Positions 1-45,060 of a DNA stretch of 45,060 nucleotides are shown one piece after another; position 1 is the first letter of the stretch, and every line of letters begins with the position of its first letter. The stretch is taken from positions 1 to 45,060 of the forward strand of contig JAJTGZ010000020.1 of assembly GCA_021299385.1 (NCBI GenBank), given 5' to 3'. This DNA is from Phycisphaeraceae bacterium (GTDB lineage: Bacteria; Planctomycetota; Phycisphaerae; Phycisphaerales; UBA1924). Made by a program: the position numbers and the translations under genes. The notes under the pieces are model-generated. The model saw only the letters and a program-made list of their open reading frames with translations. It was not told the DNA's origin and did not search any database.

Positions 1-67
1 GGGGAATCACCCGTGCCGTCCAGCGTTGCCCATCTTATCATTAGGCACAATCTTCACGGAATTTGGG

Positions 68-95
68 TTGACGACAGGGGAGGGTGTGGTATACT
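68..95 (+). promoter_or_regulatory. sigma-70-type promoter of the first gene
   Basis: TTGACG at 68-73 and TATACT at 90-95 are separated by 16 bases, close to the -35/-10 consensus. Transcription would start near 102 and give a leader of about 90 bases before the ATG at 193. The first 67 bases of the window show no gene or other structure that I can recognise. The boxes are read directly; promoter activity is inferred. Confidence 0.6.
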
Positions 96-192
96 TGACA
101 CGATAGCGGATTTCCTAAGTGTTCGGCTGTTGCCGAGCGCGAGCCGCTAGCAACAATGCCGCATATATGTGGCAGAGGAGAGAGACGTGTCC

Positions 193-1125
193 ATGAAATC
201 CTTTACAAGCGTGGCCGCTTGCGTGGCCCTTACTGGCTTGGCGGTTTCCACCGCCTCGGCCTCCATCACCATCCCCACCGTTACCATCGGCAACATCCGC
301 AACGCCGCGGACCCGCTGACGGGATTTGGGGCGGTGAACTATGTGTACAACATTGGGACCACCGAGGTCACCAATGCGCAGTACGCCGCGTTCCTCAACG
401 CCAAGGCCGCGACAGATACCCACAAGCTGTACAACACGTTCATGGGCACCGACGTTGGCGGCATCAGACGCTCGGGCTCGGCGGGGTCGTACACGTACAG
501 CGCTATCCCAGGTCGCGAGAACAACCCGGTGAACTTCGTCTCCTTCTGGGATGCGACCCGCTTCGCCAACTGGCTGCACAACGGCCAGGGTAACGGAGAC
601 ACCGAGACCGGTGCGTACACGCTGACCCCCGGCAGCATCAGCGCCAAATCCATCACCCGCAACGCGGGCTGGCAGTGGGCGTTGCCCGGCCAAGCGCCCG
701 GCCAAGACGAGTGGTACAAGGCCGCGTACCATCAGCCCGCTGCCCAAGGCGGTGACAGCGACCACTTCTGGCTCTACCCCACGTCGAGCAACACGATCAA
801 CACGTCGCAGGCGAACTTCAACTCCACCGGCCTCAGGCCGGTCGGCTCTTTTGCGCCGAACTTCTACGGCACGTTCGATATGGGCGGGAACGTCGCTGAG
901 TGGACCGAAGGGGCCGATAACACCTTCCGTAATTTCATGGCCAATTTCAGAGGCGGCAGTGCCGTCAGCTCCCAAAATGCTCTGGCGGCCGACTTTGAGG
1001 CCTACGATATCACAGACAGGGAGGACCAGTTCCTCGGCTTCCGTGTCGTTCAGGTCCCCACCCCCGGCGCGGCCGCGGTCCTGGGCCTCGGCGGCCTGCT
1101 CGCCGCCCGTCGTCGTCGCCGCTGA
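193..1125 (+). CDS. exported SUMF1/FGE-fold protein with C-terminal sorting tail
   Basis: A 310-residue protein. The ATG at 193 is preferred over the in-frame GTG at 169 because a GAGGAGAG ribosome site lies just upstream and the signal peptide starts directly after it. The body has hallmarks of the formylglycine-generating-enzyme/sulfatase-modifying fold: IGTTEVTNAQYAAFLNA near the N-terminus, MGGNVAEWTEG, FRGGSA and a closing LGFRVVQ. The family includes oxidases and many non-catalytic binding proteins. I see no conserved cysteine pair of the oxidase type, so a structural or binding role is more likely. The end reads VPTPGAAAVLGLGGLLAARR plus further arginines: a short motif, hydrophobic segment and basic tail like PEP-CTERM, implying export and envelope sorting. 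The same tail occurs on the protein at 20993-21763. A promoter and a hairpin frame the gene as a single transcript. Confidence 0.85.
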   Translation: MKSFTSVAACVALTGLAVSTASASITIPTVTIGNIRNAADPLTGFGAVNYVYNIGTTEVTNAQYAAFLNAKAATDTHKLYNTFMGTDVGGIRRSGSAGSYTYSAIPGRENNPVNFVSFWDATRFANWLHNGQGNGDTETGAYTLTPGSISAKSITRNAGWQWALPGQAPGQDEWYKAAYHQPAAQGGDSDHFWLYPTSSNTINTSQANFNSTGLRPVGSFAPNFYGTFDMGGNVAEWTEGADNTFRNFMANFRGGSAVSSQNALAADFEAYDITDREDQFLGFRVVQVPTPGAAAVLGLGGLLAARRRRR

Positions 1126-1156
1126 GTTCGCTCGACTCTGACCGTACAACCTCATT

Positions 1157-1594
1157 TCAACCCTCCACGGCCCGGGCACACGCTCGGGCCGTGGTCGTTA
1201 TGGTGTCGTGGTGGATTAGTTCGCCGCGAGCACCTCCGCTGGCCCACCAACCACGCCCGCCCAGAGAGGTGCGCACCAAAGGTGTGCCCTTGCGCATGAC
1301 CGACGACAATGACGGCAAGATGGCGACCGTCCCCGTCGCCTGGCTCCACCGACCCCCACGAGGCTCGATAAACCCGCCAACAAACCGGGGCCGCAAGAGC
1401 ATCGTGGCAACCGCCTGGCCGTCCGCGCTGACGCGGGTGCTGCACAACCCATCGAAGCCGCTGGGGACGGAGAGATTGCTGTTCAATCTAGGAATGTCCG
1501 AAATGCCGGGGATCGCGAAGAACTGCCCCTGGCCCAGCCCGGCACCGTGCGCGCCGAGCAGAGAGACCAACGCCGACAAGGTGGTCAAGGCCAT
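1157..1594 (-). pseudogene. probable remnant of a secreted HAF-repeat-like protein
   Basis: The reading frame from the ATG at 1594 starts with a signal-peptide-like segment (MALTTLSALVSLLGAHG) and continues with RVSADGQAVATMLL and RWSQATGTVAILPSLS. These resemble the VSADGSVVVG / RWTQATGMVGLG repeats of exported HAF-type proteins. After about residue 100 the sequence loses this character, and the frame runs through the terminator hairpin of the facing gene before stopping. A real family member would have several more repeats, so this looks 3'-truncated or frameshifted. An upstream start at 1648 in the same frame is possible. No convincing ribosome site is seen. The family resemblance comes from a few motifs only. 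Confidence 0.35.
1165..1194 (+). terminator. hairpin terminator after the first gene
   Basis: A perfect 10-base-pair GC stem (CCACGGCCCG / CGGGCCGTGG) encloses a 10-base loop, 40 bases after the stop of the sorting-tail gene. There is no strong T tract, only TCGTTATGG. It also lies inside the 3' end of the remnant on the opposite strand. Confidence 0.55.
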
Positions 1595-1629
1595 CGAAAG
1601 TACCCGCCTGCAATCCCCCATTGGAGTGG

Positions 1630-1658
1630 TTGTCAACCAGGTTTGCACATACTAACCT
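1630..1658 (+). promoter_or_regulatory. candidate promoter of the acyltransferase gene
   Basis: TTGTCA at 1630-1635 and TAACCT at 1653-1658 are 17 bases apart, placing a start near 1665 and a 20-base leader before the ATG at 1685. The -10 match is moderate, so this is a candidate only. Confidence 0.35.
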
Positions 1659-1684
1659 ATATCGCTCGATCAGCCTTTCCCTCC

Positions 1685-2428
1685 ATGGCGACGTGGATTT
1701 TCATCCTGGGTGCGTTCTGGGTGCTCCTCATCGCGCTCTCGGCGGCGGCTCGTCGCGTTGACACCCGCCCAAGCTGGCCTGCCAGCGGGCCTGTCGAGTT
1801 GGCCAACAGGCTCTACTGCCGGGTCTTTCATGGTCTGGGCGTGCTCGGCACACCCAACGTCCGCCTGGCGATGGCCCGCACGCCCGGCCGGGCGTTGATC
1901 GTCGTGAGCAACCACAAGGCGGGTGTGGATGGCCTGCTCGTCTCGGCGGGGGTGCCGTTTTTTATCCGGTGGATCATGGCCTGGGACATGAAGATGCCCG
2001 GGCTGGAGTGGGCGTACGAGTTTGGGCAGTTGATCTTCGTCAGCCGGGAGTCCGAAAACCGCGACCTCGTTGGCGTGCGCGAGGCGTTGGGGCACCTTGG
2101 CAGCGGGGGCGTGCTGGGGATTTTCCCGGAAGGGAGGTTGTGCCGGCACATCGGCGAGATTTATCCCTTCCAGCCGGGGGTGGGGTTGCTGATCTCGCGG
2201 AGCGGCGCGTTGGTGCTGCCGGTGGTTCTCAGGAGGTCGCCGATCTGCGAGAGCGCTTATGCGAGCCTGCTGACGCCGAGCCGGAGTGTGATCGAGTTCA
2301 TGCCCCCGATCGACTACGCCGGCAGAGGCCTGAACGCCAGCGCGATCGTCAAGGACCTCCAGCAGCACTACGAACGATGGATCGGCCCGGTGAACCACGA
2401 ACCGCCAAGGACCACGGCCAAGGGATAA
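1685..2428 (+). CDS. 1-acyl-sn-glycerol-3-phosphate acyltransferase family (PlsC-like)
   Basis: A 247-residue membrane-associated acyltransferase of the LPLAT/PlsC family, which moves an acyl chain onto lysophosphatidate or a related acceptor in phospholipid synthesis. An N-terminal hydrophobic helix (residues about 3-20) anchors it. Motif I is NHKAGVD (H77 and D82, the HX4D catalytic pair) and motif III is FPEG (147-150), followed by RLCR. LVLPVVLRR corresponds to the later conserved hydrophobic motif. The ATG at 1685 is chosen because the membrane helix begins there; the in-frame upstream extension is unlike protein. The exact acceptor cannot be told from sequence. The gene stands alone between a remnant gene and a bidirectional hairpin. 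Confidence 0.85.
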   Translation: MATWIFILGAFWVLLIALSAAARRVDTRPSWPASGPVELANRLYCRVFHGLGVLGTPNVRLAMARTPGRALIVVSNHKAGVDGLLVSAGVPFFIRWIMAWDMKMPGLEWAYEFGQLIFVSRESENRDLVGVREALGHLGSGGVLGIFPEGRLCRHIGEIYPFQPGVGLLISRSGALVLPVVLRRSPICESAYASLLTPSRSVIEFMPPIDYAGRGLNASAIVKDLQQHYERWIGPVNHEPPRTTAKG

Positions 2429-2474
2429 GTGTTCGTGCAGCCCCCGGCCCTCGGCCCTCAAACCTAAGAGGCTG

Positions 2475-2526
2475 TTTCAGAAATCCAAAGCCACGGGCTG
2501 GAAGCCCGTGCCACCGGGTTCTGAAA
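2475..2526. terminator. nested hairpin between convergent genes
   Basis: An outer pair TTTCAGAA (2475-2482) / TTCTGAAA (2519-2526) encloses an inner stem CACGGGCT-GGA-AGCCCGTG (2492-2510). It lies between the stop of the acyltransferase gene and the stop of the convergent propeller gene and could terminate both. The inner GGGCTGGAAGCCC core is similar to the repeat at 19650-19785, so it may be a member of a dispersed family. Confidence 0.5.
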
Positions 2527-2568
2527 CGTTCTCTAACACCTAATACCAAGCACCTAACCCCTTCCCGC

Positions 2569-5052
2569 TCAGCACCCCGCGAAGAACCTGTTGAGGAAGA
2601 CGATGATGTCGTCGGCGGTGAACTGGGTGTCGGGCGTGGTGCTCTGACCAGGCCCGGCAACGTCGGCCCGCGTGTCGCTGGCAAAGAACCAGTTGAGGTA
2701 GACGATGATGTCGTCGGCGGTGAGGGCGTTGTCGCTGCCGGGGGATTGGCCGGGCCCAGCGACGTCGGCGGGGCTGCCGAAGGTGTAGCGGGCGAAGTAG
2801 GCGGAGGGGTTGCCGCCGGCGGTGTAGAAGGCACCGCCAGCGATGAGGTCGCCGTTGGGGAGTGTTGCGAGTGCGTTGACACTTGGATAGGAACCACCAC
2901 CGGTAATTCCTGTGCCGAGGGTGGACCATGCCGAGCCGTTCCAGCGGGAGATGTTATTGACAGGAACCCCGCCGGCCGTTGTGAATCTGCCGCCGACGAC
3001 AAGGTCGCCGTTTGGGAGGGTGGTGAGTGCAGAAACGTTGGTAAAGCTGCCTGCTAAACCCGTGCCGAGTGGGGACCAGGTTGAACCGTTCCAGCGGGCG
3101 ATGGATCTCGCTTGCACTGAGCCAATTGTGCTAAAGCTACCACCGGCGATGAGGTCCCCATTCGGGAGAGTCTTCAGTACAGTGACTCCACTGTCTGGGC
3201 TCTGCCCTGTGCGGAGCGGGGACCATGCTGATCCGTTCCATCTGGCAATGTTCCACACTCTCCACCCGACAGAGGTGGTAAACTCAAACTGACCGCCGGC
3301 GATAAGGTCTCCGTTGGGCAGGGTGGTAAGGGCATAGACGGTGCCGACGAGGCCCACCCCGGTTCCAAGTGGTGACCATGCCGAGCCGTTCCAGCGCGCG
3401 ATGCCGGATCGGGTCACCCCACCATCAGTGCTAAAATTCCCCCCTGCGATGAGGTCACCGTTGGGAAGGGTCGCGAGAGCGTAGATGCCGCCGCCGCCGA
3501 TCAATCCTGTGCCGAACGGGGACCACGTTGAGCCGTTCCAGCGGGCGATGTATCTCGCGGGCAGCCCCCCGGCGGTGGTGAAGTCTCCGCCGGCGATTAT
3601 GTCGCCGTTTGGCAGCAGGGTTGTGAGAGCGCGGACAGTCGTGAAATTGTCGCCGATTCCCGTACCGAGCGGCGAGTGCGCAGAGCCGTTCAAGCGGACG
3701 ATTCTGTTTGCAGAGTTTCCCCCAGCGACGGAGAATGACCCGCCGACGATCACATCGCCCCCCTGCAATACCATCAAGGAGGTAACTACGGAGTTGAAGT
3801 TGGACACGCCCACCCCGCCCCCCAGTGCCGACCAGGAGCCGTCGCCCGGGTTGTACCGAGCGATCCCGTTTGCCGACAGCCCCCCAGCGGTGTTGAAGTA
3901 GCCACAAGTAATTATGTTCCCGTCTGGCAGGACAGCAAGTTCGTAGATAAAAGGGTCGACAATCCCACTCACCCCGCTGCCCAAGGCCGACCACTCCCCC
4001 GTCGTGAGGTTGTAGCGGGCGATCCGGTTAGCTGGGAGACCCCCGGCGGTGGTGAAGTAGCCACCCGCGATCACGTCGCCACTGGGCAGCACAACCAAGG
4101 TGCGGGCAGAGGCGTTCACCCCGCTGCCCAGGGCTGACCACTCTCCCGAAGCCGGGTTACAGCGGGCGATACGGTTGGCAGGTAAGCCACCAGCGGTGGT
4201 GAAACTTCCGCCAACGACCACGTCGCCACCGGGCAGCACGGCCAAGGCGTTGACCGAGCTGTACGCCCCGGTCACACCACTCACCCCGCTTCCCAGTGCC
4301 GACCAGGCTTCCGTTGCCGGGTTGTACCGGGCGATGTTGTTTGCCGGCAGGTCCCCGGCGAGGTCGAAACGGCCCCCGACGATCAGGTCTCCATCGGGCA
4401 GGATTGCCAAGGATTGCACGTTGGAGGTCGCCCCGTTCACGCCGCTGCCCAGTGGGGACCACACGCCCGTGGCGGGGTTGTACCGTGCGATCCTGGACGC
4501 CGCCACGCCCCCTGCGGTGGTGAAGTAACCGCCCACGATCACGTCGCCACTGGGCAGGACGGCCAAGTCGTAGACGGAGTTGTCCATCCCGCTGCCGAGT
4601 GCCGACCAGACGCCCGTGGCCGGGTTGTAGCGGGCGATGTTGTTCACCAGCAGAGAGCCGGCATAGGTGAAGCTTCCGCCCACGATCAGATCGCCGTTGG
4701 GAAGGGCCGCTATGGCATAGACGAAGCCGCTCACTCCGCTCCCGAGCGCTGACCATGCCCCCGTCGCCGGGTTGTAGCGTGCAATGCCGATCGCCTCTGA
4801 GCCCCCGGCGGTGCTGAAGTAACCACCGACTATGATGTCGCCACCTGGCAGGGCCGCCACGGCGTAGGAGGAGCCAGCCACAACCGGCAGGCCCCCACCC
4901 GGCAACCACCCCGGCGTGCACTGCGCCCTGACCAAGTCCGTCGGCAGCAGCACGTGCAGCAGGCACGCCAGAAGGGAGGCCAGAAGGGTGATTTGGTTTG
5001 CCCGAACGCCTGCAAAACGGCGTGCTGAGCGACGATCGGCGCACTGAATCAT
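2569..5052 (-). CDS. exported 14-repeat propeller-type protein with dockerin-like tail
   Basis: An 827-residue exported protein. The ATG at 5052 follows GTGGAGAAACTT, a usable ribosome site; an in-frame GTG lies 12 bases earlier. A signal peptide ends near VRAQC. The body consists of about 14 repeats of 45-55 residues with the pattern LPNGDLIVGG-F-TAGG-IARYNPATG-W-ALGSG, like delta-60/Kelch-type propeller blades. The first seven carry IARYNPATG; the last six or so carry IARWNGS-WSPLGTG, so the array has two sub-families that probably arose by separate duplications. The C-terminus has two dockerin-like units (DVAGPGQ..., LTADDIIVYLNWFFA and FTADDIIVFLNRFFAGC), probably calcium-binding and used for surface anchoring or complex assembly. 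Its ligand is unknown. The tail is shared with the next two minus-strand genes. Confidence 0.8.
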   Translation of the reverse strand: MIQCADRRSARRFAGVRANQITLLASLLACLLHVLLPTDLVRAQCTPGWLPGGGLPVVAGSSYAVAALPGGDIIVGGYFSTAGGSEAIGIARYNPATGAWSALGSGVSGFVYAIAALPNGDLIVGGSFTYAGSLLVNNIARYNPATGVWSALGSGMDNSVYDLAVLPSGDVIVGGYFTTAGGVAASRIARYNPATGVWSPLGSGVNGATSNVQSLAILPDGDLIVGGRFDLAGDLPANNIARYNPATEAWSALGSGVSGVTGAYSSVNALAVLPGGDVVVGGSFTTAGGLPANRIARCNPASGEWSALGSGVNASARTLVVLPSGDVIAGGYFTTAGGLPANRIARYNLTTGEWSALGSGVSGIVDPFIYELAVLPDGNIITCGYFNTAGGLSANGIARYNPGDGSWSALGGGVGVSNFNSVVTSLMVLQGGDVIVGGSFSVAGGNSANRIVRLNGSAHSPLGTGIGDNFTTVRALTTLLPNGDIIAGGDFTTAGGLPARYIARWNGSTWSPFGTGLIGGGGIYALATLPNGDLIAGGNFSTDGGVTRSGIARWNGSAWSPLGTGVGLVGTVYALTTLPNGDLIAGGQFEFTTSVGWRVWNIARWNGSAWSPLRTGQSPDSGVTVLKTLPNGDLIAGGSFSTIGSVQARSIARWNGSTWSPLGTGLAGSFTNVSALTTLPNGDLVVGGRFTTAGGVPVNNISRWNGSAWSTLGTGITGGGSYPSVNALATLPNGDLIAGGAFYTAGGNPSAYFARYTFGSPADVAGPGQSPGSDNALTADDIIVYLNWFFASDTRADVAGPGQSTTPDTQFTADDIIVFLNRFFAGC

Positions 5053-5331
5053 AAGTTTCTCCACAAGTTTGAGGACCCCTCACACGATTGTACTTGCCAT
5101 CAACTACAACGCCCACGTATACACGGCTACCCAGGCCGAGCGGACGCACGTCGTGATGCTCGGCGATAAAACCCGGCCGGGCCAGGCTTGACGCCGCACC
5201 ACCACACGCCAGAGTCGGTGCGATAGAAAGGGGCGTCCGGTTGCAGGTTCTTGTAAAATTCTCACCGACCGATTTTGGAGGCTTTGATCCCCCAACCCTC
5301 GGCCCTGACCCCTAACCCCTAACCCCCTCCC

Positions 5332-7008
5332 CTAGCACCCCGCAAAGAACCGGTTGAGGAAGACAATGATGTCGTCGGCGGTGAACTGGGTGTCGGGCGT
5401 GGTGCTCTGGCCAGGCCCGGCCACATCGGCCCGCGTGTTGCCGGCGAAGAACCAGTTCAAGAACACGATGATGTCGTCGGCCGTCAGTGAGCCGTCGCTG
5501 CCGACGCTCTGCCCAGGCCCGGCCACGTCGCTCGGCCCGCACGCTACAACGCCCACCACCGTGCCACGCAGCGTAACCACCACGCTCGGCGTATCCACCG
5601 AAGCGTTCGGGATCGTGATCGTCCGCACCACCGCGCCGGGCACGCTGGTGTTTAGCGACACCGTGTGCGTGTTCACGCCCCCGCCCGCGGCATCGCTCAG
5701 CGTCCCGTTCGGGGTGATCGAGAAGGGTGCCGCCGCAGTAGGCATCGTGTAGGTCAAGCTCGCGATCCCGCTGGCTGTCCACAGCGCCACGTCGCCGGTG
5801 TTGCTGACGGTGAACGTCCGCGCCTGCACGCTGTTGATCGGCACGCTGCCAAAGTCGATGTCCAGGGTGCTCAGACCGATCTTTGCCGGCACGCGCAGGT
5901 CTAAAAAGACCGGCAGGTGCCCGCCGTTGGGCGCGCTGTTGGCCAGCGCCAGCGCGATCGTCGGCCCCACGGCAAGGTTGTCCGTTATCCGCATCGGCGC
6001 GTTGACCGACTGCCCGTCGACGCCCCAACTCCGGTACGAGTGGTTCGGGTCCGCGAAGGTGTTCAGGTTCCACGGCGTCGTGAGGCTCCCGATGTAGTCC
6101 AGCCCTGTTCCGTTGCGCAGGGCGGCGTTGAGCATCAGGAAGTCAAAGCGGTCGTCCATCTGCGCGTTCGGCAGGCTCGTGATATTGGCCGGGTCCTGCG
6201 TGTAGAGCATGCGGAAGGTGCTAGAGCTGTTGCCGCTCCAGGTGCCGGGGGACATGATCGGGTCAAAGAGCGGCCCGGTGGGGACGCTTGGGTTGGGGCC
6301 GACGAGGGCCTTGTACCCTTCGTCGTTTGAGGAGCGCGTGTTGAAGTCTCCGCCGAGGATCGCGTTGGCCGCCGCGGGTCTGAGGCCCGCGACCGTCTCG
6401 GTGCTCAGCCCGTTGACATTGGCGGCGATCCGCTGCCCCTCCGTCGCCCGGCGCAGTTCATCTGCGCCACTGCCCGACTTCATGTGCGAGCTGTAGAGCG
6501 CGATCCGCGTGGCCGGGGAATCAGGGTACCCCACCAGGCGGACGATCCACCTCTGAGTGTCCCTGGGCGGCAGGTGCGGCGGCAGCCCGTCGGAGTCGTT
6601 AGCGCCCACCGAGATCACCGTCGTGTCCTGCACCAACTGCACCTTGCTGCTGCGGTAGAACATCGAACCCTCTGAGTCGGTGCTGACGACAAAGGTAACC
6701 TGCTGCCAGTCCCCAGGGCTTCCAGGCGCGGTGTTGAGGATGTTGCGGAAATTCACCAGCGCGGCGTTCGAGGAAATCTCCTGCACCACGATCACGTCAG
6801 GGGACATGCTCTTGCCCGCGTTGAGGTATGGCCCGCCCCCGGGCAGCGTCGCGGGCACGACGCCATAGATCGCCGTCTGAAACTCGTTGATCCGGCCCGA
6901 GGAATAGTTGGTGATGTTCCACTGCGCCACACGCAGCTGCCCGAGCGCACACGGCGCGCCCGATGCAAGCAGGAGTGATACCAGTATGTTCCGTACGACT
7001 TTCTTCAT
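5332..7008 (-). CDS. exported endonuclease/exonuclease/phosphatase-fold protein with dockerin-like tail
   Basis: A 558-residue exported protein. The ATG at 7008 follows GGAAGAAAG; the signal peptide ends near CALGQ. Residues about 24-372 form a DNase I-like EEP domain: QWNITNY (N31), VVQEI (E77), LYSSHMKSG (H175), GGDFNT (D221, N223), DDRFDFLML (D288) and GGHLPVFLDL (H364). The usual SDHLP motif is GGHLP here, so the aspartate that normally assists the catalytic histidine is missing. An Ig-like choice-of-anchor/ASH-type segment follows (FGSVPINSVQARTFTVSNTG), then two dockerin-like units ending NRFFAGC. The likely role is an extracellular nuclease or phosphodiesterase for nutrient scavenging, but the substrate is unproven. 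It is 280 bases from the next gene, so probably a separate transcript. Confidence 0.8.
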   Translation of the reverse strand: MKKVVRNILVSLLLASGAPCALGQLRVAQWNITNYSSGRINEFQTAIYGVVPATLPGGGPYLNAGKSMSPDVIVVQEISSNAALVNFRNILNTAPGSPGDWQQVTFVVSTDSEGSMFYRSSKVQLVQDTTVISVGANDSDGLPPHLPPRDTQRWIVRLVGYPDSPATRIALYSSHMKSGSGADELRRATEGQRIAANVNGLSTETVAGLRPAAANAILGGDFNTRSSNDEGYKALVGPNPSVPTGPLFDPIMSPGTWSGNSSSTFRMLYTQDPANITSLPNAQMDDRFDFLMLNAALRNGTGLDYIGSLTTPWNLNTFADPNHSYRSWGVDGQSVNAPMRITDNLAVGPTIALALANSAPNGGHLPVFLDLRVPAKIGLSTLDIDFGSVPINSVQARTFTVSNTGDVALWTASGIASLTYTMPTAAAPFSITPNGTLSDAAGGGVNTHTVSLNTSVPGAVVRTITIPNASVDTPSVVVTLRGTVVGVVACGPSDVAGPGQSVGSDGSLTADDIIVFLNWFFAGNTRADVAGPGQSTTPDTQFTADDIIVFLNRFFAGC

Positions 7009-7059
7009 AATATCTTTCTTCCTAACTCTTGACTGCAAACTCTGCACACCAACCCCAAG

Positions 7060-7175
7060 TACCCCGCCTTTGGGTACCCCGAACCTCCGGGGCGGGCATC
7101 TCCCTCTTCAAGACCCCCGGCTCGGAGATCCGGGGTGCCCAAATCCGGGTTACCCAATCCGGGGTGCCCAAACGC
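7060..7175. repeat. short degenerate repeats in an intergenic spacer
   Basis: Copies of TCCGGGGTGCCCAAA, TCCGGGTTACCCAA and TCCGGGGTGCCCAAA follow each other near 7130-7172, with related CCCCGAACCTCCGGGG and GGGTACCCC palindromes upstream. The stretch lies just after the stop of the 7193-9502 gene. It could act as a 3' end structure. No small gene is seen here. Confidence 0.4.
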
Positions 7176-7192
7176 ACCACATCACGCGGGCA

Positions 7193-9502
7193 TTACTGCC
7201 CGCTGAAAAAGGCGTTCAAGAACACAATAATATCGTCGGCCGTCAGATCCCCGTCGCCGCCGAGGCTCTGCCCGGGCCCGGCGATATCCGCCACCGGCAG
7301 ATTCCCCGCAAAGAAAGCGTTGAGGAACACGATGATGTCGTCGGCCGTGTACTGGTTGTCCGGGCTTGGCGACTGCCCAGGCCCGGCGATGTCCGCCAGG
7401 GCCCTGCGGGGCAGCATCAGCATCAGCACGTTGTACGCCTCGTCGCTGCCGCTGTCGCCACCGGATGGGTCGCTATAAACCCCGTCGTTGTTGGTGTCAT
7501 AGATGATCTTGGCCCGGAACACAGCCCCGCCCAGAGAGAGCGGCGACCCATACCCAACCGTCGCACGGTCCACCCCCGCCAGGGGCTGCTGCACCGTGCT
7601 GCTCGACCACGTCGTGCCCGAATCAATGCTGTCGGCGTCGGCGACGGACATGAACTCGATCTGGTAGTTCCGCCCGCTGTTGCGACCGGCGATCGTCCTG
7701 CCGACCTCCGCGAGCATCTCCAGCCGATAGGCGTTGGTCGCGGGGTCAAAGTTTGCACGAAGCAGGGCCACCGTCCCCCGCGCCTGCACCGCGTCGCGCA
7801 GCTGCACCGTCGCGGTGAAATACACGTTCCCCACGCTGTCGAACGCCGGCGCCGAGATCGAAGGCCCGCTCGTTGCCCCCGGGAAGACCTCGCTGGCTAG
7901 CGCGATAAACCCGATCGGCGTTGCGTCCACCTGGTTGTCCCCCTCGCCCGCATCCCCCGTGCCGGGCAGACCGTCAAGGCCATTGTCGCCGAAGACCGCC
8001 TTGGAAAGCCCCCCCGCGGCCCCCGCGGCGTTGCCCGTGTGCGCCGCGATCGACCACGTCGCACTGCCGACGTTGCCCGGCGAGGTCCGCGCCACGGCGA
8101 TGTAGTTGTTCATCCCCTGCGGCACCGCTGCGCCCGTACCCGTACTCGCCACGGTCGCCGCCAGCAGCAAATCCCCGTTGGCCAGGACCGTTACAGCCAC
8201 CGGCCCCGATGCGCCGCGATAGACCGCTTGCGATTGATAGTTCGTAAACTCCTGATTCTCCAGCGACCCAAACGCGGCCGACGGATCAAATGCGTCATCC
8301 CGGTCGATCAACACACCCGCCGACGAGGGCATCTCGACAAGCGTGCGCCCCGCGACGGCACCGTTGCTGGCCACGCCCCACGCCGCCAGGGAGCGCGTCT
8401 TGGTCGTGCCCGTGTTGCGGGCCATGATTGCCGCGGTCCCCACAGGCGTTCCGCCGCCCGTGAAGCCACCGAATACATACGGCGAAAAGCCCAGGCTCCC
8501 GCGCCCGCTCGCGCCCGTTGGCAGGTGCGTCTGCGTGTTTGTCAGGCTCGTGCCGTTGGCCGTCGCCTCGCTCTGGTAGTTGTTCGCCAGGTCCGCCGCG
8601 ATCATCACCGGGCGCGTACCGAGCTGTGATGGCACGATCCCCGGCACCGTCTCGGTCGTCGTAATCGAGCTGAGCACACGCGTCGCCGCGTCGGTCCCAC
8701 CCGACTCCGAGATCGCGTTGACCGCCGAAGCACTCCGCAACAACGCCGGCACGCGGAAGAGCTTTTTGTTGCTGATCGGGTTGGCGCCCAGGCTCATACC
8801 AAAGCCATCACCTGAAAAGTGCACATTCCCCGCGCTGTCGGCCGTGCCCAGCCCCAGCGTCGCGTTGGCGTTGCCCACCGAGGTACGGTTGCTCGCCGCG
8901 ACGACGCGCGAGACATACACCCGGTCCGGCAAGCGTGGCCGAACGCCTATCACCGCCGCGATGATGTTGTTCTCGTCGTCGCTGTCCCCCCAGATGTTGT
9001 TCGCACCGGGGCCAAACTCCAAGAACCCAGCCGTCAACTGCTGCGCCTGCAACCCCACGCCGCTCACCGAACCCGGCGCACTGTTCCGCGTCGCGTTCAC
9101 ACCCGCCCCCGGCGTGTTCCACACCGCGTAACTCGACCGCGCCAACGCCTGCACCGGCGAGAGCGTGCTGCTGACTGTCGTGCTGGCGATGAGGTGGTTG
9201 AAGAACGTGCTCTGCTGGCTCAGCGAGGCCTTGGCCACCGGACCCATGAGATACCGCTGCCCCCACGATGAGCGAAACTCTGTCAGGTCCACCACATAGT
9301 TGTTCACCTGCTCGGCCGTCGAGCCCGTCCCCGCCGCGTATGCCGAGGTCGCGTCGCCGGGCAACCCGGGCGCGCTCGCAACCGAGTCCTGCCCAAGCGC
9401 CACGGGCGCACAGGCCAAAGCCCCGCCAATGAACGCCCCACGGGCAAGGCCCGCAAACACACGCAGCACCGCGGCTGAAGTTCTCTTGTCGCACACACGC
9501 AT
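7193..9502 (-). CDS. large exported protein of unknown function with dockerin-like tail
   Basis: A 769-residue exported protein. The ATG at 9502 is preferred because GGAGGT lies seven bases upstream; the signal peptide (AGLARGAFIGGALACAPVALGQ) follows. The body is Ser/Thr/Ala/Gly-rich, with long stretches such as NGDLLLAATVASTGTG and FSPYVFGGFTGGGTPVGTAAIMARNTG, suggestive of a beta-rich surface protein. I recognise no catalytic motif. The C-terminus has two dockerin-like units (DIAGPGQ, YTADDIIVFLNAFFAGN; DIAGPGQ, LTADDIIVFLNAFFSGQ). Unlike its two downstream neighbours it ends in SGQ rather than AGC. The three genes run in the same direction and share the tail but no body sequence, consistent with a tail cassette attached to unrelated exported proteins. 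Confidence 0.7.
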   Translation of the reverse strand: MRVCDKRTSAAVLRVFAGLARGAFIGGALACAPVALGQDSVASAPGLPGDATSAYAAGTGSTAEQVNNYVVDLTEFRSSWGQRYLMGPVAKASLSQQSTFFNHLIASTTVSSTLSPVQALARSSYAVWNTPGAGVNATRNSAPGSVSGVGLQAQQLTAGFLEFGPGANNIWGDSDDENNIIAAVIGVRPRLPDRVYVSRVVAASNRTSVGNANATLGLGTADSAGNVHFSGDGFGMSLGANPISNKKLFRVPALLRSASAVNAISESGGTDAATRVLSSITTTETVPGIVPSQLGTRPVMIAADLANNYQSEATANGTSLTNTQTHLPTGASGRGSLGFSPYVFGGFTGGGTPVGTAAIMARNTGTTKTRSLAAWGVASNGAVAGRTLVEMPSSAGVLIDRDDAFDPSAAFGSLENQEFTNYQSQAVYRGASGPVAVTVLANGDLLLAATVASTGTGAAVPQGMNNYIAVARTSPGNVGSATWSIAAHTGNAAGAAGGLSKAVFGDNGLDGLPGTGDAGEGDNQVDATPIGFIALASEVFPGATSGPSISAPAFDSVGNVYFTATVQLRDAVQARGTVALLRANFDPATNAYRLEMLAEVGRTIAGRNSGRNYQIEFMSVADADSIDSGTTWSSSTVQQPLAGVDRATVGYGSPLSLGGAVFRAKIIYDTNNDGVYSDPSGGDSGSDEAYNVLMLMLPRRALADIAGPGQSPSPDNQYTADDIIVFLNAFFAGNLPVADIAGPGQSLGGDGDLTADDIIVFLNAFFSGQ

Positions 9503-9808
9503 AACGCATACCTCCATTGCCGCGCAAACAAAGCCGCCCGCAGACGGGTCAAGACCACACACCGACTCATACGGCACCAATCGCCGTCAAGTTCCTACGC
9601 CCCAACCAATCCAGCCCGAACCAACCCACTGCTGCCCAACTTCGGCCCAGCAAACATGCACCCTGAGTGTACAACACGCCGGCACCCCCGCCAACCGCAT
9701 AATGCCGGGTTTCACGTCTGCCGAGAACCAAAACCACCCGTACAACGCCCGAGAACCCAGGCACCCACACCATTTCTATACCCCCCGGCCCTCGCTACCC
9801 TGCCGCAT

Positions 9809-10963
9809 ATGGCGTACCTCGCCCTGGCCCGCAAGTACCGTTCGCAGACCTTCACCGACCTCGTCGGGCAAGAGGCCATCGTCAAGACGCTCACCAGCGC
9901 CGTCAAACTCGGGCGCGTCGGGCACGCCTACCTCTTCACCGGCACGCGGGGCGTGGGCAAAACCTCCAGCGCACGCCTCTTTGCCGACCTGCTCAACAAC
10001 CCCGACGGCGACCCCGCCCTCCGCAAGGCCATCCTCAGCGGGCAGGACACCGACGTCATCGAGATCGACGCCGCCAGCAACAACAGCGTCGACGACGCAC
10101 GCGAGCTCATCGCCAACAGCGTTTACCGCCCACTCCGCGGCCGGCGAAAAATCTACATCATCGACGAGGTCCACATGCTCTCGATCAACGCCTTCAACGC
10201 GTTGCTCAAGACGATGGAAGAGCCCCCCGAGCACGTCGTCTTCATCCTCTGCACCACCGAGACGCACAAGGTCCCCGCGACGATCCAGTCGCGCTGCCAG
10301 CGCTATGACTTCCGCAACATCCCCCCAGCGATGATCGCCACGCACCTCGGTGAGGTCATCAAGGGCGAGGGCATCGACGCCGAGCCTGACCTGCTGCTGG
10401 CCGTCGCACGCCTGGGCAACGGCAGCATGCGCGACGCGCTGAGCCTGCTCGACCGCCTCCTCGCCTCGGGGGACAAGAAGCTCACCACCTCGATGCTCGA
10501 ACGCCTCCTCGGCCTGCCCGAGCGGGAACTGATCGTCCAACTGGTCGATTCCCTCGCCGCCGCCGACGCCGCAGGCGCGCTGGAGCGCACCGCCGAACTC
10601 CTTTCTAAGGGCACCAGCATCGACCAGTTGATGTCCACGCTGGCCGACCACCTGCGCGACCTGATGGTGCTGGCCGCGTGTGGCGAGCAGACCGACCTGG
10701 TCGATCTCTCGGGCGACTGGCGCGCCCAGGCTACCCAGCAGGCCGCACGCTTTGACCCGGCAGGCCTGGTGCACATGATCGCCCTCGTCGAGAGCGTCGC
10801 CGCGCGGGCCAAACTCTCCTCCTTCCCCCGCGCGCTCGTGGACGCGGCGGTCGTCCGCCTGGCGATGACCGAAAAACTCGCCGACGTTACCGCCCTGGCC
10901 CTGGCCACCACCGCAAGCCCAACCGCCACCGCGCCGGGAGCACCCCGCCCAAAAAAACCATAG
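9809..10963 (+). CDS. dnaX: DNA polymerase III gamma-type subunit (zero-frame dnaX product)
   Basis: A 384-residue clamp-loader ATPase. Visible motifs are Walker A GTRGVGKT (45-52), Walker B IIDEVHM (117-123) and the SRC motif (161-163, SRCQRYDF), with the RYRP-type start ARKYRSQTFTDLVGQE. This AAA+ subunit builds the complex that loads the sliding clamp and links polymerases to the helicase. The four-cysteine zinc module normally inserted after Walker A is absent: the segment reads ADLLNNPDGDPALRKAILSGQD. The zero frame ends RPKKP and then TAG at 10961-10963, immediately after seven adenines. Domain III is present, but the C-terminal tau region lies in the -1 frame (see the frameshift site and next entry). 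No Shine-Dalgarno sequence is visible before the ATG. Confidence 0.9.
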   Translation: MAYLALARKYRSQTFTDLVGQEAIVKTLTSAVKLGRVGHAYLFTGTRGVGKTSSARLFADLLNNPDGDPALRKAILSGQDTDVIEIDAASNNSVDDARELIANSVYRPLRGRRKIYIIDEVHMLSINAFNALLKTMEEPPEHVVFILCTTETHKVPATIQSRCQRYDFRNIPPAMIATHLGEVIKGEGIDAEPDLLLAVARLGNGSMRDALSLLDRLLASGDKKLTTSMLERLLGLPERELIVQLVDSLAAADAAGALERTAELLSKGTSIDQLMSTLADHLRDLMVLAACGEQTDLVDLSGDWRAQATQQAARFDPAGLVHMIALVESVAARAKLSSFPRALVDAAVVRLAMTEKLADVTALALATTASPTATAPGAPRPKKP

Positions 10964-11003
10964 AGGCGACCGAGCCGCCACCCCCGCGCTCGGCCGCCAC
11001 CTC
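10951..11003 (+). promoter_or_regulatory. candidate -1 ribosomal frameshift signal in dnaX
   Basis: A(10951) AAA AAA (10952-10957) is the X XXY YYZ slippery heptamer in the correct phase relative to the dnaX zero frame (CCA AAA AAA CCA TAG). The stop codon is one sense codon later. A hairpin follows after 5-7 bases: GAGG at 10963-10966 and GGCG at 10965-10968 can pair with CCTC (11000-11003) and CGCC (10995-10998), one A/C mismatch follows, then CCGAGC (10970-10975) pairs with GCTCGG (10988-10993). Slippage by -1 continues into an open frame to 11568. Transcriptional slippage, or a one-base length error in the A run, would produce the same outcome. Confidence 0.7.
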
Positions 11004-11568
11004 GCAACCTCCACCCCCGCCCGAACCCCCATCCAAACCCCCGCCCGTGCACACCCCCGCACGCGCACAGGTTCCTACACCCGATACACCACCGACCCCG
11101 ACGGCGATCCCCTGCGCCACCCCCCACGCATCCCCGGCTCAAGTCTGGGCCGAGCTCCTCGCCGCCGCGGGCGACAACGATCGGCTCAGCGCGCAACTCG
11201 AAAAACTCGAACTCGTCTCGCTCTCCCCGCAGCGTGCAGTCCTGGGGCACGCGCCGCGCAACAAGATCGCCGCCGAGCTTGCCCTGGCCCACGTCCAACC
11301 CCTCCTCGCCCGCGTTCTAGGGCACCCCGTCGCCGTGCTGCTCCAGCCGCTGCCTACCACCGAGCACCCCCGCCTTGTCCACGCACCATTGCCACCAGGC
11401 CAGCAGGCCGAGGCCCCAACCACCACCCCCGCACCATCGCCAGTATCACCCCCACCCCCGGCACCCGACCGCGCCGCACTCGACGCCGAGGCCCAGAACC
11501 CCCTGGTCATCCACGCGATGCAGGCCCTGGGCGCAACCATCCGCACCATCCGCCCGCGCACAGATTGA
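10957..11568 (+). CDS. dnaX: tau-specific C-terminal part of DnaX in the -1 frame
   Basis: Read from ACC at 10957 in the -1 frame there is no stop until 11568. This adds 203 residues to the first 383, a product of about 586 residues, a normal tau length. It begins with a proline-rich linker (TIEATEPPPPRSAATSQPP) and then a compact domain, from VWAELLAAAGDNDRLSAQLEKL through LSPQRAVLGH to HVQPLLARVLGHPVAVLLQP. This has the layout of the DnaX C-terminal domain that contacts the polymerase alpha subunit. A GTG at 11047 could start a separate short protein, but no ribosome site supports it and the linker is continuous with dnaX. A frameshifted tau product is therefore the better reading. Confidence 0.7.
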   Translation, partial: TIEATEPPPPRSAATSQPPPPPEPPSKPPPVHTPARAQVPTPDTPPTPTAIPCATPHASPAQVWAELLAAAGDNDRLSAQLEKLELVSLSPQRAVLGHAPRNKIAAELALAHVQPLLARVLGHPVAVLLQPLPTTEHPRLVHAPLPPGQQAEAPTTTPAPSPVSPPPPAPDRAALDAEAQNPLVIHAMQALGATIRTIRPRTD

Positions 11569-11714
11569 AACTACTCCAACACGCTCTGATTGATTCCCCT
11601 TGTGCAATTCGTGGCCCTGCAATATCAACACACCATCTTCCCCTCACCAAACCTCTTCTCTGCATTTCTACCTCCATACCTCCCGCCTCTGAGTGCATCC
11701 CCATACCCTCCCCC

Positions 11715-13007
11715 ATGACCCCGGCTAAGGACCTCTCCCCGCACGCACAGCCCGGCGTCTATCTCACCGACGACCTCCCAGGCATCGGCGGCCTGCTCAA
11801 ACAACGCGATGACGACTTCCTCGTCGAAGAAATACCCGCCTATCAACCCTGCGGGCAGGGCGAGCACATCTACCTCTTCGTCCAGAAAAAAGGCCTGAGC
11901 ACCCAGAACATGGTCCAGATGCTCGCCCGGCACTTCTGCGTGCCCCTCTCCGCCGTCGGGTATGCGGGCCTCAAAGACCGGCACGCCATCACGCGACAGG
12001 TCGTCAGCATTCACGCGCCGGGGAAGGTCCCCGAAGACTTCCCATCGATCAAGGACGACCGCATCGCCGTGCTCTGGTCGGACCTGCACACCAACAAACT
12101 CCGCCGGGGGCACCTGCTCGGCAACCGCTTCTCCATCCGCGTTCGGGGCGTCGCGCTCCGCGCGATCTTCGACGCCAAAAAAACCCTCGCCCGCCTCGAA
12201 GCCCTCGGCGTGCCCAACCGCGTCGGCCCGCAACGCTTTGGCCTGCTGGGCAACAACCACCTCGTCGGGCGCGCCCTGCTGCTGGGCCAGCACCAAGAAG
12301 CACTCGACCTCATCCTCGGCCCCGCCGAAGTCCCGGGCCTGAGCGAGGCCAACACCCACGCCCGCGCCTGCTACGCCGCAGGTGACTTTGCTGGTGCGCT
12401 TGAGGCCACCCCTCGCACGATGCTCACCGAGCAACGCCTGCTCCGGGCACTCGCACAAGGGCGCTCGCCCAAGCAAGCCTGCGCACGCATCGACCCGCTC
12501 GCGCTCGGCTTTTATATCTCCGCGACCCAGTCGGCGATCTTCAACCGCATACTCGACGGCCGCCTCTCCGCCGGCACACTTGCGCAACTGCTCCCGGGCG
12601 ACCTGGCGTACAAGCACGACAACGGCGCGGTCTTCCCGATCACCGACGCCGAGCTTGCCGATCCGGACGTTGCCCGCCGGCTCGCCAAGGGCGAGATCGC
12701 CCCCAGCGGCCCGATCTGGGGCCCGGCTATGCCCCGCGCGGCCCTTGGCATCGATCAGGCAGAACTCGCCGCGCTCGCCACACTCGACCTTACACCCGAG
12801 CGCATCGACCTGCCCATGCGCACCGCCGACGCCCCCGGCAAGCGACGCCCACTGCGCGTGCCCATCACCCACACCGACCTCGAAGCAGGTGGCGACGAGC
12901 ACGGCCTCTACATCCGCCTCGCCTTCGACCTCCCCCCAGGCGCCTACGCCACCGTCGTCATGCAAGAAATCATGAAAACCAACCCCCAACTCGACGAACA
13001 TACATAA
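11715..13007 (+). CDS. truD: tRNA pseudouridine(13) synthase TruD
   Basis: A 430-residue TruD family enzyme that converts uridine 13 of certain tRNAs to pseudouridine. The diagnostic motif is VGYAGLKDRHAITRQ, with catalytic Asp88 in GLKDR. Other family landmarks are DDFLVEEIPAY near the N-terminus, HIYLFVQKKGLSTQNMVQML, and a GNRFSIRVRG / NRVGPQRFGLLGNNHLVGRALL block. The ATG at 11715 matches the family start; upstream in-frame codons are low-complexity C-rich spacer. No Shine-Dalgarno sequence is apparent. The 146-base gap after dnaX holds no gene. Downstream, an AACGTT-centred palindrome starts within ten bases of the stop and probably terminates the transcript. Confidence 0.92.
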   Translation: MTPAKDLSPHAQPGVYLTDDLPGIGGLLKQRDDDFLVEEIPAYQPCGQGEHIYLFVQKKGLSTQNMVQMLARHFCVPLSAVGYAGLKDRHAITRQVVSIHAPGKVPEDFPSIKDDRIAVLWSDLHTNKLRRGHLLGNRFSIRVRGVALRAIFDAKKTLARLEALGVPNRVGPQRFGLLGNNHLVGRALLLGQHQEALDLILGPAEVPGLSEANTHARACYAAGDFAGALEATPRTMLTEQRLLRALAQGRSPKQACARIDPLALGFYISATQSAIFNRILDGRLSAGTLAQLLPGDLAYKHDNGAVFPITDAELADPDVARRLAKGEIAPSGPIWGPAMPRAALGIDQAELAALATLDLTPERIDLPMRTADAPGKRRPLRVPITHTDLEAGGDEHGLYIRLAFDLPPGAYATVVMQEIMKTNPQLDEHT

Positions 13008-13050
13008 CCCCTCCCCCAGAACGTTCTGGCGGGGAGGAGCAGGGGTGGGG
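13007..13050 (+). terminator. truD terminator; copy 1 of the AACGTT palindrome family
   Basis: The stem CCTCCCC-CCAGAACGTTCTGG-GGGGAGG is built around the perfect 14-base palindrome CCAGAACGTTCTGG (13016-13029) and starts right after the truD stop. The same core with the same C- and G-rich arms recurs at 18428-18467 and, with one change, at 43718-43752, each time directly next to a gene end. Confidence 0.6.
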
Positions 13051-13091
13051 TTGATCCCGCCAAGTTCCGCAAAAAACCGCTCAAAACCTGT

Positions 13092-13286
13092 CAAAAGAGG
13101 TTCGCGGTGGCCGTGGAGGTTGGCGGAGGAACGCGGAGCAAATGCCAGTTATGGCTCACACCGTCTTCAACCCCAAACGGGTTGCGGCTTGCATCCTCTT
13201 CAACCCCAAAGGGGTTGCGGGCTGTAGCCAAGTGAATGCCTCTCTGGGCCCTCCGGGCCTCTGGAGTAAAGCTCTCCCCGTACCAC
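13092..13286. repeat. intergenic repeat element, partial copy
   Basis: This spacer shares ordered blocks with 37266-37735: AGAGGTTCGCGG, AAATGCC...TATGGCT, then two hairpins of the type CAACCCCAAAGGGGTTG (near 13173 and 13204), GTAGCCA, and CTCTGGGCCCTCCGGGCCTCTGG. It lacks the large nested inverted repeat present in the copies at 28.5 and 37.4 kb. It contains no gene and separates convergent truD and photolyase. Confidence 0.5.
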
Positions 13287-14765
13287 TCACCCAGCGCTGA
13301 TGTCTCCAACGCCCCGAAACGCCGCCAGCACACGCTCCTTGCTCTCGGCCCGGTCGATGATCGGCGCGGGGTAATCCAGCTTTGCCAGCACCTGCATCGG
13401 CGCACTCTGCGGCTCATGTATGAACTCGGCCGGCACGCCCCGCAGCTCGGGCACAAACTCCTTGATGAACGACCCATCAGGATCAAACTTCGCGCTCTGC
13501 AGCGCGGGGTTGAAGATGCGAAAGTACGGCGCCGCATCGGTCCCCGTGCTCGCGGCCCACTGCCAGCCCCCGTTGTTCTGCGAGAGGTCGCCGTCAACAA
13601 GGTGCCGCATGAAGTGCCGTTCACCCTCGCGCCAGTCGATGAACAGGTCCTTGCTCAAAAACATCGCTGTTACCATCCGCAGGCGGTTGTGCATCCACCC
13701 GGTCTTGAGCAGCTGCCTGCACCCGGCATCAACGATCGGGAACCCCGTCAGCCCCTGCTGCCACGCGTGCAGGTGCGCCCGGTTGTCGCTCCAGACGATC
13801 CGCTCCGTCGCCGGCTTGAAGGCACGCCCCCTGCTCAACCGCGGGAACGCCCAGAGCAGGTGCTTATAAAACTCACGCCAGAGCACCTCGCTGATCCAGG
13901 ACGCGCACCCCGCCTGCCCACCATCAAGGCTCCCGCCGTTCGCCTGCGAGGCCAGCCGTAAACACTCCCGCGCCGAGAGCGCGCCAATCGCCAAATACGG
14001 CGACAGCCGGCTCGTCCCCTCCACCCCCGGCGTGTTCCGATCGTCCTTATACCCGCGCACACGCTGATCCAAAAACCCCCGCAGCCGACCGAGCGCATAC
14101 TCCTCCCCCGCAGGCCAAAGCCCCGCATCAACGCCCGACACAAACCCCGCGACCGATGCGGGCACATCGTCGCTGTTGATCCCCGTCGGCGCCTGCTTGC
14201 CCGGCACGGGCCAGACCGTTACGCCGCACGCCGCACCAGGCCCGCCGATGCCCCCACGCTCGAGCACCGTGCTCACCCACTTCTTCTTAAAGGGCGTAAA
14301 GACCGTGTACGCACCACCATCACCCGTGCGAACCTCCCCAGGCTCGAGCGCGGCCTGGTCATGGTACAGGTGCAGCCGCCCACCCTGTGCACGCAAACAA
14401 ACCTCCACCTGCTCATCCCGCTTCACCTCGTTCACCTCATACTGCCGGTTCGCATACACACCCTCGGCACCAACCTCCCGCGCCACCTGTGCCACCACCC
14501 CAGGCGTCGCGCGAAAGTCCGCCGACGTGCGCACCAACAGCGGGATGTTCAGCCGGGCCAGGCTCTCCTTGAGCACCCCAAGCGTCCGCAAAATCAACTC
14601 GATCTTCGCCGGCGACTCATCATGCTCCCCCCACTCCCCAGGCGTTACAACAAACAACCCCACCACCCCACGACCACCCTTGCCACCCCCCGCAAGCGCG
14701 GCGTGGTACAACCCCGAGTTGTCGTGCGTCCGAAGATCAACCCGGAACCAATGGAGCGTTCGCAT
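13287..14765 (-). CDS. class I deoxyribodipyrimidine photolyase
   Basis: A 492-residue FAD flavoprotein that uses blue light to split UV-induced pyrimidine dimers. The N-terminal Rossmann domain starts LHWFRVDLRTHDNSGLYHA, as in photolyases and cryptochromes. The C-terminal FAD domain shows WISEVLWREFYKHLLWAFP, GLTGFPIVDAGCRQL, TGWMHNRLRMVTAMFLSKDL and NNGGWQWAASTGTDAAPYFR, the standard FAD-binding and electron-transfer tryptophan regions. The ATG at 14765 is preferred over an in-frame start four codons upstream because the family starts at MRTLHWFR. It is transcribed divergently from a MerR/cobalamin-domain regulator, which suggests light- or cobalamin-dependent control. The exact lesion specificity (CPD) is inferred from the class. 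Confidence 0.93.
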   Translation of the reverse strand: MRTLHWFRVDLRTHDNSGLYHAALAGGGKGGRGVVGLFVVTPGEWGEHDESPAKIELILRTLGVLKESLARLNIPLLVRTSADFRATPGVVAQVAREVGAEGVYANRQYEVNEVKRDEQVEVCLRAQGGRLHLYHDQAALEPGEVRTGDGGAYTVFTPFKKKWVSTVLERGGIGGPGAACGVTVWPVPGKQAPTGINSDDVPASVAGFVSGVDAGLWPAGEEYALGRLRGFLDQRVRGYKDDRNTPGVEGTSRLSPYLAIGALSARECLRLASQANGGSLDGGQAGCASWISEVLWREFYKHLLWAFPRLSRGRAFKPATERIVWSDNRAHLHAWQQGLTGFPIVDAGCRQLLKTGWMHNRLRMVTAMFLSKDLFIDWREGERHFMRHLVDGDLSQNNGGWQWAASTGTDAAPYFRIFNPALQSAKFDPDGSFIKEFVPELRGVPAEFIHEPQSAPMQVLAKLDYPAPIIDRAESKERVLAAFRGVGDISAG

Positions 14766-14850
14766 GCCAGCCTCCACCTCACCCCAAAAAGACCTACTCA
14801 GAGTCCGCAGATACTCACAAAATAGCCCAGGGGTCGGGAAAAATCAGGTA

Positions 14851-14879
14851 TATATCAAAAAATCATCCAAACCGTCCAA
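14851..14879 (-). promoter_or_regulatory. candidate photolyase promoter in the divergent region
   Basis: On the minus strand TTGGAC (14879-14874) and GATATA (14856-14851) are 17 bases apart, in the most AT-rich part of the 225-base divergent region (14766-14990). The -10 overlaps the sequence GATATATACC, a possible regulator site. I could not recognise a full CarH/LitR operator. Candidate only. Confidence 0.35.
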
Positions 14880-14990
14880 CAATCATAGGGGAAGTTCGTA
14901 GCATTCCTTCGATCCAAACCGGCCTCACCCCGTAGATGCTTGGCGTCTGGCTCAGCGTGCGGGCATGAAGGGATAGTTCTTCACTTGCGC

Positions 14991-15881
14991 ATGGTCTCTC
15001 CAAAGCAGTTGGCCACGGCCTTGGGCGTCAGCGAGTCGTCGCTGAAGCGCTGGGCCGACGGCGGGCAGATCGACGCGGTGCGCACCGCCGGGGGGCACCG
15101 GCGCATCCCCCTGCACGAGGCCGTGCGCTTCATTCGGCACATGGGCCTGCCCGTCCTCCATGCCCAGGCGCTCGGCCTGGCCGAGCAAAGCCTCGACCTG
15201 CCCGACTGGCGCGACCGCCCCGGCGTCTGCGATGCCTTCCACCTGGCGATCGAGGCAGGCCGGGCCGCTGACGCGCTGCTGATCTTGCAATCGTGCTACC
15301 TCGCTGGCTGGTCGGTCTCGGCGATTGCTGATGGGCCGATCCGCGAGGTCCTCAGCCGGGTCGGGCAACTCTGGCAGCACGCCGAGTGGGGGATCATCGT
15401 CGAGCACCGCGCCACGGACATCTGCCTGCAAGGGCTCAACATGCTCCGCACGTTTTTGCCCCCCAGGCGCGGCGGCGCGCCTGTAGCGCTCGGCGGCGCG
15501 GGTGGTGAAGACCCGTACATCCTCCCCTCCCTCGTCGCCGCCGTCGCCCTGGCCGACTGCGGGTTCAATGAAATCAACCTCGGCCCGCTCACGCCCGGGC
15601 GCGTCCTGGCCAACGCGATCGCCCACTACAGCCCGGCGATCGTCTGGTTCAGCCTCAGCAAGGCACCCAAGGCCGAGGAAGTGCTCGCCGAGCTTGCCCT
15701 CATCCGCGATGCCGCCGTGAAGGCCGGCGCGGAGGTTGTGGCCGGGGGACGTGCGTTTGCCGAGTTGCCCCCGATCCAGATGCCCGGCGTGCACATCGCC
15801 CACTCCATGGCCGAGATCGAAGCCCTCGCCCGCGCACGCTTCCAACACCTCCTCTCGGACCACAACCTGCCCAACGGGTAA
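14991..15881 (+). CDS. MerR-type regulator with cobalamin-binding-like domain (CarH/LitR-like)
   Basis: A 296-residue regulator. Residues 1-50 are a MerR-type winged helix (SPKQLATALGVSESSLKRWADGGQIDAVRTAGGHRRIP). Residues 75-155 resemble the helical cobalamin-capping domain and hold the W-x9-EH motif of CarH/LitR photoreceptors (W128, E138, H139). Residues 165-290 have a Rossmann-like B12-binding shape. At the lower-ligand motif ExHxxG the sequence is EDPYIL (E173, P175), so the cobalt-coordinating histidine is missing. CarH/LitR proteins bind adenosylcobalamin in the dark and release DNA in light, often controlling photolyase genes; here the gene is divergent from one. Its effector may be cobalamin bound differently, or something else. 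The ATG at 14991 directly precedes the DNA-binding domain. Confidence 0.75.
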   Translation: MVSPKQLATALGVSESSLKRWADGGQIDAVRTAGGHRRIPLHEAVRFIRHMGLPVLHAQALGLAEQSLDLPDWRDRPGVCDAFHLAIEAGRAADALLILQSCYLAGWSVSAIADGPIREVLSRVGQLWQHAEWGIIVEHRATDICLQGLNMLRTFLPPRRGGAPVALGGAGGEDPYILPSLVAAVALADCGFNEINLGPLTPGRVLANAIAHYSPAIVWFSLSKAPKAEEVLAELALIRDAAVKAGAEVVAGGRAFAELPPIQMPGVHIAHSMAEIEALARARFQHLLSDHNLPNG

Positions 15882-15901
15882 CACGGATCGCGCCAGCACC
15901 A

Positions 15902-16180
15902 CCCGGTGGCGCGGGCGTCCCCGCCCGCGAGGCTGGGCGTCCCCCGGTGGCGCGGGCGTCCCCGCCCGCGAGGCTGGACCTCTGAATAACCCCCTTGTCC
16001 TAATGCGTCCTTCTCCCCACCCCAGGCCCCAACGGGGCCAAGGGATGTAGCCACGCGGGCGTCCCCCGGTGGCGCGGGCGTCCCCGCCCGCGAGGCTGGA
16101 CCTCCGAATAACCCCCTTGTCCTAATGCGCCCTTCTCCCCACCCCAGGCCCCAACGGGGCCAAGGGATGTAGCCACGGGT
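15902..16180. repeat. tandem duplication of a 122-base intergenic unit
   Basis: CCCGGTGGCGCGGGCGTCCC...GCGAGGCTGG appears three times (from about 15903, 15943 and 16065). The segment GAATAACCCCCTTGTCC through CCCCAACGGGGCCAAGGGATGTAGCCAC appears at 15984 and again at 16106, exactly 122 bases later. The copies differ by only a few bases, so the duplication is recent. No protein gene is supported between 15882 and 16640. Confidence 0.65.
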
Positions 16181-16421
16181 GAAGCGCAGCCGCGCCCTCG
16201 CGGGCGGAGCGCAACCCGTGGAAGGGAGTTCACTTTCTCTCTCCTGCCACGGCGGGGTAGAGCAGATGTATCTGCCTCTGCACTCTTATGCGCTCTTGTC
16301 GATTCCTCCGCCCCTGCCGGGGCGGGTCGAAGATGGATCGACCTCTCCACGGGTTCCGCGTCGGCCGGCTGCGCCCCGCCGTCGCTCCACCCGTGGCTAC
16401 ACCCCGACGCCCCGCCGGGGC
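16146..16421. repeat. nested inverted-repeat element, copy A (diverged)
   Basis: Outer arms GTAGCCACGGGTG (16169-16181) and CACCCGTGGCTAC (16388-16400) are perfect reverse complements. Inside are CAACCCGTGG and CCACGGGTT arms and a CCGCCCCTGCCGGGGCGG hairpin; outside are CCCCAACGGGG and CGCCCCGCCGGGGCG hairpins. The same order of parts occurs at 28468-28684 and 37337-37590. Confidence 0.6.
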
Positions 16422-16454
16422 GTTCTGAGCCGATCACAACCCGGCACTACTCCT

Positions 16455-16582
16455 CTCTTCCCTTCCCTTCCCTTCGCATCCCTTCGCTTATCTTCTCTTC
16501 ACTTCACTTCACTTCACTTCACTTCACTTTACTTTACTTTACTCGACTTCAGTTGACTTTACTTTTCTTCCCTGCTCTTCTC
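16455..16582. repeat. pyrimidine-strand microsatellite (ACTTC)n
   Basis: Five-base repeats CTTCC, then ACTTC (about six perfect units from 16501) and ACTTT (three units), form a strongly strand-biased tract. It lies between the nested inverted repeat and the rnpB terminator. Replication slippage would make its length variable. No coding potential is seen. Confidence 0.65.
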
Positions 16583-16640
16583 TGTGGCTCTGTGGTAAAA
16601 CCGTCTTTTTTCTCGGGTATCCAGCCTACCCACGCTCAAA

Positions 16641-16672
16641 ACGCCACCGACCGCGCTTGCGCGCGGTCGGCG
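16641..16672 (-). terminator. rnpB terminator
   Basis: A perfect 10-base-pair stem, CCGACCGCGC (16647-16656) with GCGCGGTCGG (16661-16670) around a 4-base loop, is followed on the minus strand by TGGCGTTTT. It lies within 10 bases of the RNase P RNA 3' end. Confidence 0.65.
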
Positions 16673-16678
16673 TGGGTC

Positions 16679-17109
16679 GGTGCGGGCGATAAGCCGAGTT
16701 CTGTCGGCCCCGGCGGTTTCCGCGTCCCGTTGCCGGGTTGGCGGACCTGCCGGCGCGTGCGACCATTTCTCTGCGCCCGCGCTTGCGCGTGGGCTGGAGC
16801 GGTCTACCCGCCCCCGGCCGCCCGGACCGGGCGTCGCGCCGGCGAACCGGCGCGGGGGGCTGTGCGACCTTGCACGCGGTGGGGTTTGCCGTGCCCCGAC
16901 GCTCACGCGCCGGGCGGTGGGCTTTTACCCCGCCGTTTCACCCTTGCCTGATCCCGAGGAACACCCGGGCCATCGGCGGTCTGTTTTCTGTGGCACTTTC
17001 CCGCGCCCCCAACCCAGGGGCGGGTGGGTGTTACCCACCACCGTGTCCTGCCGTGCTCGGACTTTCCTCCGAACGGGCAACGCCCGCCGGCGGCCGCATG
17101 CCCGCACGA
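16679..17109 (-). ncRNA. rnpB: RNase P RNA, bacterial type A
   Basis: The catalytic RNA of RNase P, which trims the 5' leader of tRNA precursors. Read on the minus strand: the 5' conserved GGAGGAAAGTCCGAGC (near 17075-17060), the core GGCAAGGGTGAAACGGCGGGG (near 16950), and the 3' ACAGAACTCGGCTTATC (near 16705-16689). The ends pair as helix P1, GTGCGGGC at 17107-17100 with GCCCGCAC at 16687-16680, which fixes the borders within a few bases. The length of about 430 is slightly above the usual 350-400. Several GC-rich hairpins in the middle account for this. A terminator follows directly. Confidence 0.93.
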
Positions 17110-17175
17110 GGGATGGTAGGAGGGGGGTGAACCAAACGCAGCGGAGCAGCCCGGCAGTTGCGCCCTACCTTATAT

Positions 17176-17505
17176 ATGCAGATGCCCAAGCAGCCCTCGA
17201 CACGTTTGCGGGTCCTCGTTGTCATCGCGATGGTTGTATGGATCGCATTCTGTATCAGGCTGTATCTGCTGGACTGGCCCGGGCGTTACATCAAGCAAAT
17301 CCCCCCGCCACGCTCGCCACTGGTGTTTATGGCCGGCGCGACCGTGGCGTCTGTGATCATCGTTTTTATTCTGAGGCACTGGTTCAAGCACAACCGCACC
17401 TACACGCCCATGCAGACCAGGCGGATTGTTGAGATCAGCCTTGTTGCAGTCGTGATCATGATTATCATCACTGGCGTGCGGAGCTATATGGTCTTGTGGA
17501 AATGA
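17176..17505 (+). CDS. small membrane protein, unknown
   Basis: A 109-residue protein with three predicted membrane helices: VLVVIAMVVWIAFCIRLYLL, LVFMAGATVASVIIVFIL and IVEISLVAVVIMIIITGV, separated by short charged loops (HWFKHNRTYTPMQTRR). I do not recognise a family. ATG codons at 17176 and 17182 are both possible. The gene is divergent from rnpB, with about 65 bases between. The hydrophobic pattern and positive-inside charge bias support a real protein. Confidence 0.55.
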   Translation: MQMPKQPSTRLRVLVVIAMVVWIAFCIRLYLLDWPGRYIKQIPPPRSPLVFMAGATVASVIIVFILRHWFKHNRTYTPMQTRRIVEISLVAVVIMIIITGVRSYMVLWK

Positions 17506-17581
17506 AACCTCCGACGGGCCGTGCGAAGGGAGTCTTCCCGCCGCGGCGTGGGGGTCGCCAGGCCGAGCGTGCGGACAGAAC

Positions 17582-17701
17582 ATGCAAGCGCCTAATCCTT
17601 ACAACTCGGTCGAGTATCTCGCCAATTATACGATCGAGTAGATCAGGGCCGCCGAGTTCTGGGCCAACCTTGCTCGCAAGCGGGAGCGAGGTCAGACGTA
17701 G
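17582..17701 (+). pseudogene. small open frame interrupted by one TAG
   Basis: From ATG 17582 the frame reads MQAPNPYNSVEYLANYTIE, TAG (17639-17641), then IRAAEFWANLARKRERGQT and a second TAG. The two halves join naturally around the stop, as if a CAG (Gln) codon had become TAG, giving a 39-residue helical, charged protein. It could be a decayed gene or chance. No family is recognised, and no good ribosome site precedes it. Confidence 0.3.
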
Positions 17702-17740
17702 AGTTGCCGCTGGCGTGTGGTGCAGGTGCTTGAGTGGGCT

Positions 17741-18190
17741 ATGAGCAAACGCAAGGCCGGACTATCCGGGCCGCTTATCCCGGAGTGGATCCGCCTGCCG
17801 CTCGATGGGATGCGCCTTGCTTTGGTTGTGCCGGGCACGTTCTTTTTGGTCTTTCAGTTCATCCCCCTGCTCTTGCCGAGGATGCCCGCCGGCCCTTTTC
17901 ACTTCGCTACGCCACTGAGTTGGCTGGTGATGCTGGCGGTCCCGGTGGTTGCGGGCGTGCTTGTGTATCTCGCCTGCCGGCGTGTAGTTCGGCTGCGCTT
18001 GCGCGTGGCCGTTGCCGCTAGGTTCCTGGCGTGTACGTACTGCGGGCACTCGCTGATAAAGATCGCGCCCCTGCTCGTCTGCCCCGAGTGTGGCAAGCCG
18101 GCGTCGCGCACGCACAACCGTGTGCAGTGGCTCAACGCCGCGAGGTGGTTCTGGGGACGACCGCGCAAGGGTGCTCGCGCCGTGCATTGA
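17741..18190 (+). CDS. membrane protein with C-terminal zinc ribbon, unknown
   Basis: A 149-residue protein with two hydrophobic segments (LALVVPGTFFLVFQFIPLLL and WLVMLAVPVVAGVLVYLAC), then a cytoplasmic zinc-ribbon-like motif CTYCGH...CPECGK (C98, C101, C114, C117). Arginine-rich stretches flank the ribbon. Such membrane-plus-ribbon proteins of unknown role are common in planctomycetes; I cannot name a specific family. The ATG at 17741 is chosen; an in-frame GTG lies 24 bases upstream. It shares direction with the small membrane protein 236 bases upstream. Confidence 0.6.
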   Translation: MSKRKAGLSGPLIPEWIRLPLDGMRLALVVPGTFFLVFQFIPLLLPRMPAGPFHFATPLSWLVMLAVPVVAGVLVYLACRRVVRLRLRVAVAARFLACTYCGHSLIKIAPLLVCPECGKPASRTHNRVQWLNAARWFWGRPRKGARAVH

Positions 18191-18427
18191 GCAAGCCGCC
18201 GAATGGCCCATCCCCACGGCGGGTGTTTGCCGGGGCTGTGGCGGGCGCGATCGGCACAGGACCCATAGGTAGCGCGCGCCCCTCGGCGTGGCTTGTGGGC
18301 CATCGTGGTGCATCTCCATATGTTTGCGCGGAATCTGTGCGCAATGTGTTGGCGTTGCCTTGACGGCGGAGGCTCGGTGCGCAAATGCGCGGGGATTGGT
18401 TGTGTTTGTGTGTGCCTGCGAACCCCA

Positions 18428-18467
18428 CCCCTGCCCCTCCCCGCCAGAACGTTCTGGGGGAGGGGTT
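18428..18467 (-). terminator. J-protein terminator; copy 2 of the AACGTT palindrome family
   Basis: CCCCTCCCCG-CCAGAACGTTCTGG-GGGAGGGG, core palindrome 18444-18457, abuts the stop codon of the J-domain gene on the minus strand. It has the same core and arms as the element after truD. Confidence 0.55.
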
Positions 18468-18856
18468 TAGATCCTTCCCTTCGCCCTCGGCACGAAGAAA
18501 ACCTCCCAGATCCTCTCGACCTCTTCCTCCTCCTCCTCGCGCTCGATGTCGCGCACTGCCCCGGCGTGCCCTGCGACGTTCACCCAGGCGTACGTCGGCG
18601 AGAGCACCACCCCCGGCTCGGGCGCGTCGCCCGCGGTGAGGTGCGCGTCGTACTCGGCGCGCTTGGCCGGGTCGATCAGGATTTCGTAGGCGCGTTGCAC
18701 CGTGCCGAAGCGCTCGGCTGCGTCGGGGGCGCTGTTGACGTCCGGGTGCAGTGTGCGGACCAGCGCGCGGTGTGCGGCACGCACCTGCCTGGGCGTTGCG
18801 GCCATCGTCAGGCCGAGCAGGTCGTAGAGCGTGCCGGGCTTGGGGGTGGTGCTCAT
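18467..18856 (-). CDS. short J-domain (DnaJ-type) protein
   Basis: A 129-residue protein. Residues 9-70 form a J domain: LYDLLGLTMAATPRQVRAAHRALVRTLHPDVN, with the HPD tripeptide at 37-39 that stimulates the ATPase of a DnaK-type Hsp70, then FGTVQRAYEILIDPAKRAEYD. There is no Gly/Phe region, zinc centre or client-binding domain. The tail is acidic (EREEEEEEVERIWEVFF). The likely role is a specialised Hsp70 co-chaperone. The ATG at 18856 directly precedes the J domain. It follows the DUF695/RraB gene by 22 bases, suggesting an operon. Confidence 0.8.
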   Translation of the reverse strand: MSTTPKPGTLYDLLGLTMAATPRQVRAAHRALVRTLHPDVNSAPDAAERFGTVQRAYEILIDPAKRAEYDAHLTAGDAPEPGVVLSPTYAWVNVAGHAGAVRDIEREEEEEEVERIWEVFFVPRAKGRI

Positions 18857-18878
18857 GCGTGGTCCAGTGCCGGGGTGG

Positions 18879-19616
18879 TCAGCCAGCGGGCGGGCATTCC
18901 CACCCGGCGTATTCGCCGTCGAGTTCTTGGGCGAGTTGGTCGAGCAACTCGCCGGAGGTGAGCAGGGCCGAGGCCTCGGGCGCTTCGACGCGTTGGAAGG
19001 CGAGGCGGAAGGGGAGGTCTTCGCTGGCGTCGCTGGTCTCTGAGACGATCGTGTACCCCATCTGGGCAAGTTTTTGTTTGGCGGCGTCGGCGGCGTTGCG
19101 GCCGGGGAGATTGATCTCGTGGGCGATCCCACGCGGGATGCTCAGGTCATCGCCGCCCTCGGCCAGCAGCATCAGCGCCCGCAGGCCCAGCGCGCGGCGC
19201 ATGTCCCCCTCGGCGGGGAAGAGCTCGTGGTACATGCTCCACGTCGGGTCCTGACGGATGATGAAGTCGCCCTCAAGTGGCGAGAGGCCCACGCCCAAGA
19301 GCATCTCGGCGGCCTGGGCTTTGGACGCCGGGAGGTAGAAGACCGCGTCGTAAGTGCCCTCTGAGCGCATGGTCGCGGCGAAGACGGCATCACACCCGCT
19401 GGCGAGCACGCCGTGGATTTCTTCGATGACCGCGTCGATGGCGTCGACTTCCTGTTGCTCACCCATGCCATGCTCGCCGGGGGAACGCAGGGGGACGGAG
19501 GCGACGACGAGCGTGCCGCGTCCGGCGTCGGCCCCGCTGTTGGCCAGGTCAACATCGATGATGACCGAGGCGGGTCCCTCGCCCAGGTCGGTGATGAAGG
19601 GGATCCAGTTGGCCAT
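18879..19616 (-). CDS. DUF695-type protein with RraB-like C-terminal domain
   Basis: A 245-residue cytoplasmic protein. The N-terminal half (WIPFITDLGEGPASVIIDVDLA, EEIHGVLASGCDAVFAATMRSEGTYDAVFYL) fits the DUF695 pattern. The C-terminal 100 residues resemble RraB, the protein inhibitor of RNase E: MGYTIVSETSDASEDLPFRL, then LLDQLAQELDGEYAGWECP, close to the family's closing GGEYDGWG. RraB-type proteins modulate RNA decay; whether this one does is unknown. The start at 19616 has no clear Shine-Dalgarno sequence. It lies upstream of the J-domain gene in the same direction. Confidence 0.65.
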   Translation of the reverse strand: MANWIPFITDLGEGPASVIIDVDLANSGADAGRGTLVVASVPLRSPGEHGMGEQQEVDAIDAVIEEIHGVLASGCDAVFAATMRSEGTYDAVFYLPASKAQAAEMLLGVGLSPLEGDFIIRQDPTWSMYHELFPAEGDMRRALGLRALMLLAEGGDDLSIPRGIAHEINLPGRNAADAAKQKLAQMGYTIVSETSDASEDLPFRLAFQRVEAPEASALLTSGELLDQLAQELDGEYAGWECPPAG

Positions 19617-19649
19617 GTTGGGTTGATGGTAGACTGTGGTGGAAAAGCT

Positions 19650-19785
19650 AACGAGGCGGGCTGGGAAGCCCGCCCCACCAGGTCAATCCAAAGGAGGCGG
19701 GCTGGGAAGCCTGCCCCACCAGGTCAATCCAAGGCAGGCGGGCTGGGAAGCCTGCTGCACTCTGGGGCCTGCTGCACTCTGGGGT
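19650..19785. repeat. three tandem copies of a 40-43-base hairpin unit
   Basis: GGCGGGCTGGGAAGCC followed by TGCCCCACCAGGTCAATCCA occurs at about 19653, 19695 and 19737; the third copy breaks into TGCTGCACTCTGGGG, itself repeated twice. Each unit can fold as GGCGGGCT...AGCCTGCC. It lies in the 178-base gap downstream of the diguanylate cyclase gene and may act as its 3' end. It resembles the hairpin at 2492-2510. Confidence 0.6.
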
Positions 19786-19794
19786 TAGAAGGGT

Positions 19795-20685
19795 TCAGGC
19801 CGCGACGGCTTGCTGGACGATCCCGTTACGGCCGCCATGCTTGGCGGCGTATTGCAGTTCGTCGGCACGCGCGAGCATTGCCTCGGCGCTCGGCGGGGGT
19901 GTGGGGAACGTCGCCACGCCGATGGAGAAGGTTACCGGCCAGTCGTGCGCCTGCATGGCGATGGCCAGGACGTTGCGGATTTTCCCGGCCGCCTTTAATG
20001 CCGCCTCCGCACCCGCCTCGGGCAGCAGAACCGCAAACTCATCGCCGCCGATCCGCGCAACCAGGTCATTTCGGCGGACGGTTGTTTCGAGCGTGTGGGC
20101 GATGGCACGCAGGAGTTTGTCCCCGCTGGCGTGCCCGAAGCGGTCGTTGATGAGCTTGAAGTGGTCGCAGTCGAGATAGACCAGGCTCAGCGAGGCCCGC
20201 GTCCGGTCACTGCGGCTGATCTCCAGTGTGATCGCGTCGAGTAGCGCACGCCGGTTGGCCACGCCTGTCAGGTCGTCGGTCGTTGCCAGGGCACGCTGCT
20301 GGTCATAGAGCTCGCGTAATGCCGCGACGAGCCAGACGACGAGCATGAAGAATGCGACCCTGCTGACGCACGACCAGACTTGGATTGCCGCGGGGGTTCC
20401 GGGCGGGAGCAGGGGCGAAAAATCCCAGTACCAGGCAGCCCCCGCCGTGGCTGCCAGCGCAACGCCCACCGGGCGCGAGACAAACCAGGCGACCATCGCC
20501 AGGGGGATCAACTGGAAGACCGCCAGGGATGTCGAAGGCCCCGACGCGCGGTCGATCGTCGCAATCAAGACGGCGATGCAGAGGCCCAGCGCCGCGTGCG
20601 TCCATGCCGGCCAACTCCCCAGGCGCATGAACACCAGGGCAACGGGGTCGCGCGTCGGGCGTCGGGGAAAGGATGCAGGGCGCAT
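19795..20685 (-). CDS. membrane-bound diguanylate cyclase (GGDEF)
   Basis: A 296-residue inner-membrane enzyme that makes cyclic di-GMP from two GTP. Residues 28-125 hold three to four hydrophobic helices (HAALGLCIAVLIATI, LAVFQLIPLAMVAWFV, VGVALAATAGAAWYW, VAFFMLVVWLVAAL) forming a small sensor region. A GGDEF domain follows: TTDDLTGVANRRALLDAI, YLDCDHFKLINDRFGHASGD, and the active GGDEF signature at 213-217. RRND at 204-207 is the RxxD inhibitory site with the correct five-residue spacing, so product inhibition is expected. No EAL domain is present. A palindrome about 60 bases upstream may be an operator. The start at 20685 lacks a clear ribosome site; an alternative ATG is at 20628. Confidence 0.88.
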   Translation of the reverse strand: MRPASFPRRPTRDPVALVFMRLGSWPAWTHAALGLCIAVLIATIDRASGPSTSLAVFQLIPLAMVAWFVSRPVGVALAATAGAAWYWDFSPLLPPGTPAAIQVWSCVSRVAFFMLVVWLVAALRELYDQQRALATTDDLTGVANRRALLDAITLEISRSDRTRASLSLVYLDCDHFKLINDRFGHASGDKLLRAIAHTLETTVRRNDLVARIGGDEFAVLLPEAGAEAALKAAGKIRNVLAIAMQAHDWPVTFSIGVATFPTPPPSAEAMLARADELQYAAKHGGRNGIVQQAVAA

Positions 20686-20744
20686 AGAGAGGCTATCGGC
20701 CCATCAACAAGCAACGAAAAGCACTCCTCACCCTTCGGCAGGCA

Positions 20745-20763
20745 AATCCCCTATCCGGGGATT
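20745..20763. promoter_or_regulatory. palindromic operator candidate upstream of the GGDEF gene
   Basis: AATCCCC (20745-20751) and GGGGATT (20757-20763) are perfect inverted arms around TATCC, 60 bases upstream of the cyclase start. The size and symmetry fit a dimeric helix-turn-helix regulator site. A short terminator-like hairpin is the alternative. The surrounding 300 bases (20690-20990) hold no supported gene. Confidence 0.35.
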
Positions 20764-20933
20764 CCGACACCCTTATGAAGCCACAGAACCAGCCTTGAAA
20801 GGGAGATGTTCGTGTTTGTCTTTGCGCTGTTGCGTCATAGGGATCACCCCTGCCTGCGCCATCGGGGCGGAGGGTTGGGCAGAGGTTGGATCGACAATCC
20901 GAGGAGCGTGCAGGTGTGTTTGGGGATAGCAAA

Positions 20934-20963
20934 GACCCCCGCGTGCGGGCGCACGCGGGGGTC
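20934..20963 (-). terminator. strong hairpin terminator of the sorting-tail gene
   Basis: A perfect 13-base-pair stem (GACCCCCGCGTGC / GCACGCGGGGGTC, loop GGGC) begins about 30 bases after the stop of the 20993-21763 gene. On the minus strand it is followed by TTTGCT. Confidence 0.7.
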
Positions 20964-20992
20964 TGGTTGATGCAGTGTTGGGGGCGAATGAA

Positions 20993-21763
20993 TTACGCGC
21001 GGCGGCGGCGGGAGGCCAACAGGCCGCCCAGGCCAAGCAGTGCGGCGGCGCCTGGGGTGGGGACGGTGTAGAGCCGGAGGGAGATGGCGCTGTTTGCACC
21101 AATTGTGCGCACATCGGTCGGGAGGAAGTTGCCGTTTGTCTGGCCTGAGGCGTTGCGGAAAAACCCGAAGTTCGGGCTGGTGCCGTTGAGGTTCGTACCG
21201 ACGGCCAGGGGGACGGTTGTGCGCACGGCGGTGGTCAGCGTGTCGGTGTTGACGAAGCCCGCGCCCGTGTTGATCTGCCAGTTGAGTGTGATGCCAACGG
21301 GTGAGCTAGCCGGGAGGGCGACGGGTGTCGTAAAGGCGAAGAAAGGCACACCGGCGGTGCTGCTCTGGAGTGGATAGAGGGCGTTTGCGTTCAAGGTCGA
21401 AGCAGATGTGAATGAGAACGATTCGGCGTAGAGCAGGTTGGAAAAGACCGGCGAAGCGCTTGGGGAGAATCCGCCCCAGACATAGACATTCAGGCGCAGC
21501 AGGCCGGTCTGGGCCGCACCGCTGAGGAGGATGGTGTCAAAGCCTGTCAGGGTCAGGGGGGCTGAGGAGTCCAGGCTCAGGGCCTGGCCGACGAAGGAAC
21601 GCCCTGGGGAACCCGGGAATAAGAAGGTGTTTGTCACGCCGGTCATGGAGTCCCAGGCGATGGTGTCGGCCTGAGCCGATTTCCCTGTTGGACCGGCCAG
21701 GGCCAAGCCCGCGACCGCGAGCATCAGGGGATAACGCACAACATCATTTGTCAAGCGAGTCAT
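20993..21763 (-). CDS. exported protein with PEP-CTERM-like sorting tail, unknown
   Basis: A 256-residue exported protein. The ATG at 21763 follows GAGGAGAAGAACAG, a good ribosome site. The signal peptide ends near KSAQA. The body is a beta-rich, Ser/Thr-rich domain (TIAWDSMTGVTNTFLFPGSPG, APLTLTGFDTILLSGAAQTG) similar in style to PEP-CTERM surface proteins of unknown role. The end is VPTPGAAALLGLGGLLASRRRR: a PTPG motif, a hydrophobic stretch and an arginine cluster, nearly identical to the tail of the first gene of the window. A sorting peptidase of the exosortase type is implied but not encoded here. The 480-base gap upstream (21764-22246) shows no gene I can support. Confidence 0.75.
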   Translation of the reverse strand: MTRLTNDVVRYPLMLAVAGLALAGPTGKSAQADTIAWDSMTGVTNTFLFPGSPGRSFVGQALSLDSSAPLTLTGFDTILLSGAAQTGLLRLNVYVWGGFSPSASPVFSNLLYAESFSFTSASTLNANALYPLQSSTAGVPFFAFTTPVALPASSPVGITLNWQINTGAGFVNTDTLTTAVRTTVPLAVGTNLNGTSPNFGFFRNASGQTNGNFLPTDVRTIGANSAISLRLYTVPTPGAAALLGLGGLLASRRRRA

Positions 21764-22246
21764 CTGTTCTTCTCCTCTATAAAATTGTTTTCACACGCGT
21801 TGCGTTCCATTGGGCAAACAAACCCATGGAGACGGCGTGTTGCTCTCTGTCCACAGACTGCCCAGACAAGGCCCTACTGAAGAAGTAGAGAATGGCATCT
21901 CGGCATTCTGATTTGATCAGTATGCCACGCGTTTTGGTCTGTGGCAAGGTAGAACCCGGCGTTTTCTAAAACAAAGGAGCTCTGGGGTGGCCTATTGGAC
22001 GTGCGTTTGTATTCAGTTCACCCAGTCGCCCGGCTTTTCGGTATCAAGTTCGCCAACGTGCCCCAGGGTCTGCCTAGTTATCGGGCTGCTTGCTTGCTGT
22101 ATGCCGGTGGGCCTCGGCGAGATCAGGAAAAATTATTAGACGTGAGCATAGACCAGAGGGATGGGGTTCCAATGGTCAGTGTGGGGGTTGGGAGGTGCGG
22201 GTTGGGAGGTGGGGGGTGTATGTTTGGCGTGGCTGGTTTGGGGTAT

Positions 22247-22981
22247 TCATCGGCGTTGCGACTGGTTGAAGCGCAGGAGCAGGTAGACGAGTGTGAGGAT
22301 TGCGCTGAGCGTGGCGGCGACGTAGGTCAATGCCGCGGCGGAGAGGACCTTGCGCACCGCGGGCAGTTCCTCCTGTGAGACCAGCCCCATCTGCACCAGG
22401 GCGGTCTTGGCGCGATCGCTGGCATCAAACTCGGCGATGAGGTTGATGATCTGGAAGAAGACGACGGCGGAGAACAGGCCGATCCCGCCGAGCATGATCC
22501 ACTTGGCCATCTCGGCCATGGCGGGTGCCTTGGTCATGGTCGAGAAGATCAGCCCACCCATGAAGATCATCATCCCGGCCGAGGAGCCGAAGCCGGCCAG
22601 CGGGACGATCATGTTTCGTACAACCAGCGGGGCATAGCGCCTCTGGTCTTGGATGGCGTGCCCGACCTCGTGGGCGGCGACCGCATAGGCGGCCAGCGAG
22701 TTGCCGCCGAAGACCTGGGGGCTGAGTCGCAGGACTTTTTGCCTGGGGTCGTAGTGGTCTGAGAGGTGCCCTTGGCTGGGCTCGATGGGGACGCCTTGCA
22801 GGCCGTGGTGGTCGGCGATTTTGCGAGCGACCTGCGCGCCGGTCAGGCCGCGTGGGGAGAGCATCCTGCTGGCCCATGCGAAGCGGGTCTGGACCATGCG
22901 GCTGGCGATGAACGAGAGGATCATTGCCGGGGCGAGCAGGATGAGGTAGAGTGGATCAATAAAGCCAAGCGTGGTGGGCAT
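22247..22981 (-). CDS. membrane zinc metallopeptidase (YugP-like)
   Basis: A 244-residue membrane protein. The ATG at 22981 has GGAGGT about nine bases upstream; longer in-frame starts lack this. A first membrane helix (PLYLILLAPAMILSFIA) precedes a soluble domain with AAHEVGHAIQDQ (HEVGH at 104-108), the zinc and catalytic motif of the YugP/Zn_peptidase_2 family. Further hydrophobic segments follow: MIVPLAGFGSSAGMMIFMGGL, WIMLGGIGLFSAVVFFQIINLI and LTYVAATLSAILTLVYLLL. The conserved NLIAEFDASDRA is typical of the family. The substrate is unknown; a role in membrane protein quality control is the usual guess. The neighbouring, divergent htrA-type gene supports an envelope proteostasis theme. 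Confidence 0.85.
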   Translation of the reverse strand: MPTTLGFIDPLYLILLAPAMILSFIASRMVQTRFAWASRMLSPRGLTGAQVARKIADHHGLQGVPIEPSQGHLSDHYDPRQKVLRLSPQVFGGNSLAAYAVAAHEVGHAIQDQRRYAPLVVRNMIVPLAGFGSSAGMMIFMGGLIFSTMTKAPAMAEMAKWIMLGGIGLFSAVVFFQIINLIAEFDASDRAKTALVQMGLVSQEELPAVRKVLSAAALTYVAATLSAILTLVYLLLRFNQSQRR

Positions 22982-23282
22982 GAATGGAACCTCCAGGTAT
23001 GCGGGTACAAACGAAAGCCAGACCCAAACAGGTAATAGTAAACCAGTGCGTAGAACCAGTCCAAACCACACATCTACTGCATTTCTAGATGTCTAGATCT
23101 ACTGCCCTGGCCCCAGACCGCTGCAACCGCACGCTGGCGAACCAGTAGCTTGCCATTGCCGTAATACTCGCCACGAGGCTGGCGGGCATGGTCCCTCCAG
23201 CCAGGGGCTTTGCGAGTGGCCCGGCTCAATGACAGGGTGCAACTTCGATAACCAAAGAGCACGCAGACACAAGGAGGCACAG

Positions 23283-24821
23283 ATGATCGTACAGAACCAA
23301 GGTCGTTCACAAAATCGCTCGGCGTCGCGCTTGGCCGTAGCCGTGTTGCTTGCCGGGGCGCTCGCGTTGCCGCTGGCGCCGCGGGCGCGTGCGGATGACG
23401 CGCCGCGTACATCATCGTCGTCGCAGTCGCAGTTGGACTTGGCGATGGGCTTTTCGGAGGCCTTTGAGCGTGTCGCTGCGGAGGTCTCGCCCTCTGTGGT
23501 GAGCATCACGGCGACGTACGGCCCGGAGCAGCCCCGGATTCAGCCGCGGGCGCAGCGTGGGCAGCCTCGCCAGCAGCCGCAGCAGCAGATCGACCCCAAC
23601 GAGATGATGCGCCGGTTCTTCGGGGATCAATTCCCCCCGCAGTTTGGGGAGCAGCCTGGGCAGCAGCGGCGTGGGCAGTCGTTCGGGTCGGGGGTCATTG
23701 CCACGGCCGACGGTTACATCCTGACGAACAACCACGTCGTGGAGAACGCCGACCGCATCCAGGTGAGGCTTTCCAACGATGCGACGTACGACGCAAAGGT
23801 GATCGGGACCGACCCGGACACGGACACCGCCGTGATCAAGATCGAGGCGACGGACTTGCGGCCGGTCAAGTTTGGCGACCTGGCGCGCGTCAAGCCGGGC
23901 CAGTGGGTCTTGGCTATCGGTTCGCCGTTTAACCTCTCGCAGACCGTAACAGCCGGGATCGTTTCTTCCGTCGGCCGTGGCGGTGTGAACCTGACGCGTT
24001 ACGACAACTTCATCCAGACCGACGCGGCAATCAATCCGGGCAACTCCGGCGGGCCGCTTGTGAACCTCCAGGGTGAGATGATCGGGATCAACTCGGCGAT
24101 CTTCTCGCGCTCGGGTGGGAGCATCGGCATCGGCTTTGCGATCCCCATCAACATGGCCCGCAACACCATGGACTCGCTGATCGCCACAGGGAAGGCTCAG
24201 CGTGGCGGGTTCTTGGGCGTGAAGATGCAGGACCTCGAAGAGGCGACGGCCAAGAGCCTCGCCTTCAACGGCACCGACGGGGTGCTTGTTACCGAGGTCG
24301 GCGATGACTCACCCGCCGCCGCCGCGGGCATCAAGGTTGAGGACATCATCACCAGCATCGACGGGCTGCCCGTGCACGACCCTGGCTCTCTGGCGACGGT
24401 CGTGCGCCGGCTCTCACCTGGGCGCACCGTCCCCGTCGCGCTCGTGCGCGAGGGCAAGCCCATGACCCTTCAGGTAACCCTCGGCCAGAGCAACACCAAA
24501 GAGGTGGCCAAGGAGATTGCACCCGAGGGGAAGCTGGACATCACCGTCCGTGAGAACAACGCCGAGGAACTGGCGCGACTGGGTGTGAAGATGCAGAAGA
24601 TCACCGGCGTGGTCATCGCCGATCTTGGGCCCAAGAGCGTGCTCAAGGAGTGGGGCGTGCAGCCCGGGGACCTGCTGCTGTCGATCAATGGCCAGCCGGT
24701 CGGCTCGGCCGAGGATTTTGCCAAGATCGAAGAGAAACTCGAGCTCGGCAAGCCGGTGCGGGTCCGAATCGTCAGCACCGGCGGCGTGACGCGCGTGCTG
24801 ACGTTCCCGCTCGGGTCGTAA
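23283..24821 (+). CDS. periplasmic HtrA/DegP-type serine protease (Do family)
   Basis: A 512-residue envelope protease/chaperone that degrades misfolded proteins. AAGGAGG lies just upstream of the ATG at 23283. A signal peptide (LAVAVLLAGALALPLAPRARA) is followed by a Gln/Pro-rich loop (residues about 82-120), longer than usual, with a MMRRFFGDQF segment. The trypsin-like domain has the full triad: H151 (ILTNNHVV), D181 (DTDTAVIKI) and S255 (NPGNSGGPL). Two PDZ domains follow: GFLGVKMQDL...GVLVTEVGDDSPAAAAGIKVEDII and ITGVVIADLGPKSVLKEWGVQPGDLL. This full-length architecture matches DegP/DegQ/MucD. It ends at a convergent bidirectional hairpin. Confidence 0.93.
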   Translation: MIVQNQGRSQNRSASRLAVAVLLAGALALPLAPRARADDAPRTSSSSQSQLDLAMGFSEAFERVAAEVSPSVVSITATYGPEQPRIQPRAQRGQPRQQPQQQIDPNEMMRRFFGDQFPPQFGEQPGQQRRGQSFGSGVIATADGYILTNNHVVENADRIQVRLSNDATYDAKVIGTDPDTDTAVIKIEATDLRPVKFGDLARVKPGQWVLAIGSPFNLSQTVTAGIVSSVGRGGVNLTRYDNFIQTDAAINPGNSGGPLVNLQGEMIGINSAIFSRSGGSIGIGFAIPINMARNTMDSLIATGKAQRGGFLGVKMQDLEEATAKSLAFNGTDGVLVTEVGDDSPAAAAGIKVEDIITSIDGLPVHDPGSLATVVRRLSPGRTVPVALVREGKPMTLQVTLGQSNTKEVAKEIAPEGKLDITVRENNAEELARLGVKMQKITGVVIADLGPKSVLKEWGVQPGDLLLSINGQPVGSAEDFAKIEEKLELGKPVRVRIVSTGGVTRVLTFPLGS

Positions 24822-24839
24822 GGGGGGAAATCGGGAATA

Positions 24840-24894
24840 GGCAATAGGCGCACGAGGGCATGTACTTCACGCATGCCCGACTGCGCCTATTGCC
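24840..24894. terminator. bidirectional terminator between htrA-type and YhaM-like genes
   Basis: GGCAATAGGCGCA (24840-24852) pairs perfectly with TGCGCCTATTGCC (24882-24894). Inside is a second stem, GGGCATG / CATGCCC. A third copy of the TTGCC/CCTATTGCCC theme follows to 24916. The element fills the gap between convergent stops. Confidence 0.65.
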
Positions 24895-24924
24895 GATTGC
24901 CCATTGCCTATTGCCCAGCCCCGT

Positions 24925-25926
24925 TCACTCCTTGAGTGGATCCGGCCTGAAGAGTTTGGTCTCCAGCGCCCACTGCTTGTCCGTGAAGTTTCCGCCCATA
25001 TCCCCCGTAAACGCCCGGTCGGGGCGTGCGGCGTTGAGCGCGATGAAGGTCTTGGCGTCGAGGTTGTCGAGCATTGCCACCAGGATCGCCTCGGGCGTTG
25101 CGGGGATTTTCGCCGCGCCAAACTCTGGCTTGTCGTGGTGGCTGAGGATGATGTGCTGCAGCACCATCACGGCGTTTTTGGGCAGTCGCTGGCCCGTTGC
25201 CCGCATCACCAGCTGCGCGCGGTCGTGCAGCATGATCGCACCCTCGACGATGTGCCCGATGAGTTCGCCCCGGTCGGAGTATGTAAACGAGCGGTCCCAG
25301 ACCAGCTCGCGCGTCTTGCCCAGGTCGTGCAAAAAGACCCCCATAAGGATGATGTCCCGGCTCATCTTCGGGTAGAGCGGGCAGACGGCCTGGGCCAGGC
25401 GCAGCACGCTGAGGGTGTGCTCGAGCAGCCCGTGTATATATGCGTGGTGCATTGACTTAGCCGCGGGCGCGGCCTTGAAGTTGTCCATCAAAGGCTTGTC
25501 TTCAAGATAGACCTTCGCCAGCGCTTGCATCCCGGGGTGTTCGAGGGTCTGCAGGATGGCGACCAGTTGGGCAAACATCGCTTCCGGGTCGTTCTCCGAG
25601 ACGGGCAGCAGTTCCTTGAGTTCATCGAGGCCTGGCTCAACGGGGTCGATGCCGCGGATGACCAGTTGCAGGTCCCCCTGATAGGCCTGCGTCTCACCCT
25701 CGACGGCCACGAACCCCTCGCCTGGCAGCCGGCGGAAGTGCTCCGGGTCGATCGACCACATCCGACCGGGCATCTCGCCGGTTTTGTCTTTGATCAGGCA
25801 CTTGAGGTACGGCTTGTCGGTCTTGGTCCGCCCCAGCTGCGCGTTGCTGATACAGAAGACCCCCGAGATATATTCGGCGGGTTCCATATCGCGGATATAC
25901 CGGCGTGTGCGGGCGGTCGGGGGCAT
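24925..25926 (-). CDS. YhaM-like 3'-5' exoribonuclease (OB fold + HD domain)
   Basis: A 333-residue protein. Residues 17-95 form an OB-fold nucleic-acid-binding domain (YISGVFCISNAQLGRTKTDKPYLKCLIKDKTG). An HD metal-dependent phosphohydrolase domain follows: HGLLEHTLSVLRLAQ (H170), GVFLHDLGKTREL (H200, D201), and ILSHHDKPEFG. This domain order matches YhaM/CBF1-type 3'-5' exoribonucleases (about 314 residues in Bacillus), which trim mRNA ends. The ATG at 25926 follows AAAGGA with ordinary spacing. It is divergent from the sigma-like gene, with 136 bases between. Nuclease activity is inferred from domain order. Confidence 0.85.
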   Translation of the reverse strand: MPPTARTRRYIRDMEPAEYISGVFCISNAQLGRTKTDKPYLKCLIKDKTGEMPGRMWSIDPEHFRRLPGEGFVAVEGETQAYQGDLQLVIRGIDPVEPGLDELKELLPVSENDPEAMFAQLVAILQTLEHPGMQALAKVYLEDKPLMDNFKAAPAAKSMHHAYIHGLLEHTLSVLRLAQAVCPLYPKMSRDIILMGVFLHDLGKTRELVWDRSFTYSDRGELIGHIVEGAIMLHDRAQLVMRATGQRLPKNAVMVLQHIILSHHDKPEFGAAKIPATPEAILVAMLDNLDAKTFIALNAARPDRAFTGDMGGNFTDKQWALETKLFRPDPLKE

Positions 25927-26062
25927 GGGGGTCCTTTCAGTGGGCCTCGGATGGGCCTAGATCGTAGAGGGCAAGGCCTGTGCGTGCGGCCTGGGCAACT
26001 CCCTACGCTGATGGCAAGTCTGCACGCCGCCGTGCTGCGCGTGCGAGCCCGAGTCAAGCCCG

Positions 26063-27733
26063 ATGCCACGCCTGCTCAAACTTGCCGTGCCGGCGTTGGC
26101 GGCCTTGGCCGAGCAGTTGCGGTTTGCGCCTCCCCCGGCCGCGCGCGGGCATGTCCAGCGTGCCGAGCGTCTGTTGGCGCTGATCGACCCTGCGCAGGCC
26201 TATCCCGAGGATTGGGTCGCCTTCCAGCTCACGGGCTTCCGCCCGGCGATGGGGACGCCCGAACTGATCCCGGGCGAGGCCCTGGCCGGGGACATCGCCG
26301 GGCTGATCGACCGCCTCTGCGCCGGCGCAGGCTTCACCGCCGACGAGCACGCGTCCCCGGGGTGGGTGAGCACGGCGGAGTTGTGCCAGCGTTGGGGCGT
26401 GTCGCGCAAAACCATCGAGCGCCTCCGCCGGGCTGGCCTTGTGGGCCGGCGTGTGGCAACCGGGGGTGGGCGTGCGCAGACGCGGTTTGCGTTGCCTGTC
26501 GTCGAGCGCTTCGAGCGTGCGCACGCGCGCCGCCTGGCCCGGGCGGGCGCACGCACCCGGCTGAGCGATGAGGACAAGCAGAGCATCCTTCGCCAGGCCG
26601 AAAACTATCGGCAAGCCTTCGGGAGTACGCGGACGGCAGCGGCGGGTCGCATCGCCCGCACGCTGGGGCGCGCCCGCGAGGCCGTGCGCCGGGTGCTCAT
26701 CGAGCACGACGAGTCCGCCGCCAAGCCGATCTTCACCCCTGAGCCACGCTTGGGCGTCCGTCAACGGCGGTTCATCCTGCGTGCACGCGGGGCGGGGGCC
26801 TCGCCGATGAAGCTCGCGGCGCGGCTGGGGATTTCGGTGTCAACGGTCCACCGGCTGTCGGCCCTCGCCCTGGCAGAGCGCCTGCGTGCGGTGCGTGTGC
26901 CGATTGCAGGCGAGCTGCTGGAACTGGTTACCAAGGAGGAGGCATCCATCCTGGCCAACCCCGCGGCCTGCGATCCGCTGGGTGCACCGGGCGAGCAAAC
27001 CCTGGGCGAGCACGCCGCCGCGGCTTTGGTTGCCGGTCAACCCGAGCGTTCGCGCGAGCGTGCCCGGCTGCTGGCCTATTTCGCGTTGCTGGCCCGCGCC
27101 CAGCGTGTGGCGCGTGGGCTGAGCCGGACGCGTCCATCGGCGCGTGCGATAGACAAGGTGCTCACAGACCTGCGTTGGGCCGCACGCCTGAAGGCCGAAC
27201 TCGCGCGCGACTTGCAACTTCTGGTGCTGCGCACCATCGAGGTGCAACTCGCCCAGCACGGCACCGTGCCGCGTGGGCTGCTGGGCCTGCAACCCTCGCA
27301 GGCTGGCCCGCTGCTGCGCGCGTGCATCGAAGCGGTCGCTGCCGTCATCGACCGCTTCGACCCCGGCAAGGGAGGCCGGCTTGCCGCCCCGGCGGGCATC
27401 GAGGTCAACCGCGTTGTGGCCCAGTGGTTGGCGCGAACCGCGCCCATGCTGGGCGCATCGGGTGGCGCACCGCTGCAAGATTGGACACGCCGGGTCTGCC
27501 CTTGGCAGGCGTTCACCGAGCCGCCGACGGGCACGCGAGCGATCTTGCTGGGGCTTTCGCCGGCGGAGGCGCAGATACTCACCTGGCGTCTGGGCTGGTC
27601 TGGCCCCCCGCGCACGCGGGTGGAGATCGCCCGCGCGCTGGGCACCACCGACGCGGCCGTCGCGCGCCTGGAACGCCGACTGCTGCTGATGCGCTCAACC
27701 ACTGCCACACCCGGCCCCTGCCCTGCGCGCTAG
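26063..27733 (+). CDS. divergent sigma-70-like protein with extra helix-turn-helix segments
   Basis: A 556-residue protein. The ATG at 26063 is the first in frame after an upstream stop. Residues 101-135 look like an excisionase/MerR-like helix-turn-helix (WVSTAELCQRWGVSRKTIERLRRAGL). Residues 247-270 look like a second one (SPMKLAARLGISVSTVHRLS). Residues about 378-458 align with sigma region 2: LQLLVLRTIEVQLAQHG...LLGLQ...AVIDRFDPGKGG, compared with the usual RLVVSIA...LLDLIQEG...AVDKFDPERG. Residues 496-543 match sigma region 4: LGLSPAEAQILTWRLGW...TRVEIARALGTTDAAVARLERRL. The aromatic promoter-melting stretch (FSTYATWW) is replaced by LAAPAGIEVNRVV. It could be a specialised sigma factor or a non-melting regulator. 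A PAP2 gene follows 31 bases later. Confidence 0.65.
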   Translation: MPRLLKLAVPALAALAEQLRFAPPPAARGHVQRAERLLALIDPAQAYPEDWVAFQLTGFRPAMGTPELIPGEALAGDIAGLIDRLCAGAGFTADEHASPGWVSTAELCQRWGVSRKTIERLRRAGLVGRRVATGGGRAQTRFALPVVERFERAHARRLARAGARTRLSDEDKQSILRQAENYRQAFGSTRTAAAGRIARTLGRAREAVRRVLIEHDESAAKPIFTPEPRLGVRQRRFILRARGAGASPMKLAARLGISVSTVHRLSALALAERLRAVRVPIAGELLELVTKEEASILANPAACDPLGAPGEQTLGEHAAAALVAGQPERSRERARLLAYFALLARAQRVARGLSRTRPSARAIDKVLTDLRWAARLKAELARDLQLLVLRTIEVQLAQHGTVPRGLLGLQPSQAGPLLRACIEAVAAVIDRFDPGKGGRLAAPAGIEVNRVVAQWLARTAPMLGASGGAPLQDWTRRVCPWQAFTEPPTGTRAILLGLSPAEAQILTWRLGWSGPPRTRVEIARALGTTDAAVARLERRLLLMRSTTATPGPCPAR

Positions 27734-27764
27734 CCGGGGACGCCCTCGGGGCCAACGATCACCC

Positions 27765-28421
27765 ATGCCGACGCCCACACCTTCAACCCTCTTGCGGGCC
27801 AAGACCGTTGTGATCGTGCTCCTGGCCTGCGGGGTGTGCATCGCGCTGGCGCACGTGCTGGACCCGTGGGCCTATCAGGCCTCGGCGCGTTTCGTCGGCT
27901 CGCTGAGCAAGCCGGTGGCAATGTTCGATTGGTACCAGCAGCTGCGGCAGCTCGGCTCGGTTGTCCCCTGGCTGATCCTCGCGCTGGTCTGGTGGCTGGC
28001 GGGGGTTGGCGCACGCGCCCGGCACGAGCTGCCCCGCCCCGAGCGCATCCCCACGGCCTTGGCTCTTGCGGTGGTGATCGCCGGCGTGGCGGCTGAGCTT
28101 TTCAAGCCACTCATCGGGCGGATGCGTCCGGAGGACACGGGCGGGGTTTACCTCTTCATGCCCTTGGGTGAGCGTGTGGGGCGCTGGTCTGACCTGGGCA
28201 TCCCGAGTTCGCACGCGGCGGTGGCCTTCGCCGCGGCGTTGGTGCTGACGCGCTGGCGCCCGCTGGCCGGGGTGGTGTTGATCCCGCTGGCCCTGGGCAC
28301 CTCGCTGACGCGCGTGCTCAACGCCAACCATTTTTTCTCAGACACCGCCACGGGCGCGGCGATCGGCCTGCTCTCGGCATGGGCGTCCTGGTCGATGTGC
28401 AAGGGTGGACGTGCGGAGTAG
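27765..28421 (+). CDS. PAP2-family membrane phosphatase
   Basis: A 218-residue inner-membrane protein with about five membrane helices and the three phosphatase motifs: KPLIGRMRP (K114, R121, P122), PSSH (147-150, with Ser in place of the common Gly), and TRVLNANHFFSD (R183, H189, D193). The family removes phosphate from lipid phosphates such as phosphatidate or undecaprenyl diphosphate at the outer face of the membrane. The substrate cannot be assigned. The gene starts 31 bases after the sigma-like gene and is probably co-transcribed with it. A large inverted-repeat element lies downstream. Confidence 0.88.
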   Translation: MPTPTPSTLLRAKTVVIVLLACGVCIALAHVLDPWAYQASARFVGSLSKPVAMFDWYQQLRQLGSVVPWLILALVWWLAGVGARARHELPRPERIPTALALAVVIAGVAAELFKPLIGRMRPEDTGGVYLFMPLGERVGRWSDLGIPSSHAAVAFAAALVLTRWRPLAGVVLIPLALGTSLTRVLNANHFFSDTATGAAIGLLSAWASWSMCKGGRAE

Positions 28422-28467
28422 ATGGGTCTGGGCGTGGTGCTCGCGCTGCGGCGAAATGTGCCTTCGG

Positions 28468-28684
28468 CCCCAACGGGGCCGAGGGGTGTAGCCACGGGTG
28501 AAGCCCGCGCCGCGCGGGCGCAACCCGTGGATACGACCCCGCGCACGAACATCGCCCCGGAGGGGCGGAGGACTCCTCCGCCCCTGCCGGGGCGGGGCGT
28601 AAGAGTCCCCGGCTTCCACGGGTTGCGCCCGCGAAGCGCGGGCTTTGCCCGTGGCTACAACCCGCAACCCCTTCGGGGTTGAAG
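28468..28684. repeat. nested inverted-repeat element, copy B
   Basis: Left parts in order: CCCCAACGGGG, GTAGCCACGGGTG (28488-28500), a GCCCGC/GCGGGC hairpin, and GCAACCCGTGG. The centre is CCGCCCCTGCCGGGGCGG. Right parts mirror these: CCACGGGTTGCG, CCCGCG/CGCGGGC, GCCCGTGGCTAC (28647-28658), and CAACCCCTTCGGGGTTG. The element fills the 317-base gap between the convergent PAP2 and atpG genes. It contains no gene. Confidence 0.65.
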
Positions 28685-28738
28685 ATCGGTTTGAGTTGAC
28701 TGTGTCCTATCGCCGGGCTGGGCGCTCGGCTTGGGTGC

Positions 28739-29620
28739 TCACCCGAGCGCCGCCGCGCCCGAGATGATCTCCGACAGTTCTGTTGTGATCTGCCCTTGGC
28801 GTGCGCGGTTGAAGTCTCGGGTCAGGAGTTTGCGGGTCTTTTTGGCTGCGTCTGTCGCGGCCTTCATGGCCACCATGCGCGCGACGTGCTCGGAGACGAT
28901 GGCGTCGTTGAAGATTTGGAAGAGCGTTGCCTTGACCGTCTCGGGCAGCAGGTCCGCCAGCAGACCCTGCGCGTCCGGCGTGAACTCGTACAGCACCGTC
29001 TCGCTCTTGGTCGCACCCTTGGCTACGGGTTTGAGTGGCAGCAACTGCACTACCTCCGGGCTTTGTCGGCCTGCCGAGATAAAGCGCATCGACACCACAC
29101 GCACCCCTGCGATCTGCCCGGCCACGAACGCATCGATATACCGCTGCGCAAGGTCGCTGACCTTGTCGAAGGTCGGCTTATCCCCAAAGTTGGCGTGCTG
29201 CTCGGCCACGGGCACGCCGTTGTACCGGAGGAACCCCGCACCCTTTTTTCCGATGACTTCCACCCGCCCCTTGGGCGGCTTGAACTCGGGCGCTCCCTTG
29301 AGGTGCCCCATGAACTGCCGAAGCACCAGCCCGTTGTACGGCCCGCACAGCCCGCGGTCGCTGGTGATGACCAGCGTAACCTCCGGTGCGCCCTCGGCAC
29401 GCACCTCAGGCCCTTGGATCAACGGGTGCTGCACGTCCCCGGCCGTGGCGGCCAGCTCGGTAACGAGCGCGAACAACCCCTCGGTATAAGGCTTTGTTGC
29501 CGTGGCCGCCGCTTGCGCGCGGGCGAACTTGCTGGTGGCGATCATCTGCATCGTCTTGGTGATCCGGCTGATGTTGCCGACCGCCTTGATGCGCTTTTTG
29601 ATCTCGCGTGTCTTGGCCAT
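28739..29620 (-). CDS. atpG: ATP synthase F1 gamma subunit
   Basis: A 293-residue central-stalk subunit that rotates inside the alpha/beta ring of F-type ATP synthase. It starts with the hallmark AKTREIKKRIKAVGNISRITKTMQ (first 17 residues especially conserved), has ITSDRGLCGPYNG in the middle, and ends with the conserved helix RDFNRARQGQITTELSEIISG. Length is normal. Unusually, no other atp gene is adjacent: upstream is a divergent debranching-enzyme gene and downstream a repeat-filled spacer. The region before the ATG reads CTCCTCCCCCT on the minus strand, with no Shine-Dalgarno match. It is intact and probably functional. Confidence 0.95.
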   Translation of the reverse strand: MAKTREIKKRIKAVGNISRITKTMQMIATSKFARAQAAATATKPYTEGLFALVTELAATAGDVQHPLIQGPEVRAEGAPEVTLVITSDRGLCGPYNGLVLRQFMGHLKGAPEFKPPKGRVEVIGKKGAGFLRYNGVPVAEQHANFGDKPTFDKVSDLAQRYIDAFVAGQIAGVRVVSMRFISAGRQSPEVVQLLPLKPVAKGATKSETVLYEFTPDAQGLLADLLPETVKATLFQIFNDAIVSEHVARMVAMKAATDAAKKTRKLLTRDFNRARQGQITTELSEIISGAAALG

Positions 29621-29721
29621 AGGGGGAGGAGTTTAGGCCCCGCCGAGGGCTTCTTCCGCCTGTGCAACGCCCACCCAACACCTCCCCAAAATCCGCACCC
29701 TGGGCCCGTTACCCTCATCCC

Positions 29722-31833
29722 ATGCACGCGACCACCTATCAGATCACCCCGCAGCAAGGCCAAGAGAACCCGGAACAACTCGACAAAGCCGAGTGGCTCT
29801 TGACCAACGGCCTGGGCGGCTTTGCCATGGGTACGCCGGCGGGCGTGCCCACCCGGCGGTACCACGGCCTGCTGATCGCCTCGCTCCGCCCGCCGGTCAA
29901 CCGGGTCATGGCGCTTTCGTCGATTGCCGAGACGGTCATCCTCGCGCCCGGCACGCGTGCGCAGGTGCACCATGACCTTTGCTGCTTCCGCTTTGCGCCA
30001 GACACGCTGCACCCGCGAGGGGACAGGCTCATCACGCGCTTCTGGAACGACACGGGCGTGCACTGGGCTTTTCAGGCCGGGGGTGTGAAGGTGACCAAGA
30101 GCGTGCACCTTGTGCGCCACCAGCCGACGGTTGTCATTTCGTACCAGATCGAGACACCCGCGCCGGCCCGGCTGCTGCTGCGGCCGCTGGTGGGGATGCG
30201 CGACTTTCACGCTTTGCAGCTGCGCGACCTGGCCCGCGACCGCTTCCGAGTGCAGACCGACGCGCTCACGCCGGGCCAGGTCGATGTCCACGCCGAGGGC
30301 ACCGGCACGCTGCGGATGCACGCCCGCAACGCCTGGTTCTCGCACGATGAGAACTGGTGGCACAACTTTCTCTATCGCATCGAGCAAGAGCGTGGCTACG
30401 ACGCGCTGGAGGACCTCTACACCCCGGGCACATTCACGGCCGACCTGAAGCCGGGCCAGCAGACCGTTCAGCTGCAGGCCTCGCTGGGCGTGCAGCCCGA
30501 CGCCGATCTCCAGCAGCAGGCCGACGCGCAGCGATCGCGTTTGACGCGGATGATGGACGCGACGCGTGTAACGCTGGGCCCGGCGTTCTCGCGTATCGGC
30601 CCGCAGGGCAAAGGCCCTGTGCTCGACCGCATCGCCGCGCTGGTTGATGCCAGCGACGATTTCGTCGTCCGGCGTGTGCGCCCCGGCGCGATGCCTGGAG
30701 CCCCGGCTGACCGCGAGAGCATCATCGCTGGGTACCCATGGTTTGCCGACTGGGGGCGCGACTCGATGATCGCCCTGCCCGGCCTGCTGCTGACGACGGG
30801 GCGGCTGACGGAGGCGTGCCAGGTGCTGCGGACCTTTGCCGGCGCGTGCAAGGACGGCCTGATCCCGAATGTCTTTGACGATTATTCCGGGCAGGCGCAC
30901 TACAACACGGTGGACGCGAGCCTCTGGTTCATCCAGGCCGCGTGCGGGTACTTCAAGGCGAGCGGGGACGACGATACTTTCCAGCGAGAGCTGTTGCCGG
31001 CGTGCCGGGAGATCGTCGAGAAGTACCGCGACGGGACGCACTTTGGCATCGGGATGGACCCGGCCGACGGGCTGGTCCACGCCGGGGACGCAAGCACGCA
31101 GCTGACGTGGATGGACGCCAAGCGCGACGGCGTGGTGTTCACGCCCCGCCACGGCAAGCCCGTTGAGATCAACGCGCTGTGGCACAGCGGCCTGGCCGAG
31201 CTCAGCCTCGTCTGCGGCGCGCTCGCCCGGCCGTTTGCCGAGGTGTGCAAAGGGCTGGCCCAGCGTGCCGGCACCTCGCTGCGCGAGAAGTTTTGGAACG
31301 CCCAACGCTCTTGCCTCTACGACGTCCTCACGCCCGGCGGGCCTGACGCGAGCATCCGGCCCAACATGATCTTTGCCGTCAGCCTCCCGCACTCGCCGCT
31401 GACGCGCCAGCAGCAGCAGCAGGTCGTGCGTGTGGCGATCGAAAAACTCTACACCCCCCACGGCGTGCGCACGCTCGCGCCCGGCGAACCCGCCTATCGC
31501 GGGCGATTCCGTGGGCGGATGTTCGAGCGCGACGCGGCTTATCACAACGGCACGGCTTGGCCGTGGCTCCTCGGTCCGCTCGCCGAGGCCCTCTGCAGGA
31601 GTGAGCAGTTCACACCCGCAGCGCTCATGCAGGCGCAGGCGATGCTCGACCCGATCGTTCAATCGCTGCAGGACGGGTGCTTGGGCCAGCTCGCCGAGGT
31701 CTATGACGGGGACCACACACCCGACGACCCGCAAGCACCCGGGGGGTGCCCGGCGCAGGCGTGGAGCGTCGCCGAGGCTCTGCGGGCCTTGGTGCTGGTG
31801 ACGCGCGTGCAGGCGGGCAGCGGCGAAGAATAA
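29722..31833 (+). CDS. glycogen debranching enzyme (amylo-alpha-1,6-glucosidase family)
   Basis: A 703-residue cytosolic enzyme. The N-terminal GDE_N domain starts AEWLLTNGLGGFAMGTPAGVPTRRYHGLLIA, a diagnostic motif. The C-terminal (alpha/alpha)6-barrel glucosidase domain begins with IAGYPWFADWGRDSMIALPGLLL and includes QLTWMDAK, GKPVEINALWHSGL and YHNGTAWPWLLGP, which carry the expected acidic catalytic residues. The enzyme hydrolyses alpha-1,6 branch points during glycogen breakdown. The ATG at 29722 is chosen because the family starts near there; no Shine-Dalgarno sequence is visible. No glg genes flank it. It ends 8 bases before the convergent CPBP gene. Confidence 0.92.
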   Translation: MHATTYQITPQQGQENPEQLDKAEWLLTNGLGGFAMGTPAGVPTRRYHGLLIASLRPPVNRVMALSSIAETVILAPGTRAQVHHDLCCFRFAPDTLHPRGDRLITRFWNDTGVHWAFQAGGVKVTKSVHLVRHQPTVVISYQIETPAPARLLLRPLVGMRDFHALQLRDLARDRFRVQTDALTPGQVDVHAEGTGTLRMHARNAWFSHDENWWHNFLYRIEQERGYDALEDLYTPGTFTADLKPGQQTVQLQASLGVQPDADLQQQADAQRSRLTRMMDATRVTLGPAFSRIGPQGKGPVLDRIAALVDASDDFVVRRVRPGAMPGAPADRESIIAGYPWFADWGRDSMIALPGLLLTTGRLTEACQVLRTFAGACKDGLIPNVFDDYSGQAHYNTVDASLWFIQAACGYFKASGDDDTFQRELLPACREIVEKYRDGTHFGIGMDPADGLVHAGDASTQLTWMDAKRDGVVFTPRHGKPVEINALWHSGLAELSLVCGALARPFAEVCKGLAQRAGTSLREKFWNAQRSCLYDVLTPGGPDASIRPNMIFAVSLPHSPLTRQQQQQVVRVAIEKLYTPHGVRTLAPGEPAYRGRFRGRMFERDAAYHNGTAWPWLLGPLAEALCRSEQFTPAALMQAQAMLDPIVQSLQDGCLGQLAEVYDGDHTPDDPQAPGGCPAQAWSVAEALRALVLVTRVQAGSGEE

Positions 31834-31841
31834 GCCTTTGT

Positions 31842-32696
31842 TTATGTGATCAGAAATGCACCCGCCGTACTCACCGCGTTGAACCCGGCGTGCAGCGCGA
31901 TCGGGGCGGCGATGCTGCGGGTGCGGGCGAAGGTCATCCCCAGCGAGAGTGTCAGCACCACCAGCGTCGCACCTGCCGTGATCCACCCGTCGCGCGGGAT
32001 CGCCCCGGCGTGCATGAGAACAAAGAGGACCCCTGACACCCCGATGCCCAGCCAGGTGCTGCCCAACGCCCGGCACAGGCCCGTTTGCAGCAGGCCACGG
32101 AAGAGAACCTCTTCAACAATCGGCGCGCCGATGACCACGGCAAGGATCAGCGTCAAACGCCACGCCAGCGGGGCATCGCCGTGGACGATCTGCGCCAGCA
32201 GCTCGTGCGCCAGCAGCGGGGGGCCTTGACCCTGGATGAATATCTGCACCTGCTGGCCCAGCACACCGACGGCCCACACCACCGGCAGCCAGAGCAGCAG
32301 CGTCAGCAGGCCCAGGACCACGGCACGCCGGGTGCTCAGCACAGGGGCTGGTTTGATCCCGGCGGGGTTGCGGCAGAACGAGACCCACAGGCCCAGGGCG
32401 AGCGGGATCGAGAGGGCGTATGTGATGGCCGCGGCTTGGGCCTGCTGTGTCAGTGTTGGGGAGGTTTGCACAAAGGCCGACGGGGTTGGAATCCCGGCAA
32501 CCATCTGCCCGAGACTGGCGGCGAAGCCTCCCATGAGCAGCATCGACGCCACCATCCCAACCGGCACAAGGACCGGCCTGGCGCTCTTGGGGAGCGCGTC
32601 GGGCCCGGGCAGCCGAAACCACCCGGCGCGGACCTGCCAGGTGATCGAGGCGACCGCCAACCCGACAAGCACGGCAAGCAAAAGCACATCACCCAT
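31842..32696 (-). CDS. CPBP-family intramembrane metalloprotease
   Basis: A 284-residue membrane protein with about seven hydrophobic helices. It carries the three ABI/CPBP motifs: EEVLFRG (E195, E196, R200), LFVLMHAG (H229) and ALHAGFNAV (H269, N273), which form the intramembrane active site. Relatives process CaaX-type proteins or act in bacteriocin immunity; the substrate is unknown. The ATG at 32696 is preferred because the first helix follows directly; an in-frame start 14 codons upstream adds a non-hydrophobic segment. The lipoprotein gene begins upstream in the same direction. Confidence 0.85.
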   Translation of the reverse strand: MGDVLLLAVLVGLAVASITWQVRAGWFRLPGPDALPKSARPVLVPVGMVASMLLMGGFAASLGQMVAGIPTPSAFVQTSPTLTQQAQAAAITYALSIPLALGLWVSFCRNPAGIKPAPVLSTRRAVVLGLLTLLLWLPVVWAVGVLGQQVQIFIQGQGPPLLAHELLAQIVHGDAPLAWRLTLILAVVIGAPIVEEVLFRGLLQTGLCRALGSTWLGIGVSGVLFVLMHAGAIPRDGWITAGATLVVLTLSLGMTFARTRSIAAPIALHAGFNAVSTAGAFLIT

Positions 32697-32744
32697 CCGC
32701 GAGGATAGTGGGCACGCCAGCATCACCTCGGTGCACACCGCTCG

Positions 32745-33119
32745 TTACGGGGCCGACGCACCGACCTCGCGTATCCGCAGCGGCCCGGCGGACTGATTCC
32801 CCTCTTGGAAGACCTCCAGCACCGACAGCCCCGGGCGGAGGATCAGTTCCGGCGCACGCCCAGGGTTGGGGGTCGTATCAACGCTCGTGAGCACCACGGC
32901 TGACGGCGCAACGGTGAAGGGCCCAAGCCCGCCACGGTCGCCCGGACCCAGGCGCCGCAAGCCGAGCGTCTCGGTCTGGGCACCACGCTGGGTCGCCACC
33001 TGCACGAAGAGCACCTGCGGCGTCTGGTTGCGCACGTCCACGCTATAGGTGCTGCTGCACCCGCCAACAAGCGTGCACACAGTCGCTGCCAGGAGGACAG
33101 AGAGGATAGAAGTTTTCAT
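32745..33119 (-). CDS. small lipoprotein, unknown
   Basis: A 124-residue protein with a short signal peptide and lipobox LVGGC, so Cys21 would be lipidated. The mature part starts SSTYSVDVRNQTPQVLFVQVAT and is beta-rich with Pro/Gly turns, similar in style to small envelope lipoproteins, but I cannot name a family. The ATG at 33119 is the only plausible start for the signal peptide. It is 78 bases downstream of the aminotransferase gene and 48 bases upstream of the CPBP gene, all in the same direction. Confidence 0.65.
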   Translation of the reverse strand: MKTSILSVLLAATVCTLVGGCSSTYSVDVRNQTPQVLFVQVATQRGAQTETLGLRRLGPGDRGGLGPFTVAPSAVVLTSVDTTPNPGRAPELILRPGLSVLEVFQEGNQSAGPLRIREVGASAP

Positions 33120-33197
33120 GGCGTGGCTTTCGGTTCGTCGGTCCGATCGGATGCAGGCGCGTTGATGATCCTGCCTCTGCCAGCATACTCGGCTGGG

Positions 33198-34157
33198 TCA
33201 GATATCTTCCCCCGCGCGTGCGACCAACTCCATAAGCCCGGCGTGCAGCCGGCGCGTGATCGGCCCGGCACCGCCGTCGTGCACCGGCGCGCCGTCGAGG
33301 TGCGTCACGGCCGTTACAGCCGCGGTCGTCCCCAGCAGCATCACCTCCCGTGCTGCGCGCAGGTCTGCCTCTGTAACAACCCCCTCGGCCAGGTCGGTGT
33401 TGTTGTCCAGCAGGATCTCCCGCGTGATCCCCGGCAGGATCGACGCGCTCTCGAGCGCGGGCGTCATCAGCACGCCGTCGGCACGCACCACCGCCAGGTT
33501 TGTCAGGCTCCCCTCGCTGGCAACCCGGCCGAGGGGCGTACTTCGCAGCAGGATCGCCTCCTCGGCCCCCGCCCCGGCCGCCTGCACCGAGGCGAGCACA
33601 TTGCCCAGCAGCGCGATCGACTTGATATCACACCGCAGCCAACGCATGTCGGCCCCCGTCGCGCAGCGTTTCGTCGGCGGCGCGAGTTCGGCTGTGTCGA
33701 GCCTTGGCATCGGGCGGATGAACGCAAAGACCGTGGGCGTCAACCCCGCCGGGGGAACGTGCGTCCGCAACGCCTGCGGCGCACGCCCGGCCAGCCCGGG
33801 CACGCCACGCGTAACTTGAAAATAGATCAACGCCTCGCTCAAACGCGAGCCCTCGATGAGCTGCTTCGCAACTGTGAGCATCTCCCCGGCTGGCCAGGGG
33901 ATCGAGAGCGCACCGAGCGACCGCGCCAGCCGACGGACATGCCGGTGCGGCGCAACCACACGCGGATCGCCCCCGGCGCCCGCGCCGGCCATCGTTACGC
34001 GGAGAGCCTCATAGACCCCGTCGGCAAAGAGATACCCCCGGTCAAATGGTGAGACACGGGCCGCCTCGGGGGCACACAGTTCGCCGTTGACATACGCCAG
34101 CACGACGCCAGCGTAGACACCCCGCACCCCGCCCGCCTCACTCGGCGAACTTATCAA
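33198..34157 (-). CDS. class IV aminotransferase (D-amino-acid/branched-chain transaminase type)
   Basis: A 319-residue PLP enzyme. AYVNGELCAPEAARVSPFDRGYLFADGVYEALRV is the family N-terminal pattern. CDIKSIALLGNVLA contains the PLP-binding Lys179, most like D-alanine transaminase (DIKSLNLLGN). SEGSLTNLAVV (E215) binds the cofactor pyridine nitrogen, and PGITREILL is also conserved. Likely reactions are D-alanine/D-glutamate or branched-chain transamination; aminodeoxychorismate lyase cannot be excluded. The first 20 residues are unlike the family, so a later GTG (near VVLAYVNG) may be the true start. The ATG at 34157 overlaps the preceding small gene by 20 bases, indicating translational coupling in the ABC operon. 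Confidence 0.82.
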   Translation of the reverse strand: MISSPSEAGGVRGVYAGVVLAYVNGELCAPEAARVSPFDRGYLFADGVYEALRVTMAGAGAGGDPRVVAPHRHVRRLARSLGALSIPWPAGEMLTVAKQLIEGSRLSEALIYFQVTRGVPGLAGRAPQALRTHVPPAGLTPTVFAFIRPMPRLDTAELAPPTKRCATGADMRWLRCDIKSIALLGNVLASVQAAGAGAEEAILLRSTPLGRVASEGSLTNLAVVRADGVLMTPALESASILPGITREILLDNNTDLAEGVVTEADLRAAREVMLLGTTAAVTAVTHLDGAPVHDGGAGPITRRLHAGLMELVARAGEDI

Positions 34158-34323
34158 ACGCCCCCTTGTCCTGCTGCTCTTGCACGTACTGCCGAAAGTC
34201 CGTCATCTTGTAACTGACGAAGCAGAAGACGTGAAAGAGCGTCAGGTATTCCAGGTCGCTCTCGTCCTTGGGCGCGTCCTTACGCAGGCGGTCAAGCTCG
34301 GCCAGCAGTCGTTCGGCTTTCAT
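34138..34323 (-). CDS. 61-residue soluble protein of unknown function
   Basis: It starts MKAERLLAELDRLRKDAPKDESD and continues with an aromatic-rich segment (YLTLFHVFCFVSYKMTDFRQYV) and a charged end (QDKGAFDKFAE). It is likely helical and cytoplasmic. The ATG overlaps the permease stop (ATGA) and its 3' end overlaps the aminotransferase start by 20 bases. Tight coupling on both sides supports a real gene. I recognise no family. Confidence 0.6.
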   Translation of the reverse strand: MKAERLLAELDRLRKDAPKDESDLEYLTLFHVFCFVSYKMTDFRQYVQEQQDKGAFDKFAE

Positions 34324-35222
34324 GCCTGATCGTTGCCACCCCGCACGCGCCAGGCGACAAAGAAACCGACGGTCAGCACCAGCACCAGGCACGGCCCGGG
34401 CTGGAGGTTCAACTGCAACGCTAGCGCCATCGATGCCACCAGCCCGCCCACGCCCACCAGCATGCTGATCCCTAGCACGCGCCAGAGCCGGGCCGAGCAC
34501 TGCAGCGCGATCGCCCCGGGGAGCACTAAGAGTGCGGTGGCCGGCACCACCCCGGCCAACTTCATGCTCACGACCACCGCCAGGGCCAGCAGCACCATCA
34601 GCACCCCCCGCACGCGCCGCACCGGCACGCCGAAGGCCTCGGCTGCTGGCTCATCGAGTGCCCAAAAGAGCATCGGCCTGCGTACAAACCAGAGCGTCCC
34701 GAGCACAAGGAGTGCCGAGGCCCAGGCGACGAGCACGTCCTGGTCGCCGACAACCTGCACGCTGCCAAAGAGCACACTCTCCCACGAGCGTCCGGTTGCG
34801 GGCTGCCCGATAGCGCCGGCCCACTGGCGCGAGGCATCGACGAGCAGCCCACCCAGGGCCATCGCGCCGACGAGCAGGACACCGATAGCCGTGTCTATGC
34901 GGATTGTCCGCCGATCGCTGACCTCGGCCATCAGCAGCGCGCAGGCAATACAGAACGCCAGCACGATGCCCAGCTCAAAGAGCCCACCCTCAACAGGCCG
35001 CAGGCCCAACCACGCCGACGACGCCACGCCCGCCAACGCGGCGAACCCGATCCCCCCAAACGCCGAGTGCGAAACCCCCTGCCCAACGAAACCAAGCCTC
35101 TTGAGCACGACCAGCACCGAGAGCGTCCCGCTCATGAGCACAAGCCCGGCACCGACCAACAACGGCCGATATACCAGCGGCCAGGCCAACGCAGGCTCAC
35201 GCAAGTAGTCAACCAGGTTCAC
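34320..35222 (-). CDS. metal-type ABC transporter permease (ZnuB/MntB-like)
   Basis: A 300-residue inner-membrane permease of the ABC-3 family, with about eight helices. It starts VNLVDYLREPALAWPLVYRPLLVGAGLVLMSGTLSVLVVLKRLGFVGQGVSHSAFGGIG; the last block (GQGVSHSAFGGI) is the family signature. RTIRIDTAIGVLLVGAMALG and VRRVRGVLMVLLALAVVVSMKLAGVVPATALLVLPGAIA are also typical, with the LLVLPGA motif. The GTG at 35222 is the start: it overlaps the stop of the ATPase gene (GTGA) and has GGGGGAAGGC upstream. It pairs with the upstream ATPase to import zinc or manganese. No substrate-binding protein gene is present in the window. Confidence 0.88.
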   Translation of the reverse strand: MNLVDYLREPALAWPLVYRPLLVGAGLVLMSGTLSVLVVLKRLGFVGQGVSHSAFGGIGFAALAGVASSAWLGLRPVEGGLFELGIVLAFCIACALLMAEVSDRRTIRIDTAIGVLLVGAMALGGLLVDASRQWAGAIGQPATGRSWESVLFGSVQVVGDQDVLVAWASALLVLGTLWFVRRPMLFWALDEPAAEAFGVPVRRVRGVLMVLLALAVVVSMKLAGVVPATALLVLPGAIALQCSARLWRVLGISMLVGVGGLVASMALALQLNLQPGPCLVLVLTVGFFVAWRVRGGNDQA

Positions 35223-36067
35223 GCCTTCCCCCCCGGCTGGTTGTGCCCGTGCCCGTGCCCGTGCCCACCGGCAGGGCACGCCTCGCCCGCCCCGTGCGCG
35301 TGGATGTGCATCCCGGCCAGCGGGCCGCTGGCCGTCAGGCCCGCGACGTCGTGGGCGAAGACCTCCGCGAGCACCTGTGGCGTCAGGCCCGCCGGGGCGG
35401 CGTGGAAGTGCAGCGAGCGCGACAGGCACGCCACGCGGTCGCATCCGGCGGCGATCGCGCGGATGTCGTGGCTGACGATCACCATCGTGATCCCCAGCCG
35501 GGCGTGCACACCGGCGAGCAGATCGGCAAACTGCCCCTGACCTGCCGCGTCTATGCCCACGGCCGGCTCATCAAGGATCAAAATCTCCGGCCCGCCGGCC
35601 AGCGCACGGGCGATCATCGCGCGCTGCAACTGCCCACCCGAGAGCCTCCCGATGGGCTGCTCGGCAAACTCCAGCGCACCGACGAGTGCCAGCAGTTCCT
35701 CGACCCGCGCGCGAACGGGCGCACTAACCCCGCGCCACGCCGGGGTTTGCCAGCTTGCCCCCAGCAGCACACCCTCGCGCACCGACAGTGGAAAGCCGAT
35801 CTCGATCTCGCCACGCTGGGGGACATACCCGATCAACCCCTTTGCCCGCGCCCCGGCGGGGTGTTGCCCAAACACACGCACCACCCCGCTGCTGGGCGTC
35901 AGCAGCCCGAGGATGACCTTCAGCAGCGTGCTTTTGCCCCCGCCGTTGGGGCCGAGGATGCCGAGGCGTTCACCTTTGTTGACCACCAGCGAGACACCCT
36001 CGAGTGCGCTGGCACGCCGGCCTGGGTAGGTGTAACTGACGGCTTGAAGCTCGACGGCGATCGGCAC
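35219..36067 (-). CDS. metal-type ABC transporter ATPase with His-rich tail
   Basis: A 282-residue ATPase if the GTG at 36067 is used; an ATG at 36103 (294 residues) has GAGGA upstream and is an alternative. Motifs: LGPNGGGKSTLLK (Walker A), LSGGQLQRAMIARAL (signature), ILILDEPAVGID (Walker B) and VSHDIRAI (switch His). The fold matches ZnuC/MntA-type ATPases that power metal import with the permease downstream. The C-terminus is unusual: GMHIHAHGAGE, ACPAGGHGHGHGHN, a His-rich tail like those of zinc or nickel proteins, suggesting metal storage or sensing. The gene is divergent from the MraY-like gene with only about 55 bases between starts, so regulation of the two may be linked. Confidence 0.88.
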   Translation of the reverse strand: MPIAVELQAVSYTYPGRRASALEGVSLVVNKGERLGILGPNGGGKSTLLKVILGLLTPSSGVVRVFGQHPAGARAKGLIGYVPQRGEIEIGFPLSVREGVLLGASWQTPAWRGVSAPVRARVEELLALVGALEFAEQPIGRLSGGQLQRAMIARALAGGPEILILDEPAVGIDAAGQGQFADLLAGVHARLGITMVIVSHDIRAIAAGCDRVACLSRSLHFHAAPAGLTPQVLAEVFAHDVAGLTASGPLAGMHIHAHGAGEACPAGGHGHGHGHNQPGGKA

Positions 36068-36122
36068 GGGCGATCGTAGCGCGACAACAAAACGCCCCGG
36101 CATGGTCTTGATATCCTCGCCT

Positions 36123-37250
36123 ATGCACTGGGCGATCCTCGGTCTGCTGCTGTTGGCCTTCGTCGTTGCTGTGCCTATGACCATCGCCGCGCGGGCGCTT
36201 GGGCGCCGCCTGGGCGCGCTCGACGGCGCGGGCGTCGCCGGGCAGGTCAAGGCCACACCCCGGCAGGTGCCCAACACAGGCGGCATCGGGATCGCCGGGA
36301 CCATCCTCATGCTCGCCTTGCTGGGCCTGGCGATGCTCGCCACCCCGCTGGGCCCGGCGATAGCCCGCCATGTGCCCGGCCTGGCCGAGCACCTGCCCGG
36401 CCTGGCGTCGCGCGTGCCCGAGGGGCTGGCCCTCTTGCTCTGCGTGCTGCTGCTGCACATCGTCGGCGTCATCGACGACCGGCGCGCGTTGCCAGCGGTG
36501 CCCAAACTCGTCCTGATGTTCGCCGTCGCCCTCGCGGCGGTGCTGCTGACGCGTACGCGTGCGCTCACGCTTCTGGATGCGTACGTCGGTGGGCCTTGGC
36601 TGTCGGTGCTCATCACCGTCCTCTGGATCGTCGCCGTGACCAACGCGATGAACTTCATCGACAACATGGACGGCCTCTGCGGGGGCGTTGCCCTCATCGC
36701 CGGCGGCGCACTGCTGGCCACGGCCCTGATCCAGCACCAGTGGTTCAACGCCGCGATGCTCGCGCTCGTTTGCGGGGCGGTGCTTGGGTTCTTGCCGTTC
36801 AACTTCCCGCTGCGCAAACCCGCGAGCATCTTCATGGGCGACGGCGGTTCGCTCGTCTGCGGCTTCCTGCTGGCGGTGCTCAGTGCGCGATTAACGTACC
36901 TGCCTGTCAACGGTGCGCCCATCTCGGCGATGAACGCCCATGCCGTGCTCGTGCCCGTGGTGGTCCTGGCTGTGCCGATCTACGACCTTGTCAGCGTTAC
37001 GTTCCTGCGCCTTTGGCAAGGGCGAAACCCGTTGGTGGGCGACCTGCAGCACCTCAGCCACCGCCTGCACCAGCGCGGGCTGACGCGTAGGCGTGCCGTG
37101 GTGGTCATCTGCGGGCTGACGGCGATCACTGCGGCAGGCGGCGTCATGCTGCCGGCATTGCAACCCTGGCAGGCCATGCTCGTCTTGGCCCAGACAGCAC
37201 TGGTGCTGGTCGTGCTCGGAATCTATGAACTCGGGCTGCGGAGCAACTAA
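36123..37250 (+). CDS. MraY/WecA-family prenyl-phosphate sugar-phosphate transferase
   Basis: A 375-residue integral membrane enzyme with about ten helices. Catalytic motifs are GVIDDRRALP (D118, D119), NAMNFIDNMDGLCGG (177-184, the NxxNxxDN site) and FMGDGGSL (238-243). The protein attaches a sugar-1-phosphate, usually from a UDP-sugar, to undecaprenyl phosphate at the inner face of the membrane, the first step of a polysaccharide or glycan pathway. The sequence around the DNMDG motif is closer to WecA/TagO than to MraY. The ATG at 36123 is the likely start; an in-frame ATG at 36102 lies inside the palindrome CATG, shared with the opposite gene's possible start. No Shine-Dalgarno sequence is visible. 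No other glycan genes are in the window. Confidence 0.85.
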   Translation: MHWAILGLLLLAFVVAVPMTIAARALGRRLGALDGAGVAGQVKATPRQVPNTGGIGIAGTILMLALLGLAMLATPLGPAIARHVPGLAEHLPGLASRVPEGLALLLCVLLLHIVGVIDDRRALPAVPKLVLMFAVALAAVLLTRTRALTLLDAYVGGPWLSVLITVLWIVAVTNAMNFIDNMDGLCGGVALIAGGALLATALIQHQWFNAAMLALVCGAVLGFLPFNFPLRKPASIFMGDGGSLVCGFLLAVLSARLTYLPVNGAPISAMNAHAVLVPVVVLAVPIYDLVSVTFLRLWQGRNPLVGDLQHLSHRLHQRGLTRRRAVVVICGLTAITAAGGVMLPALQPWQAMLVLAQTALVLVVLGIYELGLRSN

Positions 37251-37265
37251 GCCAGCGCCCGGCAC

Positions 37266-37735
37266 AAGAGGTTCGCGAAGGTTGCCGAGGTAGTGAGAGC
37301 AACGCGAAGGAAATGCCGGGTGTGGCTTGCAGCGCGTTCAACCCCGAAGGGATTGCGTGTCGCGGCGTTTCAACCCCGAAGGGGTTGCGGGTTGTAGCCA
37401 CGGGTGGATCGCAGCGCAACCCGTGGAAGCCGTAATGAAATCGCGCCCCGCCCCGGCAGGGGCGGCGGAGTCCGCCGCCCCTGCCGGGGCGGGGCGTATC
37501 GCTGCCGGGCTTCCACGGGTTGCGCCCGCGAAATCGCGGGCTTCACCCGTGGCTACACCCCCCGGCCCCGCTGGGGCCGAATACCGGGCTGCGCGGGGAT
37601 TCCTCCCCCCGACGATTCGTATCTCGCGGTACCTAGCCCCTCTGAGTTATCCCACTGATTCATCCCCTCTGAGTCATCTCTCTGACTTCCCCCTCTGGGC
37701 CCTCAGGGCCTCTGAGGTTAACTCCCCCGCATCTT
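37266..37735. repeat. intergenic composite repeat with nested inverted-repeat element, copy C
   Basis: The start (37266-37390: AGAGGTTCGCG, AAATGCC...TGTGGCTTGC, and two CAACCCCGAAGGG hairpins) matches the spacer at 13092-13227. The middle (37394-37556) is the nested inverted repeat: GTAGCCACGGGTG, CAACCCGTGGAAG, centre GGGGCGGCGGAGTCCGCCGCCCC, CTTCCACGGGTTGCG, CACCCGTGGCTAC. The end (37690-37720) is CTCTGGGCCCTCAGGGCCTCTGAGG, also at 13240. The 517-base spacer between stops contains no supported gene. Confidence 0.65.
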
Positions 37736-37767
37736 CCCCGCACCTCTGCCCTCTGAGTTACCTGCCC

Positions 37768-38646
37768 CTACTTCTTCGTCCCCGGCTTCCCCTTTGCCGG
37801 GGCGGGCGCGGGCTGGGGCTCTCTTTCGGGCGTGGTGCTCGTGGCCGAGCCGATAGTCGGGCGTTGCAGTTCGTTCTCGAACCGCCCGGGGCTGAAGCGG
37901 TAGTCCCCCTCCTGATCGTGTGATTCCAGGTGCCCGTAGAGGCTCGTCCGCTGCACCGAACTGCGCACCGCGTTCGGGGCATCTTCGATGAGCGGGCAGT
38001 TGGCGACCGTCCCCTCGACGGTCCCCCAGCGCACCAGTTGGACTGGCTCATCGCCGCGCGTTGAGAGCAAGATCCAGTCGGCGTTGTTCGCCAGCGCCGA
38101 ACGCTCGCTCTTGTTCTTCATATCAAAGACCAGCGCCCCGGCAAAGGACTCATTCCCCTTCGGGGGCGCGCCGAGCTGGTCCCCGACCGGCCCTGTCCAC
38201 TTGCCCTCAAAGCCGTTAAAGACCACTACAACCTGCCCAGGCTGGAGCACGCACTTGGGGAACGTAAACCGCACCGCCCCGCTCTTGGCGTGCCCCTTCT
38301 TGTCCTTCTCGCTGGCCCGCTTGTCGCTGAGGGTGTAGCCCGCCAGGTCGATGGCGCGCTTGTGCGGGTTGACAATCTCGATGAACTCGTCCCCCGTTGC
38401 GTTCCGGGCACCATCGCCGTTGGCATCTCCCTCACTGCCCGTGGGCACGGCATAGAGCACCTCCGTAATCAGCGGGTGCGGGAAGGGGACCAACGGCTTG
38501 GCCTGCCCATCCTCACTCGCCTTGGCAGGCCCGGATGCCTGGGGCCTAGATGCCGGGGGCTTGGCGGGTTCTTTCGCGGGCGCTTGCCCGGGGGTCGGGT
38601 CCGCTGCGGCCAACAGGCTCAGGAGCATGATCGTGTGTGCGAGCAT
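37768..38646 (-). CDS. exported lamin-tail-domain (LTD) protein
   Basis: A 292-residue protein. The ATG at 38646 gives a short signal peptide (MLAHTIMLLSLLAAADP); earlier in-frame codons look non-coding. After a Pro/Ala/Lys-rich linker, residues about 80-240 form a lamin-tail-like domain: HPLITEVLYAVP, DANGDGARNATGDEFIEIVNPH, IDLAGYTLSD, FPKCVLQPGQVVVVFNGFEG and DWILLSTRG. The DANGDG segment is a likely calcium site. The end is Pro/Ala/Lys-rich (PAPAPAKGKPGTKK). LTDs are small immunoglobulin-like domains in secreted nucleases and surface proteins; this one carries no catalytic domain, so an adhesion or structural role is likely. It is divergent from the phage module. Confidence 0.75.
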   Translation of the reverse strand: MLAHTIMLLSLLAAADPTPGQAPAKEPAKPPASRPQASGPAKASEDGQAKPLVPFPHPLITEVLYAVPTGSEGDANGDGARNATGDEFIEIVNPHKRAIDLAGYTLSDKRASEKDKKGHAKSGAVRFTFPKCVLQPGQVVVVFNGFEGKWTGPVGDQLGAPPKGNESFAGALVFDMKNKSERSALANNADWILLSTRGDEPVQLVRWGTVEGTVANCPLIEDAPNAVRSSVQRTSLYGHLESHDQEGDYRFSPGRFENELQRPTIGSATSTTPEREPQPAPAPAKGKPGTKK

Positions 38647-38709
38647 GCCTGGAGGGTACACGAAACGGCGGGTTGGATATAGACATTTTTGTGCGATCGC
38701 CACGAATTT

Positions 38710-38723
38710 ACACAAATCTGTGT
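38710..38723. promoter_or_regulatory. palindromic site between the lamin-tail gene and the phage module
   Basis: ACACA-AATC-TGTGT is a perfect five-base inverted repeat in the AT-rich 250-base divergent region (38647-38895). It could be a regulator site for either gene. A poly-A tract (38754-38760) follows 30 bases later. Candidate only. Confidence 0.3.
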
Positions 38724-38895
38724 GCCTCCGTATGGACACCGAGCAAAGACCTGAAAAAAACCAAAGATCGTGCTTTTACATGTGGCGGATGCGTGCAAAC
38801 GGCCTGTGCGCGACGGTGCTGATCCCCGCCGGCGCGCGCACCGGCGCGGCCCCGGGGCCTGCTGTGTCAGGAACCCGTAACAGCAGGAGCACGCG

Positions 38896-40341
38896 ATGAA
38901 CGGCACCGACCAGACCAGCTTTGCAGAGGCCGCCGACGAGGGGATCGATCCGGGCGTGCTGGCCCACGCCATCGACTCGCACGAACGGCACACCAAGCCG
39001 AGGCTAGCGATGCTCTGGGACTACTACCGCAACCCGATGACCTTCACCACCCCCGGCGTGCGCGACGGGCGCGGCTACCGGCTTGGCCAGGAGCGCGGCC
39101 TGCCGTTACGGCTGAGCAATCCTGCCGCGCTGGGCATCGACAACGACGACCGCCTCCGCAGGCGCGAGGTCGTCATCGAGAACGACATTGCCTGGCGTGT
39201 GGGCACGATGATCGACTTTCTCTTCGGCAAGCCGATCCGCCTGGTCAGCACGGCGGCGGACGCGGGGCTGGCGCGCGAGATCGAGCGTGCGCTCGAGCGT
39301 GTCTGGGAGTCCAGCGGCGGGTTGACACTGCTGCAAGAGGCCGCGCTGTACGGGCACGTCTTCGGGCACGTTGACCTGCGTGTGCGCCGGGCCGATGAGC
39401 CTGGCGAGCGTGCGACGCTGCCCGAGCATGCCGTGCGCATCGATGTGCTCGACCCGAGGCAGACGGTGGTGCTGCACAGCGCCGAGGCGTTTGACACCCG
39501 TGATGCGGGGCCGATGGGCGTGGCGATCCGGCGTGCGACGAAGTTGCCCGGGCAGCGTGAGGTCTGGCACACGCAGGTGCTCACGCCAACGGGCGTGCTG
39601 ACGTTCAAGGACGCCGGGGACGGCGCTCGGCTGGTTGCCAGCGCACGCAACGGCGTGCGCCCCGGCGAGGTGCCGGTGGCGCACATCCAGAACGCCGCGA
39701 CGGGCGCAGGGTGGGCGGGCCTGGGCGAGGTCGAGCCGCTGGTGTCGTTGCAGGATGAACTGAACACACGCCTGAGCGACAGGGCCTATCGCGTAACGCT
39801 GCAGAGTTTCAAGATGTACCTGGTCAAGGGGCTGGGGCTGGGCGCGGGGGACCGGCCCGTCGGGCCGGGGCTGGTCTGGAGCACCGACAACCCCGACGCG
39901 CACATCGAGGCGTTCGGGGGGGACTCGGCCAGCCCCAGCGAGAGCGAGCACATCGAGCAGATCCGCGAGGCGATGGACAAGGTCTCGGCCGTGCCGCCGC
40001 TGGCGACGGGCGTGGTGCGGGCGCGGATCGGGAACCTCTCCAGCGAGAACGCGCTGCGATTGACGCTGCAGGGTCTGCTCTCGCGCACGGCACGCAAGCG
40101 GATCGCCTATGGGCGCGGCATCACGCGGGCGTGCGGGCTGGTGCTCGATGCGCTGCACGAAGCGGGCGTGCTGCGCACAAAGCCGACGGACCGCACCGTC
40201 CGCATCGAGTGGCCCGAGGCGATCACCGGCGACAGCGAGAGCGCAGTCCGCGGGGCCAAGGAGAAGCTGGAGCTGGGCATCACCAGGGAGCAGGTGCTTA
40301 CGGAACTCGGGTACGCCGCGGGGGACCCGGGGGTGCAGTAG
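38896..40341 (+). CDS. phage portal protein, SPP1 gp6-like
   Basis: A 481-residue portal-type protein. In phages, twelve copies form the ring at one capsid vertex through which DNA enters and leaves. The layout fits the SPP1 gp6 family: RLAMLWDYYRNPMTFTTPGVRD near the N-terminus, VIENDIAWRVGTMIDFLFGKPIRLVS, a central wing region (VRIDVLDPRQTVVLHSAEAFDT), PVAHIQNAATGAGWAGLGEVEPLVSLQDELNTRLSDRA, and SAVPPLATGVVRARIGNLSSENALRLTLQGLLSRTARKRIAYGRGI. The ATG at 38896 follows AGCAGGAG. Length and motifs look intact. No terminase gene precedes it; a lamin-tail gene lies upstream. Base composition is like the host's, suggesting long residence. Confidence 0.85.
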   Translation: MNGTDQTSFAEAADEGIDPGVLAHAIDSHERHTKPRLAMLWDYYRNPMTFTTPGVRDGRGYRLGQERGLPLRLSNPAALGIDNDDRLRRREVVIENDIAWRVGTMIDFLFGKPIRLVSTAADAGLAREIERALERVWESSGGLTLLQEAALYGHVFGHVDLRVRRADEPGERATLPEHAVRIDVLDPRQTVVLHSAEAFDTRDAGPMGVAIRRATKLPGQREVWHTQVLTPTGVLTFKDAGDGARLVASARNGVRPGEVPVAHIQNAATGAGWAGLGEVEPLVSLQDELNTRLSDRAYRVTLQSFKMYLVKGLGLGAGDRPVGPGLVWSTDNPDAHIEAFGGDSASPSESEHIEQIREAMDKVSAVPPLATGVVRARIGNLSSENALRLTLQGLLSRTARKRIAYGRGITRACGLVLDALHEAGVLRTKPTDRTVRIEWPEAITGDSESAVRGAKEKLELGITREQVLTELGYAAGDPGVQ

Positions 40342-40401
40342 ACGTGCGGGCGGGCGGTTGACACAAACACAAAGACAGGCAGACACAAAGGAGGCGGGCA
40401 C

Positions 40402-40818
40402 ATGAGCGATGGCACGGCAGGGCAGGGTGGGCAAGCAGGCGACGACGGCGAGGGGCTGGCGCAGAAGTTGATCGGTGAACTTGCGCAGGTCAAGGCGGAA
40501 CTGAGGCGGGCGCAGGAGGCGATCGGGGGTGTGGAGCGTCGGCGGACCGTCGAGCGTGCGGCCGTCGAGGCGCAGGCGCGGGACGTGCAGGCGGCGGCGG
40601 ACGCCATCGAGCAGCGTCTGTCGGCCGGTGCGACGGACGTTGCGCAGGCGTTGCGTGAGATCAAGCGCGAGAGGCCTGGGTTGTTCGGGGTGCCGGCGCG
40701 TGCGGGCGTGGAAGGGGGTGATGGTGCCGTGAGCCTGACGGCGCTGCGTGAGCGTGCGCGGACGGGGGATCGGGCGAGTTTGCTGCTGTATTTGCAGGCC
40801 CGTCGTGAGAAGCCGTGA
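40402..40818 (+). CDS. coiled-coil protein of the head module, possible scaffold
   Basis: A 138-residue protein. AAAGGAGG lies directly upstream of the ATG. Residues about 20-75 form a heptad-like helix (LAQKLIGELAQVKAELRRAQEAIGGVERRRTVERAAVEAQARDVQAAADAIEQRL), then ALREIKRERPGLF and a helical end. Its position between portal and capsid genes and its coiled coil are those of phage scaffolding proteins. No protease signature is seen, so it may be expelled uncleaved. Scaffold is an inference from position. Confidence 0.6.
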   Translation: MSDGTAGQGGQAGDDGEGLAQKLIGELAQVKAELRRAQEAIGGVERRRTVERAAVEAQARDVQAAADAIEQRLSAGATDVAQALREIKRERPGLFGVPARAGVEGGDGAVSLTALRERARTGDRASLLLYLQARREKP

Positions 40819-40924
40819 GGGTTTGGTTGTGGGTGTTGTGATGGGCGTGGGCGCCCGTCGGCGGTGATTTGAGGGTGTGGTGGAGTGGGTTTGGGTTGCA
40901 GGGAAGAACAAAGGAGATTTGCAC

Positions 40925-42088
40925 ATGCCGTTTACAGGAAAGAGCAGTTTCAATGCTGGGGCGGACTTGCCGGAGATTGCCGAGGACATTGCGGATTTGG
41001 TGGGGATCATCTCGCCGAGCGAGGCTCCGCTGCTGGACCACCTTGGTGATTCTGGGCGGTCTGCGGTGAGCACGGTGCACGAGTGGCTCGAGGACGAGCT
41101 GCTGCCGAACACCGACACGATTAACCAGACGACCTTCACGCCCAACGCGACGGACGCGACGGCGATCACGGTGGCCAACGGCTCACGGTTCCGCGCGGGG
41201 GACACGGTGCGGCCCAACGGTGCGCGTGAGGTGCTGCTGGTTACGGACGTTATCGGCAACGTGCTGACGGTGTCGCGTCGGTACGGGAGTTCGCCGGCCA
41301 GCGCGGTGAGCAACGGGCAGCGTCTGACGATCATCGGCAATGCGGCGCTGGAGGGTGACGATGCGCCGCCGGCGCGGTTTACCAACCGGGTGCGCAAGAG
41401 GAACTTCACGCAGATTTTCTCGGCCAGCGTGAGCGTGTCGGGCACCCTCGCGGCGGCGCGGAAGGTGGCGGTGGGCGACGAGGTGGAGTATCAGAAGGCC
41501 TCGCGTCTGCGTGAGTTGATCCGCGACCTGGAGAACAGCATGATCAACGGTGTTGCGCCGACGGCGACGCAGCAGGGGTCGGCAACGGTTCGGCGGACGA
41601 TGAGCGGGATTCTGCCGCAGTTGACCAGCAACGTGATGGTCCCGGGCGCGGGCGGGATCCCGGCCGGGGGCGGGCCGGGTACGGAGCTGAACGAGGGCGT
41701 GCTCAACGCGGCGTTGAGGCAGATCTGGGACGGCAGCAGCGGGCGCGTTGACACGATCGTCGTAGGCGGGACGATGAAGCGGCGGATCAATGCGTTCCTA
41801 ACGCCCTTGCGCGAGGCGAGCCTGAGCGAGGGGCGTTTCCGGGACATGGTCAGTGTCTACGAGAGCGACTTTGGCGCGTGCAAGGTGGTGCTGAGCCGGT
41901 GGATGCCGGCCGACACGGTGCTGCTGGTGGACAGCTCGCGCCTGGCGGTGCTGCCGCTGTCGGGCCGAAGCTTCGCGTACAAGCCGATGGGTGCCAGCGG
42001 GGACCGCGATAACGGTTTGGTCGTCGGTGAGTACACGCTGGAGCTGCGCAACGAGGCGGCGCACGGCCTGATCCGCGGGTTGACGTGA
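40925..42088 (+). CDS. major capsid protein, SU10-type (DUF5309-like)
   Basis: A 387-residue protein. AAAGGAGATTTGC precedes the ATG at 40925; an in-frame start 16 codons upstream is disfavoured. The N-terminus (DLPEIAEDIADLVGIISPSEAPLLDHLGDSG) and middle (RFTNRVRKRNFTQIFSASVSVSGTLAAARKV, DEVEYQKASRLRELIRDLENSMINGVAP, RRTMSGILPQL) match the SU10 major capsid/DUF5309 family, an HK97-like fold. The C-terminal part (VDTIVVGGTMKRRINAFL, VYESDFGACKVVLSRWMPADTVLLVDSSRLAVLPL) completes the domain. A separate head-maturation protease is not present. A strong hairpin follows the gene, so transcript levels may drop afterwards. Confidence 0.82.
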   Translation: MPFTGKSSFNAGADLPEIAEDIADLVGIISPSEAPLLDHLGDSGRSAVSTVHEWLEDELLPNTDTINQTTFTPNATDATAITVANGSRFRAGDTVRPNGAREVLLVTDVIGNVLTVSRRYGSSPASAVSNGQRLTIIGNAALEGDDAPPARFTNRVRKRNFTQIFSASVSVSGTLAAARKVAVGDEVEYQKASRLRELIRDLENSMINGVAPTATQQGSATVRRTMSGILPQLTSNVMVPGAGGIPAGGGPGTELNEGVLNAALRQIWDGSSGRVDTIVVGGTMKRRINAFLTPLREASLSEGRFRDMVSVYESDFGACKVVLSRWMPADTVLLVDSSRLAVLPLSGRSFAYKPMGASGDRDNGLVVGEYTLELRNEAAHGLIRGLT

Positions 42089-42109
42089 TGTCGGCGGCGG
42101 GGTGGCGCT

Positions 42110-42135
42110 CCCCGCGCCGCGAGAGCGGCGCGGGG
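42110..42135 (+). terminator. hairpin after the capsid gene
   Basis: A perfect 11-base-pair stem, CCCCGCGCCGC / GCGGCGCGGGG, with a GAGA loop, is followed by GGTTTGTTGG. It sits between the capsid gene and the next head gene and could partially terminate or protect the upstream transcript, giving excess capsid protein. Confidence 0.55.
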
Positions 42136-42187
42136 GGTTTGTTGGTGGTGTTGGTGTGGGGTTTGTGGTGCTTGCAGAAAGGGACGC

Positions 42188-42823
42188 ATGTTTGCCACTG
42201 ATCGAGACCTTCTGGTGATCGAGCCGCAGGCGTTTGCACGGCTGGCGTGGCTGGGGCAGCGGGTGTTGTCGGGGACGGGGAGCGTCAGCGGGACGGCGTT
42301 GACGCTGACGGGGGCGACGTTTGCCTCGCGCGGCATCGGCGTCGGGAGCGTGCTGCTGCTGGCGGGCGTGCCGGTGGAGGTGGTGGCGATCACCGGCGCG
42401 AGCACGGCGACGGTCTCGATCGCGCGTGCGGGGGTCAACGACCCGGCGATCGCCACGGGGCTGAGCGGGAGCGTCGCGGTGGCGGGCTTTACGTTCGGGC
42501 CGCAGATCGCGCTGGCGCACCGGCAGGTGATGCGGATGGTGGGCGTGGACCCCGACGGGGTGGTGCCGGGCAGTGTGGTGCCCGGGCAGGTCAAGAACCC
42601 GCGTGAGGTGGCGTGGCTGGAGGCCCTGCTGGCGCTGCGGCTGATCTATGCGGCGCAGGCCACGGCGGTGGGGCACGAGGCGCAGATGGACCGCTCGCTG
42701 CGGCTGCTGGATGATCGGCTGCGCTCGGCCGTGGGGGAGTTGCGCGTGCTCATCGACACCGATGGGGACGGGTTGGCCGACGTGGTGCGTGTGGTGGGTG
42801 TGGCGGGCGTGGTGAGGAACTAA
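42188..42823 (+). CDS. head-module protein, unknown (possible adaptor/completion protein)
   Basis: A 211-residue protein. GAAAGGGACGC precedes the ATG, a modest ribosome site. The N-terminal half (VLSGTGSVSGTALTLTGATFASRGIGVGSVLLLAGVPVEVVAITG) is a beta-rich, gly/val domain resembling a small barrel. The C-terminal half is helical (EVAWLEALLALRLIYAAQATAVGHEAQMDRSLRLLDDRL). It ends with DTDGDGLAD, a calcium-site-like motif. The helical part and its position after the capsid gene fit a head-tail adaptor. I cannot name a family. Confidence 0.55.
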   Translation: MFATDRDLLVIEPQAFARLAWLGQRVLSGTGSVSGTALTLTGATFASRGIGVGSVLLLAGVPVEVVAITGASTATVSIARAGVNDPAIATGLSGSVAVAGFTFGPQIALAHRQVMRMVGVDPDGVVPGSVVPGQVKNPREVAWLEALLALRLIYAAQATAVGHEAQMDRSLRLLDDRLRSAVGELRVLIDTDGDGLADVVRVVGVAGVVRN

Positions 42824-42835
42824 AAGGAGCGTGCG

Positions 42836-43234
42836 ATGCTGATCCTGGAGCCGGACGAGGTTGTCTGTGTTGGTGTGCGGTTGTCGGGTGTGCAGAGTGT
42901 CTCGGTCAACGAGGAGGCGTTGGAGGTGGTGGCCGAGGGTGGGGATGGTGGGCCGCACCTGACGTTCGTGGACGTGCCGCTGCAGCGTGTGCGGGTGGAT
43001 ATCCGCCAGAGTGTGCCCGAGGGTGATGCGTTTGCGTTATCCGTCGGGCTGGAGGGTGCCCTCTTGGTGCGCTGGTCGGCGGGGGGGCGTGGCGGGGACG
43101 TGCGCGGGATCAACGCGCGGGGTGTGGTCGTCTCGTCGCAGTACACCTTCGACAGCGGCAAGGGGGCGACGCGGGTGGTCAGCGTGGTGTGCGTCAGTGA
43201 TGACGGGGCGGCTTCGCCGGTGGTTGTGCAGTAA
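42836..43234 (+). CDS. head-module protein, unknown, beta-rich
   Basis: A 132-residue protein with AAAGGAG just upstream of the ATG and only 12 bases after the preceding stop. The sequence alternates beta strands (VVCVGVRLSGVQSVSVNE, HLTFVDVPLQRVRVDIRQSV, GALLVRWSAG, VVVSSQYTFDSGKGATRVVSVVCVSDDG), with no cysteine cluster or membrane segment. A decoration protein or head-completion protein is possible, but no family is recognised. Confidence 0.55.
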   Translation: MLILEPDEVVCVGVRLSGVQSVSVNEEALEVVAEGGDGGPHLTFVDVPLQRVRVDIRQSVPEGDAFALSVGLEGALLVRWSAGGRGGDVRGINARGVVVSSQYTFDSGKGATRVVSVVCVSDDGAASPVVVQ

Positions 43235-43250
43235 AAGGGAGGGGTGGGCA

Positions 43251-43652
43251 TTGGCAGAGACCTTTGTTGGACAGGATCTTTTCACGTCCGGGCCGAGGAG
43301 GTATGTTGTTGAGCCGATCGGGTTCATGGTCATCCCGCGTCTGCGGCTGAACCAGCCGGTCAGCGGGTCGGTCTCCCTGGGCCCGGCGGAACTGGGGGTG
43401 CAGGTCGTTGGCCGGCTGGTCGCCAAGGACGAGCCAAGCCTGGACGAACTGGTAGGGCCGATCCAAGAGCTCATGAGCGGCGCGGTGCCGGCGGTCGGGA
43501 CGCTCATCGATATGCAGGGGCATACGTACCTCGACATGTCGCTGGTGAGTTTCCAGCGTCGCGGCGGCGAGAAGGGCGCGGGGTTCGTTGACCGCGGGCG
43601 GGATTGTTCGCTGGCGTATGTCGCAAGGTTCCTGCGTTTGAACCCGATCTAG
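43251..43652 (+). CDS. head-module protein, unknown, TTG start
   Basis: A 133-residue protein. The start is read as TTG at 43251 because AAAAGGGAGGGG lies directly upstream and the preceding gene stops 17 bases earlier; no ATG is usable before residue 29. Residues include ETFVGQDLFTSGPRRYVVEPIGFMVIPRLRLNQPVSGSVSLGPAELGVQVVGRLVAKDEPSLDELVGPIQELMSGAVPAVGTLIDMQG, a mixed alpha/beta pattern. It ends AYVARFLRLNPI. I do not recognise a family; by position it may be a head-tail joining protein. It is the last gene of the module. Confidence 0.55.
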   Translation: MAETFVGQDLFTSGPRRYVVEPIGFMVIPRLRLNQPVSGSVSLGPAELGVQVVGRLVAKDEPSLDELVGPIQELMSGAVPAVGTLIDMQGHTYLDMSLVSFQRRGGEKGAGFVDRGRDCSLAYVARFLRLNPI

Positions 43653-43717
43653 TTCTGGATCGCTGATGAACATCGTGCGTTCTAAGTGGCCAACCCCACT
43701 CTTGCCCAACCCTTGCC

Positions 43718-43752
43718 CCTGCCTGCCAGAACGTTCTCGGGGAGGGGTTGGT
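43718..43752. terminator. copy 3 of the AACGTT palindrome family, between convergent genes
   Basis: CCCTGCCTG-CCAGAACGTTCTCGG-GGAGGGG, core at 43727-43741, has one mismatch to the 14-base palindrome seen at 13016 and 18444. It lies between the stop of the last head gene and the stop of the convergent phosphatase gene, so it could terminate both. Confidence 0.5.
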
Positions 43753-43773
43753 TGCAAGTCGTTGCCGCCGTTT

Positions 43774-45060
43774 TTAGCGAGTCGAGTCGGCGCGTGCGAC
43801 GATGAGTGTGCGGTCGTCGTCGATATTGCCGAGGTCGTGCGCGTTGACGGCGTCGAGCAGGGCCTGGAGGTGCTCCTTGGCCGTGGCACGCTCGGGGGCG
43901 AGGGCCTGGTCTAGGCGGTGGTAGCCGAAGAGGTGGCGGTCGGGGTCGAAGGCCTCGGTGATGCCGTCGGTGTAGAACGTCAGCACGTCCCCCTCGGCGA
44001 GCGTGATAGAAGTCTGGACGTAGTCGGCATCGGCGACAATGCCCAGCGGCAAGCCCTGGGCCTGATCCAACGGGATCAGCAGGCCATGGCCCGGGTCTTG
44101 GGGGTGCAGTGTGGTGGGTGGAGTGTTGTCTTGAGCGTTGATGGGCGAGAGGACGCAGGCGGGGTTGGCCAGGCGCAGGCGTGGGGGGTTGTGCCCCGCG
44201 CTGGAATAGGTCAGCAGGCGCGTCTGCGGGTCGTAGACGGCGTAGACGGCCGTGATGAACGTGCCGGAGAAGCGGGTGTAGCGCTCGCAGAGCTGCTTGT
44301 TGACGTAGATCATCCACTGGCGCGGTGAGATGCTCGGCGGTGGGGTCTTGGTGTCAACGGATTGGGTCCATGCCTGGTTGACGTGGGCGATGGCGTGGAG
44401 GATGGCCATGAGCACGGCGGCTGGGGTGCCGTGGCCTGAGACGTCGGCGATGAGGATGGCGAGTTTGCCGTCGGGGAGGTGGAAGAAGTCGAAGTAATCC
44501 CCGCCGGCTTGTTTGCTGGTCTGGTAGTGCGTGGCGATATCGAGGCCGACGTTGGTGGGCAGTTGCGTGGGCAAGAGTGAGCGCTGGATATCGGCGACGA
44601 CGCGGAGTTCGCGGTCGATGGCGTCGTAGGCCTCTTTGACCTTGCGGGTCAGGACGAGGCTGGCGGTTGCCCGGCCGAAGAGGTTGGACTGCCAGAAGAT
44701 TTCGGGGAAGCGTTCGGGGTCGAACCCGTGGGGCTGGTTTTTGAGCACGACGATCATGTTGAGCGCGACGCCGTTGTCGTACTGGGGGATGACGGCGATG
44801 GATCGCGCGTTGGCCAAGAGGTCCTCGGCGGGGTCGCCCGGTGGGACTTGGAAGTCTTGGATGATTTGGGGTGTGTCGGCGTAGAGGAGTTGGCCGAGGA
44901 TGCCTTGGGTGTAGATGGGGAACTTGCCGGGGTTTTTCCAGGGGTCGATGTTGACGGTCCAGGCGGTGGCGCGGGTGATTTTGTAGGCGGGTGCTTTGAG
45001 GTCTCGGCGTGAGACGGCGATCATCCCGTCGTTGCGTTGGAGCGCGCGGACGCGTTCGGC
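43774..45060 (-). CDS. SpoIIE/PP2C-type serine phosphatase with N-terminal GAF-like region, 5' end off the window
   Basis: At least 428 residues; the frame stays open to the window edge (codons for AERVRALQRNDG precede the ATG at 45024), so the true start is outside. The first part (MIAVSRRDLKAPAYKITRATAWTVNIDPWKNPGKFP...VIPQYDNGVALNMIVVLKNQ) resembles a GAF sensory domain. The PP2C/SpoIIE domain follows: DIQRSLLPTQLP, YQTSKQAGGDYFDFFHLPDGKLAILIADVSGHGTPAAVLMAILHA, TFITAVYAVYDPQTRLLTYSSAGHNPP, and LTFYTDGITEAFDPD with terminal DDRTLIVARA. These aspartates bind the two metal ions. Such phosphatases usually activate anti-anti-sigma factors in partner-switching systems. No anti-sigma gene is visible here. 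Confidence 0.88.
   Translation of the reverse strand, partial: AERVRALQRNDGMIAVSRRDLKAPAYKITRATAWTVNIDPWKNPGKFPIYTQGILGQLLYADTPQIIQDFQVPPGDPAEDLLANARSIAVIPQYDNGVALNMIVVLKNQPHGFDPERFPEIFWQSNLFGRATASLVLTRKVKEAYDAIDRELRVVADIQRSLLPTQLPTNVGLDIATHYQTSKQAGGDYFDFFHLPDGKLAILIADVSGHGTPAAVLMAILHAIAHVNQAWTQSVDTKTPPPSISPRQWMIYVNKQLCERYTRFSGTFITAVYAVYDPQTRLLTYSSAGHNPPRLRLANPACVLSPINAQDNTPPTTLHPQDPGHGLLIPLDQAQGLPLGIVADADYVQTSITLAEGDVLTFYTDGITEAFDPDRHLFGYHRLDQALAPERATAKEHLQALLDAVNAHDLGNIDDDRTLIVARADSTR

Follow-up and report, generated by a model that had tools for sequence, protein, structure and literature searches.

The dnaX gene of the window (the whole stretch of Phycisphaeraceae DNA analysed here, 45,060 nucleotides) is very probably a two-frame gene expressed by programmed −1 ribosomal frameshifting, with the order of its products reversed with respect to E. 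coli. An earlier note on this DNA had proposed that gamma arises by termination and tau by a −1 shift. The inverted order is supported by a layout common to 122 of 130 informative family genes, the exchange of one slippery heptamer for another, a Shine-Dalgarno (SD)-like motif upstream, a stem downstream, and a −1 frame under purifying selection that is homologous to the tau tail.

Layout of the gene and proposed decoding

The window is placed in the Phycisphaerales, its named relatives being 64–66% identical. The zero frame of dnaX (9809–10963, + strand) runs from ATG 9809 to TAG 10961–10963 and encodes gamma, a 384 aa product composed of AAA+ domains I–II, domain III and a 33-residue tail. 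This product is identified as DnaX by TIGR02397 (372 bits, cut-off 250), scores 410.9 against the NF004046 cut-off of 400, and matches DNA_pol3_delta2, DNAX_ATPase_lid and DNA_pol3_gamma3 in Pfam; its N-terminal clamp-loader AAA+ domains lie above the curated cut-off. Direct reading of the zero-frame codons around the site gives ...CGC CCA AAA AAA CCA TAG, where the stop (10961–10963, +) stands one codon past an in-phase A AAA AAA heptamer (10951–10957) that overlaps another in-phase heptamer, C CCA AAA (10948–10954), the whole site spanning 10948–10957 on the + strand. Starting at 10957, where the A run ends, the −1 frame stays open for 203 codons up to TGA 11566–11568 (10957–11568, +); read after a −1 slip, it would provide a proline-rich linker and the tau C-terminal domain (203 aa), and the shifted product, of 383 + 203 = 586 aa, would be tau. 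The position of TAG 10961 directly after the in-phase A7, the 203 open codons and products of about 384 and 586 residues had all been given in the earlier note, and our reading and computed lengths agree with it. The gene that comes after dnaX is truD (11565–13007, +; PF01142, 304 bits) and not ybaB, and beyond truD there is a DNA photolyase gene in opposite orientation (13287–14777, −; PF03441, PF00875); at several related loci the sequence 3′ of dnaX resembles the start of ybaB.

In the mechanism that we propose, ribosomes that keep the frame would reach the TAG and release gamma, while a fraction of ribosomes would be slowed by the stem, which begins 7 nt past the heptamer, and by 16S rRNA contacting the SD-like motif. 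On these slowed ribosomes both tRNA-Lys would move back one base on the A AAA AAA heptamer, and reading of the −1 frame would then continue to 11568 to yield tau. In E. coli, the C-terminal region of tau binds DnaB and the polymerase. The ribosome as the place of the slip, the efficiency of the slip and the resulting tau:gamma ratio are what we infer from the sequence.

Slippery heptamer and putative stimulators in the family

Of 150 genomes sampled from the same family, 141 yielded a dnaX gene, and these represent 71 of 74 genera. We read 133 loci from the genus and the family, and the 130 that extend past the site are informative. The layout of the window, with an in-phase heptamer, the end of the zero frame and a continuing −1 frame, is shared by 122 of them, in five of which the −1 frame runs off the contig, and all three dnaX genes of the genus carry A7. 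The comparison with related Phycisphaerae suggested in the earlier note finds the heptamer, the stop and the stem conserved in the family. Relatives with an uninterrupted dnaX, which the note had held to speak against its reading, do exist (8/130), but the slippery-site layout is kept by all the others. A signal common to nearly all members of the family argues for a real programmed frameshift and not for a sequencing error.

Among the 122 interrupted genes, the heptamer is A AAA AAA in 104, G GGA AAA in 16 and C CCA AAA in two, and every one of them (122/122), like the window, follows the X XXY YYZ rule in the zero-frame phase. Judged from these three types, what the family conserves is the tandem-slip rule itself. 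The A-type sites are A7 in 102 of 104 cases and A8 in two, never nine or longer, and their codon phase is the same in all 104, the run beginning at the third codon position. Elsewhere in the loci of the relatives, runs of at least seven A occur 11 times in 377,557 nt, a rate of about 3e-5 for each position, while such a run stands exactly at the dnaX slip site in 104 of 122 relatives; by this count, the A7 run at the slip site exceeds chance. In the 117 untruncated relatives the stop comes one codon after the heptamer in 100 and immediately after it (0 codons) in 13. Three loci of one genus (L120, L121 and L125) have G GGA AAA six codons ahead of the zero-frame stop instead of one.

The E. coli site, A AAA AAG, was found in none of the 122 interrupted family genes. 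The window genome carries both tRNA-Lys UUU and CUU, and a tRNA-Lys(CUU) gene was matched in 63 of 150 family genomes by a strict pattern that cannot show absence. We suggest that A AAA AAG could be avoided because AAG would be read by the CUU tRNA, which could not re-pair well on AAA. In E. coli constructs A AAA AAA is much less shift-prone than A AAA AAG (PMC5009743), which counts against the ribosomal frameshift reading.

Upstream of the heptamer, at a distance of 10 nt, lies the SD-like motif GGGAG (10936–10940, +), a putative 5′ stimulator that is absent from the earlier note. An SD core is present at −18 to −11 in 80 of the 122 family genes, compared with 2–14 of 122 in other 8-nt windows, which places the motif about 7–10 nt upstream of the slippery site; it occurs in 6 of 69 uninterrupted and 1 of 21 long-A inverted comparison genes, and about a third of the family genes are without it by the simple pattern used. 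Downstream, a GC-rich stem-loop (10965–10998, +), the putative 3′ stimulator, follows the heptamer after a 7-nt spacer, bearing out the GC-rich stem that the earlier note had seen 5–7 bases downstream. The segment 10962–11030 folds with a minimum free energy of −20.8 kcal/mol (z −2.83; 1 of 200 shuffles equally good). Across the family, the mean z of the stem is −2.06 against −0.11 and −0.37 in control windows, and −0.14 and 0.08 in long-A genes (A≥9). The spacer measures 4–7 nt in 110 of 117 untruncated relatives, and in 85–92% of family sequences the positions of the 5′ arm (+14 to +21) are base-paired, with several pair types per position; 38% of family genes have no stem at z < −1.5. Thus the window has both a downstream structure and the optional upstream SD element of bacterial sites.

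The Rfam model of the DnaX frameshifting element (RF00382) gave the window 11.8 bits, below its gathering score of 35; this sub-threshold match covers the full model length (10932–11002) on the right strand, and none of 18 relatives was matched. Independent contrasts on the tree, with seven well-supported regime changes, show associations of SD motif and stem that are not individually significant, and the weight of the statistics is on the within-family pattern.

The −1 frame and alternative readings

The notion that the −1 frame encodes a proline-rich linker and a DnaX C-terminal domain, put forward in the earlier note, is borne out by comparison with relatives. No curated Pfam or NCBIfam domain was found over the tau tail of the window product; its homology was instead established with an HMM that we made from the −1-frame tails of relatives, leaving out the genus. 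This HMM matches the window tail at 3e-20 and, with values as low as 3e-35, the zero-frame tau tails of uninterrupted dnaX genes from the family, order and class. In close family pairs the dN/dS of the tail is 0.07–0.43, substitutions by −1-frame codon position are 0.18/0.14/0.39, and the tails of the relatives have no stops in the −1 frame compared with 717 in the other two frames. Purifying selection, as read from these patterns, and homology to uninterrupted tau tails identify the −1 frame as the tau tail. In a clade with G GGA AAA (L106, L109, L110, L112, L119 and L134) the −1 tails are only 69–82 aa long, and those of L106, L109, L110, L112 and L119 (69–80 aa) have no clear similarity to the tau C-terminal domain, L134 being the exception; in this clade tau may be shortened or altered.

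A gene that makes only gamma, with the tail as a decaying remnant or a separate polypeptide re-initiated, for instance, at GTG 11047, is a very improbable reading. The −1 frame does hold a GTG-started ORF of 173 codons, and the short tails just mentioned resemble the tau domain little, but the window tail is homologous to fused tails and under purifying selection, and the open −1 frame overlaps the heptamer instead of beginning at a start codon; the conserved heptamer, the SD spacing and the stem would also be left without explanation. Pseudogene decay was rejected on the family comparison and the dN/dS of the tail. The chance that the interruption is an assembly or sequencing error, the true run being A8 in a single continuous frame, is close to nil. 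Homopolymers are error-prone and the window genome is a draft in 111 contigs, but the same break recurs across independent genomes in the great majority of informative genes, and in the 16 genes with G GGA AAA it does not fall in a homopolymer, so base-calling error does not account for it. The longer A run in the true sequence that the earlier note had allowed for is excluded by the conservation of A7 in genus and family.

The alternative that bears on the mechanism is that RNA polymerase adds an A at the A7 run and that the A8 mRNAs are translated straight to tau. Such slippage is established at the A9 run of Thermus thermophilus dnaX and has been suggested for reversed dnaX genes with shorter runs, including the A7 of Chlorobium phaeobacteroides (PMC3711429). 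It is also consistent with the outgroups of the window in related families and classes, where most runs are A9–A10, occur in all three phases, have stops nearby in both other frames and lack the SD-like motif as well as the stem. The family sites, on the other hand, never reach nine A, keep a single codon phase, and can have G3A4 or C3A4 in place of A7, again in phase as X XXY YYZ; the SD-like motif and the stem accompany the short site only. A stop in the +1 frame within 15 codons is found in 95% of A≥9 genes but in just 18% of the family genes with inverted order, the outcome to be expected when no frame other than 0 and −1 is in use. The Thermus pattern, a run of at least about nine A and a stop close by in each of the alternative frames, is not that of the A7 window, and the Thermus-like slippage offered as an alternative in the earlier note fits the A9–A10 relatives and not the A7 family. 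Run length and phase, the SD-like motif, the stem and the unused frame together point to transcriptional slippage in the outgroups and −1 ribosomal frameshifting in the family as the most likely arrangement, and slippage at the A7 site of the window as unlikely.

Known systems and evolution within the order

The reversed order of dnaX has already been published, and the window is a well-supported new lineage of a known kind. Antonov et al. (2013) described two-ORF dnaX in 17 genes from 12 genera, mostly with A10, and inclined towards transcriptional slippage (PMC3711429); according to Atkins et al. (2016), ribosomal frameshifting seems to be the source of tau in a few bacteria, whose gamma frame ends immediately behind the slip site (PMC5009743). 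In the open-licence papers covered, we found no reversed dnaX from Planctomycetota. Like the genes of this GeneTack cluster, the window has a zero-frame gamma stop right after the slip site and the tau tail in the −1 frame, and it shares with C. phaeobacteroides an A7 run and possible stimulators. The published reversed genes mostly have A10 and predicted slippage, whereas the Phycisphaerales family has A7, G GGA AAA or C CCA AAA together with an SD-like motif and a stem. E. coli dnaX (RF00382) also combines an in-phase X XXY YYZ heptamer, an upstream SD-like element and a stem a few nt downstream, likewise placed between domain III and the tau tail; it differs in that its site is A AAA AAG and not A AAA AAA, the window RNA falls below the Rfam threshold, and the products are exchanged, the shift making tau in the window. 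T. thermophilus dnaX has its A9 run in a comparable place and resembles the A9–A10 outgroups, whereas the window run is shorter, phase-locked in the family and replaceable by mixed heptamers, and its family does not keep stops in both other frames.

Most of the other Phycisphaerae, and several Planctomycetota besides, have an A9–A10 run at the homologous place of dnaX; usually the zero frame encodes tau there and the other frames have stops close by (loci L140–L239, L273–L283, L301, L311–L317, L353, L358 and L364), and slippage of the Thermus type is probable, on these sequences, across much of Planctomycetota. A FastTree phylogeny of 229 DnaX N-terminal domains, built quickly and with many open forks, puts the changes of frame order (tau in the zero or the −1 frame) at 24 by best estimate and at least 16 on well-supported branches. 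Many of these changes fall among A9–A10 genes, in which selection should be almost indifferent to the order provided that the transcripts vary in length. The run-length class changes 12 times in all; the short-site regime originates at the base of the family or close to it and appears again in single lineages elsewhere in the order (L148, L153, L161/L162, L184/L186 and L191). Within one order, dnaX thus rather likely switched from transcriptional slippage to ribosomal −1 frameshifting at or near the family base and a few times elsewhere, the tau-by-frameshift order then becoming nearly fixed. This apparent switch within an order is less expected than the reversed order itself.

These more than 200 dnaX genes form a large natural series that retains both products throughout but varies in the decoding step and in which product is the default, and transitions between slippage and ribosomal frameshifting become testable with reporters. 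Routine annotation of such genomes likely truncates tau or calls dnaX broken. Within the family, the heptamer type changes eight times at best estimate, and at least three changes, concerning the A type, are forced by well-supported branches.

Follow-up and report, generated by a model that had tools for sequence, protein, structure and literature searches.

We identified a block of six phage-derived genes in a Phycisphaeraceae genome. It is likely the head half of a phage system that was domesticated, is vertically inherited and is split over two loci, and thus a candidate gene transfer agent (GTA) of independent origin. Gene content suggests that Phycisphaerae, which are aquatic and soil bacteria, still make DNA-packing virus-like particles. 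Such particles would probably represent a previously undescribed gene transfer agent.

The window (the whole 45,060-nt stretch of DNA analysed) is the entire contig C18 of draft genome G000 (2.63 Mb, 95% complete). As it is a single contig of a draft genome, the absence of a feature within it says little. Comparisons were made with 101 relatives, nearly all of them Phycisphaerales or Phycisphaeraceae, and with 396 sampled genomes of the class. The sequence-only reading had reported six co-directional genes with good ribosome sites at 38896-43652, and their existence, coordinates, order and sizes were all confirmed. It had offered a domesticated capsid or gene-transfer-like particle, a satellite and a decayed prophage as explanations. 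The first is strongly supported by class-wide conservation, congruent trees and purifying selection; the other two are weighed below.

Genes of the head block

The features are as follows.

38896..40341, + strand: portal protein, SPP1 gp6-like, 481 aa (Pfam SPP1_portal 2.1e-16; PHROG portal 2.7e-16)
40402..40818, + strand: coiled-coil protein in the scaffold position, 138 aa (no Pfam match)
40925..42088, + strand: major capsid protein, SU10 type, 387 aa (Pfam SU10_MCP 1.7e-83; PHROG major head protein 4.9e-72)
41090..41113, + strand: insertion site of an element, capsid codons 56-63 (EDELLPNT), placed from the junctions in relatives and intact in the window
42110-42136 (about), + strand: GC-rich hairpin after the capsid gene (sequence and fold)
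42188..42823, + strand: conserved protein after the capsid, 211 aa (conserved in the block; AlphaFold pLDDT 93)
42836..43234, + strand: small conserved protein, 132 aa (conserved in blocks of the window's family)
43251..43652, + strand: predicted tail-hub / Dit-like protein, 133 aa, most likely with a TTG start

The proposed portal and SU10-type capsid identities are unambiguous by both Pfam and PHROG. The portal is syntenic in relatives whose sequence covers the stretch (39-51% identity across the whole protein), and the capsid has structural relatives in the PDB (9ny2, 9in6, 7z45). We place the capsid start at ATG 40925 rather than at GTG 40877 because of an AAGGAG ribosome site and because all relatives share this start. 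The coiled-coil protein lies between portal and capsid in relatives too, and a profile match occurs at the same place in some free phages; we infer that it is the scaffold. The gap after the capsid gene is 99 bases long. A role for its hairpin as a terminator or attenuator is plausible from the sequence, with a fold z of only -1.8 and with hairpins at this place in relatives that differ in sequence.

The top structural matches of the 211-aa protein are phage neck proteins, at a Z of only 7.8, which is below the reliable level, and it is a probable head-tail neck or adaptor protein. The 132-aa protein was not found in the examined blocks of other families. The model of the last protein (AlphaFold pLDDT 84) has a predicted tail-hub (Dit-like) fold of the tail-tube/Dit family of baseplate hub proteins: Foldseek matches are phage baseplate hub and SPP1 Dit proteins, the best with a Z of 10.4 over 115 residues (9b45_S).

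The lamin-tail and SpoIIE genes said to bound the block are both present (PF00932, PF07228), but neither adjoins it in relatives, and we dropped them as system components and treat them as local neighbours only. A lipoprotein (c7) that often lies 3' of the block was likewise rejected as a member and is treated as a host gene because it is present also in genomes without the capsid. No lysis genes were recognised; a one-membrane-span protein adjoining the block in relatives is only weakly spanin-like, and the window has no such gene behind its block. GC content is 0.684 in the six genes and 0.659 in the preceding rest of the contig.

Conservation, inheritance and selection

The capsid gene was identified in 75 of the 101 relatives and, using a class-wide profile, in 178 of the 396 class genomes. 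Almost all copies are full-length and the only one in their genome, and the encoded proteins are 53-73% identical to that of the window, members of other orders included. More than 30 loci preserve the gene order portal, scaffold-like, capsid, neck-like, to which the window's family adds the 132-aa protein and the tail-hub gene. The search for the block in related genomes that had been proposed at the outset thus came out in favour of its conservation. Neighbouring genes are ordinary chromosomal genes that differ among genomes. The block has no att-like or conserved ends, and its presence is not variable within genera, with most genera of the family positive. We also looked in relatives for a full prophage at the same site, which had been named beforehand as the finding to set against domestication, and found none.

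Vertical inheritance was evaluated by comparing FastTree trees of the capsid and the large terminase (TerL, see below) with that of RpoB for 30 genomes. The capsid tree has 13 of 27 splits in common with the RpoB tree and the TerL tree 11 of 27 (maximum over 500 label permutations, 4 and 3, respectively). Mantel correlations with RpoB distances are 0.73 for the capsid and 0.74 for TerL, values reached in none of 1000 permutations. A few local conflicts with the RpoB tree remain. The proposed dN/dS test of portal and capsid, run by the Nei-Gojobori method on five species of one genus, indicates purifying selection (capsid 0.04-0.20, portal 0.08-0.18); the terminase gave 0.11-0.25.

These results bear on the possibility that the block is a decaying remnant of an ordinary prophage. 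Its phage origin is clear, its head genes occur without integrase, replication or recognised lysis genes, and the capsid gene of one relative (G071) has an in-frame stop. However, the genes are intact across the whole class, dN/dS is 0.04-0.25, the trees track RpoB, catalytic residues are invariant, and the site holds no full prophage in relatives. None of the features that would mark a prophage (integrase, att sites, variable presence in close relatives) was found. Decay is refuted by the class-level conservation and selection, and we consider it very improbable.

Several observations concern individual lineages. The stop in G071 (locus L191) and one in G563 are each the only in-frame stop in an otherwise full-length capsid gene, and reflect either sequencing error or early loss. 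Second SU10-type capsid genes, 29-32% identical, occur elsewhere in G063, G071, G079, G030 and G043, and probably belong to ordinary prophages. In the sampled members of family f2 (G061, G066, G070, G074 and others) capsid and terminase are both absent, except in G086, and this is a clean lineage-specific loss. Many f2 members have small genomes.

A second locus encodes the terminase

No terminase, integrase or protease was identified within the 45,060-nt window. The earlier statement that a terminase is missing holds for contig C18 but not for the genome, which encodes a terminase operon elsewhere. A search with Terminase_6N gave weak matches that trace to one conserved second locus, and the large terminase of the window's own genome is at G000:C26:17151-18707 (E 7.7e-175), in an intact operon on a separate contig from the head block. 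With a profile built from an alignment of the second-locus terminases, about 82 of the 101 relatives are positive, five of these being weak matches to other terminases. Outside the Phycisphaerae, sampled genomes of the phylum lack this type of terminase but for partial or weak matches and one more distant copy (G365, 2e-60). A Terminase_6N match on contig C55 of G000 (L096, 5168 bp) was rejected as the terminase of the system. This short phage-like contig carries many small phage-like genes, and its match is unrelated to the domesticated terminase.

The order of genes at the second locus is a divergent XRE-S24 repressor, a sigma-region-4-like protein, an ABC ATPase, a GNAT-like (acetyltransferase-like) protein that is fused or split among genomes, a small HTH protein and the large terminase. 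The HTH protein, not recognised in every genome, occupies the position of TerS. Matches to S24 (8e-12) and sigma region 4 (3e-6) identify the regulatory genes. The TerL profile matches solved phage large terminases, and the 30 aligned sequences show no variation in the Walker A GKT, the Walker B DE or the nuclease aspartates (GMDFG, DPAG, DHAxDALRY). The repressor bears the full self-cleavage signature of LexA/CI proteins (an Ala-Gly site with catalytic Ser and Lys): 19-20 of 20 sequences retain the Ala153-Gly154 cleavage site, Ser192 and Lys230. Small conserved genes (t4-t6), for short membrane-protein-like and charged proteins, are often directly beside the terminase (L091, L132-L134, L136, L140, L145, L146), and are beside the repressor in L137.

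Terminase and capsid co-occur with an odds ratio of 26, a value that ignores kinship among close relatives. TerL occurs without the capsid in eight genomes and the capsid without TerL in six, which we count against the GTA reading, and these cases may be draft-genome gaps or true loss. Where both loci are on one contig (35 examined genomes), they are 10 kb to 982 kb apart (median 39 kb), within 100 kb in 27 of the 35. In G030 the terminase locus directly follows the head block. A shared 16-base operator or promoter motif, sought between the terminase locus and the region upstream of the portal, was not above shuffled sequence.

The second locus is also relevant to whether the block could be a phage satellite, or another mobile element, that borrows packaging functions. 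In favour of this, the structural genes are a compact set at one locus. Yet the matching terminase is in the same genome and is co-inherited, and the neighbours of the block are ordinary chromosomal genes that differ among genomes. Neither locus has an integrase among its conserved genes, and the claim that integrase is missing was borne out for the window's family. The block also shows no att-like ends, no variable presence within genera, and none of the mobile island, integrase and helper packaging of PICI-type satellites. The vertically inherited system with a terminase of its own leaves the satellite explanation extremely improbable.

Tail genes and delivery

In basal families, the block continues into a tail/fibre-like cluster of about 8 kb (Laminin-G, a Gp80 fibre and large unknown proteins). 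A marker of this cluster (c12) is in no genome of families f1 or f4 and in no sampled f8 genome, though the capsid is there. One f9 locus and one f92 locus are reduced to portal, scaffold, capsid and neck genes plus a small membrane protein and/or lipoprotein. It looks as if the tail/fibre cluster was lost repeatedly, judged from c12 as only one marker; other tail genes could have gone unrecognised. The earlier claim that there is no tail is thus partly right: the cluster is absent in the window's family, but the window is not wholly tailless, given the tail-tube/Dit-like fold predicted for its last gene. With the cluster gone, particles of this family would have at most a short hub.

The missing cluster makes DNA transfer the weakest step of the GTA reading. 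To our knowledge, all accepted gene transfer agents have tails, and for the window's family we count this against that reading. An alternative is that the domesticated capsid and packaging genes serve no gene delivery and are not strictly a GTA, with tail-poor particles that pack DNA inside the producer or free it at lysis (e.g., for DNA sequestration, altruistic death or as a decoy). Consistent with this, capsid and terminase are intact in f1, f4 and sampled f8 genomes in which tail/fibre-like genes were found nowhere, and the single f9 and f92 loci hold little beyond head genes. Retention of the tail-hub-fold gene, the tail/fibre cluster still in place in basal families and the chance that unrecognised tail genes sit elsewhere all speak for delivery. 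We regard a system without delivery as unlikely.

Free-phage relatives

In IMG/VR contigs with capsids 35-37% identical to that of the window, one cluster unites the capsid with a portal-sized gene, a terminase of the same family and often a scaffold match (e.g., L242, L244, L245). The chromosomal capsids form a clade separate from those of the free phages. This fits an origin of the head and terminase loci from one ancestral prophage that was broken up by rearrangement and host-gene insertion. Two IMG/VR contigs fall within the chromosomal capsid clade. One (L238) contains the operon in its chromosomal form, tail/fibre cluster included. The other (L236, IMGVR_UViG_3300033145_000895) is phage-like, with a capsid 57% identical to that of the window, and is a possible case of phage recapture of the domesticated capsid.

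Among the portal, scaffold and capsid genes of the related free phages, no separate protease gene is obvious. The lack of one is therefore probably ancestral. The earlier remark that the module has no protease is correct for the window but misleading as a headline, as distant free phages likewise have no obvious one.

An element inserted in the capsid gene

Some relatives have an element inserted in the capsid gene, which it cuts at codons 57-60 (G005, G020, G039, G086 and loci L050, L052, L060). The same split occurs in G072, in an inverted arrangement, and in G060, over two contigs. Insertion at this site recurs across several genera and families (loci L062/L063 in G039, L064/L065 in G086, L077 in G005, L078 in G020 and L079 in G072). 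Where both ends are present, 10.9-11.6 kb lie between the capsid halves. The junctions read ...GAGGAYGCGCTC|GTATCCCGTCTGAC and ...TCAGACGGGTAAGCAGYGTGGACACGCT..., and the frame of the downstream capsid half is still open; new start codons are possible close to the junction.

The constant part of the element encodes a large serine recombinase, a HARE-HTH protein, an AAA ATPase, a protease-like/capsid fusion and a sigma-like protein; the variable part encodes restriction or methylation genes. Relatives of the fusion protein were found in 47 of the 101 genomes, and G085 alone has two dozen matches. Such elements make up a large family of capsid-encoding integrative elements that is apparently undescribed.

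The closest precedent is that of the helper-embedded satellites (HE-PICIs; PMC10111431), which insert into a phage-derived unit and interrupt one of its late structural genes until they excise. Here too, integration is in a late gene of a phage-derived unit, at the same codon in at least seven loci. Unlike HE-PICIs, the element has a large serine recombinase and inserts into a domesticated capsid gene instead of a helper prophage; a protease-capsid fusion of its own and restriction/methylation-type cargo are further differences. An integrase of the HE-PICI clade with AlpA was not found, and the five core proteins have no AlpA match in Pfam.

Comparison with known systems

A GTA is defined by proteins derived from tailed phages, an endogenised genome that is often spread over several loci and mostly vertical inheritance; it packs mostly random host DNA, its own genome is not fully packageable, and it delivers DNA (PMC9662315). 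From genes alone, we find three of these six characteristics in the Phycisphaerae system, which makes it a candidate and not a proven GTA. They are tailed-phage ancestry (portal, SU10 capsid, large terminase and tail-hub fold), endogenisation over two loci, and vertical inheritance (30-genome trees of capsid and TerL compared with that of RpoB). The distance between the loci makes their joint packaging unlikely.

Like RcGTA (Rhodogtaviriformidae), BaGTA (Bartogtaviriformidae) and BhGTA (Brachygtaviriformidae), the Phycisphaerae have endogenised phage head and terminase genes over several loci (PMC9662315, PMC11841831) that are vertically inherited, under selection and of host-type composition. 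Unlike those GTAs, this system has a Phycisphaerae host, a capsid of the SU10 type and, among its control genes, a sigma-like protein and an S24 repressor of the self-cleaving type; it lacks the tail/fibre cluster in the window's family, and it is known from genes alone. The tailed phages of IMG/VR (L242, L244, L245) have the same capsid and terminase families, but in one TerL-portal-scaffold-capsid cluster and with further phage genes, whereas the chromosomal copies are a clade of their own at two loci. SU10 and similar podophages (PDB 7z45, 9ny2) have the capsid fold family in common; they are complete, lytic and tailed, and their sequence similarity to the block is only distant. We found no GTA or domesticated capsid reported for Phycisphaerae in the set of papers searched, subscription journals and bioRxiv aside.

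Possible mechanism and significance

Stress such as DNA damage may cleave the S24 repressor and turn on the terminase locus, and the sigma-like protein may then activate the distant head operon. Judging from the intact parts, portal and capsid would assemble a head around the scaffold, and the terminase would cut chromosomal DNA as it is met and pump until the head is full (headful packaging). Particles would exit via lysis of the producing cell. In the window's family they may be unusual in how they enter the recipient, or may not inject at all. A more specific scenario, which we put forward tentatively and consider rather unlikely, is that Phycisphaerae kept an ancient phage head and DNA pump and repeatedly lost the tail/fibre genes. 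Their nearly tailless, DNA-filled capsids would then have a role other than classical injection (e.g., protected DNA freed for uptake by competent kin), and serine-recombinase satellites would have evolved to sit in the capsid gene, switching it off.

Few lineages have a proven gene transfer agent. A 2024 review (PMC11841831) names as open problems how common GTAs truly are and how new ones can be recognised by bioinformatics, and the GTA viriform families are polyphyletic (PMC9662315, PMC11841831). The Phycisphaerae system, found class-wide, split over two loci, under selection and with another type of capsid, would be a further independent GTA domestication, and its loci are mapped in hundreds of genomes. 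Its genes are concrete targets for deletion, DNA damage is the predicted inducer, and the natural replicates of tail loss among its families could separate packaging from delivery.
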